A program made the translations under genes and the position numbers. From contig JADHNN010000004.1 in the NCBI GenBank assembly GCA_016779485.1, positions 37,981 to 101,980 on the forward strand: a stretch of 64,000 nucleotides of DNA. The letters are read 5' to 3'. This document shows positions 1 to 64,000 of the stretch, one piece after another; the stretch's first letter is position 1, and the number at the start of each line of letters is the position of its first letter. Below the pieces are notes generated by a model. The model was not told the origin of the DNA. It did not search any database and was given only the letters and a program-made list of their open reading frames with translations. This DNA is from Gammaproteobacteria bacterium (GTDB lineage: Bacteria > Pseudomonadota > Gammaproteobacteria > GCA-002705445 > GCA-002716945).

Positions 1-281
1 TAGGCCTATTGTTAGGAAAGCCGATAGGAATCACTTTCTTTACATACATTGGTATGAAGACGAAACTATTTAAACTACCAGATGATGTCACTTTAAAAGA
101 TATTTTTGGTTTATCTTTTTTGTGTGGCATTGGATTTACCATGAGTTTATTTATAAACGGATTAGCTTTCAGTGATCCTGTATTAGTAGATAGTAGCAAA
201 TTAGGAATATTTATTGGTTCTATAGTTTCTGCAGTAGCTGGTTACTTAATACTTAAATCAAGATATCAAACTAACAGCTAG
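1..281 (+). CDS. nhaA: Na+/H+ antiporter NhaA, C-terminal fragment (truncated by window edge)
   Basis: Open frame continues off the left edge; GLLLGKPIGI and LCGIGFTMSLFI motifs typical of NhaA. Confidence 0.85.
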   Translation, partial: GLLLGKPIGITFFTYIGMKTKLFKLPDDVTLKDIFGLSFLCGIGFTMSLFINGLAFSDPVLVDSSKLGIFIGSIVSAVAGYLILKSRYQTNS

Positions 282-595
282 TTTATTGTACAATCCATAG
301 TAAGAGGTTCTGATGCTCTAGTAGGTATCACATTCAGAACAAAATTATGTGAATCAAACTTAACAAGTAAATCAGGAGCAACAAGTTCAATAGAATTCTC
401 AGTTCTTTTTACAACAGCTAAGTTCATGCTATTCAATTTTTCATTATCTTTAGTAAGATCTAGCATGAATACAATACGTTCTTCATAATTGTAGCAAGTT
501 AATTTATCAGTCATTGTTCGCCCATCGGAAGCAAACGAGTTAAAGGTGGATATGATAAATATGAAAGGGATTAGAAGTGCCTTTATAGGATGCAT
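278..595 (-). CDS. hypothetical secreted protein (signal peptide)
   Basis: 105 aa ORF with hydrophobic N-terminal signal-like segment (ALLIPFIFIISTFNSFAS); no family recognised. Confidence 0.5.
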   Translation of the reverse strand: MHPIKALLIPFIFIISTFNSFASDGRTMTDKLTCYNYEERIVFMLDLTKDNEKLNSMNLAVVKRTENSIELVAPDLLVKFDSHNFVLNVIPTRASEPLTMDCTIN

Positions 596-636
596 GATTT
601 AATATTACATGTATTATCTAATTAGACAATACTTAA

Positions 637-1953
637 TTAGTTACCGCCTACAGTCATATCATTAATCATGAGTGAGCCGCATTTTATTTTTGAGTTCAAA
701 TAGTAGTCATTTCCAATCTCTTCAATATTTTTAAACATTTCAATCATATTTGACGCAATAGTAAAGTTGGTAACTGGATATGATATTTTTCCATTCTCAA
801 TTAGATAGCCGAAGGCTCCTCTTGAATAATCGCCTGTTAACATGTTTGCTCCGGAACCCATTAATTCTGTAACCAATATGCCGTTATCTATTGACTCAAC
901 AAGTTTACTCATCATAGGTTTAGTTGAATCAATTAATATATTACTGTACCCGCTGTTACCTGTAGATTTTAAACTTAATTGGCTTGCTGAGTATGTATCT
1001 AATAAATAAGTGTTAAGCACTCCACCCTCAACTATTAATTTATCTGATGTAATAACTCCCTCGCTATCAAATGGCCTAGAGCCAAGTCCTTCTTTTACAT
1101 TAGGCTGCTCAGAGATACTAATATGATCAGAAAAAACTTTTTTATTTATAAAGTCACGCAAGAAACTGTTCTTTTTGTAGATATTATTGCCATTAATGGC
1201 AGATAAAAATGATGAAAATAACCCCACTGATAATTCTGGTGTAAGAATTATCGGACACTTTCTAGTGGATATCGATTTTGCCCCAAGTCTTGAAATAGCT
1301 TTTTTGGCACTCTCATGACCAATTGTTTTTGGATCCCCTATTTGGTTAAAACTCCTTCGAGTTGAGTATGCATAATCTCTTTCTTTGAGTCCTTCTTCTT
1401 CTGCAATTACAACGCAAGAGAGCGTATAACTCGTCGAAGAATAAGAACCGGCAGCACCATGAGAATTTAATATTAAATTATTAGACTGCGAATATGCGTA
1501 CTCAGATCCTTCACTATTATTTATTCTTTTGTCATACTCTAATGCTGATTTTTCACATTCTATTGTTATATTGATAAGCTCTTCAGTTGAGAGTTCTTTC
1601 GGAAAATTAATACCACAATCTATATCAAATTCATTAATAAGGTTTTCTTTTGCTAAGCCTTGATGCTTATCTGTTTCTAGAAAAGAAGCAATAGTCTTAC
1701 TTTTTTCAATCGTAAGTTCAATGCTTTCATCTGATAGGTTATTGGTGCTTGCAACACCTTTCCTTTTTCCGTCTATACAAGTGACGGTTAATGCCTCGTC
1801 ATTATGATATTGAATATTTTCTACGTCACCAAACCTTGAAGTTACATCAGCTCCGTCTGCTGAATGAAAGTGGAACTCGTATTCTCTTTTCTTGTCTAGA
1901 TTGTCTATTATTTCTTTAAGATTTTTTGTAGTCTCTTCAAAATTATTGGGCAT
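637..1953 (-). CDS. pmbA: PmbA/TldE metalloprotease subunit
   Basis: TldD/PmbA family motifs, adjacent to tldD; start set at MPNNFEET rather than the longer ORF start. Confidence 0.9.
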   Translation of the reverse strand: MPNNFEETTKNLKEIIDNLDKKREYEFHFHSADGADVTSRFGDVENIQYHNDEALTVTCIDGKRKGVASTNNLSDESIELTIEKSKTIASFLETDKHQGLAKENLINEFDIDCGINFPKELSTEELINITIECEKSALEYDKRINNSEGSEYAYSQSNNLILNSHGAAGSYSSTSYTLSCVVIAEEEGLKERDYAYSTRRSFNQIGDPKTIGHESAKKAISRLGAKSISTRKCPIILTPELSVGLFSSFLSAINGNNIYKKNSFLRDFINKKVFSDHISISEQPNVKEGLGSRPFDSEGVITSDKLIVEGGVLNTYLLDTYSASQLSLKSTGNSGYSNILIDSTKPMMSKLVESIDNGILVTELMGSGANMLTGDYSRGAFGYLIENGKISYPVTNFTIASNMIEMFKNIEEIGNDYYLNSKIKCGSLMINDMTVGGN

Positions 1954-3385
1954 TATTAACTTCCGTACCACCAACAGTGATGTCATCGATTTTTAATGTA
2001 GGTTGGCCTACTCCTACAGGGACACTCTGCCCCTCCTTACCGCATGTGCCGACTCCATCGTCAAGCTTCATGTCATCGGCAACCATAGAGACTTTTTTAA
2101 GAACATTCGGACCGTTCCCGATTAATGTCATTCCTTTGATTGCATTTTTAATTTTTCCAGATTCAATTCTATATGCCTCTGAAGCTGTAAAAACAAATTG
2201 GCCACTTGTAATATCAACCTGACCTCCAGAAAAATTAACAGCATAGATGCCATCATCAACGCTATTAATTATCTCTTCAGCATTTGATGTGCCACCAAGC
2301 ATGTATGTATTTGTCATCCTTGGCATAGGTAAATGCGCATAGCTCTCTCTTCTGCCATTACCAGTTGGTTTTACATTCATCAACTTTGCATTCATCAAAT
2401 CTTGCATATAACCTTTTAAGATACCATTTTCAATAAGTACATTTTTTGCTGTGGGCGTTCCTTCATCATCAATCGATAAAGAACCTCTTCTATCTTCTAT
2501 AGTTCCATCGTCAATAACTGTACATAATTCTGATGCAACTTTTTGTCCTATCAAATCAGAAAAATTAGATGTTTTTTTTCTATTAAAATCACCCTCAAGA
2601 CCGTGACCAACAGCTTCATGAAGCAAAACGCCCGGCCAGCCTGAGCCAAGGACAACTGTAGTATTACCTGCTTTACAGGGTTTTGAGTTTAAATTCACAT
2701 CAGCAATTCTTATTGCTTCATCAGCCAGTTCAAAAGGTTTTCTTGTATTAATAAGAGTTGGATAAGAATATCTCCCTCCACAGCCAGCGCTACCTCTTTC
2801 AACGCGATCACCAGATTTTAGAATAACCATTACATTGAATCTAACGAGAGGTCTATCGTCAAAACTATATGTTCCATATGAATTTGCAACAAAAATAGAG
2901 TCGAAACTAGAACTAAGATTAATAATTACTTGTTGTACTCTTTTGTCTTTTTCTTTTATGTAACTGTCGATTTCTCTTAAAAAATTTACTTTATCCTCGT
3001 CTGTAACAGAAGTTAGCGGTGATTCTGAAATATATAATTTTTTATAATTAGAGTTTTCCTTAAGATTAATTGATTTTGATTTGTTTGATGCAACTATTGA
3101 TCTAGATAACTGAGCAGATTTTATGATTTCACTAAAGCTGAAGTTATTACCATAAGCAAAACCAGTTTTCTCATTACTGATTGATCTAATGCCGTACCCA
3201 CTATCTATATCCTGAGAGCCACTTTTGACTATGCCGTCTTCACATGTCCAACTTTCTACAGTGGTATATTGCATATATAAGTCAGATAAATCTATTGAAG
3301 GGCCAGATGACTCTGCAATAACATTACTAATCTTTTCAAAATCAAGATTATTATCTGGAAAAATACATTCTTTTATTATATTCAT
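1943..3385 (-). CDS. tldD: TldD metalloprotease
   Basis: HEAVGHGLEGDFNRKKTSNFS metal-binding motif, C-terminal GKEGQSVPVGVGQPTLKIDDITVGG. Confidence 0.95.
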   Translation of the reverse strand: MNIIKECIFPDNNLDFEKISNVIAESSGPSIDLSDLYMQYTTVESWTCEDGIVKSGSQDIDSGYGIRSISNEKTGFAYGNNFSFSEIIKSAQLSRSIVASNKSKSINLKENSNYKKLYISESPLTSVTDEDKVNFLREIDSYIKEKDKRVQQVIINLSSSFDSIFVANSYGTYSFDDRPLVRFNVMVILKSGDRVERGSAGCGGRYSYPTLINTRKPFELADEAIRIADVNLNSKPCKAGNTTVVLGSGWPGVLLHEAVGHGLEGDFNRKKTSNFSDLIGQKVASELCTVIDDGTIEDRRGSLSIDDEGTPTAKNVLIENGILKGYMQDLMNAKLMNVKPTGNGRRESYAHLPMPRMTNTYMLGGTSNAEEIINSVDDGIYAVNFSGGQVDITSGQFVFTASEAYRIESGKIKNAIKGMTLIGNGPNVLKKVSMVADDMKLDDGVGTCGKEGQSVPVGVGQPTLKIDDITVGGTEVNNAQ

Positions 3386-4203
3386 TTTTTATTAATTAAT
3401 TTCATATGATCAAGTACTGGAAAATTTTCTCTTATGGATCTAAGTTGTGTAAGATCGATAGCAGCACTTATGAAACCTTTTCCTTTCTCAATGATGTCTA
3501 ATGTTTGACCCCATGGATTTACAATCATTGAATGACCATAAGTTTTTTTCCCATTAATATGGTAGCCACCTTGGCATGAGGAGACAACAAAAGATAAGTT
3601 TTCAATCGCTCTAGCTTTCACAAGAGTCTCCCAATGGACTTTACCAGTCTGCTCCGTAAATGATGCGGGTAATATTATTACATCAATATTTTTCTCATGT
3701 TGTAGTCTAAATAATTCCGGAAACCTTAAATCATAACAACAGGCTATGCCAGCACGCCCAATTGGAGTATCTATCACTTCAATTTTTTCACCAGGCATAA
3801 AATATTTTGACTCATTATATGATTCCTTAGATTTTGGTAACGTTACATCAAAGAGATGGATTTTATTGTAAAGCGATACTCGTTCTCCATTATCGTTATA
3901 AGTAATTGTGCTCGCCATTACTCTATTATCATCGCTAGATTTAATAGGAATAGTCCCGCCGACAATCCATAGTTTATATTTACTTGCAAGCTCAGATAGA
4001 TGATTTTGTATTTGTCCATCATCTAGTTCTTCTGAAGATTTGATGTAATCCTCATCATTCTCAGGCATGAGTGCAAAGTTTTCAGGTAGCACAACCATTT
4101 TAGAATTTGTATCAGCTATCTGTTCTATTAGAGTACTCACATCATAAAGATTAACCTTAATGTTTGGACCAGAATTTAATTGTATAGCTGAGACTTTTGA
4201 CAT
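3382..4203 (-). CDS. carbon-nitrogen hydrolase (Nit/omega-amidase-like)
   Basis: Nitrilase superfamily catalytic context: LPENFALMP, NKIHLFDV, ACCYDLRFPELFR. Confidence 0.9.
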   Translation of the reverse strand: MSKVSAIQLNSGPNIKVNLYDVSTLIEQIADTNSKMVVLPENFALMPENDEDYIKSSEELDDGQIQNHLSELASKYKLWIVGGTIPIKSSDDNRVMASTITYNDNGERVSLYNKIHLFDVTLPKSKESYNESKYFMPGEKIEVIDTPIGRAGIACCYDLRFPELFRLQHEKNIDVIILPASFTEQTGKVHWETLVKARAIENLSFVVSSCQGGYHINGKKTYGHSMIVNPWGQTLDIIEKGKGFISAAIDLTQLRSIRENFPVLDHMKLINKK

Positions 4204-4217
4204 CTCTTTAGGATATC

Positions 4218-7208
4218 TTAATTGATGATCGGTTTAAATGATTGAGTGACTTTAATTTTAGGGTCAGCCCAAGGACCTTTAATAGAATACTCTATTCCTG
4301 CAAGCTTATTCGTATCTACTCCAAATTCCTTCAGTAATTTATCATAGAAAATTGAAGCAGCAGCACCAATTGGACCACCCAATACAGCTCCAGTAACAAG
4401 GCTTGTAGATGAAAGATCTGGAATAAATATCAGAACTTGATCATGAGTTTTATTTATAAGGTCCGATTCTCCTGATAATCTCATTTCGCCGAAGCTGCCA
4501 ATAATTATCATCTTTTTGGTGTTAGCAATACCAGAATTTAAGGAAATATTTGCATTGAGATTATCAAAACTAAGACCTTTGGAAAAAAAATCTGAGAAAT
4601 CTAACGATAGTCGTTTCGGTATTGATGCAATACTAAATAATCCAAGTACTTGACCAATAGCTTGTGTTCCTTTATCAAGCTGATTAATTTGTCCATTTTC
4701 AACATCAAAATCTAACTTTCCATTTATTTGAGAAAATGAAAAATCTGATAATGCGCCTTTCCAATTACCATTTAAGTTAGCGTTAAGAACCCCACCTCTA
4801 ATTGCATCTGGATATTTAAGTGATTTAAGAGCTAGCCCAAAATTATCACTTTTAATTTGCGCAGTTATCTCAGTGGATTGTACTTTACCAATATACCATT
4901 TACCTGATGATTTTATTTGTAGGTGAGGGTTTTTAAAATTAAGTTTATCAATAGCAATATGATCATTTTTATTCGTTAAAATTATATGCACATTATCAAA
5001 GACAATTTCATTAGCCTTGATATGTCTAGATTTAATATTTATATTTGGCAGAGACGTAGGCGTATTAGTATTTTTGAAAATTGTTGCATCTATAAATTCA
5101 AAAGAGCCATGAATATCTAGGTGATTATTGAATACCTTTGGTGTTTTTATTAAACCTCGAACGATTGGTGACTTAATTTTTAAATAGATATTGTCTTCAT
5201 CATGCTTGATATTCATTTCGTGTTTATCTATTGAGATTTTCAGAGGATATACCATTGCTGGGAGATATTGATATTTTAAAGATAAATCTACTTTTTCTTC
5301 AGAAGTCTTGCTTATAAGATCAAAAATATTGGCAGATAGCCCATGCATATCACTAGATAAAAACAAAGTAAGCTTTTGCTGATTTTCATTCATATCATAA
5401 ATAATATTAGATTTAGCCAATGATTCTCCATCAAAACTATCAGTATCTATTCGAAAAATATCTTCAATAAATTTACTATTTATCATGCCAACAGACGTTA
5501 ATTTATATCTCAATGAATTCGAGGTAGTGATAGTGGTTAATTTAGATTTTTGAACCTTATCATTTATTCCTATATTGAAATTATCAGTAGTTATCAATCT
5601 AGACGTAGTTGATAAATTAATATTATTTGATGACAAATAAATCGAATCAGAATATTTAATATAAAGTTTATTTATTCTAGTATCTGAGAATAAAGTATTT
5701 TTATGAAAATAAATACTACTTGTTACGTTACCATCTAATTCTGGTAATTTTGTTTTTAACATTGAACCGAGTGAGTTTTTTATTGTTTTTAAAGTGCTAT
5801 CAACTGACAACTTCAGCGAAGGTCTTTGTGAGGTTTTATTACCGTTCAATTTAAAGATAGTTCCGTGATCATCAAGAAGATCTGAACTACTGAAATAAAT
5901 AGACTTACCTTTTAGATTATATGTTAATGAACCTCTTAGGTTATTAATAAGATTGTCTTCTTGAAGATATAAAGATAGATTATGAATCTGAATTTTACCT
6001 TTACTCATGTTGCCAAAAACATCAACTGACGTATCCGATAACTGGTATTTTTTATAAAAATTTAACGAAGGTAATTTAACAGAGAAACGGTAATAGTCTG
6101 GTATTCCAGAATTTGATAGATTCAACTGAATATTATTAATATGCATGTTATTAATATTCGCTATATCACTTTCATTGAAAATTCCCATTTTCTGTGAAAA
6201 ATATTTAAGTATTTGATAATCGCTTTTTTGGACAAATAGCTTAACCTCTTTTGATTTTGATTTATTGATTATGATTTTGTTATTATTAATTTTTTTATTA
6301 CCAATATCATAGTTCAATTTAAGAAGACTTAGCGTATCTGAGAACTGGTCTTTGGTGTATAAAATATCACTATTAAAATTCTTTAGTTCTAGGTCTAATT
6401 TAGGGAGATTGATACTGAGATTATGTGAGGATATGTTTCCAGAAATTTTCTCTATGGTTGTGTTCTTTAAATCAATCCAAAGTCTCATAGATAATCGATC
6501 TACCGAGATTTGATTAAGTACAGTTGGAAGTAATGTGTATGGTAATTTTACTGAATTACCACTTAGATAGATACGGCTAACAAGATTACTTGAATCATAA
6601 TCTCCTCTATAGATTAATGTAAGAGGTTGTGGACTAGACTCATGAAAAAATTTTGCATTTATTTTATATCCATTATTATAAGTTGCTCTAATATTTTTTA
6701 TTTTAAGATTTGTGATATTATTCGATACCTTATCGGTGATACTTATCTCAGAGTTGTTTAATGTTATTTTTGGAAATAATGTATTTTCTTTATTAGCTTC
6801 ACTTGCACCTAGCAGGTCTAAATTATTGATTAATATTTTTGATTTATCACGAATAAGAATAAGTGAAGTGTTATTAATTATAATTTCATCAACAGAAATA
6901 TCCTTGTTGTACAAACTCTTGAATAGATTAATTTTTATTTCACTAATAGGAGTTCGTAATAATGTTTTATTTTCATTGTCATTAAGTTCTATGTTTTTTA
7001 TAAAAATGCTCGGACGGAAACCTTTCCATTCTATTTTTATTGATTCTATTTTTGCATTTACATCATAATTATCTGTAAGGCCATTAATAATTTTATCTGA
7101 AATTGGTTTATTTAATGTTGATGTGTTCTCTGAATAAACAATGATTAAAAAAAATAAAATTAAAACAAGTAATGAGAAATTAAAGAATAGTTTTACAATA
7201 TATCTCAT
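4218..7208 (-). CDS. yhdP: YhdP family AsmA-like envelope protein
   Basis: Large N-terminally anchored protein; C-terminal pattern (QALGLFSIASIPKRLSLDFSDFFSKGLSFD, YSIKGPWADPKI) typical of YhdP; next to tldD as in other gammaproteobacteria. Confidence 0.85.
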   Translation of the reverse strand: MRYIVKLFFNFSLLVLILFFLIIVYSENTSTLNKPISDKIINGLTDNYDVNAKIESIKIEWKGFRPSIFIKNIELNDNENKTLLRTPISEIKINLFKSLYNKDISVDEIIINNTSLILIRDKSKILINNLDLLGASEANKENTLFPKITLNNSEISITDKVSNNITNLKIKNIRATYNNGYKINAKFFHESSPQPLTLIYRGDYDSSNLVSRIYLSGNSVKLPYTLLPTVLNQISVDRLSMRLWIDLKNTTIEKISGNISSHNLSINLPKLDLELKNFNSDILYTKDQFSDTLSLLKLNYDIGNKKINNNKIIINKSKSKEVKLFVQKSDYQILKYFSQKMGIFNESDIANINNMHINNIQLNLSNSGIPDYYRFSVKLPSLNFYKKYQLSDTSVDVFGNMSKGKIQIHNLSLYLQEDNLINNLRGSLTYNLKGKSIYFSSSDLLDDHGTIFKLNGNKTSQRPSLKLSVDSTLKTIKNSLGSMLKTKLPELDGNVTSSIYFHKNTLFSDTRINKLYIKYSDSIYLSSNNINLSTTSRLITTDNFNIGINDKVQKSKLTTITTSNSLRYKLTSVGMINSKFIEDIFRIDTDSFDGESLAKSNIIYDMNENQQKLTLFLSSDMHGLSANIFDLISKTSEEKVDLSLKYQYLPAMVYPLKISIDKHEMNIKHDEDNIYLKIKSPIVRGLIKTPKVFNNHLDIHGSFEFIDATIFKNTNTPTSLPNINIKSRHIKANEIVFDNVHIILTNKNDHIAIDKLNFKNPHLQIKSSGKWYIGKVQSTEITAQIKSDNFGLALKSLKYPDAIRGGVLNANLNGNWKGALSDFSFSQINGKLDFDVENGQINQLDKGTQAIGQVLGLFSIASIPKRLSLDFSDFFSKGLSFDNLNANISLNSGIANTKKMIIIGSFGEMRLSGESDLINKTHDQVLIFIPDLSSTSLVTGAVLGGPIGAAASIFYDKLLKEFGVDTNKLAGIEYSIKGPWADPKIKVTQSFKPIIN

Positions 7209-7210
7209 TA

Positions 7211-7546
7211 TTAATTCATATTTTCATTACTCAAACTCTCATCCCATAGCTTTTCTAAAGAGTAGAACTCTCTCGTTTCAGGATGCATTACATGCACGAG
7301 TACATCACCAAAATCAATTAAAATCCATTCTGATTTCGAGTAGCCTTCGATGCCAAGAGGCTTTATCTTAATTTTTTTAAGTTTTTTTATTATGTTATCT
7401 GATATAGATTTAACATGCCTAGTAGATCTCCCAGATGCGATTATCATCATATCAGTAACAGATGATTTATTTTTTACGTTCAAAGATATTATATCTTCAG
7501 CCTTAAGATCTTCTAATATAGTACTTATTTCTTTATCTAAAATCAT
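7211..7546 (-). CDS. rsfS: ribosome silencing factor RsfS
   Basis: DMMIIASGRSTRHVKSISD and GEGYSKSEWILIDFGDVLVHVMHPETREFYSLEKLW-like motifs. Confidence 0.95.
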   Translation of the reverse strand: MILDKEISTILEDLKAEDIISLNVKNKSSVTDMMIIASGRSTRHVKSISDNIIKKLKKIKIKPLGIEGYSKSEWILIDFGDVLVHVMHPETREFYSLEKLWDESLSNENMN

Positions 7547-8199
7547 TTATACAATTTTTTTTCTAAAATATATTTATGGTTGTCAGCTAAAACATACTTT
7601 TCAATAGGTTTATTATCTCTAATTTTATTTCTTATCATTGTCGATGATATATTAGATTTAAGACCGTTAAAATAGTGTATCATCTTTGAATTAGATTCAT
7701 TAAATTGATTAATATCATCTGTGATGAACTCTTGCAATGATCTCATATTATCACAGCTTTTAGCATTATCCCTAATAAGTATTATGATATTAAGTAAATC
7801 AATTATATTTGAATATTTATGCCATTTTTCAAATGACTCAAAATTATCCTCTCCAATAATTAGTCGTAACTTGTCTTGCGGATACTGTTTTTTAAAGTAC
7901 TTGATTGTATTGATAGAATAACAAATAGTTTTAAGCTTTAATTCATAATCACTTATGCTCAAATATTTATATTGATGTAAAGCATTTTCAAGCATTTTCA
8001 ATCGGTCTGAATTACTTATATGGGGCTTTTTACCAACAGGTGATAATCCAGTAGGAATATAAATTATTCTATCAAATTTATAAGTTGAAAATATCTTAAC
8101 AGGTATTTGGACATGTGCATTATGAACTGGATCGAAGCTTCCTAAATACAAACCTATAACCGACTGATTAATTTCGAATTGCTCCTTTACTATTAACAA
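7543..8199 (-). CDS. nadD: nicotinate-nucleotide adenylyltransferase
   Basis: IGLYLGSFDPVHNAHV, SSTMIRNKI nucleotidyltransferase motifs; next to rsfS. Confidence 0.92.
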   Translation of the reverse strand: MLIVKEQFEINQSVIGLYLGSFDPVHNAHVQIPVKIFSTYKFDRIIYIPTGLSPVGKKPHISNSDRLKMLENALHQYKYLSISDYELKLKTICYSINTIKYFKKQYPQDKLRLIIGEDNFESFEKWHKYSNIIDLLNIIILIRDNAKSCDNMRSLQEFITDDINQFNESNSKMIHYFNGLKSNISSTMIRNKIRDNKPIEKYVLADNHKYILEKKLYK

Positions 8200-9430
8200 T
8201 ATATTTCAAGTTTGTTAACCCTTCCAGCCCAACTGGTCCTCTGGCATGAAATTTATCTGTACTAATTCCAATTTCAGCTCCTAAGCCATACTCGTACCCA
8301 TCAGCAAATCTTGTAGATGTATTTACCATCACAGAGCTAGAATCTACTTCTCTTAAAAATCTTTCTTGAGCATTAATATCTTCTGAGATTATAGACTCAG
8401 TATGCATGCTTCCATACTCTTCAATATGCTTAATAGCTTCATCAATATCTTTGATAATTTTTACAGAAATTATTGGCCTTAAATATTCTTCATACCAATC
8501 AGAATTTTTAGCAATCTTAGCTCTACTGAATATTTTCTTCGTGTTTTTACAGCCTCGTATCTGGACTTTATGATCATCCAAAGATTGGAGTATTTCTAAA
8601 ATATGTTTTTTTGAGAAATCTTTATGAATAAGTAATGACTCTGCAGCGTTACACACTCCATATCTTTGTGTTTTAGAGTTAATAGTACATGACAAGGCTA
8701 TTTTAGGATTAGCATCTTTATCAATATAAACATGACAATTACCATCGAGATGCTTAATTACCGGAATCTTAGATTCACGAGATATTTTTTTTATTAATCC
8801 TTTTCCTCCCCTAGGTATAATAACATCAATGTAATGGTCCATTTTCATAAGTTTGCTTACTGCATTTCTATCTGTAGTGTTGATAATTTGAACAATATTA
8901 GGTGATACGTTACAGGCTAAAAGAGATTTTTTTATTATCTTCGATAGCAATATATTAGTATTGATAGACTCACTTCCTCCTCTCAAAATAATACTGTTCC
9001 CAGACTTTAATGCTAAACCAGTAGCATCTATTGTAACATTTGGTCTAGATTCATAAATCATTGCTATAACACCTAAAGGGACTCTCATTTGCTCAACAAC
9101 GATACCGCTAGGCTGCTTAGATTTATTAATTTTTTGAAAAAGTATATCTGGTATTGTAAGGATCTTGTTAAGACCATCAATCATAGTTGATATTCTCTTA
9201 TTATTTATGAGTAGTCTGTCAATAAGTGCATCAGAGAGATTATTTTTTTGTGCAGCCTTAATATCAATATCATTTTCTCTAATTATTAATTTTGAATCTT
9301 TCTTTAAGTTAGAAATAATTTTTTTTAATATTTTCAGTCTTTGAGAATGAGAGAGTAATTTTGCATCTACAGAAGCGCGTTTTGATGCTAAACAAAGATT
9401 TGTTATATATTTTTCGATTTTTGTATTCAT
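8168..9430 (-). CDS. proA: glutamate-5-semialdehyde dehydrogenase
   Basis: RVPLGVIAMIYESRPNVTIDATGLALKSGNSIILRGG, GLGAEIGISTDKFHARGPVGLEGLT. Confidence 0.96.
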   Translation of the reverse strand: MNTKIEKYITNLCLASKRASVDAKLLSHSQRLKILKKIISNLKKDSKLIIRENDIDIKAAQKNNLSDALIDRLLINNKRISTMIDGLNKILTIPDILFQKINKSKQPSGIVVEQMRVPLGVIAMIYESRPNVTIDATGLALKSGNSIILRGGSESINTNILLSKIIKKSLLACNVSPNIVQIINTTDRNAVSKLMKMDHYIDVIIPRGGKGLIKKISRESKIPVIKHLDGNCHVYIDKDANPKIALSCTINSKTQRYGVCNAAESLLIHKDFSKKHILEILQSLDDHKVQIRGCKNTKKIFSRAKIAKNSDWYEEYLRPIISVKIIKDIDEAIKHIEEYGSMHTESIISEDINAQERFLREVDSSSVMVNTSTRFADGYEYGLGAEIGISTDKFHARGPVGLEGLTNLKYIVNSKGAIRN

Positions 9431-10398
9431 ATTTGATTATTATTAATTATATTCAAGAATAAATCATTAAAACTTACCCAAGGAGAGGAATATCTTGCAT
9501 TATATTTAGAGTTAAGATCCAAACCACTAATACTTTTAAGTCCTTGGAGCAAAGTGTTTACCTCGTAGTTTAAACACGTACTATTGTATTTTGAATTAAG
9601 GAATTGTGGTATATAAGGTTTATTGTTAACTGACTGTTTAACCGAGTAAATCTTTTCTAATTCTGAACTCATTAAAAAAATTATATATGAAAGAGGAGTA
9701 TTAATATTTTCCAAATATTTACTTACTTTTAAAAAACCAACTGAATCATGTTTATGAAGCATATCAACTAAGTCGTACTCTGTATATTTTGATTGATCAA
9801 TATTTTTAGCTGCAAAGTTTTTATCTAATAAGCTTCTTTGGTAAATAACTTGAGAAATAGCTAAACTATTATTAAAGTTTGAATTAATTAAATCATTTAT
9901 TACATCATCATCATAGGCAACTTTGTTAATTTTACATTTATTTATAACCCATGTTTCTAGCATTTTGCCTTTAAGTTCATAAAGCTCTATTACACAATCG
10001 TTTGTGGATAATAATTTATAAAGTTTTGTATTTTTAAATGAGGATGCTTGACGATCAATTTTAATAATGATTTTGTTATCAGTAGGTTTATTATTAATAG
10101 ACTCAAGAAAGTTTTTGAGGTTCTTTGGAATAGAATTACAGACAATATTTAATGTTGTTATTTTTTTTTCGTCAAAAAGTGATTGCTCATAAAAAGCAAT
10201 TTCTATCGAACTGGTTTGTGTGTCATCATCAATAACATAACTTATATGATTATAATTGAGCTTTCGATAAAAATTAGTAATATCATGCTCAAGCTCATTA
10301 CTTAGATTTCTAGGATTTCCATGAATCATAAATAATCTATTCTCTGATGTGAATGAAAGATTCTTAAATTTAATATAATCAACTATCATCAGATACAT
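9427..10398 (-). CDS. holA: DNA polymerase III delta subunit
   Basis: HolA-like length and pattern; adjacent to nadD/rsfS neighbourhood. Confidence 0.8.
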   Translation of the reverse strand: MYLMIVDYIKFKNLSFTSENRLFMIHGNPRNLSNELEHDITNFYRKLNYNHISYVIDDDTQTSSIEIAFYEQSLFDEKKITTLNIVCNSIPKNLKNFLESINNKPTDNKIIIKIDRQASSFKNTKLYKLLSTNDCVIELYELKGKMLETWVINKCKINKVAYDDDVINDLINSNFNNSLAISQVIYQRSLLDKNFAAKNIDQSKYTEYDLVDMLHKHDSVGFLKVSKYLENINTPLSYIIFLMSSELEKIYSVKQSVNNKPYIPQFLNSKYNSTCLNYEVNTLLQGLKSISGLDLNSKYNARYSSPWVSFNDLFLNIINNNQI

Positions 10399-10416
10399 TA
10401 TACTATATTAGTTACC

Positions 10417-11304
10417 ATGATTAGAGTTAAAAAATATAAAGTTGGTTTTGTTGGCCTTGGAATAATGGGTAAACCGATGGTTCATAATTTATTAGAGAAT
10501 AAGGTCCAGGTATATTTCTATGCAAGAAAACAAAAAATAATTAAATCTATTGAAAAACGCGGTGGGATATTTGTTTCTTCAGTTAGTGACTTGCCGAAGC
10601 ATGCAAATATTTTAATTACAAATTTGCCAAAAACAAAAGATGTAGAATTAGTTACAACTGGAAAAGTAGGAATGCTTGATAATTTGAAAAAAGGTTCTTG
10701 TGTTATAGACATGAGTACTATATCACCCAAAGGCGCGATCCAAATAAACACCGAGTTAAATAAAAAAGGTGCTTTCTTTATAGATGCACCGGTATCTGGT
10801 GGAGAAGCCGGCGCGATATCAGGTAATTTATCAATTATGGTAGGTGGAGATAGAAAGTCTTTTCATAAAGTTAAACCTATTCTTAAAATGTTGGGCGAAA
10901 AAATTACATACATCGGCAACAGTGGATCTGGCCAAATATGTAAGATGTGCAATCAAGTTCTTGTTGCTCAGACCATTCAGGCTGTAAGTGATATTATCAA
11001 TATTTCCAGTAAATCTAGAGTAGATCCAAATAGAATAAGAGAAGCTCTGCTGGGCGGGTACGCAAATAGTAAAATCTTAGAAATTCATGGAAAACGCATG
11101 ATTGATAATGATTTCAAACCTGGATTTAAATTATCACTACATCATAAAGACTTAAAAATAGCTAAATCTTTTCTATCAAATATAGGAATACAACTCAAAA
11201 GTTTAAACCAGGTAAAAAAGCTAATGAATCTTGCAGAAAGTGCGGGATTATCTGACTTAGATTCATCTGCAATTCATAGTATATTAGAAAAAACTTATAA
11301 ATAA
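10417..11304 (+). CDS. 3-hydroxyisobutyrate dehydrogenase / 2-hydroxy-3-oxopropionate reductase family NAD(P)-dependent oxidoreductase
   Basis: VGFVGLGIMGKPM, FIDAPVSGGEAGAISGNLSIMVGG, GSGQICKMCNQ motifs. Confidence 0.92.
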   Translation: MIRVKKYKVGFVGLGIMGKPMVHNLLENKVQVYFYARKQKIIKSIEKRGGIFVSSVSDLPKHANILITNLPKTKDVELVTTGKVGMLDNLKKGSCVIDMSTISPKGAIQINTELNKKGAFFIDAPVSGGEAGAISGNLSIMVGGDRKSFHKVKPILKMLGEKITYIGNSGSGQICKMCNQVLVAQTIQAVSDIINISSKSRVDPNRIREALLGGYANSKILEIHGKRMIDNDFKPGFKLSLHHKDLKIAKSFLSNIGIQLKSLNQVKKLMNLAESAGLSDLDSSAIHSILEKTYK

Positions 11305-11342
11305 TTATTAAGCTTTATCCATTTATATATTATAATATTGCC

Positions 11343-11741
11343 ATGGAAACAAGGTACGAGAAGCTATACAGAAAACTTGATGTAACCCCTACGAAACAAA
11401 GGGTTGATTTAGCACATTTGATATTTGCTAAAAAACAACATTTTACTGCTACAGATTTAATAAATATAGTAGACAAGAAAAAACTGAATATCTCGATGGC
11501 TACTGTCTACAATACATTATCTCTTTTGGAGGACAAAGGAATGCTGAAGACTATTAATATAGATAACGAAGTGAAATTTTATGATACTAACCTAGAGAAT
11601 CATCACCACCTATACAATACTACGATGAGTACTCTTACAGATATCGCTCATGATAAAGTTGTATTTGCTGAGTTACCAGAATTACCAAAAACATTGGAAA
11701 TTGAAAGTACAGAACTCTTAATAAAAGCTAGGAATAAATAA
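11343..11741 (+). CDS. Fur-family transcriptional regulator, Irr-like
   Basis: TPTKQRVDLAHLIF...MATVYNTLSLLEDKGMLK Fur winged helix; HHHLYN followed by LTDI resembles Irr; no CxxC zinc sites. Confidence 0.85.
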   Translation: METRYEKLYRKLDVTPTKQRVDLAHLIFAKKQHFTATDLINIVDKKKLNISMATVYNTLSLLEDKGMLKTINIDNEVKFYDTNLENHHHLYNTTMSTLTDIAHDKVVFAELPELPKTLEIESTELLIKARNK

Positions 11742-11743
11742 AT

Positions 11744-12325
11744 TCAGTTAGTGTTTAGATCTTTAGATAGGCTATCTTTTGTTGCTTCAGACAGGGCAAC
11801 TTCATCTGTATATTCATCATGAGAAACACCAACTAGTACACGATCATTAGATAAAAAGTCTGTAATATCAGTTTGATCAAGTTCAAATCTTAAAAAATGT
11901 ACCGCTGATGTTTTGTTATCAGTACTTCTTTCAAGGTCTTCATCTGCTAGAGCGACTATTTTCTTAGACCCGCAATTTAGATAAATGTTATTTTCAATAT
12001 CATGTAATTTAGATAACATTATTTTTCTTTCTTCAACATCAGGATACATTATAAGCATCGTTGCCTTAAAGTTTGTTCCATCCGGTATCAATGGGTTATA
12101 AGCATCAATCTCTTCTTGAATCTCTTTTTTATTAAATATCTTCTCTATCCTGAGCATTTCTTGGACCTGATATTTAATTGTAGAATAATCCTCAAAAATA
12201 AGAACAATATGCTCCCCAATAGATACAGTTCTATTTTTTTTATGAATAATTAATGCTTTTTTTATAGCATCTCTTTCATTATCATACTCTTCGAGAGATA
12301 GGAGATCTGATGTTTTTAGCTTCAT
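11744..12325 (-). CDS. DUF3501 family protein
   Basis: GEHIVLIFEDYSTIKYQVQEMLRIEKIF and EIDAYNPLIPDGTNFKATMLI match DUF3501; co-located with Fe-S protein and rubrerythrin. Confidence 0.9.
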   Translation of the reverse strand: MKLKTSDLLSLEEYDNERDAIKKALIIHKKNRTVSIGEHIVLIFEDYSTIKYQVQEMLRIEKIFNKKEIQEEIDAYNPLIPDGTNFKATMLIMYPDVEERKIMLSKLHDIENNIYLNCGSKKIVALADEDLERSTDNKTSAVHFLRFELDQTDITDFLSNDRVLVGVSHDEYTDEVALSEATKDSLSKDLNTN

Positions 12326-13650
12326 TGTTTTATTCCGTATGCTTTTTTAATTAATGTAATTGGATGTTGTGGAGCTTTTAAATTACCTAGAGAATTTTCA
12401 ATGTGGTGAGCTGCTAAAGAGCAGTCACTTGTAAAACTATCAAACGAGGAAGCTTTGAATTCTCTAGTAATTGGCCTGGCAATTTTAATGGCTATTTCAT
12501 GTGTTTCGGCTTTTACCCCATAAGTTCCATCATGCCCAGAACATTTTTCAATTGCGTTTATTTTTGTTCCAGGAACAAGTTCAAGGACTTTCTTTGTTAA
12601 CATTCCCATATTTTGCACTCTCTGATGACAGGCCACTTGATAAGACACATCACCAAGTTTATTTCTAAAATCTTTTTTTAGTTTTCCTTGATCATTTATG
12701 AAATTGAGAAATTCAAATGGGTCTCTAAAAGCTTGTGAAACAACTGCCAGATCTTTATTGTCAGGGAACAGTAACGGTAATTCCTGTTTGTACATCAAGA
12801 CACACGATGGAATAGGTGCAATTATGACATAGCCTTGGTCAACATATTTTTTAAATCCAGGTAGGTTCTTCATCATCATCTTTTCAACTAGCTTGATATC
12901 TCCAAGCTCAAGCTTTGGCATACCACAGCAGTTATCATCAGAAATTATATCAACTGTAATATTGTTATGTTTTAGTATGTCATAAAAATCTTCTATAACA
13001 CCTGGCTCATTATAGTTATGATAACATGTTGTAAAAATAGCAACCTTGAGATTAGGATCTCCATTGTATCTTTGTAGACCAAGCTTCTTTGCTGTTTTAG
13101 ACACAAAATTCGGTAATTTAGCGTTGATATGGATACCAAAAAATTTACTAAGAAATTTTCTAAATATTTTTATATTATTAAAAAAATTTACTATTGGTGC
13201 AACTAGCGCTCTAGAGAAAATTTTACCTAAATTATCTGTTGATGTAAGCACTTTATCTCTAAATGAATTTTTATTGTTTGCATTCTTTATTGCCTTACCT
13301 CTTAACATAAGATGTGGAAAGTCAATTTCCCATTCGTGTGGAGGTACATAAGGGCATTTGGTCATAAAACATAAATCGCACAGATAACAGTGATCGATCA
13401 CAGAGCTAAATTCATCATATTTAACACCATCAACTTCAAATGTTTTTGATTCATCAATGAGATCGAATAAGGTTGGGAACGAATTACACAAGCTTACACA
13501 CCTTCTACAGCCATGACACGCATCTGCTACTCTTCTTAATTCTTCTTCAAACTTTTCCTCATTAAGAAAATCAGGATTATTCCAATCAATGATATGGCGA
13601 GTAGGTTTTTCTAATCCACCCTCACCTTTAGGCATCTGTCCTGTGCTCAT
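12322..13650 (-). CDS. GlpC/HdrD-like (Fe-S)-binding protein, heterodisulfide reductase-related
   Basis: CHGCRRCVSLC and CYLCDLCFMTKCPYVPP ferredoxin-type clusters; CCG-type motifs DDNCCGMPKLELG and EKCSGHDGTYG. Confidence 0.92.
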   Translation of the reverse strand: MSTGQMPKGEGGLEKPTRHIIDWNNPDFLNEEKFEEELRRVADACHGCRRCVSLCNSFPTLFDLIDESKTFEVDGVKYDEFSSVIDHCYLCDLCFMTKCPYVPPHEWEIDFPHLMLRGKAIKNANNKNSFRDKVLTSTDNLGKIFSRALVAPIVNFFNNIKIFRKFLSKFFGIHINAKLPNFVSKTAKKLGLQRYNGDPNLKVAIFTTCYHNYNEPGVIEDFYDILKHNNITVDIISDDNCCGMPKLELGDIKLVEKMMMKNLPGFKKYVDQGYVIIAPIPSCVLMYKQELPLLFPDNKDLAVVSQAFRDPFEFLNFINDQGKLKKDFRNKLGDVSYQVACHQRVQNMGMLTKKVLELVPGTKINAIEKCSGHDGTYGVKAETHEIAIKIARPITREFKASSFDSFTSDCSLAAHHIENSLGNLKAPQHPITLIKKAYGIKQ

Positions 13651-13679
13651 ATTCTTTCTCTTTTTTTGTAAAATAATTC

Positions 13680-13706
13680 GTGGACGTTTTTTATAAAAAC
13701 GCCCAC
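13680..13706 (-). other. intra-operon stem-loop (12-bp stem, 3-nt loop) between rubrerythrin and the Fe-S gene
   Basis: Minus strand GTGGGCGTTTTT-ATA-AAAAACGTCCAC, one G-U pair. Confidence 0.75.
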
Positions 13707-13718
13707 AACTTGTCTAAA

Positions 13719-14138
13719 TTAAGATATTGACTCTAATGCTTTTGTAAAACGGTTTGCATGAGATCTTTCAGCTTTAGCTAAAGTCTCAAACCAATCTGCA
13801 ATTTCGTCATGACCTTCATCTCTTGCAGTTTTTGCCATCCCAGGATACATATCTGTGTATTCATGAGTTTCCCCTGCAATAGCTGCTTTGAGATTAAGAA
13901 CACTGTCACCGATAGGTTCGCCAGTAGCTGGATCGCCGCATTCTTTTTCTAGGTACTCTAAATGACCGTGAGCATGCCCAGTCTCACCCTCTGCTGTTGA
14001 ACGAAATACTGTAGCAATATCATTTTGACCTTCTACATCTGCTTTTGCTGCAAAATAAAGATATCTTCTATTTGCTTGAGACTCCCCTGCAAACGCATCT
14101 TTGAGATTTTGTTCTGTTTTTGAACCTTTTAAACTCAT
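13719..14138 (-). CDS. rubrerythrin family protein (ferritin-like di-iron domain only, no rubredoxin domain)
   Basis: NLKDAFAGESQANRRYLYFA, AEGETGHAHGHLEYL, AGETHEYTDMYPGMAKTARDEGH, AKAERSHANRF di-iron ligands; no C-terminal CxxC. Confidence 0.94.
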   Translation of the reverse strand: MSLKGSKTEQNLKDAFAGESQANRRYLYFAAKADVEGQNDIATVFRSTAEGETGHAHGHLEYLEKECGDPATGEPIGDSVLNLKAAIAGETHEYTDMYPGMAKTARDEGHDEIADWFETLAKAERSHANRFTKALESIS

Positions 14139-14157
14139 TACATTCTCCTAAGTGATT

Positions 14158-14176
14158 ATTTAGAATGATTCTAAAT
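14158..14176. promoter_or_regulatory. perfect 19-bp palindrome, candidate Irr/ICE-type operator
   Basis: ATTTAGAAT-G-ATTCTAAAT; 20 bp upstream of the rubrerythrin start codon. Confidence 0.75.
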
Positions 14177-14196
14177 TTATAAAGCATATATGTCAA
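14168..14196 (-). promoter_or_regulatory. sigma70-type promoter for rubrerythrin
   Basis: TTGACA (14196-14191), 17-nt spacer, TAGAAT (14173-14168); -10 lies inside the palindrome. Confidence 0.7.
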
Positions 14197-14222
14197 TATT
14201 TTTCTGTTAGAATAGTCATGAT

Positions 14223-14241
14223 GATAATGATTCTTGTTATC
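14223..14241. promoter_or_regulatory. Fur-box-like imperfect palindrome
   Basis: GATAATGATTCTTGTTATC, 15/19 identical to GATAATGATAATCATTATC. Confidence 0.4.
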
Positions 14242-14255
14242 TTTTGAGAGAGACT

Positions 14256-15266
14256 TTGGACGATATATTTTTTCAACTGTATAAAAAAATTGCTTTTCTG
14301 GGTGACCCTGAAAAGGTGCATGATATTTCACTACCCATTCTAGAATTTATCTATAAAAGTTATTTAGGAAAGGTACTGCACAAAAAAATCATTAGTAAAA
14401 AAACTAAACAACTGAATATTGATTTTGATAATCCATTAGGTTTGGCTGCAGGCTTTGATAAAAATGCTGACTACTTAAATTTTATATCAAATGTAGGTTT
14501 TGGTTATGTAGAAGTAGGAACCCTAACGCCAAAACCTCAAGCAGGAAACCCTAAACCAAGAATCTTTAGACTCATAAAAGATGAGGCGATAATTAATCAC
14601 TTAGGTTTTAACAATAAAGGAATTGACTACGCAATAAATAAAATTAAAAAGTTTAATCGCAACATACCGATAGGTATTAATATAGGTAAAAACGCATATA
14701 CGCAAATAAAAGATGCATTTAGAGATTATGAATATTGTTTAAGAAAGTCATATGCTATCGCAGATTATATTACCTTGAATATTTCTTCACCAAATACAAA
14801 AGGCCTAAGACAGCTTCAATCTGGACAAAATATAAATGAATTTATTCGCTCTATAAAGGGATTGCATGATAACTTAAAAAAAGTTTATAAGAAACATACG
14901 CCGTTAGTTATAAAAATTGCACCTGATATTTCCATTGAAGATATTGGTGGAATCATAGATTTAATAAATTCGTATGATGTGGACGGCATAATCTGTACCA
15001 ACACCACCATAGATAAGTCATCAATAGATGAATCCTATAAAAATTTACAAGGAGGTTTAAGTGGTAGACCTTTATACAAACAATCAAATAATATACTCAA
15101 AGAAGTGTGTCGTCAGATGTCCAAAGATAAAACTGTCATAGGTGTAGGTGGAGTGGATTCTCCGCAAGCTGCAAAAGAAAAAATAAATCTTGGAGCTAAT
15201 CTAATTCAAATATACACAGGATTAGTTTTTAAAGGGCCAGGATTAATTGAGAGTATCCTGCGTTAA
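14256..15266 (+). CDS. pyrD: dihydroorotate dehydrogenase (quinone)
   Basis: DNPLGLAAGFDKNADYLNF, VEVGTLTPKPQAGNPKPR, NISSPNTKGLRQLQ; probable TTG start at 14256 after GAGAGAG, ORF also open from TTG 14244. Confidence 0.93.
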   Translation: MDDIFFQLYKKIAFLGDPEKVHDISLPILEFIYKSYLGKVLHKKIISKKTKQLNIDFDNPLGLAAGFDKNADYLNFISNVGFGYVEVGTLTPKPQAGNPKPRIFRLIKDEAIINHLGFNNKGIDYAINKIKKFNRNIPIGINIGKNAYTQIKDAFRDYEYCLRKSYAIADYITLNISSPNTKGLRQLQSGQNINEFIRSIKGLHDNLKKVYKKHTPLVIKIAPDISIEDIGGIIDLINSYDVDGIICTNTTIDKSSIDESYKNLQGGLSGRPLYKQSNNILKEVCRQMSKDKTVIGVGGVDSPQAAKEKINLGANLIQIYTGLVFKGPGLIESILR

Positions 15267-15267
15267 T

Positions 15268-15558
15268 TTATTCTGGGGTCCATTTACCGTAAGCATCTTC
15301 ATTAGGTTTTACTGAAGATGTTTCCCCCTGTTTGAGAGTATCGGTTTGTTGATCATAAACATACTGTGTGAACTCAATTAGTTGTTTTAGAATATCATCT
15401 CTATCTTTTTTAGGAATTTCTGCTGTTGCTACAATTGAACCAACGACAGCCGATAGGTATTGTGATGCTAGAATAGGATCTTCATTTTTAGGTTCATATT
15501 CAACAAGGACTTTCTGCAATCCTTTTAATAATTCAGGTTTTAATACAATTTCTGTCAT
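15268..15558 (-). CDS. hypothetical protein, 96 aa
   Basis: Intact ORF filling the gap between pyrD and the MBL-fold gene; no family recognised. Confidence 0.55.
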   Translation of the reverse strand: MTEIVLKPELLKGLQKVLVEYEPKNEDPILASQYLSAVVGSIVATAEIPKKDRDDILKQLIEFTQYVYDQQTDTLKQGETSSVKPNEDAYGKWTPE

Positions 15559-15592
15559 TATGCTTGTTCAAATTATATTATAATGACGTTGT

Positions 15593-16288
15593 ATGCAAGA
15601 TAATTCTAATTTATCAGTAAAAACTTTTGATGTAGGGCCTATGCAAAATATTGTTTACCTTATTTGGAACAATAAAACAAAAGAAGGCGCAATAGTTGAT
15701 CCTGCGTGGGACCTTGATGCGGTATTAACTTTTATTAAAAATAATCATATTAAATTAACAAGTATTCTGCTGACTCATAGTCATCATGATCATGTCAATT
15801 CTATTGATAAATTATTAGAGATATATGATGTACCTATTTTTATCAATAAATTAGAAGCAGAATTTTGGAATAAAACTTATGACAATTTAATTAGTTTAGA
15901 TTCACAAGCTGAAATATTTCTGGGGGAAAAACATCTTCAGTCCATTCATACACCTGGTCATACACCAGGCTCCTGTTGCTATACATTTGATGATAAACTT
16001 ATCGCTGGTGACACTCTTTTTGTTTTTGGATGCGGAAGATGTGATTTACATGGCGGAAATCCTGAACAAATGTTCAACTCTCTGAAGATTCTTAAAAGTA
16101 ATTTTCACAAAGATACCATCATCATGCCTGGTCATAACTACTCTGTTACAAGGCAGTCTACTCTAGAAAAAGAAATTAGTGGTAATCCTTTTTTTAGTTT
16201 CGATAATTTAAAAGATTTTGTGAGATATCGCATGGTCGATCATGATAGATCTAGAGACGAACCATACGGACCAATTAATTTGTTTTAG
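15593..16288 (+). CDS. MBL-fold metallo-hydrolase (YcbL/glyoxalase II-like)
   Basis: LTHSHHDHVNSID, HTPGHTPGSCCY, AGDTLFVFGCGRCDLHGG, MPGHNYS. Confidence 0.92.
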   Translation: MQDNSNLSVKTFDVGPMQNIVYLIWNNKTKEGAIVDPAWDLDAVLTFIKNNHIKLTSILLTHSHHDHVNSIDKLLEIYDVPIFINKLEAEFWNKTYDNLISLDSQAEIFLGEKHLQSIHTPGHTPGSCCYTFDDKLIAGDTLFVFGCGRCDLHGGNPEQMFNSLKILKSNFHKDTIIMPGHNYSVTRQSTLEKEISGNPFFSFDNLKDFVRYRMVDHDRSRDEPYGPINLF

Positions 16289-16769
16289 ATTTAAGCGCTG
16301 CTTTTAATTTCAATATTAATTTCCTAAGTAATCTCTGGTCTATGCTATTACTAGCAATAATCTCTTTTTCTCTTGTGCCTTGCATTTGCGATTCATTAAA
16401 ATCATAAGATGCGCTTGCCTTAAGTGATCCTTTTAGTATTTCTGTTTCTGATAATATAAGTTCATAGTCTAGTTTTTTGCTAATTTCATATTCGTCTACT
16501 CGTCCTGATGAATTAACCGAAAGTTGTCTAGTTTCACTCTTAAGGTTACTTATCTTAACTACGGGATACGTCGAGTCAATGAAACTATTGTCATTTTTAT
16601 ATGAGAGAATTTTTTGCTCAAGTAACATGGCTATTTTATTTGAATCACTAGCAATAACTTTTATATTTTTTAGCTCATCTATATCTAATGATCCTCTGAG
16701 CTGATAGCCACATGAACTAAAAGAAGTGATTAAAAAAGAAATCAAGAATATAGATTTAATTGTTTTCAT
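16275..16769 (-). CDS. lptE: LPS-assembly lipoprotein LptE
   Basis: Lipoprotein signal (SSCGYQLRG), directly downstream of leuS. Confidence 0.85.
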   Translation of the reverse strand: MKTIKSIFLISFLITSFSSCGYQLRGSLDIDELKNIKVIASDSNKIAMLLEQKILSYKNDNSFIDSTYPVVKISNLKSETRQLSVNSSGRVDEYEISKKLDYELILSETEILKGSLKASASYDFNESQMQGTREKEIIASNSIDQRLLRKLILKLKAALKSKTN

Positions 16770-19186
16770 TTAATTACAAAATTGATAAGTTTATTTGGAA
16801 CATATATTAATTTGACAATTTCTTTGTCATTTATGTATTCTTGAACCTTACTGTCATCTTTAGCAAGCTTTATAACATCCTCTTTTCTAAGTTTAGTATT
16901 AATATCAACTCTACTTCTCAGTTTACCATTAATTTGAATAATTATCTGAACTTCCTGGTTCTCGTCAACTGTATCAAAGATTTCTGGCCATACAGGATTT
17001 AATGCTTGATCTTCATTAAATTCTGATAAAACTGCATAGCATATATGGGGTGTAATTGGATATAATAATTTAGCTATAGTTTCAATGCTCTTTGTTGCGG
17101 TATGACTGCTCATAGTTTTTGCTTCAAAATTTTTTGATATGAAGTTGAGCAGTTCCATTATAGCTGCAATAGCGGTATTATAAGATTTTCTCTCAAAAAT
17201 ATCCGTTGTGACTTTATTTATTATATTGTTAGTTTTGATTAATATATTATTATCATTTGAAGTATCCTCATTTTTATGAGAAGTTTTAATTAGATAAGAT
17301 AATTTCCAAAATCTCTTCAGAAACTTATAGCCGCCTTCAATAGCTGAGTCTGACCACTCTAGATTCTGTTCTGGTGGGGCTGCGAATAAGATAAAGAATC
17401 TGATTGTATCTGCGCCATATTTATTAATAATCATATCTGGATCAACCGTATTGCCTTTGGATTTTGACATTTTAGCGCCATCTTTGAGAACCATACCCTG
17501 AGAAAGTAATGCATTGAATGGTTCGTCATTATCTACTAACCCTTCATCTTTAAGTAATTTGAAAAAAAACCTAGCATATAAAAGATGGAGAATAGCATGC
17601 TCTATGCCGCCAACATATTGATCAACCGGCAGCCATGGTTTTAATTTTTTATCAAATATTTCATCTTTGTTATTAGGATCTAAAAATCTTAGATAATACC
17701 AAGAAGACTCGAAAAACGTATCGAAGGTATCGGTCTCTCTAGTAGCTCTTTTTCCTGTGCGAGGACAAATAATATTTTTCCATTTTTCGTTTTTATCAAG
17801 AGGATTACCTTCACCACTAAGATCCACGTCTTTAGGGAGCTTGATAGGCAAATCTTCTTCGGGTACAGGATGTACTGTGCCATCATCTAGATAATATACC
17901 GGAATAGGACATCCCCAATACCTTTGTCTTGATATTCCCCAGTCGCGTAATCGAAAAGATGTAACTTCTTCCCCTAATTTATTTTTAACAAAATATTCTG
18001 ATATTTTGTTCAAGGCTTCTTGAGAGTTGACCCCATTAAACATATCAGAATTAATTAATGTACCTTGATCTAGAAAAGGTAAATCAGATTTTTTATTTTC
18101 ACTTTCTATAACTCTAGTAATCTCTAGATTAAACTGATTTGCAAATTCATAATCTCGCGTATCGTGGGCCGGCACGCCCATAACTACACCTGTGCCATAT
18201 CCATCCACTATATAATTTGCTATCCATATAGGTATTTTCTTTTTTGTAATAGGATGATAGCAATATTGATCTGTAAAAATGCCATCTTTATCTATTTTTG
18301 CCATTGCTTCTTCTGATACTTTTGATGACTGATATTTTTTAATAAATTCTTTTATATACTTATTGCTCTCAGAGAGACTTTTTGCTGTCGGATGATTAAT
18401 ACTAATAGCTATAAATGAAACTCCAAAAATAGTATCGGGCCTTGTTGTAAATGCAGTGTATAGATAGTCGTTATTACAAGATTTAAAATTTATATTCAAT
18501 CCTTTTGATTTACCTATCCAATTCTTTTGCATTAATTTAACTGATTCGGGCCAACCAGAGAGTTTATCAAGGTCATTTAATAATACATCTGCATACTCTG
18601 TTATTTTCAAAAACCATTGGGGTATTTCTTTTCTTTCTACCTTTGCTCCTGATCTCCATCCTTTTCCATCAATGACTTGCTCATTTGCCAGTACTGTTTG
18701 ATCAACAGGATCCCAATTAACCTCTGATAACTTCCTGTAAACAAGCCCTTTCTTTAAAAGTTTAATAAAGAACCATTGTTCCCAGTGGAAATATTCTGGA
18801 TCAGCTGTAGATAGCTCGTTTTGCCAATCATACAAGATACCGATATTTTGAAGCTGTTCTCTCATATGATTAATATTTTTTTTAGTCCATTCTTCTGGAT
18901 GAACATTATTTTTAATGGCAGCATTCTCTGCAGGTAAGCCAAAAGCATCCCATCCCATCGGTTGAAATACATTTTTTCCTAACATTTTATTGGATCTTGA
19001 TATTACATCTCCAATTGTATAATTTCTTACATGGCCAATATGGAGTTTGCCACTCGGATAAGGGAACATACTAAGCACATAATATTTATTCTTAGAATTT
19101 AGAAGTTTATTCTTTTCAGGTTCTGTTTTTCTCCATATCGATTGAACAGCTTTTTCTATACTAGATGGGTGATAATCTTTGTTCAT
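16766..19186 (-). CDS. leuS: leucyl-tRNA synthetase
   Basis: MFPYPSGKLHIGHVRNYTIGDV, MSKSKGNTVDPD. Confidence 0.98.
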   Translation of the reverse strand: MNKDYHPSSIEKAVQSIWRKTEPEKNKLLNSKNKYYVLSMFPYPSGKLHIGHVRNYTIGDVISRSNKMLGKNVFQPMGWDAFGLPAENAAIKNNVHPEEWTKKNINHMREQLQNIGILYDWQNELSTADPEYFHWEQWFFIKLLKKGLVYRKLSEVNWDPVDQTVLANEQVIDGKGWRSGAKVERKEIPQWFLKITEYADVLLNDLDKLSGWPESVKLMQKNWIGKSKGLNINFKSCNNDYLYTAFTTRPDTIFGVSFIAISINHPTAKSLSESNKYIKEFIKKYQSSKVSEEAMAKIDKDGIFTDQYCYHPITKKKIPIWIANYIVDGYGTGVVMGVPAHDTRDYEFANQFNLEITRVIESENKKSDLPFLDQGTLINSDMFNGVNSQEALNKISEYFVKNKLGEEVTSFRLRDWGISRQRYWGCPIPVYYLDDGTVHPVPEEDLPIKLPKDVDLSGEGNPLDKNEKWKNIICPRTGKRATRETDTFDTFFESSWYYLRFLDPNNKDEIFDKKLKPWLPVDQYVGGIEHAILHLLYARFFFKLLKDEGLVDNDEPFNALLSQGMVLKDGAKMSKSKGNTVDPDMIINKYGADTIRFFILFAAPPEQNLEWSDSAIEGGYKFLKRFWKLSYLIKTSHKNEDTSNDNNILIKTNNIINKVTTDIFERKSYNTAIAAIMELLNFISKNFEAKTMSSHTATKSIETIAKLLYPITPHICYAVLSEFNEDQALNPVWPEIFDTVDENQEVQIIIQINGKLRSRVDINTKLRKEDVIKLAKDDSKVQEYINDKEIVKLIYVPNKLINFVIK

Positions 19187-20631
19187 AGTCTCTTCGATGT
19201 TTTATATAACTTAAAAAGTAATGACAAAAATAGTAACATCAAAATGCCTAGATCCCCAAATTGAGAATATATTGACTTATTAAGCCCAATATAGGCAAAT
19301 CCATTCATCTCTCCTTCACTATTATTGGAAATTTGATCAACAATAACTCCATTATTATTAATTACAGCACTTATACCCGTGTTTGTTGCTCTCAAAATAT
19401 ATCTATTAAACTCTAAAGCTCTTATTTGTGTTATTTGAAGGTGCTGATAAGGAGCAAGACTCTCACCAAACCAACTATCATTACTAATATTAATGATGAT
19501 CTCATTTCTCATAGTGGAGTCAATAATATTTGAGAATGTGCTTTCAAAACAAATAATTGGTATTATTTTTAACCTATTTACATAGATTTCATCTTGTTCA
19601 TCAGAGCCATGTGTAATATTTGACAGAGGTATAGCAAGTGATTGAGATAACTTAATGAGGGTGTCGTACCATGGTGTATATTCGCCGAATGGTACTAGTT
19701 TACGTTTATTATATAATGCAATACTGTCTGAGAAGACGACCATACTATTATGAATATTTTCCTTTGATTGAGTAAAGAAGCCAGCAATAATAATTTTTTT
19801 ATCATTAGAATATTTAATGATTTCTCTAAGTAACTCATTATTTTTCATGAGAACGTAAGGAGTTATTGTTTCGGGCAGAATTGTGATATCTGTAGAATCT
19901 TTCTTCCTAATATAATTTATATATTTCTGTGATATTTTTTTATACTCTTTAGGGTCATATGATTGATTAGGATATATATTAGGTTGATAAATTGAATAGC
20001 TAATTTTCTTTTCGTTGAATTCTTCATGATATTTAATATTTGCAGGATATAATAAATAGGTTACAAGAAAGATAAATGATAAATAAATATATTTTTTATC
20101 CTGATTAATTAAGGTTTTATAAAAAAAAGCACTAATTAATACACATAAGTAAGTAACGAAATAGTTACCAAATATTGGATATATATAATTAAATATAGAT
20201 GCATTTTGAGAATGTCCAATCAAGAGCCATGGAAAGCCTCCTAGAATAATTGATTTAATGTATTCAGCCAATAAAAAAACAAGAGCTATTACATTTAAAT
20301 TATAAAAACCATTATTACTGATAGATTTGTGGAAAAATCCTATTAATATATATGGTGTACTTACTATTAATAACAAAATTATTGTGACAATAAGGCTACT
20401 CAAAATATTCATAGACCCATAAGAAATTAGACTAATGTTAATCCACGAAATACCAATAATATGTATAAAAAAGAAATATAGAAATGAATATATTACTTTC
20501 TTTCTTGTTGAAAGATTTTCTATAATCATTAGAAATATTATTAAGGATAAAAATATTAATATTTTGAAGTCTAACGGCGAGTATGCTGCCATATAAATAA
20601 GAGCTGAAATAAATAAGTAGAAATAATTCAA
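19183..20631 (-). CDS. lnt: apolipoprotein N-acyltransferase
   Basis: Multi-TM N-terminus then nitrilase domain; LVPFGEYTPW, ISNDSWFGES. Confidence 0.93.
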   Translation of the reverse strand: MNYFYLFISALIYMAAYSPLDFKILIFLSLIIFLMIIENLSTRKKVIYSFLYFFFIHIIGISWINISLISYGSMNILSSLIVTIILLLIVSTPYILIGFFHKSISNNGFYNLNVIALVFLLAEYIKSIILGGFPWLLIGHSQNASIFNYIYPIFGNYFVTYLCVLISAFFYKTLINQDKKYIYLSFIFLVTYLLYPANIKYHEEFNEKKISYSIYQPNIYPNQSYDPKEYKKISQKYINYIRKKDSTDITILPETITPYVLMKNNELLREIIKYSNDKKIIIAGFFTQSKENIHNSMVVFSDSIALYNKRKLVPFGEYTPWYDTLIKLSQSLAIPLSNITHGSDEQDEIYVNRLKIIPIICFESTFSNIIDSTMRNEIIINISNDSWFGESLAPYQHLQITQIRALEFNRYILRATNTGISAVINNNGVIVDQISNNSEGEMNGFAYIGLNKSIYSQFGDLGILMLLFLSLLFKLYKTSKRL

Positions 20632-21464
20632 GTGCTGTTATTATCTTTTTTAATTACTAATTGTACTCTATTAATTTTTTTAGAATCTGCTGAGATAACA
20701 GTAAAAACTAAATTATTAATTTCAATAATTTCTTGTTTTTTAGGAACTCGCTCAAATTTGTTAATGAGAAAACCGCCTATAGTTTCTATGTCCTCATCTA
20801 TAAGTGATGATCTAAATCTTTCATTAAAGTCATCTAAAGTAAGCAGAGCATCAATAATATATTTATTTGAAGCCTGCTGAATTATGAACTCTTTTGAGAA
20901 CACATCATGTTCATCGTCTATTTCGCCAATTATTTCTTCAATCAAGTCCTCAAGAGTAACTAGTCCAGACACATTACTGTGTTCATCAATAACTATAGCA
21001 ATATGATTTCTACTTGCTTTAAAATCATTTAACAGTACATTCAACCTTTTACTTTCGGGTATAAAAGTTGCCTGCCTCATATAATCATGGAGGTCAAAGT
21101 CATCCATCATATTGATTTGGTTTTTTAGCAAATCTTTCGCATGAAGTATTCCTATAATCTCATCAAGCTTACCGTTGATTACAGGAAACCTAGAATGCCC
21201 AGATTCTATAACTTTTGTAATTACTGTATTTAACTCATCATTTACATCAATGGCTATCATATGTGGCCTTGGAATCATTATCTCTCTCACTGGTATTTCT
21301 GATACGCTGAATACACCTAATATCATCTGGTAAGAATCTTGTGTTATAAGATTATCCTTTGCAGCTGTCTCAAGTAATGATATAAGATCTTTTTTATCTT
21401 TTGGGTTATCTGCCAAAAGATCCTTAATTCTATTAATCCATGAAATATCTTTAGATTCTTTCAT
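20628..21464 (-). CDS. corC: CorC/HlyC-family CBS-domain transporter-associated protein
   Basis: VREIMIPRPHMIAID, HIAIVIDEHSNVSGLVTLEDLIEEIIGEIDDE; start taken at MKESKDISW. Confidence 0.93.
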   Translation of the reverse strand: MKESKDISWINRIKDLLADNPKDKKDLISLLETAAKDNLITQDSYQMILGVFSVSEIPVREIMIPRPHMIAIDVNDELNTVITKVIESGHSRFPVINGKLDEIIGILHAKDLLKNQINMMDDFDLHDYMRQATFIPESKRLNVLLNDFKASRNHIAIVIDEHSNVSGLVTLEDLIEEIIGEIDDEHDVFSKEFIIQQASNKYIIDALLTLDDFNERFRSSLIDEDIETIGGFLINKFERVPKKQEIIEINNLVFTVISADSKKINRVQLVIKKDNNST

Positions 21465-21909
21465 AAGGGTTACCATAGTTCATATCTTGTAATATTTTAA
21501 CTTCTATACTTTCCATGCATAAACGATCTTTTTTTATTTTATGATCATATCCTTGAAGATGAAGCATCGAATGTATAATCATATGTGCCCAACGTAAATT
21601 TGTAGATAATTCATATTTTTTAGATTCATAGTTAATGATTTCTGGACATAAGACTATATCACCAGATAATAATTCAGAATCATTGTTAGGAAAAGTAAGT
21701 ACGTTTGTTGGATAATCATTATTCAAGTACTTATTATTCAACGTTCTTATTCTTTTTTTCCCAGCGAAAATTATATTAATCTGAGAAGACAGTTCTGCTA
21801 AAAGACTTTTTAATATCCATTTCTTCATATTAACTGTGGTAGGTATGTAATGATTTTTAATATAAGTTATATAGTTAATTTTTATTTTTTTTTCTTTTTT
21901 CATATTCAT
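21451..21909 (-). CDS. ybeY: endoribonuclease YbeY
   Basis: IRTLNNKYLNNDYPTNVLTFP, HSMLHLQGYDH metal site. Confidence 0.93.
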   Translation of the reverse strand: MNMKKEKKIKINYITYIKNHYIPTTVNMKKWILKSLLAELSSQINIIFAGKKRIRTLNNKYLNNDYPTNVLTFPNNDSELLSGDIVLCPEIINYESKKYELSTNLRWAHMIIHSMLHLQGYDHKIKKDRLCMESIEVKILQDMNYGNPYERI

Positions 21910-22846
21910 TAATTATCGATGTGACAATTTTATGTCTCATCACATCTTTTGGTTCAAAGTGTACCGCATCGATTCCTTTGATGTTCAAAATAAACTCAAG
22001 ACAGTCTTTAAGGCCTGATTGAGCTTCACGGGGTAAGTCAATTTGACTTACGTCACCCGTAACTACAGTAGAAGAACCGTAGCCTATTCTCGTAAGAAAC
22101 ATTTGCATTTGAGATGTAGTAGTGTTTTGCGCTTCATCTAATATAATAAATGCATCATTTAAGGTCCTACCTCTCATATATGCAAGTGGAGCTATTTCGA
22201 TTATATTTTTCTCTAGTAACTTATTAACATTTTCAAATCCTAAGCATTCATACAATGAATCATATAAAGGCTGTAAGTATGGATCAATTTTCTCAGCAAG
22301 ATCGCCCGGTAAAAATCCAAGCTTTTCACCTGCTTCTATGGCTGGTCTAACAAGAACAATTTTTTTAACTTCTCTCTGTTCTAATGCGTCCACTGCGCAT
22401 GCAACTGCAAGAAATGTTTTACCTGTTCCCGCAGCTCCAATACCAAAGGTTATGGTATTTTTTTTGATGGTTTCAATAAACTTTTTTTGATTATTAGATT
22501 TTGGTTTGATAGTATTTTTTTTTAAATTTAAATCTGTCTTACTACTTTCATCATTAGTAGATAAAAACTCAATAGAATTATTAAGATACAAGTGAAGTTG
22601 CTTAGGAGTAATCTCTTCTTTTTCAGAAAGATCATATATTTTTTCGATAAAGTTAGAGGTACTTGCCACGTTTTCAATTCCACCTGTTATCTTAAATGAA
22701 TTACCACGATTTGATATTTCAACATCAAAAAATGATTCTATCTGTCTTATATTTTTATCGAGAAGTCCACATAGATTAATTAGTCGGTCATTATCTATTG
22801 GTTCTAACTTAATATGTTGATTTGTACTTTTCTTGTTTACTCTCAT
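21875..22846 (-). CDS. PhoH-like ATPase (YbeZ)
   Basis: FGIGAAGTGKTFLAVACAV Walker A, FIILDEAQNTTTSQMQMFLTRIG. Confidence 0.95.
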   Translation of the reverse strand: MRVNKKSTNQHIKLEPIDNDRLINLCGLLDKNIRQIESFFDVEISNRGNSFKITGGIENVASTSNFIEKIYDLSEKEEITPKQLHLYLNNSIEFLSTNDESSKTDLNLKKNTIKPKSNNQKKFIETIKKNTITFGIGAAGTGKTFLAVACAVDALEQREVKKIVLVRPAIEAGEKLGFLPGDLAEKIDPYLQPLYDSLYECLGFENVNKLLEKNIIEIAPLAYMRGRTLNDAFIILDEAQNTTTSQMQMFLTRIGYGSSTVVTGDVSQIDLPREAQSGLKDCLEFILNIKGIDAVHFEPKDVMRHKIVTSIINEYEKRKKNKN

Positions 22847-22850
22847 ATAG

Positions 22851-24176
22851 TTATATTCTTCCAATTAAAGAACTTCTGTTTGCGCTTACAATATCCAATT
22901 CAATTGTCTTTCCTACGAGTGACTTTGGTGCTTTAAAATGAACAATTTTATTTGTAAATGTTCTTCCAAAAAGTTCGCCAGATTTTTTCTTCGATTCGCC
23001 CTCAACTAATACCTCTTGTTTGGTGTTAATTAATTTTTCTAGATACTTTCTAGAGTTTTTTCTAATGATATCTTGCACAACTGATAGTCTTTCCTTTTTT
23101 ATACTTAAAGGAACATCATCACCTTCATAAGCAGCGGGTGTTCCAGGTCTTTTACTATAGATAAAACTATAACCATCATCAAAACCAACTTCATCAATAA
23201 GATTTATGGTCTCTTCAAAATATTGCTTAGTCTCCCCTGGATATCCAACAATAAAATCTGACGTTATACTAATGTCAGGTCTTACCAATCTTACCTTTCT
23301 TATCATTTTTTTATACTCAAGCGTAGTATGTTTGCGTTTCATTCTTGACAAAATAAAATCAGATCCTGATTGCACGGGTAAATGAAGATTGCTACATAAC
23401 TTATTATTTCTATATTCCTCAATTAGGTCGTCGGTGAAATCTATGGGGTGAGATGTCGTGTGTCTAATTCTCTGTACACCTTTTATATTTGAAACATATC
23501 TTATAAGTTCTGAAAAGTTTATTGATTTATTATCTTTTAATCTTATTCCTTTATATGCATTCACATTCTGTCCAAGTAATATTATTTCTTTAACACCATT
23601 TTTAACAAGATTAGATATTTCAAAAATAATTTCATCTAATGTTCTGCTTACTTCCTCGCCTCGAGTATATGGAACAACACAAAAGGTACAATACTTACTA
23701 CATCCTTCCATAATTGATACATACGCAGATACGCTAGACGAATGAGATTGTGGTAAGTAATCAAACTTTTCTATCAAAGGAAAAGAAACATCAATAGGTT
23801 TATGTTCTTTTTCAAGAACGTCTTCTATCATTTTAGGTAAACGATGCAATGTCTGTGGTCCAAATACTATATCTACTTCTGGTGCCCTGCTACGTATATT
23901 TTTTCCCTCTTGTGAGGCAACACAACCTCCCACAGCAATCAAAGTTTTTGGTCTGATATTTTTAATTTTTCTCCATCTTCCTAATTCAGAAAATACTTTT
24001 TCTTGAGCTTTTTCCCTGATAGAACATGTATTTAAAATAAGTAAATCTGCTTTTTGAGGCTCATCAATAGGGGTCATATTAAAATGATGAGAGAGCAGAT
24101 CTGCAATTTTATTAGAATCATACGAATTCATCTGACATCCTTGTGATTTGATGAAATACTTTTTGTTATTTAACAT
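22851..24176 (-). CDS. miaB: tRNA-2-methylthio-N6-dimethylallyladenosine synthase
   Basis: SQGCQMNSYDS, CSIREKAQEKVFSELG, MEGCSKYCTFCVVPYTRGEEVSR radical SAM. Confidence 0.97.
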   Translation of the reverse strand: MLNNKKYFIKSQGCQMNSYDSNKIADLLSHHFNMTPIDEPQKADLLILNTCSIREKAQEKVFSELGRWRKIKNIRPKTLIAVGGCVASQEGKNIRSRAPEVDIVFGPQTLHRLPKMIEDVLEKEHKPIDVSFPLIEKFDYLPQSHSSSVSAYVSIMEGCSKYCTFCVVPYTRGEEVSRTLDEIIFEISNLVKNGVKEIILLGQNVNAYKGIRLKDNKSINFSELIRYVSNIKGVQRIRHTTSHPIDFTDDLIEEYRNNKLCSNLHLPVQSGSDFILSRMKRKHTTLEYKKMIRKVRLVRPDISITSDFIVGYPGETKQYFEETINLIDEVGFDDGYSFIYSKRPGTPAAYEGDDVPLSIKKERLSVVQDIIRKNSRKYLEKLINTKQEVLVEGESKKKSGELFGRTFTNKIVHFKAPKSLVGKTIELDIVSANRSSLIGRI

Positions 24177-24179
24177 CTA

Positions 24180-24605
24180 TTAGAAAGGAATATCTTCATC
24201 CTTAATGATATCTTGATTTGAAAAATCATTATTATCTTGCCTTTCTTGAGATCCAAAGTTATCTGAAGTATCAGCCTTGCTACCTACGAATGTGAAATTA
24301 TCTGAAATGATATCTGTAGAATACTTTTCTATACCATCTTTGTCTTGCCACTTTCTAGTTTGTAGTCTTCCTTCAACATACAATTGCTGTCCTTTGCGCA
24401 CATACTGGCCTATAGTTTCAGCAGGTTTATTAAAAAATACTACCCTGTGCCATTCTGTTTTATCCTCATAAGATCCAGATTCTTGGTTTTTAAACTTCCT
24501 GTTAGTTGCTAACGATAGATTTACAACAGCATTTCCGCTAGGCATAAATTTTACTTCAGGATCATTACCCACTCTACCTAACAATATAACTTTATTTACT
24601 GACAA
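24180..24605 (-). CDS. ssb: single-stranded DNA-binding protein
   Basis: [34 protein letters not shown]-terminal DEDIPF. Confidence 0.97.
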
Positions 24606-25758
24606 TATCTGCTCCTATGAAATTTCGTGAAAGACAAATTAACACCCACATAACAGATATTACAGCAGTAAAAAAGAAAATGCCACTTAATCCATATACA
24701 TCATAAAGATAGCCTCCTATAAAACCACCGAGAAACGTTCCAAAGAACTGGAATGATGTATAAATACTCATCGTCAAACCGCGTGTTTCTTGATTGGTTT
24801 GTTTTGAAAGTGATGATGGTATACTTGCTTCTAGTACACTGAACGACCCAATATAAAATATTAAAGCAATCATAATTATAAATAAATTAGTATTATAGAA
24901 TTGGAATGAAAATATTAATGAAAATGAAAGTATTATTAGAGAAATGTTTTTAACTAGGACAGGATTTTTTCTATCATATCCCAATAAAGGTAAAGTAATT
25001 ATTAGAGATAATATAAATATCGATGAATAAAGCTGAGGGAATTCACTTACTGAAATCAAATATACATCAGTCATCATTACAGGAATAGCAATAAATAACG
25101 ATGTAAGTACAGTATGTAGAACTAAAATATCTATGTAATGAGGTTTTAGCCTTTTATCAAAAACTAAATTCATTATACTAAAATTGAATTGTGCATTTTT
25201 AGCAGGTGTGTTTTTAAACGATAACATTAAAAAAATACTTAGCATTGTTAACAAGATAATAAATATGAACAAGCCAGACAATTCAAAATATTTAGACAAT
25301 AATGGTCCAATAATAAATGAACTGAAAAAAGCAGTACCAATTGATATGCCAACTATTGCCATGAATATTGTTCTATTATTTTCTGAAGTGCTATCAGATA
25401 AAAGAGCCATAAGAGCTCCTGAAATTGCACCAGCTCCTTGTAATGCTCTACCTATAATAAGATAGTAAATATTGTCTGTTATTGCGCATATAAATGACCC
25501 TAAAAGAAATATGGTCAATCCAATCAATATAATATTTTTCCTTCCAAAAAAATCAGATAACAAACCGAATGGGATTTGCATAATAGCGTTGGTTAAACCG
25601 TAGATACCCAGCGTTAGTCCAATCAGAAAAGGGGTGGACATATTGTACGAATCAGCAAAAACAGATAGGACAGGAAATATCATGAATGCACCTAACATTC
25701 TGAAAAAATATATTAAGGTAATTAATATAACTGATTTTTTTTCTACACTCGTAAACAT
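24592..25758 (-). CDS. MFS transporter
   Basis: 12-TM pattern, [16 protein letters not shown]; start taken at MFTSVEKKS, not the longer ORF start antisense to uvrA. Confidence 0.88.
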
Positions 25759-25821
25759 CAAACAATTATAGCATATGCAAAGTGTTGAGTTTATGGATAT
25801 AAAAAATGTTATTATTGTCCG

Positions 25822-28671
25822 ATGGATAAGTTTATCAAAATAAAAGGCGCTCGTACCCATAACCTTAAAAATATTGATCTCAAACTTCCAAAAAATAATC
25901 TGATTACTATTACAGGTCTATCTGGTTCAGGAAAATCCTCTCTTGCATTCGATACAATATTTGCTGAAGGCCAGAGAAGATATGTCGAATCATTATCTAC
26001 TTATGCTAGACAATTTTTATCAATGGTAGATAAACCTGACGTAGATAAAATTGAAGGACTGTCGCCTGCGATATCTATTGAACAAAAATCAACTTCACAT
26101 AACCCGCGATCTACAGTTGGAACAGTAACAGAAATATACGATTATCTAAGACTCTTATATGCTAGGATAGGAACTCCTAAATGTCCACAACATAAGGTTA
26201 GCCTAGATGCAATGTCGACATCACAAATGTATCAGAAACTTCTAAAAGAAAATTTTCAAGAAACGATCTTAGTATTATCTCCTATAGTAAGAAACCAGAA
26301 AGGGGAACATATAAAGACTATTCAATCATTTTCTCAGCAAGGGTTTAATAGAGTAAGAGTAAATGGAGAGATACATAAAATAAGTGATATCTCAAAACAC
26401 ATGTTGGGTCATATCATAAATGCAAAAAAGAAAAATGATATTGAAGTTATTATTGATAGGGTTGAAATAAATGAGCAAAATAAACTAAGAATAATAGAAT
26501 CCCTTAATGCTGCGTCTGATATATCGGATGGCATAATATATGCCTCCTCAGTGATACATAATAAAGATCAAATATTTTCAACTAAATATGCATGTCCTCA
26601 TTGTGGGTATTCAATTGGTAAACTAGAGCCCAAATTATTTTCATTTAATTCGCCATCTGGAGCATGCAGTAAGTGTGATGGACTGGGAGTTGATGAATTC
26701 TTTGATGAAAATAAAATTATCGAAAATTCAGAATTAAGTCTCGCAAAGGGCGCTATAGCTGGTTGGGACGAGAAGAATTATTTATATCATTCAATGTTAG
26801 TATCGCTTGCTAATCATTTTGACATAGATATTAATAAAAAGTTTTATAGCCTTCCTAATAGTTTTAAAAAAGTACTCTTTTATGGATCAGATGAAGAGAT
26901 AGATTTTACTATCATTAAACTAGATAAGAAAACAAAAAAATTTATAAGCACAAAAAAAACAGATCTATGGGAAGGTATATGTAATATATTTGAAAGAAAT
27001 TATAACAACGCATTTAGGTACAGTATAAAAAGATATTATGAAAGATTCCTGACTGAAAGTGATTGCAGAGAGTGTAATGGAGAAAGATTGAATATAACTG
27101 CACGTAACATTTTTGTTAATGCAATGTCAATCAATCAGATAACCGCCATGAATGTAGAAGAGGCGTTATCTTTTTTTAAAAATATAAAACTTGATAGCAT
27201 GAAAACAAAAATTTCAGAGAAAATTGTTCTTGAAATTATTTCAAGACTCTTGTTCCTTAATAATGTAGGTTTGAAGTATCTTACCTTATCTAGAAGTGCT
27301 GAAACTCTATCAGGTGGAGAAGCACAAAGAATTAGATTAGCTAGTCAAATCGGATCAGGACTTACCGGAGTAATGTATGTATTGGACGAACCCTCGATAG
27401 GTTTACATCAAAGAGATAATGATAAATTACTTGATACGCTAAGGAACTTACGTGACCTAGGTAATACTGTAATAGTTGTTGAACATGATGAAGACACTAT
27501 AATGACTTCTGATTATATTGTTGACATTGGGCCTAATGCTGGTGTTCATGGAGGAGAGGTGGTTTTTTCAGGAAAACCATCAAATTTAAACAAGGTTTCA
27601 TCCCACACATCTGATTTTATTACAGGTAAAAATAAAATTGAAATACCTCTAAAGAGACTTAAGCCAAAAAAAGAATGGTTATCCATAGTTGATGCTAGCG
27701 CAAATAATCTTGATAACATTAATGCTGAGATTCCTATAGGTCTATTGACTTGTATTACAGGCGTGTCTGGATCAGGAAAATCATCCCTTATAAATAATGT
27801 ATTATATACTTCTATTGTGAACAAACTTTTAGATAATAATGAAGGTTATGTTGATTGCAAAAAAATTGATGGAATAAATTATATTGATAAAATAATTGAT
27901 ATTGATCAAAGTCCTATTGGACGTACACCAAGATCTAACCCTGTGACTTACACAGGGATATTTTCACTAATAAGAGATGAATTTGCCAAGAAACCTGAAT
28001 CAAAATCAAGAGGATATTTACCAGGTAGATTTAGTTTTAATGTTAAAGGAAAGAATAACGGAGTTTGTCATCATTGTGATGGTCAAGGACAAATAAAAGT
28101 TGAGATGCATTTTTTATCAGACGTTTATGTAAAATGCGAAAAGTGTAATGGACAAAGGTATAATGATGAAACTTTAGAAATAAAATTGAATGATAAAAAT
28201 ATTGGCGAAGTACTGGACATGACTGTTGAAGAAGGTTTAGTGTTTTTTCATAACTATCCTAGAATCTACAAAAAACTTTTAATACTTTCAGATGTTGGAC
28301 TCGGTTATATTAAATTAGGTCAAAGTGCAATTACTCTTTCTGGTGGGGAAGCTCAGAGAATTAAATTAGCAAAAGAGCTAATCAGACCAGATACAGGTCA
28401 TACATTATATGTTCTTGATGAGCCAACTACAGGTTTACATAGTTATGATGTGAAGAATTTATTGACTGTTTTAGAGCGATTAAAAGCAAAAGGCAATACA
28501 CTTATAATTATCGAACATAACTTAGATGTAATCAAAACAGCTGACTGGATAATAGACCTAGGACCCGAGGGTGGAACTGGTGGTGGAAAAGTTATTGGTT
28601 ATGGGACCCCTGAAGATCTTATAAAATGTAAAGGTTCATATACTGGAAAATATTTAAAAACTAAAATTTGA
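25822..28671 (+). CDS. uvrA: excinuclease ABC subunit A
   Basis: GARTHNLKNIDL, GLSGSGKSSLAFDTIFAEGQRRYVESLS, two ABC signatures LSGGEAQRI. Confidence 0.98.
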   Translation: MDKFIKIKGARTHNLKNIDLKLPKNNLITITGLSGSGKSSLAFDTIFAEGQRRYVESLSTYARQFLSMVDKPDVDKIEGLSPAISIEQKSTSHNPRSTVGTVTEIYDYLRLLYARIGTPKCPQHKVSLDAMSTSQMYQKLLKENFQETILVLSPIVRNQKGEHIKTIQSFSQQGFNRVRVNGEIHKISDISKHMLGHIINAKKKNDIEVIIDRVEINEQNKLRIIESLNAASDISDGIIYASSVIHNKDQIFSTKYACPHCGYSIGKLEPKLFSFNSPSGACSKCDGLGVDEFFDENKIIENSELSLAKGAIAGWDEKNYLYHSMLVSLANHFDIDINKKFYSLPNSFKKVLFYGSDEEIDFTIIKLDKKTKKFISTKKTDLWEGICNIFERNYNNAFRYSIKRYYERFLTESDCRECNGERLNITARNIFVNAMSINQITAMNVEEALSFFKNIKLDSMKTKISEKIVLEIISRLLFLNNVGLKYLTLSRSAETLSGGEAQRIRLASQIGSGLTGVMYVLDEPSIGLHQRDNDKLLDTLRNLRDLGNTVIVVEHDEDTIMTSDYIVDIGPNAGVHGGEVVFSGKPSNLNKVSSHTSDFITGKNKIEIPLKRLKPKKEWLSIVDASANNLDNINAEIPIGLLTCITGVSGSGKSSLINNVLYTSIVNKLLDNNEGYVDCKKIDGINYIDKIIDIDQSPIGRTPRSNPVTYTGIFSLIRDEFAKKPESKSRGYLPGRFSFNVKGKNNGVCHHCDGQGQIKVEMHFLSDVYVKCEKCNGQRYNDETLEIKLNDKNIGEVLDMTVEEGLVFFHNYPRIYKKLLILSDVGLGYIKLGQSAITLSGGEAQRIKLAKELIRPDTGHTLYVLDEPTTGLHSYDVKNLLTVLERLKAKGNTLIIIEHNLDVIKTADWIIDLGPEGGTGGGKVIGYGTPEDLIKCKGSYTGKYLKTKI

Positions 28672-28673
28672 GA

Positions 28674-29027
28674 TTATTCAGAAAGTAAAACATAAGCAAC
28701 TGGTGAGGCATCACCATACTTATAACCTTTTTTTAATATCCTAAGATATCCACCGGGTCTAGCCTTAAACCTGGGGCCAAGTACTTCGAATAGTTTCTTA
28801 ACAATTCTCTTATCACCTAGTCTTGCATAAGCTAATCTTCTTCTCATTAAAGTATCATTTTTAGCGAGTGTTATTAGAGGTTCTGCAGTTCTTCTTAACT
28901 CTTTAGCTTTTGCTACTGAGGTTTCTATGTGTTCATGATCAAACAAAGATATAGCCATGTTCTTAAACATAGCTTTTCTATGAGATGAGTTTCTATTGAG
29001 TTGTCTACCTGATTTTTTATGTCTCAT
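28674..29027 (-). CDS. rplQ: 50S ribosomal protein L17
   Basis: [25 protein letters not shown]. Confidence 0.98.
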
Positions 29028-30010
29028 TATCTTTTTTCAATGTTTTTTGGTGGCCAGTCTTCAATTATTTGACCTAAGGTTAAGCTATGAGTAGAAAGCA
29101 CATCTTTAATTTCTGTTAGTGATTTCTTTCCTAAGTTCGCGGTTCTAAGCAATTCATTTTCAGTTCTTTGAACTAAATCACCTATATAATGAATATTTTC
29201 AGCTTTTAAACAGTTAGCAGACCTGACCGTCAATTCTAAATCATCTACAGGTCTAAGCAACACAGGATCAATATGATTTTCATCTATCACATCTTGTGTG
29301 TCGTTTTTGACTTCTAGATGACTAAAGACTTCCAGTTGTTCTCTAAGGATTTTTCCAGCTGTTCTTATCGCATCTTCAGGTTCTATCGTTTCATTTGTTT
29401 CAAGTTCTATAATGAGTTTGTCTAAATCTGCTTTTTGTTTAACCCTTGCATTATCTACACTGTATGATACTTTTTCCACCGGTGTAAATGAGGCATCTAT
29501 TTGCATCTTACCAATTCCTAAATCTTCTAGTTCATTAAATTTTCTTTTGACAGCAGGCTGGTAGCCTTTACCTTGTGATATTGTTAAATTAATTACCAAT
29601 TCGGTTTTATCATTAGTCATATTTGCTAAACAAAATTCAGGATTTTTAATCTCAAGGTTTGGATGATTTTCAATGTCTGATGCTAGAACAGGTCCTTTTC
29701 CTTTTTTTCTGAGAACTACTTCTATTTTATCTTTTTCATGGAGAACCAAAGCAAGTTTTTTAATATTTAAAATGATTTCTAAAACATCTTCTTGAACCCC
29801 ATCTATAGTGCTGTATTCATGAAGAATATTATCTATTGAGACTTCAGTGACAGCAGATCCAGGCATAGATGATAATAGTACTCTTCTTAGCGCATTGCCA
29901 AGTGTATGTCCAAATCCTCTTTCAAGGGGTTGGATGACTATTTTAGATTTTGAATTTGAGATCATCTCAATATCAACTAAGTTTGGTTTTAAGAATGTGA
30001 TAGTGTTCAT
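29027..30010 (-). CDS. rpoA: RNA polymerase alpha subunit
   Basis: [23 protein letters not shown]. Confidence 0.98.
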
Positions 30011-30020
30011 ATGTTACCTG

Positions 30021-30641
30021 CTATTTTGAGTATAATTCTACGATTAGTGATTCATTAATTTCTTTTGGAAGTTCTGATCTTTCTGGAGCTCTTAAGAAGG
30101 TAGCCACTAAGTTCTTTGAGTCTACGTCAATCCAATCGCTTGAGTTTCTAGTCTCTGCTACTGATAGAGCAAACTGGATACGAGACTGATCTTTGCTCTT
30201 GTTTCTTACAGAGATTTTATCTGTCGCTTGAACTTGGTAAGAAGGTATATTTATAAGACTGCCATTGACTTCTATATTTTTATGATTAACAAGCTGTCTT
30301 GATTCTGCTCTAGTTGACCCAAACCCAGATCTGTATACAATATTGTCTAATCGACATTCTAGATATGAAAGAAGATTTTCTCCTGTAGAACCTTTTTTGC
30401 TCGAAGATTTTTTATAGTAATTTCTAAATTGTTTTTCAAGAATTCCATAAAGCCTTTTTACCTTTTGTTTTTCCCTTAACTGAAGAGCATAATCAGATAA
30501 TTTTTCTCTGCGTTCACCAACAATACCCGGTTTTCTGTCAAGGTTACACTTTGTATCTAGAGCTCTGGATCCAGATTTCAAGTATAAATCTGTTCCTTCT
30601 CTTCGCATTAATTTACATTTTGATCCTGTAAATTTAGCCAT
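30021..30641 (-). CDS. rpsD: 30S ribosomal protein S4
   Basis: S4 domain; [35 protein letters not shown]. Confidence 0.98.
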
Positions 30642-31024
30642 CAGACTCTCCTCTTTTTAGGTGGCCTACATCCATTATGTGGTAAAGGGGTAATATCTTT
30701 AATGTTTGTAATTTTGTATCCCACACCATTTAAAGCTCTTACAGCTGAATCTCTTCCTGGGCCTGGTCCTTTCACAAGAACCTCTAGACTTTTTATTCCA
30801 AAATCTATTGCTTTTTGACCAGCTTTTTCTGCGGCTACTTGTGCTGCAAAGGGTGTACTTTTTCTTGAACCTCTAAATCCAGATCCGCCGGATGTGGCCC
30901 AAGCAAGTGTATTACCTTGTTTATCAGTTATTGTTACGATTGTGTTATTAAATGACGCATTAATATGAGCAACACCTTCATTTACAATCTTTTTAATTTT
31001 TTTCTTTTTTGCTTTATTTACCAT
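30641..31024 (-). CDS. rpsK: 30S ribosomal protein S11
   Basis: [29 protein letters not shown]. Confidence 0.98.
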
Positions 31025-31025
31025 G

Positions 31026-31385
31026 TTATTTTGCTTTTAGTAATTTTCTTGGACCTTTACGAGTTCTACTATTATTTTTAGTTTTTTGGCCTCTCAGTGG
31101 TAGGCCTTTTCTATGTCTGATACCTCTATAAGATCCTATATCCATTAATCGTTTAATATTTATTGAATTTTCTCGTCTTAAATCACCTTCAAGTTGATAT
31201 TCTTCTATAAATTGTCTTATAGTTTCAAGCTCTTTTTCTTCTAAATCTTTTACTTTCTTGGTTAAATCAATGCCAACTTTTTCACAAATATATTTTGCTC
31301 GTGTATCACCAATACCATATACGGATGTTAATGCTATCCAAATATGTTTGTGATTTTGTAAATTTATTCCTGCTATTCTTGCCAT
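31026..31385 (-). CDS. rpsM: 30S ribosomal protein S13
   Basis: [26 protein letters not shown]. Confidence 0.98.
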
Positions 31386-31440
31386 ATCTTTCTCTGAGCG
31401 TAAATTCTATATTTCATTGGTCATTAATACAACAAATATA

Positions 31441-31554
31441 TTAACCTTGTCTCTGTTTATGTCTTGGATCCTTGCATATCACCCTGACAACACGATTTCT
31501 CCTGATTATTCTACAATTTCTACACATTTTTTTTACTGATGCTCTTACTTTCAT
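31441..31554 (-). CDS. rpmJ: 50S ribosomal protein L36 (37 aa, absent from the supplied ORF track)
   Basis: Translated by hand: [37 protein letters not shown]; start overlaps the secY stop by 4 nt. Confidence 0.97.
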
Positions 31555-32900
31555 CTCATACCTCCACCAATACCTCTTAAATTAGCTTTTTTCATCATCC
31601 CTTCATACTGCTGTGACATCAAATGTGATTGAACTTGCGCCATCAAGTCCATTACTACAACAACAACAATCAAAAGAGATGTACCGCCAAAGTAAAACGG
31701 AACATTAAAATATAATATTAAAAATTCAGGCAATAAACAGACTCCTGTTATATATATAGCACCTACAGTAGTTAACTTTGTAGTTATTCCATCTATGTAT
31801 TTCGCCGTCTGTTCGCCTGGTCTTATTCCAGGGATAAACGCTCCAGATTTTTTTAAGTTGTCAGCTGTTTCACGAGGATTAAAAACCAATGCAGTATAAA
31901 AGAAACAGAAAAATATAATAGCTAATGCATAAAGAATAATATATGGCGGTTGTCCAGGCGATAATGTCATAGCTATTTTTTGAACAATACTATCAGGAGC
32001 GCCTGCGCTGGACCAGCTTGCAATTGTTGCAGGAAATAAGATTATTGCAGAGGCAAATATAGCAGGTATTACACCAGCCATATTTATCTTTAACGGAAGA
32101 AAGCTGCTTTGTGCCGCATACATCTTACGTCCTTGCATTTTTCTTGCATAATTAATAGGTATCTTTCTTTGTCCACGTTCAATGTATACAACAAAAGCTG
32201 TGGTCACTAGTGCTAGAATAAATATTAATATCACACTAAAGTTTTGAATTTCACCATTTCTTGCAAGTTCTATTGTACCTCCAATTGCGGATGGTAAGCC
32301 TGCCACGATGCCTGCAAATATTATGATAGATATACCATTACCTATTCCTCTTTCTGTAATTTGTTCACCCAACCATATTAAAAACATTGTCCCGGTAACC
32401 AGTGTGACAACACCAGTGATGAAAAATCCTAATCCTGGGTCAAGGACGAGAATAGTAGATGATGTGTTTTGATTCATAAGCGCATTCATTACTCCCATTG
32501 ATTGAAGTAAAGCTAATACTAGAGTGAAGTATCTAGTATATTTAGTAATATTTTTTCTACCTCTTTCGCCTTCTTTTCTAAGTTGTATTAATGGAGCATA
32601 GATATGTGTCATCATTTGAATGATGATAGATGCCGAAATATATGGCATCACACCTAATGCAAAAATTGACATCCTAGAGAGAGCTCCGCCGGAAAACATA
32701 TTAAACATATCTAAGATACTTCCCCTTTGTTGCTCAAAAAGAAAACTCATTACCGCAGGGTCAATACCAGGGAGTGTAATGAAACTCCCTAATCTAAAAA
32801 CAATTAGCGCAAAGATGACAAAAAATATTCTTTGCCTAATTTCAGATGACTTAGTAAGTCCGCCAAGTCCTGATGATATGCTTGTGGCATTTCTTGACAT
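31551..32900 (-). CDS. secY: preprotein translocase SecY
   Basis: SecY TM pattern, [33 protein letters not shown]. Confidence 0.98.
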
Positions 32901-33307
32901 TACTTGATGAACTCCATAACAGATTTAGTTGCATCTATATCAATAAGCTTTTTTTTAGTAGTGATATTAACAGGACCTATGACTTTTACTTTAGTGGCTT
33001 TATTTTTTACAAGCTTATATTTCTTTAAAAGATCAATGGTAATATCAGTTTCTGTTATCTTTTCTAAATAATCATATTTTAATTCAACAGTATTGATATT
33101 TTTTTTAGATGTAAACCCAACTTTAGGCAGTCTTCTTTGTAGAGGCATTTGTCCGCCTTCAAAACCTACTTGTACTTTTCCACCAGTACGTGATTTTTGA
33201 CCTTTGTGTCCTCTGCCACAAGTTTTACCTGTTCCTGATGCTATACCTCTTCCAACTCTTTTTTTAGAATGTTTTGATTCTTTTTTTAATTTAATTTCAT
33301 TCAGCAT
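32900..33307 (-). CDS. rplO: 50S ribosomal protein L15
   Basis: [28 protein letters not shown]. Confidence 0.97.
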
Positions 33308-33311
33308 TTTT

Positions 33312-33500
33312 CTACTCTTTTATTTGTTCTACATTAACCATATGTTTTACAGTTTCAATCATGCCTAGATTTTCTGGTGATGCTTCTATAATTTTTGAAT
33401 CCCTTATTCTTCTCAATCCAAGGCCTTTAATACAAGCTATTTGTTTTTTTGTTTTACCAATTAGACTAAGCTTTTGTGATACTTTAATTTTACTCATCAT
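33312..33500 (-). CDS. rpmD: 50S ribosomal protein L30
   Basis: [20 protein letters not shown]. Confidence 0.95.
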
Positions 33501-33506
33501 TTCTTC

Positions 33507-33998
33507 CTATAACTCGCTGGTTTTCTTGCCTCTTTTGAGCGCAACTTGAGCGGGATAATACATTGACTCTAGTCCTTTCACAGTTGCTTTTACAACATTA
33601 ATAGGATTTGTTGACCCTATGCTTTTTGCGAGAACATTATGTATTCCTGTTGCTTCAAACACAGCTCTCATTGCTCCTCCAGCGATAACTCCTGTACCCT
33701 CAGCCGCTGGTTGCATGTATACTTTAGCTGATCCATGTTGATGAGTAATGGCATGATGTAAGGTACCTTTTTTTAGAGATACAGATACCATACTCTTTTT
33801 TGCTTTTTCCATAGCCTTTTGTATAGCTGTCGGCACTTCTTTTGCTTTGCCGTAGCCATAACCAACTCTTCCATGTCCATCACCTACTACAGTAAGTGCT
33901 GTAAAACCAAACTGTCTTCCACCTTTTACTACTTTAGCTACACGATTAACAGCTACAAGTTTTTCAATATAATCTGAACTTCTTTCTTCTGATGCCAT
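33507..33998 (-). CDS. rpsE: 30S ribosomal protein S5
   Basis: [40 protein letters not shown]. Confidence 0.98.
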
Positions 33999-34360
33999 TA
34001 TATTTTTACTCCATTTTCTCTAAGCGCTTCTGCAACAGCTCTAACTCTCCCGTGGTATCTATATCCTGATCTGTCAAATGCTACATTGGTAATTTTAGCT
34101 TTTTTGATATAAGTAGCCATTTTAGTGCCCACATCTTTTGCGCTCTCAATATTATTAGATTTAGCTTTATTATTTTTTTGATTTGTAGACACAGTAGTTA
34201 TTACTCTATCGCCGCTAGGAGATATCAACTGTAGATACATATGTTGAATCGATCTGTGAATGCTTATTCTGTGGTTACCAGACTCAGCTATTTTAGCTCG
34301 AGTCTTTGTTGCTCTTCTAATTCTTTGATTGTTTTTATTTTTTGTATTAACTCTTATCAT
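33998..34360 (-). CDS. rplR: 50S ribosomal protein L18
   Basis: [26 protein letters not shown]. Confidence 0.97.
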
Positions 34361-34881
34361 TTTTTCTTAGCCTCTTTTTTGACTATTTGCTCATCTGAGT
34401 ATTTAATTCCTTTTCCTTTATATGGCTCAGGCGGTCTAACTGATCTTATATCAGCAGCTACTTGACCAACTTTTTGCTTATCAATTCCTGATATAACTAC
34501 TTCAGTCTGTGATGGAGTCTCTATTGTTATTCCTTCTGGAATTTCAAAATGAACAGGATGTGAATAGCCAACGGTCAATTCAACTTTCAATTTATCTGCT
34601 TTTGCTCTGTATCCTACACCTACAAGAGTCAATTTTTTTTCCCATCCTTTGGATACGCCAATAACCATGTTTGATAAAAGCGCTCTAGTTGTGCCGCTCA
34701 TTGCCGTTGATTCAGATTTAGTAGACACTTTGATTAGATTATCAGATTGCTCTACATCTATATCACTCGGTTTCATTAACTCTAAACTACCTTTTGGTCC
34801 TTTGATATTTATTACATTATTGATTACTTCGAATTGAACATCAGGATTTAATTCTATTGGCTTGCTGGCTACTTTTGACAT
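34357..34881 (-). CDS. rplF: 50S ribosomal protein L6
   Basis: LVGVGYRAKADKLKVELTVGYSHPV, RPPEPYKGKGIKYSDE. Confidence 0.97.
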   Translation of the reverse strand: MSKVASKPIELNPDVQFEVINNVINIKGPKGSLELMKPSDIDVEQSDNLIKVSTKSESTAMSGTTRALLSNMVIGVSKGWEKKLTLVGVGYRAKADKLKVELTVGYSHPVHFEIPEGITIETPSQTEVVISGIDKQKVGQVAADIRSVRPPEPYKGKGIKYSDEQIVKKEAKKK

Positions 34882-34885
34882 ATAT

Positions 34886-35278
34886 TCAAGAGATATAACA
34901 AATAATCTCTCCTCCGCATTTTTTCTCTTTAGCCATTTTTCCAGTCATTAGCCCTTGAGATGTTGATACGATACAAATACCAAGGCCATTTTTGACTAAA
35001 GGAATATCATCATATGACTTATAAATTCTCAACCCTGGTCTGCTTACTCTTTTTATATAGTCTATAACTGGTTTACCGTCATAATACTTTAAATCAACAA
35101 TTAGATTTTTATAATCCCCTTCATCAATAGTAATTCCATTGATGTATCCTTCGTCAAGCATCACTTTACAAACGGCTTCTTTCATTTTAGAAAAAGGAAT
35201 TGAAACAGTCTCTTTATTGGACATTTGGCCATTTCGTATTCTTGTTAAAAGATCAGATATTGTGTCATTCATGCTCAT
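34886..35278 (-). CDS. rpsH: 30S ribosomal protein S8
   Basis: MSMNDTISDLLTRIRNG, VSTSQGLMTGKMAKEKKCGGEIICYIS. Confidence 0.97.
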   Translation of the reverse strand: MSMNDTISDLLTRIRNGQMSNKETVSIPFSKMKEAVCKVMLDEGYINGITIDEGDYKNLIVDLKYYDGKPVIDYIKRVSRPGLRIYKSYDDIPLVKNGLGICIVSTSQGLMTGKMAKEKKCGGEIICYIS

Positions 35279-35282
35279 AATA

Positions 35283-35588
35283 TTACCAACTCGCTTTTGT
35301 TAAGCCTGGAATTAAGCCTTGCATTGCCATTTCCCTTAATTTTGTTCTTCCAAGTGTAAATTTTCTATAAACACCTCTGGGTCTTCCAGTTAATGCACAT
35401 CTATTACGCTTTCTTACAGCTAATGCATTGAGCGGTATCTTTTGTAAGTTGATTCTTAATTCCATAGCTTCTTCATCAGAAGTTTTTTTATCTTTGAGTT
35501 TCTCTTTAATCATATTAATTTTAGAAAGATATTTTTTATTAAGCTTTTCTCTCTTTTTCTCTCTTTCGATCATGGATAATTTTGCCAT
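35283..35588 (-). CDS. rpsN: 30S ribosomal protein S14
   Basis: [27 protein letters not shown]; start set at [10 protein letters not shown]. Confidence 0.96.
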
Positions 35589-35589
35589 A

Positions 35590-36126
35590 TTATTTAAATG
35601 GAAAGTTAAATTGTTTAAATAACTCCATTGCCTCCTCATTGTTTTTTGCGCTAGTTGTAATACAAATATCTAGGCCTTTGATTTTATCAATTTTATCAAA
35701 ATCTATTTCTGGGAATATTATGTGCTCCTTGACGCCAAGAGTATAGTTTCCCATGCCATCAAAAGATTTGTCGCTATATCCTCTAAAATCTCTAGTTCTT
35801 GGTAGTGATATTTTTATGAGTTTCTCAAAAAAATCATACATCATTTTATTTCTGAGTGTAACTTTACATCCTATAGGCATCCCTTCTCTAAGTTTGAAGT
35901 TAGCAATAGATTTTTTAGCATAAGTTAGGACTGCTTTTTGACCAGATATTTGTGTTAATTCTTCTTGTGCTTTTTCTAAGATTTTCTTATCGTTAATTGC
36001 TGCGCCTAAACCCATATTTATTGTAATCTTGACTAAACGAGGTGCTTCCATATTCGACTTAAAACTGAATCTTTCCATAAGTGCTGGAACAACATTCTCT
36101 TTATAATATTCTTTGAATGTATTCAT
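35590..36126 (-). CDS. rplE: 50S ribosomal protein L5
   Basis: [24 protein letters not shown]. Confidence 0.97.
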
Positions 36127-36443
36127 TAAATATCGATGACCTCTCTATTAGATTTATAGATTCTGACTTTCTTGCCAGATTCAAGTTTTTTAAATCCAAC
36201 TCTATCTTGTTTTTTCGTTACAGGATTAAATATCATTATGTTTGAAATTTCTATAGGCATTTCTTTCTCAATAATACCCCCTTCAATTCCTGCATTTGGG
36301 TTTGGCTTAGTATGTTTCTTAGCCATATTAATTGCTGAAACTATGCATTTGTTGTCATCAAGCAGTCTGACGATTTCGCCTTTTTTTCCTTTATCTTTAC
36401 CAGCAATTACAATAACAGAGTCGCCTTTTTTTATTTTATTCAT
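36126..36443 (-). CDS. rplX: 50S ribosomal protein L24
   Basis: [20 protein letters not shown]. Confidence 0.97.
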
Positions 36444-36811
36444 TACAGTACCTCTGGTGCTAAAGATATAATCTTCATGAAAGTTAAATCTCTCAGTTCT
36501 CTTGTGACAGGCCCAAATATTCTAGTTCCTAAAGGTTCAAGTTTATTGTCAAGCAGCACCACAGCATTACTGTCAAATCTTATTAGCGAACCATCAGGTC
36601 TTCTAACGCCTTTCTTTGTTCTCACGATCACTGCGTTGTAAACTTCACCTTTTTTTACTTTAGCTTTAGGAATAGCATCTTTTACAGCAACTTTTATAAC
36701 ATCGCCTACTGATGCGAACCTTCTATGTGAGCCTCCAAGGACTTTGATACACATTACTCTTCTCGCGCCACTATTATCCGCTGATTTAAGAATTGTTTGC
36801 ATTTGTATCAT
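36443..36811 (-). CDS. rplN: 50S ribosomal protein L14
   Basis: [27 protein letters not shown]. Confidence 0.98.
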
Positions 36812-36820
36812 AGTATTCCT

Positions 36821-37060
36821 CTAATCCTCAACGAGTGTCCAAGTTTTTGTTTTTGATATAGGCCTACACTGCTTAATCTTGATAAGGTCACCGACATTGC
36901 ACTGATTATTCTCGTCATGAATATGGTACTTTGTAGATCTCTTAATATACTTGCCATTAACTGGATGTTTTACAAGTCTCTCAACGCTTACAACAGCAGA
37001 CTTATTCATAGCAGTTTTAACAACTTTAGCGGTTATTGGCTTTTTAATTTTATTTTCCAT
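36821..37060 (-). CDS. rpsQ: 30S ribosomal protein S17
   Basis: [28 protein letters not shown]. Confidence 0.96.
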
Positions 37061-37247
37061 TATTAATCTCTTTTAACACTGTTTTTACTCTAGCAGCAGT
37101 AATCTTGTTTTCTCTAAATAAATGAGGTTTAGGATTTAAACCTGAGCCTCTTTTAATTCTTAGAGAAAATCTTTCTTTTGCAAGATCATCTAAAACTTGA
37201 TTTAGTTCAGATTCATTCTTTTTTCTGAGTTCATCCATTTTCATCAT
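37050..37247 (-). CDS. rpmC: 50S ribosomal protein L29
   Basis: [18 protein letters not shown]; position between L16 and S17. Confidence 0.95.
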
Positions 37248-37657
37248 AATGCAGTCCTAGAAACAAAAGTTGTTAATACTGGAAGCTTAGCAGCAGCAAG
37301 TCTAAAGGCTTCCTTGGCAATTTCTTCTGACACTCCTTCCATCTCATACAAAACTTTCCCTGGCTGTACTTTTGATACCCAGTATTCTACGTTACCTTTA
37401 CCTTTACCCATTCTTACTTCTATAGGTTTTTTTGTGATTGGCACATCTGGAAAAATTCTAATCCAAATTTTACCACCACGTTTTATGTATCTTGTCATAG
37501 CTCTTCTGGCTGCTTCAATTTGTCTTGCGGTAACTCTCCCTCTAGTTGTAGCTTTAAGACCAAATTCACCAAAGCTAACTTTAGCGCCTGATGTAGCGAA
37601 ACCACGAAGTCTTCCCTTTTGTTGTTTTCTGAATTTTGTTTTCTTAGGTTGTAACAT
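37244..37657 (-). CDS. rplP: 50S ribosomal protein L16
   Basis: [41 protein letters not shown]. Confidence 0.98.
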
Positions 37658-38334
37658 TATTTATTCTTTGTATTTTTATTATTAGTTTTAGTATCACTTT
37701 TGATTTCGTCTTCAGAATAAATCCAAACTTTCACTCCTATGATTCCATAGGTAGTCAATGCTTCTGCAAAACCGTAATCAATAGCTGCATCAAGTGTATG
37801 AAGCGGGACTCTCCCCTCTCGGTACCACTCACTTCTAGCAATTTCTGCACCATTTAATCTTCCTGCAACATTTACTTTTATACCAAGAGCTCCCAATCTC
37901 ATTGTATTTGTAACAGCTCTTTTCATAGCTCTTCTATACATAATTCTTCTTTCTAACTGCTGTGTAATTCCCTCAGCAACTAATTGTGAATCTAATTCAG
38001 GTTTTTTGATTTCCTTAACATTCACTTTTATCATTGATTTATCAACCTTAAGTATTGTAGATATCTTGTTTCTAAATACTTCTATATCTTCACCTTTTTT
38101 CCCAATGACTATCCCAGGTCTTGATGTATATATGTTTACAATTGCTTCTTTTGTTGGTCTTTCGATAACAATTTTACTCACAGATGCATTTTTCAATTTC
38201 TTTTTAAGGTACTCACGTATGCGGTAGTCATCAAGTAAGTAATTAGAAAAATCTTTACTATTTGCATACCACTTAGATGAGTAATCTGTCGATATACCCA
38301 GTCTAAAACCTGTTGGATGTACTTTTTGTCCCAT
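37657..38334 (-). CDS. rpsC: 30S ribosomal protein S3
   Basis: [28 protein letters not shown]. Confidence 0.98.
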
Positions 38335-38675
38335 TATTTTTCCTTTTTGTCACTTACAACTATCGTAATATGACTTGTTCGTTTCAAAATCTGATTTACT
38401 CTTCCTCTAGCTCTAGGTCTGTGTCTTTTGCCATATGGCCCCTCATCAACAAGGACATTTTTTACAATTAATTCGTCTATATCAGCTGAATTATTATGTT
38501 CAGCATTAGCGACAGCTGATTCTAAAACTTTTAGAATCAATTGGGAAGCTTTCTTATTACTATAATTCAAAAATTCAAATGCTTTGTTTACTGTTAAACC
38601 TCTTACGGCATCAGCAACAAGTCTGCACTTTTGAGCAGAAATTTTTTGATATTTTAAAATCGCCTGAGTATTCAT
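38334..38675 (-). CDS. rplV: 50S ribosomal protein L22
   Basis: [41 protein letters not shown]. Confidence 0.97.
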
Positions 38676-38678
38676 ATT

Positions 38679-38954
38679 CTATCCTTTTGCTTTCCTGTCA
38701 CCTGAATGACCTTTAAAAACTCTAGTAGGTGAAAACTCTCCAAGCTTATGTCCAATCATATTCTCAGTCACATATACTGGTACATGCTGTTTACCGTTAT
38801 GAACAGCTATAGTTAGACCAATCATATCTGGTGATATCATAGATCTTCTTGACCAAGTTTTAATTGGTTTTTTATCATTTTCTTTAAGGGCTTTATCAAC
38901 CTTAGCTTGTAAGTGATGATCTATAAATGGTCCTTTTTTTAATGATCTCGCCAC
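38679..38954 (-). CDS. rpsS: 30S ribosomal protein S19
   Basis: [34 protein letters not shown]. Confidence 0.98.
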
Positions 38955-38956
38955 AT

Positions 38957-39793
38957 CTATTTCCTATTTTTGTTAACTCTTCTTCTGACAATCAGTTTAT
39001 CAGTTCTCTTATTTGATCTAGTTTTATATCCTTTTGTTGGTGTTCCCCAAGGTGAAACAGGATCACGTCCACCTGATGTTTTACCTTCACCTCCACCATG
39101 CGGATGATCAATAGGGTTCATAGCTACACCACGCACAGTAGGCCTTACCCCTAACCATCTCTTTGCGCCTGCTTTACCGTGTTTTTGAAGATTGTACTCA
39201 CTATTACCGACTTCACCTATAGTAGCTCTACAGGTTTTAAAGATCTTTCTAGTCTCTCCGGACTTAAGTCTAAGCGTTGCATAATCGCCATCTATAGCAA
39301 CTATCTGTGCTACTGTTCCAGCACTTCTAGCAATCTGAGCTCCTTTACCCGGTTTCATTTCAATACAATGCACTTGCGTGCCAACAGGTATATTTGTTAG
39401 TGGAAGTGTGTTTCCAATATTTATAGATGATTGATCGCCAGACATAATTTGATCGCCTGATTTTAGATTTTTTGGAGCTATTATGTATCTTCTTTCACCA
39501 TCAGCGTATAAAAGCAATGCAATATTAGCATTTCTATTTGGATCATATTCAAGTCTTTCAACTGTTGCAGGTATATTGTCTTTATTTCTTTTAAAATCTA
39601 TTATCCTATATCTTTTTTTGTGCCCGCCGCCAATATGTCTTGTAGTTATTCTTCCTTGGTTATTTCGTCCACCAGTTTTATTCAACTTAGCTATTAATGG
39701 TTCGTATGGCTGACCTTTATAGAGACCTTGATTAGATATTTTTACTCTAAATCTTCTACCCGGTGAAGTTGGTTTAGATTTTACGATTGTCAT
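38957..39793 (-). CDS. rplB: 50S ribosomal protein L2
   Basis: [30 protein letters not shown]. Confidence 0.98.
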
Positions 39794-40095
39794 TTAGTAA
39801 CCTCTTCCTCACCATAATTGATATCGAACCCCTCTTGAAGTCTTACATATGCTTTCTTCCAATCTTTTCTTTTTCCGAATGTCCTTCCAATGCGTGTAAG
39901 TTTTCCTTGCACGTTCATTAACCTTACACTTTTCACTTTCACGTCAAACATAAGTTCTACAGCTTTTTTAACCTCTGGTTTTGTAGCATCTTTAAGTACA
40001 GAAAATACGTGTTGATTCTCTAGATCTGCTCTCATGGTAGCTTTTTCCGAAATTCTAGGACTTACAATGATATTTGCTAATCTTTGAGTATTCAT
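39790..40095 (-). CDS. rplW: 50S ribosomal protein L23
   Basis: [33 protein letters not shown]. Confidence 0.96.
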
Positions 40096-40670
40096 ACTGT
40101 AGTTGCCTTTTCAATATGCTCCAATACATTTTTATCAATAACAATATTGTCATGTTTCATTAGTATGTGCGGGTTTATGTCTTTATAGTCTATCACTGAT
40201 ATATTTTTGATATTCCTGAGTGAAAAAAATACATTGGCATTATTCTCAGTAGAAATAAATAGGGCATTAGTAATTTTTAATCTGTCTAAAAGCTCTTTAC
40301 CTAATTTTGTCTTCTTCTCTGCAAAATTAAGATTATCAGATAAAAATAATCTTTCTTGTTTTAAAAGTTCATTAAAAATACAATTTAGTGCACCTTTATA
40401 CATTTTTTTATTAATTTTCTTATTATAATCTTTAGGCCGTGCAGCAAAAGTAACTCCACCAGTTCTCCAAATAGGACTTCTTGTAGTCCCTGCTCTTGCT
40501 CTTCCAGAGCCTTTTTGAGGTCTTGGTTTTGCGCCACCTCCACTTACAGCTGATCTATTTTTTTGTGTTTTTGTCCCACTTCTTTGATTAGCCATGAAGT
40601 CAGTAATAACTTGATGAACTAAAGCCTCATTAAATTCTTTTGTAAATATTTTTGCAAGTTCAGCGATCAT
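40092..40670 (-). CDS. rplD: 50S ribosomal protein L4
   Basis: RSGTKTQKNRSAVSGGGAKPRPQKGSGRARAGTTRSPIWRTGGV. Confidence 0.97.
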   Translation of the reverse strand: MIAELAKIFTKEFNEALVHQVITDFMANQRSGTKTQKNRSAVSGGGAKPRPQKGSGRARAGTTRSPIWRTGGVTFAARPKDYNKKINKKMYKGALNCIFNELLKQERLFLSDNLNFAEKKTKLGKELLDRLKITNALFISTENNANVFFSLRNIKNISVIDYKDINPHILMKHDNIVIDKNVLEHIEKATTV

Positions 40671-41449
40671 GCTTCTTTACCGCTCTTGTCATTAGTTTGT
40701 TTCTGAGTTGTATCGTCTGTTTTAACTGAATCCTCAGTAGTATCTTTTTTAGCTTCGACAGCTTGATCAGTTTTGTTTGATTCAGATTTTTCTGTAAAAA
40801 TTTCTTTTGGAATATATTTTTTTTGAGTAGGTTTGATAATAACTACGCTTCCTTTATGACCAGGAACACTGCCTTTAACTAGCATAATGTTTTCCTCTGG
40901 CATAATCTTAACAATCGTTAAATTTTGAATAGTTCTTTGAACGTTACCAAGTTGACCTGGCATTTTTTTACCTTTAAATACACGTCCAGGGTCTTGACAT
41001 TGGCCTGTAGATCCTAATGCTCTGTGTGATACTGAATTACCATGTGTTGCATCTTGTGTTTTAAAATGATGTCTTTTCACACCGCCCTGAAAACCTTTTC
41101 CAAGAGATTTACCGATAATATCAACATGTTCGCCTGCTTTAAATCTGTCAACCTTTACATCTGTACCGACTGTTATATCATCTGCTAGATTTTTAACTCT
41201 AAATTCATGCTGTCCTCTAGCAGGTTTGATGTTTGATTTTTTATAGTGTCCAACCAATGCTTTACTTAATCTACTTTCTTTTTGACTTCCGTATGCTACT
41301 TGTATAGCTGAGTAACCATCTCTGTCTTTCGTTTTAATCTGTGATATACGATTTGAGTCTATATTTATTACAGTTACAGGAATAGATGTACCTGAGTCAT
41401 CGAACACTCGTGTCATACCTGTTTTAATGCCAACTAGGCCTATGCTCAT
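40667..41449 (-). CDS. rplC: 50S ribosomal protein L3 with C-terminal low-complexity extension
   Basis: GLVGIKTGMTRVFDDSG, GNSVSHRALGSTGQCQDPGRVFKGKKMPGQLG; about 40-residue charged tail. Confidence 0.96.
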   Translation of the reverse strand: MSIGLVGIKTGMTRVFDDSGTSIPVTVINIDSNRISQIKTKDRDGYSAIQVAYGSQKESRLSKALVGHYKKSNIKPARGQHEFRVKNLADDITVGTDVKVDRFKAGEHVDIIGKSLGKGFQGGVKRHHFKTQDATHGNSVSHRALGSTGQCQDPGRVFKGKKMPGQLGNVQRTIQNLTIVKIMPEENIMLVKGSVPGHKGSVVIIKPTQKKYIPKEIFTEKSESNKTDQAVEAKKDTTEDSVKTDDTTQKQTNDKSGKEA

Positions 41450-41499
41450 TTTCTTGTCCTCAAAATGAAAAAGTTAGTTAATTCTGTAATATTTAAGGT

Positions 41500-41524
41500 G
41501 CTGAATATTAACATAAAATTCAGC
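41500..41524 (-). other. stem-loop in the rpsJ-rplC intergenic region
   Basis: GCTGAAT-N11-ATTCAGC (arms 41500-41506 and 41518-41524); no U-tract. Confidence 0.6.
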
Positions 41525-41557
41525 ATTGTTACACTTTTTTAGGGATTTTTTAGTAAA

Positions 41558-41887
41558 TTAGCTTAATTCAATTTGCACGTCTACGCCTGCAGCAAGGTCA
41601 AGCTTCATAAGTGCATCGACAGTTTTATCTGTAGGCTCAATAATATCCATAAGTCTTTTATGAGTACGTATTTCATATTGATCACGAGCATCTTTATCTA
41701 CATGAGGAGAGACAAGAACTGTGTACCTTTCAATCTTTGTTGGAAGCGGTATAGGACCAATCACTCTTGCTCCTGTTCTTTTTGCAGTTTCAAGTATTTC
41801 TTTTGAAGATGCATCTATTAATTTGTGATCAAACGTTTTGAGTCGTATTCTTATATTTTGAGTATTCTTTTTCTTCTTAGTTGCCAT
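41558..41887 (-). CDS. rpsJ: 30S ribosomal protein S10
   Basis: [29 protein letters not shown]. Confidence 0.98.
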
Positions 41888-41889
41888 AT

Positions 41890-43989
41890 TTATGATGCCT
41901 TCTGTATAAGTTCTTCTGCAATGTTACTTGGTATTTCAGCATATTTCTCAAATTCCATTGTATATGTTGCTCTTCCTTGTGTCATTGATCTTAAGTCTGT
42001 TGCATAACCAAACATTTCTGATAGCGGAACTTCAGCTTTTATAATATTTCCCACAACTGTTTCTTCCATTCCTTGAATAATACCTCTTCGTCTATTTAAG
42101 TCACCGGTCACATCACCTAGATAGTCGCCTGGTGTAACTGCTTCTACTTTCATAACAGGCTCTAATAACACAGGTTTAGCTTTTTTAGCGCCTTCCTTAA
42201 ATGCCTGAGAACCAGCAACCTTAAATGCTACTTCACTTGAATCGACGTCATGGAATGAGCCGTCATATAATGTCACTTTCACATCTACAACAGGATAGCC
42301 ACCGATAACACCGTTTTCCATTTGCTCTATAACCCCTTTATCTACTGGACCAATAAATTCACGCGGTATAACCCCGCCAACTATTTCATTAACAAACTCA
42401 TAACCTTTTCCTGGCTCTTGAGGTTCAATTTTCAGCCAAACATGTCCATATTGACCTTTACCACCACTTTGCTTAATGTATTTTGCTTCCTGCTCTACAG
42501 TTGACCTGATAGTCTCTCTATAAGCAACTTGCGGCTTACCAATAGTAGCCTCTACATTGAATTCTCTTTTCATTCTATCAACGATAATATCTAGATGTAG
42601 CTCGCCCATACCTGAGATGATTGTTTGATTAGATTCTTGATCTGTTGCCACTCTAAATGATGGATCTTCCTGTGCTAACTTACTTAGGGCTAAACCCATT
42701 TTTTCTTGATCGTCTTTAGTTTTTGGTTCTACAGCAATTGATATCACAGGCTCTGGAAATTCCATTCTCTCAAGTGTTATGACAGATGTGGGATCACACA
42801 GTGTATCTCCTGTGGTGACTTGCTTTAGGCCTACTGCCGCCGCAATATCCCCTGCTCTTACTTCTTTAATTTCATCACGAGAATTTGAATGCATTTGCAA
42901 TATCCTGCCTATGCGCTCTTTTTTTTGTGTAACAGCATTGTAGACAGTGTCACCAGCCTTTAAGACGCCAGAATATACTCTAAAAAACACAAGGGTACCG
43001 ACAAAAGGATCAGTTGCAATTTTAAAGGCTAATGCAGCAAAAGGTTCATCATCTGATGATTCTCTTTTACCTTCTGTTTCATCTTTGTCATCAAGAATTC
43101 CTTTAATAGCTGGCACGTCAAGTGGAGATGGCATGAAATCAATTACTGCATCTAACATAGCTTGAACACCTTTGTTTTTAAATGCTGTACCACAAGTAAC
43201 TAAAACGATTTCATTTGATAAAGTTTGAAGTCTCAATCCTTCAACTATTTGTTCTCGGCTTAACTCTCCATTATTTAGGTACTCATCCATTAGTTGTTCA
43301 TTTGCTTCCGCAGCTGTTTCTATAACTTGTTCTCTAAGTTCATCAACTTTTGATTTAAGTTCTTCAGGAATCTCAACTTCATCAAATTTCATGCCACGAC
43401 TTTCTTCATCCCATATAATTGCTTTCATATCAATGAGATTCACAACGCCCTTGAAATTATCTTCTGCTCCTATTGGGACTTGTAAGGGTACCGGTTTGGA
43501 GCCTAATCTTGTTTTGATTTGGTCTACTACTCTAAAGAAGTCAGCTCCAGCTCTATCCATTTTATTCACAAAAGCCATCCTAGGTACATTGTATTTATTA
43601 GCTTGTCTCCATACTGTCTCTGATTGAGGTTCTACTCCTCCTACGGCGCAAAAAACAGATACTGCTCCGTCAAGCACTCTCAAAGACCTCTCAACTTCAA
43701 TGGTAAAATCTACGTGACCAGGGGTATCAATAATATTTATTCTATGCTCATCATATTGATCGGTGCTTCCTTTCCAAAAGCATGTCGTTGCAGCAGAAGT
43801 TATTGTAATACCTCTTTCTTGTTCTTGTTCCATCCAATCCATCGTTGCAGCACCATCATGTACTTCACCTATTTTATGGGACACTCCTGTATAGTATAGA
43901 ATCCTCTCAGTAGTAGTTGTTTTGCCAGCATCGATATGTGCCATGATTCCAATGTTTCTGTAATGAGTGAGTTGTGTTTCTCTAGCCAT
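41890..43989 (-). CDS. fusA: elongation factor G
   Basis: [25 protein letters not shown]. Confidence 0.99.
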
Positions 43990-43992
43990 TAG

Positions 43993-44463
43993 TTACCACC
44001 TGTAATGTGCGAATGCTTTATTTGCTTCAGCCATTTTATGAGTATCTTCTCTTTTTTTAACAGCTGATCCTTTATTTGATATGGCATCAGCTATTTCTGA
44101 TGCGAGCTTTTCTTTCATTGAATTCTCATTTCTTTTGCTTGCTGCTTCGATTATCCATTTCATCGCTAGGGATATCTTTCTTTTTGAGTTGACCTCAATT
44201 GGGACTTGATAGTTAGAGCCACCAACTCTTCTTGATTTAACCTCAACACTTGGACCAACATTTTGAAGTGCTTTTTCTAGAGCAGCCAATGGCTCCTCTT
44301 TTGTTTTTTTAGAGGAGATTGTGAGTGCGTTATAAACAATTTTTTCAGCTGTTCTTTTTTTCCCATCTTGCATAATCATATTAGTCAAGCGAGTTACATT
44401 AGTGCTTTTATAAATCGGATCAGGAATTATTTTCTTTTTTGGTATATCTCTTTTTCTAGGCAT
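43993..44463 (-). CDS. rpsG: 30S ribosomal protein S7
   Basis: S7 pattern, [28 protein letters not shown]. Confidence 0.98.
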
Positions 44464-44465
44464 TT

Positions 44466-44840
44466 CTAACTCTTAGGTCTCTTTGTTCCGTATTTTGATC
44501 TTCCTTGTTTTCTGTTCTCAACGCCTTGAGTATCTAGGCTACCTCTTACAATATGATATCTAACTCCAGGTAAATCCTTTACTCTACCGCCTCTTATAAC
44601 AACAACAGAATGTTCTTGTAAGTTATGTCCTTCACCACCAATATAAGATGTTACTTCTTGACCATTTGTAAGTCTTACTCTTGCAACTTTTCTGAGTGCT
44701 GAGTTTGGTTTTTTTGGAGTAGTCGTGTAAACGCGTGTACAAACACCACGTCTTTGTGGACACGCCTCTAATGCGGGGACCGCAGATTTTACAAGCTTTA
44801 TTTTCCTAGGTTTCCTAACTAGCTGATTAATTGTTGTCAT
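44466..44840 (-). CDS. rpsL: 30S ribosomal protein S12
   Basis: [31 protein letters not shown]. Confidence 0.98.
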
Positions 44841-44864
44841 ATTTTCCTCAATGAGATAGGCGGA

Positions 44865-44893
44865 ATTCTATTAGTACAGCTAGTTGGTGTCAA
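44865..44893 (-). promoter_or_regulatory. sigma70-type promoter for the rpsL-to-rplQ ribosomal block
   Basis: TTGACA (44893-44888), 17-nt spacer, TAGAAT (44870-44865), upstream of rpsL. Confidence 0.7.
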
Positions 44894-44927
44894 GTAGTGT
44901 TTAAGCATAACGGAAAAAAACATAATA

Positions 44928-47900
44928 TTAGTCTTTGAAAAGATCTTCAGCAGATCTTTCTGGTGACTTTTCAGATATTATATTCATCTCACTCGCAATC
45001 TCTTTTTCCAACATTTCTTCAAATGATTCATTATCATTAGTTTGAGATGATAGGCCAGTTCCGCAAGGAAGTAATCTTCCAACTACTACATTTTCTTTCA
45101 GGCCTCTAAGTTTATCTTTTCTTCCATTAACCGCTGCGTCAGTTAGTACTCGTGTAGTTTCTTGGAATGAAGCAGCTGATATAAATGATTCTGTTACAAG
45201 TGATGCTTTAGTAATACCTAGTAACATTGGTTTATATGTAGGTAACAATGCATCTGGATTTTTTGATTTAAGATTATCAATAATTTCTAGTACTTGAGTT
45301 TTTTCCATCTGTTCACCTGGCATTAATGTCGTGTCTCCAGCAAATGTTATCTCAACTTTTCTCAGCATCTGCCTTAATATAACTTCAATGTGTTTATCAT
45401 TTATTGATACACCCTGTAGTCTGTAGACATCTTGAACCTCTTTTACCAAATGTTCTGCTAAGTCTGTAACCCCTCGGTAAGCAAGAATGTCATGAGGATC
45501 TAGTTCACCGTCAGATATAATCTCACCTTGAGTAACACTTGCGCCTTCGAACACATTTAATAATTTTGTTTTATTAAGCATTTGTACATGCTCATTTCCA
45601 TCGTAATCAGTGATTATTAGCCTTCTTTTACCTTTAGTCTCTTTACCGAATGAAACTACACCAGTTGTTTCTGCAAGTTCTGCTTTTTCTTTTGGTTCTC
45701 TAGCTTCAAAAAGATCTGCTACTCTAGGTAATCCTCCAGTGATATCTCTTGTTCCGGATGTTTCCCTTGGAGTACGAGCAATAACATCTCCTATGCCAAC
45801 TTTTGTTCCAGAACCAATATTTACTGTGGAATTAGATGGCAATAAAAAGTGTGCTGGAAGTTTTGAGTTTGTAATAAGTAGATCTTTACCTTTTGAATCA
45901 ACAAGCTTTATCATAGGCTTAAGATTTTTATCAAAAGAAACACTGCTAGTGTCTTTAACCTTGATAGAGGTTATTCCTGTAAGTTCGTCAACAATATTTT
46001 CAACACTAATACCATCTTCAAAATCTTCAAACTCAATAATACCAGCTGTTTCAGTAATAATAGGTGTAGTATGAGGGTCCCATGTAACAATATTTTGTCC
46101 TCTGTCTACAGACTTTCCGTTTTCAATCTTTATAATAGCGCCATATGGTATTTTGTATCTCTCCTTTTCTCTCCCGCTGTCATCAAGGATTCCTAATTCT
46201 CCTGATCTAGAAACAGTAACAATTTCTTTTTGGCTATTAATCACAGTTTTAAGATTATGGTAACGTACAGTCCCAGAATTTTTTACTTCAATACTATTTG
46301 CGGCAACAGCCCTTGATGCAGCACCTCCAATATGGAAAGTCCTCATAGTAAGTTGTGTACCAGGCTCACCAATTGATTGTGCTGCAACAACACCAACTGC
46401 CTCACCTTTACTAACTTTTCTTCCTTTTGCTAAATCTCTACCATAACATTTAGCACAAACGCCATGTCTTATATCGCAAGTGATTGCTGATCTTACCCAT
46501 ACTTCATCAATTGCATTTTTCTCTAAAAGTACAACATTATTTTCATCTAGCAATGTGCCTTTTGATAATATTATTGAGTTAGTTTTTGGTTCAACTAAAT
46601 CATTAAGTAGTGTTCTGCCAAGTACTCTTTCATTAAGAGGCTCTACAATGTCTCCACCTTCTATTAATGGTTTCATTAAGATTCCATTTTCAGTACCACA
46701 ATCATCATCAGTTACAACTAAATCTTGTGCAACATCTACTAGTCTTCTAGTTAGGTATCCTGAGTTTGCAGTCTTAAGAGCTGTATCAGCTAATCCTTTC
46801 CTAGCGCCATGAGTAGAAATAAAATATTGCATCACGTCTAGCCCTTCTCTAAAGTTTGCAGTTATTGGGGTTTCAATGATTGAGCCGTCTGGTTTTGCCA
46901 TTAAACCTCTCATTCCTGATAGCTGTCTTATCTGAGCAGCTGAGCCACGAGCACCGGAATCTGCCATCATATAAATTGAATTGAATGATTTATGTTCAAC
47001 TTTTTCACCAGAAGCTGTTTTTGTAACTTCTGTTCCTAACTGCTTCATCATTGCTTGTGAAACTTGATCGTTTGTGTGTGACCATATATCAACTACTTTA
47101 TTATATCTTTCGCCAGCCGTTAGTAGACCTGAGTTATATTGTTTCTCAATCTCTTTAACTTCTTTTTCAGCCTTGGCAGTTATTGCTGTTTTTTCTTTTG
47201 GTATCACCATATCATCGACGCCGATTGATACGCCTGCAATTGTGGAATATTTAAATCCCATATCTTTTATTTTATCTGCAAACAGAACAGTTTCTTTCAA
47301 TCCTGCTAATCTGTATGAGACATCAAATAACTTAGAAATTGCTTTTTTATTTAAATCTTTATCTATATATGAGTATGGAATATTTTTAGGGAGGATTTCA
47401 GAAATCAACGCTCTTCCAGTTGTTGTATCGATGATTTTTATCACTTGCTTTAATTCATCACCGTCCACTTCAGTTATTTTCATTCTTACTTTAATTTTTG
47501 CGTGGATATCTAATAATTTAGATTGATAAGCTATAGAAACTTCATTAATATCACTAAACATCATGCCTTCGCCTTTTGAGTTAGGTTTTTCTCTAGACAT
47601 ATAATAAATCCCCAAGACCATATCTTGAGAAGGAACAATAATAGGGCTACCATTTGATGGCGATAATATATTATTACTTGCCATCATAAGAACACGGGCT
47701 TCTGTTTGTGCCTCAACAGACAACGGTACATGAACTGCCATTTGGTCACCATCAAAATCAGCATTAAATGCAGCGCACACTAAAGGGTGCAATTGTATAG
47801 CTTTGCCCTCAATAAGAACTGGCTCAAAAGCTTGTATACCAAGTCTATGAAGAGTTGGTGCTCTGTTTAACATAACTGGATATTCTTTTATAATCTCTTC

Positions 47901-49136
47901 GAGAATATCCCATACTTCTTCACCTTCTTTTTCTACAACTTTTTTTGCAGATTTAATTGTCGTTGTGATACCACGAGCTTGTAGTTTGCCAAATATATGT
48001 GGTTTGAATAGCTCTAAGGCCATTTTTTTAGGGAGACCACATTGATGTAATCTCAGTGTAGGTCCTACTACGATGACCGATCTACCAGAATAATCAACTC
48101 TTTTACCGAGAAGGTTCTGTCTAAATCTTCCGCCTTTACCTTTGATCATATCTGCAAGAGACTTTAGTGGTCTCTTATTTGTTCCGGTTATAGCTCTTCC
48201 TCTTCTCCCGTTATCAAGTAACGCATCAACAGATTCTTGAAGCATTCTTTTTTCATTTCTTACAATAATATCGGGAGCTTTCAATTCTAGTAATCTTTTT
48301 AATCTGTTATTTCTGTTAATAACACGTCTATATAAATCATTTAAATCTGAAGTTGCAAATCTTCCGCCTTCTAGAGGAACAAGAGGTCTCAAGTCAGGTG
48401 GTAATATCGGTAATACATCAAGAATCATCCATTCTGGTTTATTGCCTGATTTAATAAATGATTCTAAAAGTTTAAGTCTTTTTATGTTTCTTTTATTTTT
48501 TGCTTGTGATTTAGTTACCTTAATTTCTTCAGACAACTCTTCATATGTTTTTTCAAGGTCAATTTCTTGAAGTAATTCTTTTATAGCTTCAGCACCCATT
48601 CCTACTTTTATTTCATTTCCATACTCTTCAATAGCCTGATTGTACATTTCTTCATTAAGCAAGCTTCCTGTTTCATAAGGTGTTAAACCTCCATCGATAA
48701 CGATAAACGCTTCAAAATAAAGAACTTTTTCTATTTGTCTCAATGTCATATCCATCATTAAGCCAATTCTTGATGGTAGAGATCTTAAAAACCAGATATG
48801 TGCAACGGGAGCTGCAAGCTCAATATGCCCCATTCGATCTCTACGAACCTTAGATAGCGTAACCTCTACGCCACACTTTTCACACACCACTCCTCTGTGT
48901 TTAAGTCTTTTATACTTTCCACATAAGCACTCATAATCTTTTACAGGGCCAAATATTTTTGCACAAAATAACCCGTCTCTCTCTGGTTTAAAAGTTCTGT
49001 AGTTAATGGTTTCAGGTTTTTTAACTTCTCCATAAGACCATGATCTCATTAGATCGGGGGATGCTAGAGAAATTTTAATATGATCAAATTTCTTATCATC
49101 ATTATTTTTTTTAAACATATTTAATATCTCTTGCAT
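44928..49136 (-). CDS. rpoC: RNA polymerase beta' subunit
   Basis: [16 protein letters not shown] catalytic motif, zinc-binding [23 protein letters not shown]. Confidence 0.99.
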
Positions 49137-49144
49137 AATATTTC

Positions 49145-52100
49145 CTAGTTAGTTTTATTTTCAGATTCTAAATCAATATTAATACTTAACGATCTAATCT
49201 CTTTAAGTAATACATTAAAAGATTCTGGCACATGAGCTTCAGTAGCATATTCGCCATCAACGATATTCTTATAAACTTTGTTTCTTCCTGTAATATCGTC
49301 AGATTTTACTGTAAGGATTTCTTGTAATACATTTGTAGCCCCATAAGCTTGTAATGCCCATACTTCCATTTCACCAAATCTTTGACCGCCAAATTGCGCT
49401 TTACCACCCAATGGTTGTTGTGTAACAAGACTATATGGGCCCGTTGATCTAGCATGCATTTTATCGTCAACTAAATGATTTAGTTTAATAATGTACATGT
49501 ACCCTATTGTGACGGGTCTCTCAAACTGTTCTCCAGTTCTTCCGTCAAACAAAATTGATTGTCCGCTAGTTGGTAAATCAGCAAGCTCTAGCATTTTCTT
49601 TATTTCTTCTTCAGAAGCGCCATCAAAAACTGGTGTAGCCATAGGTACGCCATTTTTTAAATTATTTGCCAAAGTCAAAATTTCATTATCTGAGAATTTA
49701 TCTATCGAATATTTGGTAAACCCAGGACATTCATTATAAACTTTCGTAATAAACTGCTTTAACTTTTTAATCTCCTGCTGCTCTTTAAGCATATCATTTA
49801 TCTTATCTCCAATGCCTCGGGCTGCCCATCCTAAGTGTGTTTCTAAGACCTGCCCAACATTCATTCTCGAAGGTACTCCAAGTGGATTAAGAACTATATC
49901 GACAGGCGTCCCATCCTCTCTATGTGGCATATCTTCTACAGGGACTATCTGTGATATTACACCTTTATTACCGTGCCTACCTGCCATTTTATCACCTGGC
50001 TGAAGAGTTCTTTTAACAGCAAGATATACTTTAATTTTCTTTTGAACACCAGGTCCAAGGTCATCAGGCATTGTGATTTTTTTTGTAACTTCCTCTAAAT
50101 CCTGATTAAATTTATTTATCAGACTGTCAATACTATTGGATAGGCTAGCTAGACTAATATTCACTTTTTCTATCTTAGTTTGGATTTTAAAGATATCTTC
50201 GTTAGGTATTGACTCTAAGACAGTGCTTGTAAGTTTACTCTCTGATTTCAGACCAAGAACTGCTTTTGCTAATGTTTTATTCAAAAGAAGCTTTCTTGCT
50301 CTAATAAAGATTGTATCTTGATTAATCCTGAGTTCATCTACTAAGTTCTTTTTGACTTCCTCAATCTGATGCTCTTCAATTTCTTTTGCTCTTTTGTCTT
50401 TATCTATGCCTTCTCTAGTAAATACTCTTACATCTATTACTGTTCCGTCCATGCCAGAAGGGACTTTTAGTGATGAGTCTTTAACGTCTGATGCTTTTTC
50501 ACCGAATATTGCTCTGAGAAGTTTTTCTTCAGGAGTGAGCTGCGTTTCTCCTTTAGGTGTGACTTTACCAACAAGTATGTCGCCCGATTTAACTTCAGCC
50601 CCAACATATACAATACCAGATGTATCAAGTTTATTAAGTAAATTTTCACTAACATTAGGTATATCTGAAGTTATTTCTTCAGAGCCAAGCTTTGTATCTC
50701 TTGCTACACACTCCAATTCCTCTATATGGATAGATGTAAACCTGTCTTCGCGTACAACTTTTTCTGATACTAATATTGAATCTTCATAGTTGTAACCATT
50801 CCATGGCATAAAAGCTATTAGTAGATTTTGTCCTAATGCTAACTCTCCTAAATCAGTTGATGGTCCATCAGCTATTGCATCTCCTGCAACAACTGCATCG
50901 CCGGGTTTAACAAGTGGTCTTTGATTTATACATGTATTCTGATTAGTGCGTGTGTATTTGGTTAATGGGTAGATATCAACACCAGTATCTGTATCATCAC
51001 CAACGTATTTCTCATCAACATTTACTATAATACGTGATGCGTCAACATAATCTACAACACCATCTCTTTTTACTTTCACCGAAGCTCCTGAATCAACAGC
51101 GACTGTCTTTTCCATACCTGTGCCCACAAGAGGTTTATCGGGTATTAATAATGGTACTGCCTGTCTTTGCATATTTGAACCCATAAGAGCTCTGTTTGCA
51201 TCGTCATGTTCAAGAAATGGTATTAATGCTGCAGCAATAGACACAACCTGCCTTGGAGAAACATCCATTAATTCAACTTTATCAGGTGATGAAATTGTGA
51301 ATTCATTATTGAATCTACAAGATATTAAATCACCTTGAATATTTCCTTTAGAATCTAGGGTGGTGTTAGCTTGCGCTATGGTATATTTACTTTCCTCTAT
51401 AGCAGAAAGCCATTTAATTTCATCTCTTACTTTATTTTTTTTAACTACACGATATGGTGTTTCTAAAAATCCATAAGAGTTAGTTCTTGAGTAAGTTGCA
51501 AGTGAATTAATCAAGCCGATATTAGGGCCTTCAGGTGTTTCAATAGGACATACTCTTCCATAATGAGTTGGATGGACATCACGAACCTCAAACCCAGCTC
51601 TTTCTCTCGTCAAACCGCCAGGACCAAGTGCAGAAATTCTTCGTTTATGTGTAATTTCAGCAAGTGGATTATTTTGATCCATGAATTGAGATAATTGACT
51701 TGTCCCAAAAAACTCTTTTAGAGTTGCTGTTATAGGCTTAGAGTTGACAATATCTTTTGGTTGAAGCTTTTCTGCAAGTTCCATAGTTGTCATCCTTTCT
51801 TTTACAGCTTTTTCAACTCTAACAAGACCAACTCTAAATACATTTTCTACCATTTCGCCTACGCATTTAACTCTTCTGTTTCCAAGATGATCAATATCAT
51901 CAACTGAGTCAGATCCATTTCTAATATTTATGAGGGTTTTTAGAACATCAAGTATATCTTCATTTGATAGTATGGTCTCACCTTCGACATTATCTCTTCC
52001 AACTCTAGAGTTAAATTTCATTCTCCCAACATCTGACAAATCATATCTATCTGGTGACTGAAATAGATTTGTAAATAGCTGATTTGATGCATCGGCTGTG

Positions 52101-53371
52101 GGAGGCTCTCCAGGTCTCATCATTCGATATATTTCTATTAATGCTGAATTCTGGTCATGTGTCGGGTCCACGTCTAATGTATTACAAATGAAAGAACCTC
52201 TATCAAGATCATTAGTATGGAGAATAGTAAAACTAGATATATTTAATTCATGAATTAACGCAACAGTGTCTATATCTATCTCTTGATTACATGAAAGTAT
52301 GTTTATTGCTACTTTTTTAGATTCAGCAAGCTTCTCTTTAATAGCTTTATCAATTTTTTGATTAGCCTCGCAAATTAGTTCTCCCGTTTCTGGGTCAATA
52401 ATCTGTTTTGAAGAAATCATGTCAACCCTAATTTCAGAACCTTTAAGGTTCATGGACACGTCTTCAGCGATGCGTTTTCCAAGGAGAAAATCATCCGGAA
52501 CTTGAAAGGCCTTCATCTTACTTTTCTTTGCAGCCTCTATATGGCGTACAGTAATTCTCTTGCCCTTTGCTACAATCAGCTTTTTGTTATGATAAATATC
52601 GAAAGAAGCAATACTTCCCTTTAGATCCTCTAATTTTTGATCAATGAAAATTTGACCACCATTGATTGAGATTCTATTATAATCATAGAATTGGTTAATA
52701 ATTTCCTGAGTAGAATAGCCTAGAGCTCTAAGTATTATTGTGGAAGCAATTTTTCTTCTTCTATCTATTCTTGCAAAAATTATATCCTTTTGGTCAAACT
52801 CAAAATCTAACCAAGATCCTCTATATGGGATGACTCTCGCAGAAAATAAGAGTTTACCTGACGAATGAGTTCTTCCTCTGTCATGATCGAAAAAGACTCC
52901 TGGCGATCTATGTAGTTGAGATACAACTACTCTTTCGGTCCCATTTACAATGAATGTACCGTATTTAGTCATTACAGGTAATTCACCTAGAAAGACTTCT
53001 TCGTTTTCAAAAATTTCTATTTTTTCGGAGTTTTTCTCATCAATATTCGTGTATAGCTTGAAGTTAACTTTTATTGGCACTGAATATGTTTTGCCACTGA
53101 TCCTGCACTCTTCTTCAGTAAATTCAGGTTTATCAAGTTTAAAGCTTGTATATTCAAGTTTACAGTTATTTGAATAGTCATAAATCGGGAAAACAGATTC
53201 AAATACTTTATGAAGGCCTGACTTTTTAAGATCAAAGTTGCCATCTAACATACCTAAAAATTCGTTATATGAATTAATTTGAAGATCTATCAGATTTGGC
53301 GTCTGTATTACATCACTTGTCTTGCCAAAGCTTTTACGAATACGTTTTTTTTCTGTATAGGAATACATCAT
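49145..53371 (-). CDS. rpoB: RNA polymerase beta subunit
   Basis: RpoB motifs throughout; start taken at [17 protein letters not shown] (the ORF-track start at 53377 is TTG). Confidence 0.98.
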
Positions 53372-53373
53372 AG

Positions 53374-53390
53374 CCAAAAGTTCCTTTTGG
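53374..53390 (-). promoter_or_regulatory. stem-loop overlapping the rpoB Shine-Dalgarno
   Basis: CCAAAAG-GAA-CTTTTGG immediately upstream of rpoB; AAGGAA lies in stem and loop. Confidence 0.6.
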
Positions 53391-53446
53391 TTCTTACCAA
53401 ATTAGTTATCTCAACGTAAGTATGAGTTGTGATTGATTGTCTAAAT

Positions 53447-53821
53447 TTATTTAAGTTCAACAGTTGCTCCAGCTTCTTCCAATTGCTTTTTAAAATCATC
53501 TGCTTCTTCTTTAGAAGCACCTTCTTTTAAAACACATGGTGCTGATTCAACTTTGTCTTTAGCTTCTTTTAATCCTAGACCTGTTATAGCTCTAACAGCT
53601 TTAATAACAGCAACTTTGTTTCCACCCATATCTGCAAGAGTGACATCAAAGTCAGTTTTTTCTGTCGCTGCCTCACCGCCGCCCGCTGCTGCTGGTGCTG
53701 CTGCGACTGCAGCCGCTGCTGTTACGCCAAATTTTTCTTCCATCTCTGATATAAGATCAACAACTTCCATTACTGTCATATTGGAAATGCTTTCTAATAT
53801 ATCCTCTTTAGTTACTGCCAT
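53447..53821 (-). CDS. rplL: 50S ribosomal protein L7/L12
   Basis: Ala-rich hinge, [24 protein letters not shown]. Confidence 0.98.
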
Positions 53822-53839
53822 TATTTTCTCCCGATTAAA

Positions 53840-54361
53840 TTAATTCTTTAATGCTTTTACAGCATCGATTGTTCTGACTAGTTTGCCTGGTACAGCTTGC
53901 ATGGTTCCCATAAGTTTTTTAATAGGTCCCTGCATCACAGATAGTAATTTTGATATTGCTTCTTCATATGTAGGTAAGGAAGCGAGTTTTTGCAATTCAC
54001 TTATATCTAAATCTTGTCCCTGATAGTTGATTGCTTTTGGTTTAAGGTTCTCGTGTTTATCAATAAATTCTTTAATCGATTTAGCAAATTTGCCGGCATC
54101 CTCTTTTCCTACAGCAACTATTTGAGGTCCAAATATATTTTCTGACATAGATGAGAATTGACTTTCTTTTAAAGCCATTTTGAGCATATTATTTTTAACT
54201 AGTTTCACGAATACTCCAGCTTCACGAGTAGATTTACGAAGTTCATTTAACTCATTAGCTGTTAATCCAGAATAGTCTGCTGTTAGTACAACCTCTGCAT
54301 CATTAAGAACTGCAGACATTTCTTTTACAAGATCTTGTTTTTGCGTAAGGTTTAGTGGCAT
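53840..54361 (-). CDS. rplJ: 50S ribosomal protein L10
   Basis: DYSGLTANELNELRKSTREAGV. Confidence 0.97.
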   Translation of the reverse strand: MPLNLTQKQDLVKEMSAVLNDAEVVLTADYSGLTANELNELRKSTREAGVFVKLVKNNMLKMALKESQFSSMSENIFGPQIVAVGKEDAGKFAKSIKEFIDKHENLKPKAINYQGQDLDISELQKLASLPTYEEAISKLLSVMQGPIKKLMGTMQAVPGKLVRTIDAVKALKN

Positions 54362-54362
54362 T

Positions 54363-55064
54363 TTAGCTCCTTTTCTCGACTGACGACAAGTCTACCTTAA
54401 TTCCTGGTCCCATAGTAGAGGAAATTGTAATATTTTTCATATATTTACCCTTAGCTGATGCTGGCTTAGACTTATTTAAGTCAGTAATAAGTGATGAAAT
54501 ATTATCTATAAGCTTTTGAGTATCAAAATCAAGTTTTCCAACAATTGTATGTATTATTCCAGCCTTATCATTTTTGTATCTGATTTGCCCTTTTTTTGCT
54601 TTAGAGACAGCTTCTCCAATATTTTTTGTGACTGTTCCTTCTTTGGGATTAGGCATGAGATTTTTTGGTCCTAATATTCTTCCTAGTTGCCCCATCTTTT
54701 TCATACAGTCTGGAGTTGCAACAACAATGTCAGCATCTAAATCTTTATCTTTTTTAACTTGATCAATTAAATCCTCAAATCCAACAATATCTGCCCCGGC
54801 ATCTTTAGCAAGTCTTTCATCTTCACCATCTGCAAATGCTACTACTTTCATGCTTTTGCCAATTCCGTGAGGAAGTGTTGATGATCCCCTGACTCCTTGG
54901 TCTGATTTTGTTGCATCTATCCCAAGGTTGACGCTTAGGTCTACACTTTCATTGAATTTTACTTTTGAAGAGGTTTTAAGAATCTCAATTGCTTCTTCAA
55001 TATCGTAACTTCTAAGTGAGTCTATATTTTCTTTAATTTCTTTTATTCTTTTTGATAATGCCAT
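54363..55064 (-). CDS. rplA: 50S ribosomal protein L1
   Basis: GRILGPKNLMPNPKEGTVT, KGKYMKNITISSTMGPGIKVD. Confidence 0.98.
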   Translation of the reverse strand: MALSKRIKEIKENIDSLRSYDIEEAIEILKTSSKVKFNESVDLSVNLGIDATKSDQGVRGSSTLPHGIGKSMKVVAFADGEDERLAKDAGADIVGFEDLIDQVKKDKDLDADIVVATPDCMKKMGQLGRILGPKNLMPNPKEGTVTKNIGEAVSKAKKGQIRYKNDKAGIIHTIVGKLDFDTQKLIDNISSLITDLNKSKPASAKGKYMKNITISSTMGPGIKVDLSSVEKRS

Positions 55065-55495
55065 TACTCTGCTACCTCAATTCCCATGCTTCGTGCTGTT
55101 CCAGCTATAATTTTTATTGAATTTTCTAGATCGGCGCCAGTTAAATCATCTTCTTTTATTTTAACAATCTCTGCTAGCTGATCCTTTGTAACCTTAGCAA
55201 CTTTATTTGTATGAGGTGTTGCGCTTCCTTTTTGGATGCCTGCAGCTTTTTTCAGTAAAGCGGCAGCAGGCGCAGATTTTATGACAAAATCAAATGATCG
55301 ATCCTTGTATACATTTATAACTACTGGCAAAGCCATTCCTTTTTCTGCATCTTTTGTTTTATCATTAAACTCTTTACAGAAATCCTGAATGTTAAGGCCG
55401 TGTTGACCTAATGCAGGTCCCACTGGTGGTGCAGGATTTGCAGCGCCTGCAGGTACTTGAAGCTTAACTTGTGTTAGTAATTCTTTTGCTGCCAT
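55064..55495 (-). CDS. rplK: 50S ribosomal protein L11
   Basis: [35 protein letters not shown]. Confidence 0.98.
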
Positions 55496-56022
55496 TATCC
55501 TTTCTCCACTTGCGTCAATGATAGTTCTATTGGTGTTGGCTTCCCAAAGACTAAAACTGATACTTTAAGCTTATTTTTTTCAAAATCAACTGTTTCTACT
55601 ACCCCATTAAAGTCATTAAAAGGCCCGTCAGTTATACGAACAACTTCTCCGGGCTCAAACATTACTTTTGGTTTAGGCTTATCTATATCATCTTTCATTG
55701 ATTGTATTAAATTATCTGCCTCAGACTGCTTTAGAGGTACTGGCTTATCGCTCGTCCCACCTATAAAGCCCAATACTTGTGGTGCATCTTTCACCAAATG
55801 CCATGTCTCATCATTCATATCCATCTTGATCATCACATAACCAGGAAAATATTTTCTTTCGGATCTCTTCTTTTTTCCCTCTTTTATTTCAAGAACTTCC
55901 TCAGTTGGTACCAAGATTTCTTCAAATGAATCCTCTAAACCGCTTCTTTTAATTCTATCTTCTAATGTTATTTTGACTTTATTTTCATAACCAGAAAATG
56001 CTTGTAATACATACCAATCCAT
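55495..56022 (-). CDS. nusG: transcription termination/antitermination factor NusG
   Basis: [37 protein letters not shown]; start trimmed from the ORF track. Confidence 0.97.
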
Positions 56023-56390
56023 TATGCTACTCCATATAAAGTGCCAATTGCCCAACCAAGGAGCATATCAAATAACCATAATAGTATTCCGATAACAATT
56101 ACGACAAATATCACTCCAAGAGTGGTTTGAGTAGTTTCTTGTTTTGTTGGCCATGTTACTTTCTTAAGTTCAATTTTTGAGTCCGTTACATAAGAATATA
56201 CTAATTTTCCAAAATCACTTTGATATCCAATATAACCAGACAGTATTAATACAGCGATCATACCTAGTACTCTGTAGAATAATCTTATATCACTGAAGTA
56301 ATAAAAAAGAATCATGCCCATTACAAGCACTCCAATAGCGGCAATCAGATAAGTCTTATTTGATTTTACTTCAATATTTGCTTCTGTCAT
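56022..56390 (-). CDS. secE: preprotein translocase SecE
   Basis: ELKKVTWPTKQETTQTTLGVIFVV. Confidence 0.97.
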   Translation of the reverse strand: MTEANIEVKSNKTYLIAAIGVLVMGMILFYYFSDIRLFYRVLGMIAVLILSGYIGYQSDFGKLVYSYVTDSKIELKKVTWPTKQETTQTTLGVIFVVIVIGILLWLFDMLLGWAIGTLYGVA

Positions 56391-56412
56391 GGCAATCCTT
56401 ATGTTAATTCGT

Positions 56413-56485
56413 CAGGCCAGGAGGGACTCGAACCCCCAACCTACGGTTTTGGAGACCGTCGCTCTACCAGTTGAGCTACTAGCCT
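56413..56485 (-). tRNA. tRNA-Trp (CCA)
   Basis: Cloverleaf: acceptor AGGCTAG/CTGGCCT, anticodon CCA, GGTTCGAGTCC T arm. Confidence 0.95.
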
Positions 56486-56509
56486 ATCTCTCTTAACCTA
56501 ATGATAGTA

Positions 56510-57700
56510 TTACTCTACTATTTTCGAAACGACTCCAGCTCCAACAGTTTTGCCACCTTCACGAATCGCAAATTTCAAACCAGCTTCTAAAGCGATAGGT
56601 GTAATAAGTTCAACATTCATTTTAACATTATCGCCAGGCATAACCATTTCTACATCTTTAGGTAATTCTATAGCTCCAGTTACATCTGTAGTTCTGAAGT
56701 AAAATTGCGGTCTGTAGTTACCAAAGAATGGGGTATGTCTTCCGCCTTCATCTTTTGACAATACATAAACTTCACATTCAAATTTAGTATGAGGTTTGAT
56801 AGAACCAGGAACGCATAATACTTGCCCTCTCTCTACCTCCTCACGTTTAGTACCCCTAAGTAATACACCAACATTATCACCAGCAACACCTTCGTCAAGA
56901 AGCTTTCTAAACATTTCAACACCAGTACATGTAGTTTTTTGAGTATCTTTTATTCCAACAATTTCTATTTCCTCACCTACATTTACTTTTCCTCTTTCTA
57001 TACGACCAGTTACAACTGTTCCTCTACCGGAAATTGAAAAAACATCCTCAATTGGCATTAGGAATGATTGATCTACTGGACGCTCTGGAACTGGAATAAA
57101 CTTATCCATTTCCTCAACAAGTTTTTCAATCGAGGGTACTCCTATTTCAGATGTATCCCCTTCGAGAGCTTTAAGTGCAGAACCTGAAATTATAGGTACA
57201 TCGTCACCTGGGAAATCATATTTAGATAACAGCTCTCTAATTTCCATCTCAACTAACTCTGTTAATTCTGCATCATCAACTTGATCGGCTTTATTCAAAT
57301 AAACAACGATATGTGGCACACCTACTTGTCTCGCAAGAAGAATATGCTCTCTTGTTTGTGGCATAGGTCCGTCGGCTGCTGAACACACTAGAATCGCTCC
57401 ATCCATTTGCGCAGCGCCTGTAATCATATTTTTAACATAGTCAGCATGCCCTGGGCAATCAACGTGCGCATAATGTCTATCAGTAGATTCATATTCTACA
57501 TGAGCTGTAGCAATAGTAATTCCACGCTCTCTTTCTTCAGGTGCATTATCAATTTGGTCATAGGCTTTAAAATCGCCACCGAATTTTTCACCCATCACTT
57601 TAGTGATAGCTGCTGTTAATGTTGTTTTTCCATGGTCCACGTGGCCAATTGTGCCAACGTTTACATGGGCTTTATTTCTTTCAAATTTTTCCTTAGCCAT
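56510..57700 (-). CDS. tuf: elongation factor Tu
   Basis: [21 protein letters not shown], full-length EF-Tu. Confidence 0.99.
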
Positions 57701-57797
57701 TTTTTTAATTCCCGGGTTAGTTAAGTTTCAAGTGGATGATATAATAAACCACTTTTGTGTGCAATTACACTAAAATTTTAACAAAATCAATGAAAAA

Positions 57798-57870
<73 letters not shown>

Positions 57871-57945
57871 AATCTATCAGTCCATGGGATGATATTAAAA
57901 AGAAGGCTTATATACAACAAAGATTGATCTATATTTAATACTTCA

Positions 57946-57978
57946 GAGCTAATTAATAAGGGATGAATTAATTAGCTC
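57946..57978. repeat. perfect 12-bp inverted repeat, 9-nt loop, between tRNA-Thr and tRNA-Gly
   Basis: GAGCTAATTAAT-AAGGGATGA-ATTAATTAGCTC. Confidence 0.85.
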
Positions 57979-58075
57979 CTAATTTACCTTTCTGGAGGAA
58001 AAGTTGATCTTACTTTAAAAGATAATTATGAAAATTTGATTACTTATGAGTTAAGTATTTGTGTAGATTATTTTG

Positions 58076-58146
58076 AGCGGGTAGCGGGAATCGAACCCGC
58101 ATCGTCAGCTTGGAAGGCTGAAGTTCTACCATTGTACCATACCCGC
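58076..58146 (-). tRNA. tRNA-Gly (TCC)
   Basis: Acceptor GCGGGTA/TACCCGC, anticodon TCC. Confidence 0.95.
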
Positions 58147-58159
58147 ATCAATGTGATTT

Positions 58160-58241
58160 TGGAGGGGGCAGGATTCGAACCTGCGAAGGCAGGGCCAGCA
58201 GATTTACAGTCTGCCCTCGTTGACCGCTTGAGTACCCCTCC
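58160..58241 (-). tRNA. tRNA-Tyr (GTA)
   Basis: Class II tRNA with long variable arm, anticodon GTA, acceptor GGAGGGG/CCCCTCC. Confidence 0.95.
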
Positions 58242-58323
58242 AGAAATCAACCTGTGTATATTAACAAAGCAAGTAAAAATTAGCACTAGTTTTCTTTATT
58301 CGAAAGAATGATATTAGGTCTGC

Positions 58324-58533
58324 TCAGTATGGTCGTTCTGGTTTTTTAATAAACCATAGATATAACATCCAAGCAATACCAAAAGAGAATATAACCTGAC
58401 TTGTTTGATTGAAATTATTAGCATAGAAAATTAAGGAGAGGACTATGGTTGCAAACAACACAAAGAATGCTTCTATTCTATTCGATGTAATCTTCATACC
58501 ATATATTCTTGGCGGTGGCCCTAAAGGTTTCAT
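58324..58533 (-). CDS. hypothetical small membrane protein (2 TM)
   Basis: 69 aa, two hydrophobic segments; 4-nt overlap with the upstream ORF. Confidence 0.55.
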   Translation of the reverse strand: MKPLGPPPRIYGMKITSNRIEAFFVLFATIVLSLIFYANNFNQTSQVIFSFGIAWMLYLWFIKKPERPY

Positions 58534-58760
58534 TTTCTCTCCATTAGCTTAATAATATTTGTATTAAGTACATTTATATCATGAGTCTTAATAATATTAT
58601 AGACTTCTTCTACCTTGATTTGTTCCTTTTTTGCAATATGGTAAAGACCGGGTTTTTTCTTGAATGAATTTATAATGGTTTTATTTAATTTATAATAATC
58701 CACAGTTTTTAGAATAAAAAAAGTATGCAAAAAAGTTTTGATGTTCTTATTGGTATACAT
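58530..58760 (-). CDS. hypothetical protein
   Basis: 76 aa ORF overlapping both neighbours by a few nt; no family recognised. Confidence 0.45.
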   Translation of the reverse strand: MYTNKNIKTFLHTFFILKTVDYYKLNKTIINSFKKKPGLYHIAKKEQIKVEEVYNIIKTHDINVLNTNIIKLMERK

Positions 58761-59154
58761 TAATCATTTCTTCTAAGTCATCTAGACTTTTTTGTTTTTT
58801 TTTATCAAATCTCTCAAAAATTTTTAGATATTTACCGCACATATTTTTTTGTGAATTAAGCTTTAGTCTCGAAAGCTGATTGATAGTTGCCGACTTTGTT
58901 TTTATATAAGATGATCTCAACATATTATAGTCATCGTCCGTGATAAGTAAGTATTTCTTCTTAATGTCATCCAATAAAATAAAAAGATTGGCTGATTCTT
59001 GCTCATCATTATAATTTTTCACACAAAGAGAACTATATCCATCAATGCTTGCTGTATAATTAACGAGATCTAAAAATGCTTTATTAGGATTAGCTGCAAC
59101 TATATTAGAAAAAAATAATGTCAAAATAAAGAACTTAACTATAAATACTTTCAT
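58747..59154 (-). CDS. hypothetical secreted protein
   Basis: 135 aa with signal-like N-terminus (FFILTLFFSNIVAA). Confidence 0.5.
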   Translation of the reverse strand: MKVFIVKFFILTLFFSNIVAANPNKAFLDLVNYTASIDGYSSLCVKNYNDEQESANLFILLDDIKKKYLLITDDDYNMLRSSYIKTKSATINQLSRLKLNSQKNMCGKYLKIFERFDKKKQKSLDDLEEMINVYQ

Positions 59155-59491
59155 ATATCTCTTTTATAATTTCCTTATTAATATTGTATCCTTTTATATG
59201 AAAAAAATTTTCAAAGTCTCTAATAAACAGATCTTTATTATAGTTCTTATCGACTAAATTTACAGCCTGTGCTACAAAAGCTTTAAGCTCCCACTTAATG
59301 AACTGAGAATTACCTAGAGATGGGAAGTTCTTCTTATTAAGATGTGCTTGATCAATAATTTTTTTCCATACAGGCACCATGTTACTAGATGATAAAAGCT
59401 TTTGAAGTGTATCAAGCCATACTCCGTTCCATATTGTAGGATCTAAATCGGAAAATATATGTCTAACTTTAAGAGGTAAATCTTTATTCAT
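59135..59491 (-). CDS. hypothetical protein
   Basis: Start placed at MNKDLPLKVRH because the longer ORF runs into tRNA-Thr; no family recognised. Confidence 0.5.
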   Translation of the reverse strand: MNKDLPLKVRHIFSDLDPTIWNGVWLDTLQKLLSSSNMVPVWKKIIDQAHLNKKNFPSLGNSQFIKWELKAFVAQAVNLVDKNYNKDLFIRDFENFFHIKGYNINKEIIKEIYESIYS

Positions 59492-59555
59492 TGCTAAAAC
59501 TTCGATATTATACGTCTTTATTATATCATTATGTCTATAATAGATTTTATAAATT

Positions 59556-59629
59556 GCCACCTTAGCTCAGTTGGCCAGAGCAGGGGTTTTGTAAACCTCA
59601 GGTCGTCAGTTCGAATCTGACAGGTGGCT
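59556..59629 (+). tRNA. tRNA-Thr (TGT)
   Basis: Acceptor GCCACCT/AGGTGGC, anticodon TGT; TATAAT at 59536-59541 upstream. Confidence 0.94.
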
Positions 59630-59649
59630 CAGAATAATCGGTGATTACA

Positions 59650-60123
59650 ATGGACAAAATACCAATGACAGTAGAGGGAGAAAAGTTACTTAGAGAGGAG
59701 CTCTCTTTGTTAAAAACAGTAAATCGACCTCAAATATCAGAAGCAATAAAAGAAGCAAGAGAAAAAGGTGACTTAAAAGAAAATGCGGAATATCATGCGG
59801 CCAGAGAGCAACAAAGTTTTGTTGAGGGTCGAATAAAAGATATTGAAGGCAAGCTATCAAATGCACAAATTATAGATATCTCGAGAATGCCTGTATCAGA
59901 AAAAGTTATTTTTGGTACTACTGTTGTAGTAGCTGATGAGAACAATAAAAAAATTACTTACAAAATCGTAGGTGAAGACGAAGCTGATTTAAAGAAAGGT
60001 AAAATATCTGTCACGTCTCCTATTTCCAGAGCACTAGTAGGTAAAAATGAAGGTGATGATGTTACTATCAAGACGCCATCGGGCGATATTCAATATGAAA
60101 TTATTGAGGTTAAATATGTCTGA
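59650..60123 (+). CDS. greA: transcription elongation factor GreA
   Basis: [35 protein letters not shown]; start moved to ATG 59650. Confidence 0.97.
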
Positions 60124-60490
60124 GCCTCAAAAAAATGTCATTGGTGAAAACATTGAGCTATGTGGTTCAGATCCAATAACTGGCTACCATCGAGATGGCT
60201 GTTGCAATACTGATAACTATGACAGGGGTTCTCACACGGTATGTGCAGTTGTAACAGATGAATTTTTAGAATTTTCTAAATCTCGTGGCAATGATTTAAT
60301 AACCCCTATTCCAGAATTAGGTTTTAATGGCTTAGTTCATGGCGATTCTTGGTGTTTGTGCGCTGATAGGTGGCTTGAAGCTTATCAAAATAATAAAGCA
60401 CCGTATGTAAAGATTAAATCAACAAACATAAAAGCGCTTGAAAAAATAGATTTAGATAGTTTAAAAGAATTCGCTCTAGACATTTCTTGA
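60116..60490 (+). CDS. DUF2237 family protein
   Basis: [57 protein letters not shown]; start overlaps greA by 8 nt. Confidence 0.92.
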
Positions 60491-60515
60491 CTTTGTATCA
60501 TTCAAAAAGAATAAT
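60487..60515 (+). promoter_or_regulatory. sigma70-type promoter for glutathione peroxidase
   Basis: TTGACT (60487-60492), 17-nt spacer, AATAAT (60510-60515), 6 nt before ATG. Confidence 0.55.
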
Positions 60516-60521
60516 CGTTAC

Positions 60522-61067
60522 ATGAACAAATTATTTTATACGATATTCATGCTATTATCATTATCACTTATGCATGTCTCAGCAAACCAATGCCCTAAAG
60601 CTTTAGACTTTGAGATTAAGCGTCTCGGTGAGGATAAAGTAGAAAATCTTTGTAACTACAAAGGGAATGTCATTCTAGTTGTCAATACTGCTAGCAAGTG
60701 TGGGTTTACACCTCAATATGAAGGTCTTGAAAAACTATACAGCGAAAAGAAAGATAAAGGGTTTGTTGTTCTGGGGTTCCCTTCGCATGATTTTTATCAA
60801 GAGCCTGCGCCCGAACAAGATATAAAAGATTTCTGTAACCTTACTTATGATGTTAAGTTCCCTATGTTTACTAAAGTTAATGTAAGAGGCGCGAAAGCTC
60901 ATCCATTCTATAAAAATCTTGCAAAAGAAACAAATAGCACACCTAAGTGGAATTTTTGGAAATACCTAATTGATAAAGATGGCAAAGTTGTAAAAAGTTA
61001 CTCAATGGTAACTAATCCGAATGGCGATAAGCTTATTAGTATGATCGATAAACTTTTATCAGAATAA
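60522..61067 (+). CDS. glutathione peroxidase family protein with signal peptide (Cys type)
   Basis: VVNTASKCGFTPQYEGLEKLY, KWNFWKYLIDKDGKVV; N-terminal signal LLSLSLMHVSA. Confidence 0.93.
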   Translation: MNKLFYTIFMLLSLSLMHVSANQCPKALDFEIKRLGEDKVENLCNYKGNVILVVNTASKCGFTPQYEGLEKLYSEKKDKGFVVLGFPSHDFYQEPAPEQDIKDFCNLTYDVKFPMFTKVNVRGAKAHPFYKNLAKETNSTPKWNFWKYLIDKDGKVVKSYSMVTNPNGDKLISMIDKLLSE

Positions 61068-61814
61068 TTTAGTTGCATTTTGAATTAGGGCGAGACTTTT
61101 TAATACAAAGTACGGTTCTACTAGACATTTCATCTCTAAATCATTAGATAAATTTTTTGAATAACTTCCAGTTAATACTAACTTTGGCTTAGCTTTTCCT
61201 TTGTCACACAAACCAGAGTATATTGCAGTAACTGATGAAGAGATCATAACTCTATAACCTGAAGTAATCTGTTTGGCTGTATTTGATTGGAAAATATTTG
61301 AGTTTTTACTCTGATTATTCCTAAGTTTAATGTTTTTCAAATTATATATACTTGAAAAACAATTACTGTATCTCTCAGCACCAGCTAATATTAACCCTCC
61401 CATATGGTTACCATTTGCCGTCACGAAATCAATGCTGATTGCGCTACCACAGCTTACAATTAAAGTATTAGTTTTAAATAATCTATGCGCTGCTACTATC
61501 TGCGCCCATCTATCAGAACCTAACTTACTTGGTTGAAGATAACAATTCTTTACCGATAATAGAGTTTTAGTTGATTTAAATTTAATTTCTTTAATTAGTA
61601 TGCCTTTTAGGGTTTTTTTGAACTTATTATTAAATTGATTACTAAGAACTGAGGAGTAAAATAATGTACATTTTTTGTTGATGTAGTTTTTACTTATGTA
61701 CTTACGTAATTGTTCAATATCTTCTAATGGAAAAGATTTTATCTTCAGGAGCTTTTGATTATAAGTTTCTGCAATCTTTATCTGACTGTTACCAATATCC
61801 GCAATTAATTTCAT
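61059..61814 (-). CDS. coaX: type III pantothenate kinase
   Basis: IADIGNSQIKIA, GSDRWAQIVAAHRLF, CGSAISIDFVTANGNHMGGLILAG. Confidence 0.93.
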   Translation of the reverse strand: MKLIADIGNSQIKIAETYNQKLLKIKSFPLEDIEQLRKYISKNYINKKCTLFYSSVLSNQFNNKFKKTLKGILIKEIKFKSTKTLLSVKNCYLQPSKLGSDRWAQIVAAHRLFKTNTLIVSCGSAISIDFVTANGNHMGGLILAGAERYSNCFSSIYNLKNIKLRNNQSKNSNIFQSNTAKQITSGYRVMISSSVTAIYSGLCDKGKAKPKLVLTGSYSKNLSNDLEMKCLVEPYFVLKSLALIQNATKLF

Positions 61815-62572
61815 ACAAGCCTCATAGTGCTATCAATATTATTAATATATTTAATGTTTCCATCACTTTCTATAGTTAACTCTCCATGATCGTTAATACC
61901 TAACAGCCTGCCCTCACAGGCACTCTCATGATCACTTATACAAACTTTTTCTTGATACCAAATTAAGTTTGTATTATAGATTTTTATAATTTTATCTAAG
62001 TTCATCTCACTAATGTTTTTAAATAAGGATTCACAAAATAACGAAATTATTAACGATGCATCTTCGATCATATCTAAATTTGAAAATGGTCTATCAACAT
62101 AAGAATTGTTAGGGATATCTAGATTTATACCAATACCTATTCCAACATAAACCTCTTTATTAGTAGACAATGATTCAATTAATATTCCAGAAACTTTTTT
62201 ATTGTCTAAATATAAATCATTTGGCCATTTGATTTTAATATTTTTATTAGATGTATTTTTTTTTATTACATTCAATAACGAGATACAAGATATATAACTA
62301 AGGCGTCTCAAATCAAAATCCTGTGCGTTGATTTTAAAACATAAACTAAATGAAATAGATTTTTGATTTAAACTCAGCCATGTTTTTTTATTTCGTCCTC
62401 GTGCCGCTCTCTGAGTATTTGCAATAATAACCAAAGGAAATAAATCTCTAGCATATTTATATTTTATATAATCGTTGGTTGAGCTTACATGATTTTTAAA
62501 CAACAGTTTTAAACAGGTATTATTGTAATAAATTGAGTTTAATTCTTTATTTAGTTTAGAGATATTTAACAT
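61811..62572 (-). CDS. birA: biotin-[acetyl-CoA-carboxylase] ligase without N-terminal HTH
   Basis: SSTNDYIK, QRAARGRNKKTWLS, KWPNDLYLDNKKVSGILIE, GIGIGINL. Confidence 0.92.
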   Translation of the reverse strand: MLNISKLNKELNSIYYNNTCLKLLFKNHVSSTNDYIKYKYARDLFPLVIIANTQRAARGRNKKTWLSLNQKSISFSLCFKINAQDFDLRRLSYISCISLLNVIKKNTSNKNIKIKWPNDLYLDNKKVSGILIESLSTNKEVYVGIGIGINLDIPNNSYVDRPFSNLDMIEDASLIISLFCESLFKNISEMNLDKIIKIYNTNLIWYQEKVCISDHESACEGRLLGINDHGELTIESDGNIKYINNIDSTMRLV

Positions 62573-62576
62573 TACT

Positions 62577-62605
62577 TTGACATGATAATTTCAATCACTT
62601 ATTAT
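62577..62605 (+). promoter_or_regulatory. sigma70-type promoter for fpr
   Basis: TTGACA (62577-62582), 17-nt spacer, TATTAT (62600-62605). Confidence 0.65.
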
Positions 62606-62637
62606 TGTCTCACATAAATCAGGAGTAACTTAGCATA

Positions 62638-63378
62638 ATGGCAATTAATTGGATAGAATCTAAGGTTATTGATCAAATAAAATGGACAGATGATTTAGTA
62701 TCTATTCGATTTGAAAATAATGTACCCGCTTATACTGCCGGACAATTTACTAAAATAGGTCTTAAAATTGACGGAGAAATTGTCTCTAGACCATACTCAT
62801 TGGTAAGTGCGCCGCATGAAGACTTTCTTGAAGTGATATATGTAAATGTACCTGACGGTAAACTTACTCCTAAGCTTCATAATTTGAAAAGAGACGATAT
62901 CATTTATGTAATGGATAAGTCATCTGGTTTTTTTGTCATGGATGAAGTTCCAGATGGTGATAAATTATGGTTAATTGCAACTGGTACAGGATTAGGAGTA
63001 TTTATCTCTTTGCTTAAAACAGATGCTCCATGGGAACGTTTTAAAGAAATTGTTTTAGTGCATGGTGTAAGAACAGCAGATGAACTGACGTATCAAACTC
63101 AGATAGAGGAATTTAAATCAAAGCATCCTGATCAATTAAAATATATACAGACAGTTACCCGAGAAAAAGTAGATAATGCACTCAACTCGAGGATACCTGA
63201 TGCTATTAAAGATAAAACCATCACTGGTCTGTGCGGGGAAATTAATAAAAATTCACAATTCATGCTCTGTGGTAACCCAGATATGATTAATGATATGGTT
63301 GAATTATTAGGTGAATATGGACTCGAAAGAAACCGTAGAAGTAAGCCTGGCAATATCACTCTTGAAAAATATTGGTAA
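62638..63378 (+). CDS. fpr: ferredoxin-NADP+ reductase
   Basis: SRPYSLVSAPHEDFLEV, ATGTGLGVFISLLK, FMLCGNPDMINDM. Confidence 0.95.
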   Translation: MAINWIESKVIDQIKWTDDLVSIRFENNVPAYTAGQFTKIGLKIDGEIVSRPYSLVSAPHEDFLEVIYVNVPDGKLTPKLHNLKRDDIIYVMDKSSGFFVMDEVPDGDKLWLIATGTGLGVFISLLKTDAPWERFKEIVLVHGVRTADELTYQTQIEEFKSKHPDQLKYIQTVTREKVDNALNSRIPDAIKDKTITGLCGEINKNSQFMLCGNPDMINDMVELLGEYGLERNRRSKPGNITLEKYW

Positions 63379-63521
63379 CATACATAAATTAGTTAATCTT
63401 TTATATCTTTAAACATTTACTCAATTTACTCCTATCAAATAGCTTCTGATTTAAGCATGATACTATTAAAGCAGAATGAAATATGGTAAATCACATTGTT
63501 TGCAATTAAATTGTTATAAAT

Positions 63522-63550
63522 AAAAAAGGCTCCAATAATGGAGCCTTTTA
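63522..63550 (-). terminator. intrinsic terminator of the rrn operon (possibly bidirectional)
   Basis: GGCTCC-ATTATT-GGAGCC stem-loop followed by T-run on the minus strand. Confidence 0.85.
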
Positions 63551-63557
63551 TATCTAA

Positions 63558-63671
63558 GCTGATGATGTCCTACTCTCACATGGGGAGACCCCACACTACC
63601 ATCGGCGCTGTATAGTTTCACTGCTGAGTTCGAAATGGATCAGGTGGTTCCTATACGCTATTGTCATCAAA
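63558..63671 (-). rRNA. rrf: 5S ribosomal RNA (approximate ends)
   Basis: Conserved GAACCACCTGATCCATTTCGAACTCAG and CGCCGATGGTAGTGTGGGGTCTCCCCATGTGAGAGTAGG. Confidence 0.93.
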
Positions 63672-63739
63672 CATTTAATTTGATTTGGAAAATGTACATG
63701 CTATTTAATCTAGAAAACGAGTTTACTTAAGATTATAAG

Positions 63740-64000
<261 letters not shown>

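Follow-up and report, generated by a model that had tools for sequence, protein, structure and literature searches.

A perfect palindrome over a rubrerythrin promoter as predicted operator of an Irr/PerR-branch regulator in Gammaproteobacteria

The perfect palindrome ATTTAGAATGATTCTAAAT found upstream of a gammaproteobacterial rubrerythrin gene is probably the operator of a Fur-family repressor of the Irr/PerR branch, encoded at 11343-11741 of the window (the whole stretch of 64,000 nucleotides that was analysed). This repressor would occlude the rubrerythrin promoter, would be released by peroxide and would also control ftsH. Behind this reading stand computed results on the conservation of the operator, its overlap with the promoter, its coupling to the regulator and its set of targets. 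Because the pair of site and regulator recurs across much of Gammaproteobacteria, it appears to be a widespread circuit and not an oddity of one genome.

The first gene 3' of the palindrome encodes an aerobic-type rubrerythrin of 139 residues, devoid of a C-terminal rubredoxin domain (13719-14138, minus strand; Pfam Rubrerythrin, 4.7e-29). It is followed on the same strand by the genes of an Fe-S oxidoreductase, RFO (12322-13650; Pfam CCG, 1.1e-12), and of a DUF3501 protein (11744-12325; Pfam DUF3501, 2.2e-64). The identical three genes form the aerobic-type cluster described by Cardenas in 2016 (PMC5114695), and its combination of a rubrerythrin without rubredoxin domain, an RFO and a DUF3501 protein is found here at 11744-14138, in the same arrangement; Irr, PerR, the promoter and a binding site are all unmentioned in that paper. 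Convergent with this operon, the proposed ligand of the operator is an Irr/PerR-type regulator of 132 residues (11343-11741, plus strand; Pfam FUR, 1.5e-19), proposed on its NCBIfam Irr score, its place in a tree and its co-occurrence with the operator; its own promoter carries no such operator site in the window. The divergent neighbour, in conserved synteny, is pyrD, encoding a quinone-dependent dihydroorotate dehydrogenase (14244-15266, plus strand; TIGR01036, 1.2e-113). A terminator-like hairpin picked up by consensus scan only (13678-13708, minus strand) occupies the gap between the rubrerythrin and Fe-S oxidoreductase genes; it suggests that rubrerythrin is expressed more than the later genes of the operon, and it could make the RFO and DUF3501 genes read-through genes.

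The palindrome extends over 14158-14176, with 9-bp arms around a central G, and contains the 7-1-7 inverted-repeat core TTAGAAT-G-ATTCTAA at 14160-14174. On the minus strand, TTGACA-N17-TAGAAT is the top promoter match of the region (11 of 12 positions), with the -35 hexamer TTGACA at 14196-14191 and the -10 hexamer TAGAAT at 14173-14168, 17 nt apart, the latter lying within the operator. Both the palindrome and this placement of the -10 hexamer were thus confirmed as originally predicted. Since the distance from -10 to start is usually 6-8 nt, the transcription start of rubrerythrin is likewise expected inside the palindrome.

Under a first-order Markov model, the 19-mer is expected 0.00005 times per window and 0.0008 times per 0.91-Mb genome. 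A 9-bp-arm palindrome is by itself not remarkable: the window holds five with a loop of at most 3, against about 1.8 expected per shuffled 64 kb. When up to 2-3 mismatches are allowed, TTTAGAA-N3-TTCTAAA as a loose pattern is no commoner than background: the window has 18 matches for 21 expected, and the genome 40 for 58 with the reversed control. The signal is confined to the strict site, scans at 2-3 mismatches returning pure background. The case therefore rests on conservation, as such palindromes are not rare and the loose pattern does not exceed background. An Rfam scan of the region found no element. Three 17-mer sites of this genome with one mismatch (C2:100784, C8:10256 and C8:25127) were dropped because the 7-1-7 core is not kept. 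A second perfect palindrome of the window, TGATTCTAAAACTTTTAGAATCA at 38517-38539, has everted TTCTAAA/TTTAGAA arms and not the 7-1-7 operator form.

Rubrerythrin upstream regions were gathered from relatives, including 20 family members whose gene is intact. In all 20, TTAGAATSATTCTAA is invariant, while the flanks have diverged and the spacing from operator to start codon varies from about 40 to 85 bp. Every one of these genomes also has, 16-17 nt away, a -35 hexamer that matches at 5 or more of 6 positions, compared with 2% in shuffles. In one relative (G015), the operon is reduced to a rubrerythrin fragment, with operator and regulator retained. In another (G007, C5:61957-62351), the regulator gene is broken by an in-frame TGA or a frameshift, with operator and rubrerythrin intact, which reflects either a sequencing error or a recent loss. 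G001 and G016 seem to have lost both regulator and rubrerythrin, but since the neighbouring pyrD is absent as well, a gap in the assembly is the likeliest cause.

This genome has two copies of the 15-bp core, one in the promoter of rubrerythrin and one in that of ftsH. The original prediction had treated a background frequency of the motif, away from promoters, as evidence against the site: this frequency is indeed what the loose pattern displays, but the two strict 15-mers both lie in promoters. For ftsH, the site was inspected in 17 genomes from four genera of the family, this one included, and most of them carry TTGAC about 17 nt upstream of TAGAAT, in the same layout of -35, -10 and operator. 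The operator is also found upstream of a peroxiredoxin gene in six genomes of another genus and upstream of iscR in one relative (G005). The relative G010 (C4:43243) has no rubrerythrin; where others show pyrD - operator - rubrerythrin-RFO-DUF3501 - regulator, it shows pyrD - operator - katG - regulator, a peroxidase gene having been swapped in under a retained operator. In the relatives G001, G019 and G015, but not in this genome or most others, proteorhodopsin genes are preceded by an Irr-type site that deviates at one or two positions; proteorhodopsin is not claimed as a target, a good site being confined to isolated genomes.

The search was extended to 232 genomes across Gammaproteobacteria, in a taxonomy that includes Betaproteobacteria, for rubrerythrin and, by profile, for the regulator, whose matches (at most 1e-28) are separated by a clear gap from those of Fur and Zur (at least 1e-17). 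The regulator is present in 99 of the 232. Among 124 rubrerythrin upstream regions, combining class sample and family set, 92 contain TTAG[AG]-N5-[TC]CTAA, a pattern met in 0.16% of dinucleotide-preserving shuffles, and the class consensus of the site is ATTTAGACTnAGTCTAAAT. In the rubrerythrin-bearing genomes of the class sample, regulator and site occur together in 69 and are both missing in 22; eight have the regulator without the site and six the site without the regulator. This gives a Fisher P of 5e-11, uncorrected for kinship in a sample spanning nearly 200 genera. Five of the eight genomes with regulator and no site have weaker matrix matches, and the six in which the search found no regulator are mostly drafts. 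Among regulator-bearing genomes, G083 and G057 have no clear site upstream of rubrerythrin, and the site of G077 contains an extra central base. Where rubrerythrin or its site is missing, the strict site occurs anywhere in only 3 of 25 regulator-bearing genomes. In G103 (C7:95867), which has the regulator and no rubrerythrin, the operator stands directly at the pyrD start. An Irr-type site and regulator had been deemed unexpected in Gammaproteobacteria, a view not supported, given the frequency of the regulator and the way the site tracks it.

The top-scoring curated family for the regulator is NCBIfam Irr (109.8 bits, E 9.2e-32), below the curated cut-off of 170 bits, which is passed by 15 genomes of the phylum outside Gammaproteobacteria. 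In a tree of 87 proteins, built on few columns and with long branches for PerRA and some further rows, Irr, the gammaproteobacterial proteins and Leptospira PerRA split from Fur/Zur at 96/93. The split between the gammaproteobacterial regulators and the 17 rows of alphaproteobacterial Irr stands at 97/87 and puts the former beside the Irr clade and not inside it, which argues for a sister lineage of Irr; on this tree, a horizontal import from within alphaproteobacterial Irr was rejected. The regulator carries an HXH motif (NHHHLYNTT), and its alignment contains no CxxC zinc site or Cys pair. The GCPWH-type N-terminal heme regulatory motif, present in only some Irr, is absent from all family sequences. 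H33, D81, H87, H89 and D100 are invariant in 18 aligned homologues. Among solved structures, the nearest in sequence is 5nl9, the Leptospira PerR; modelling the regulator from its sequence alone gave a structure of poor quality (pLDDT 60), which was left unused. By hand alignment to the list of PMC10294975, the five residues match the PerR ligands H37, D85, H91, H93 and D104. The prediction of an Irr-like neighbouring regulator thus holds for its top score and its grouping with Irr away from Fur/Zur, but not for Irr proper, considering the score under the cut-off, the sister position and the peroxide-defence targets.

The operator itself corresponds to the Irr box: in alphaproteobacterial genomes with true Irr, an identical motif stands at mbfA, bfr, dps and iscR. 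Exact TTTAGAANNNTTCTAAA sites occur in 9 of the 15 alphaproteobacteria with Irr over the cut-off, and in none of the two sub-cut-off or seven no-match alphaproteobacterial genomes, nor with the reversed control. They lie upstream of genes for MbfA (rubrerythrin and VIT1 domains), bacterioferritin, Dps and an Rrf2/IscR-type protein, the identities of bacterioferritin, Dps and IscR being assigned by eye from sequence. The proposed likeness to TTTAGAA-N3-TTCTAAA therefore stands in letters and spacing at known Irr targets, and an Irr-type site with an Irr-like regulator is a well-supported reading of these sequences. The iron control element (ICE, or Irr box) shares with the operator the letters TTAGAA-N3-TTCTAA and the 7-1-7 spacing, and alphaproteobacterial Irr is, as here, a Fur-family regulator without CxxC, with a ferritin- or rubrerythrin-like target and a site near the start. 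In contrast, the gammaproteobacterial regulator falls outside the Irr clade, lacks GCPWH and has rubrerythrin, ftsH, katG and peroxiredoxin as putative targets, and the half-site of the class consensus has C as sixth letter (TTAGACT). PerR of Bacillus and PerRA of Leptospira have in common with this system the five metal ligands, a 7-1-7 box and peroxide-defence targets. According to PMC10294975, the peroxide-responsive repressor PerRA has no structural metal site, and neither has the regulator here. The operator, with the half-site TTAGAAT, does not match the PerR box TTATAATNATTATAA (PMC545781), its own form being TTAGAATNATTCTAA. In the deltaproteobacterial PerR-like/rubrerythrin circuits predicted by Rodionov in 2004 (PMC545781), a Fur-superfamily regulator also adjoins rubrerythrin and the Geobacter palindrome covers the -10, whereas operator letters and lineages differ.

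In the proposed mechanism, the metal-loaded dimer of the 11343-11741 product would sit on the -10 and start site, blocking rubrerythrin transcription and read-through into the RFO and DUF3501 genes. Once the metal at the PerR-like site (H33, D81, H87, H89, D100) is oxidised or lost, the operator would be freed, so that peroxide would turn on its own scavenger, rubrerythrin, and the same repressor would control ftsH in this genome. Binding by this protein and repression are what we infer, with promoter occlusion as the well-supported mode. As the releasing signal, peroxide is modestly favoured over heme or iron because of the target genes, whereas the family score favours Irr; the conserved ligands, also invoked for peroxide, are common to Irr.

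The most serious alternative keeps the same operator and protein and gives them true Irr physiology, with binding under iron or heme shortage and departure once heme or ferrous iron abounds, so that rubrerythrin, a ferritin-like di-iron protein, would be made only with iron available. Such behaviour is the less likely one, though plausible. Irr, a heme sensor, has the PerR-type metal residues too (PMC7762939). A reported heme site of Irr, the HXH motif, takes the form HHH in the regulator here, and the family score and the tree place the regulator beside Irr. Moreover, the motif-identical alphaproteobacterial sites lie at iron genes, among them the rubrerythrin-like mbfA, controlled by Irr in Bradyrhizobium and Rhodobacter (PMC3413700), and the iscR site of G005 fits the same picture. 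The sub-threshold score and the missing GCPWH-type motif weigh on the other side, together with target swaps that go to katG and peroxiredoxin and not to iron storage, and with the full PerR-type ligand set, though common to Irr.

Binding of the palindrome by another protein, most simply the true Fur (C1:33657-33935), is improbable. Fur boxes are also 7-1-7 AT-rich palindromes, and a Fur-box-like element does exist about 30 bp upstream of the -35, overlapping the pyrD start region (GATAATGATTCTTGTTATC, 14223-14241; 16 of 19 positions identical to GATAATGATAATCATTATC). The eight members of the genus that have rubrerythrin all keep its position and letters, a second genus has a variant, and mostly 0-0.5% of shuffles are equally good; since it is conserved in two genera, it may bring an extra iron input via Fur to rubrerythrin or pyrD. 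However, the operator half-site TTAGAAT is unlike the Fur consensus GATAATGATNATCATTATC (PMC545781), and the operator tracks the Irr-like protein, rubrerythrin genomes with only a weak Fur-level match (e.g., G039) having no site. A chance palindrome, an RNA hairpin or a promoter relic without regulator is more improbable still: palindromes with 9-bp arms arise about twice per 64 kb at this composition, but the core is letter-perfect in 20 genomes, recurs across the class, is coupled to the regulator and has a second copy at ftsH. The conservation data already refute this last explanation.

In the literature searched, whose coverage is partial so that absence is no proof, neither this operator nor Irr-type regulation is described in Gammaproteobacteria; the components are known in kind, and their combination and breadth look undescribed. 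An operator and a likely target set can now be assigned to a Fur-family subgroup found in 99 of 232 sampled Gammaproteobacteria, for which that literature holds no regulon. The assignment also provides a probable switch for the aerobic-type rubrerythrin cluster. The system also offers a testable case of Irr and PerR diverging while the DNA box stayed unchanged. At a little under an even chance, the circuit represents a class-wide regulon run by a sister lineage of Irr that, in Gammaproteobacteria, retained the Irr operator but represses in response to peroxide; its core target would be rubrerythrin, to which some lineages added ftsH, katG or peroxiredoxin, or for which they substituted one of these. 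If this is true, Irr would be an iron- and heme-sensing offshoot of an ancestral peroxide regulator using the same box.
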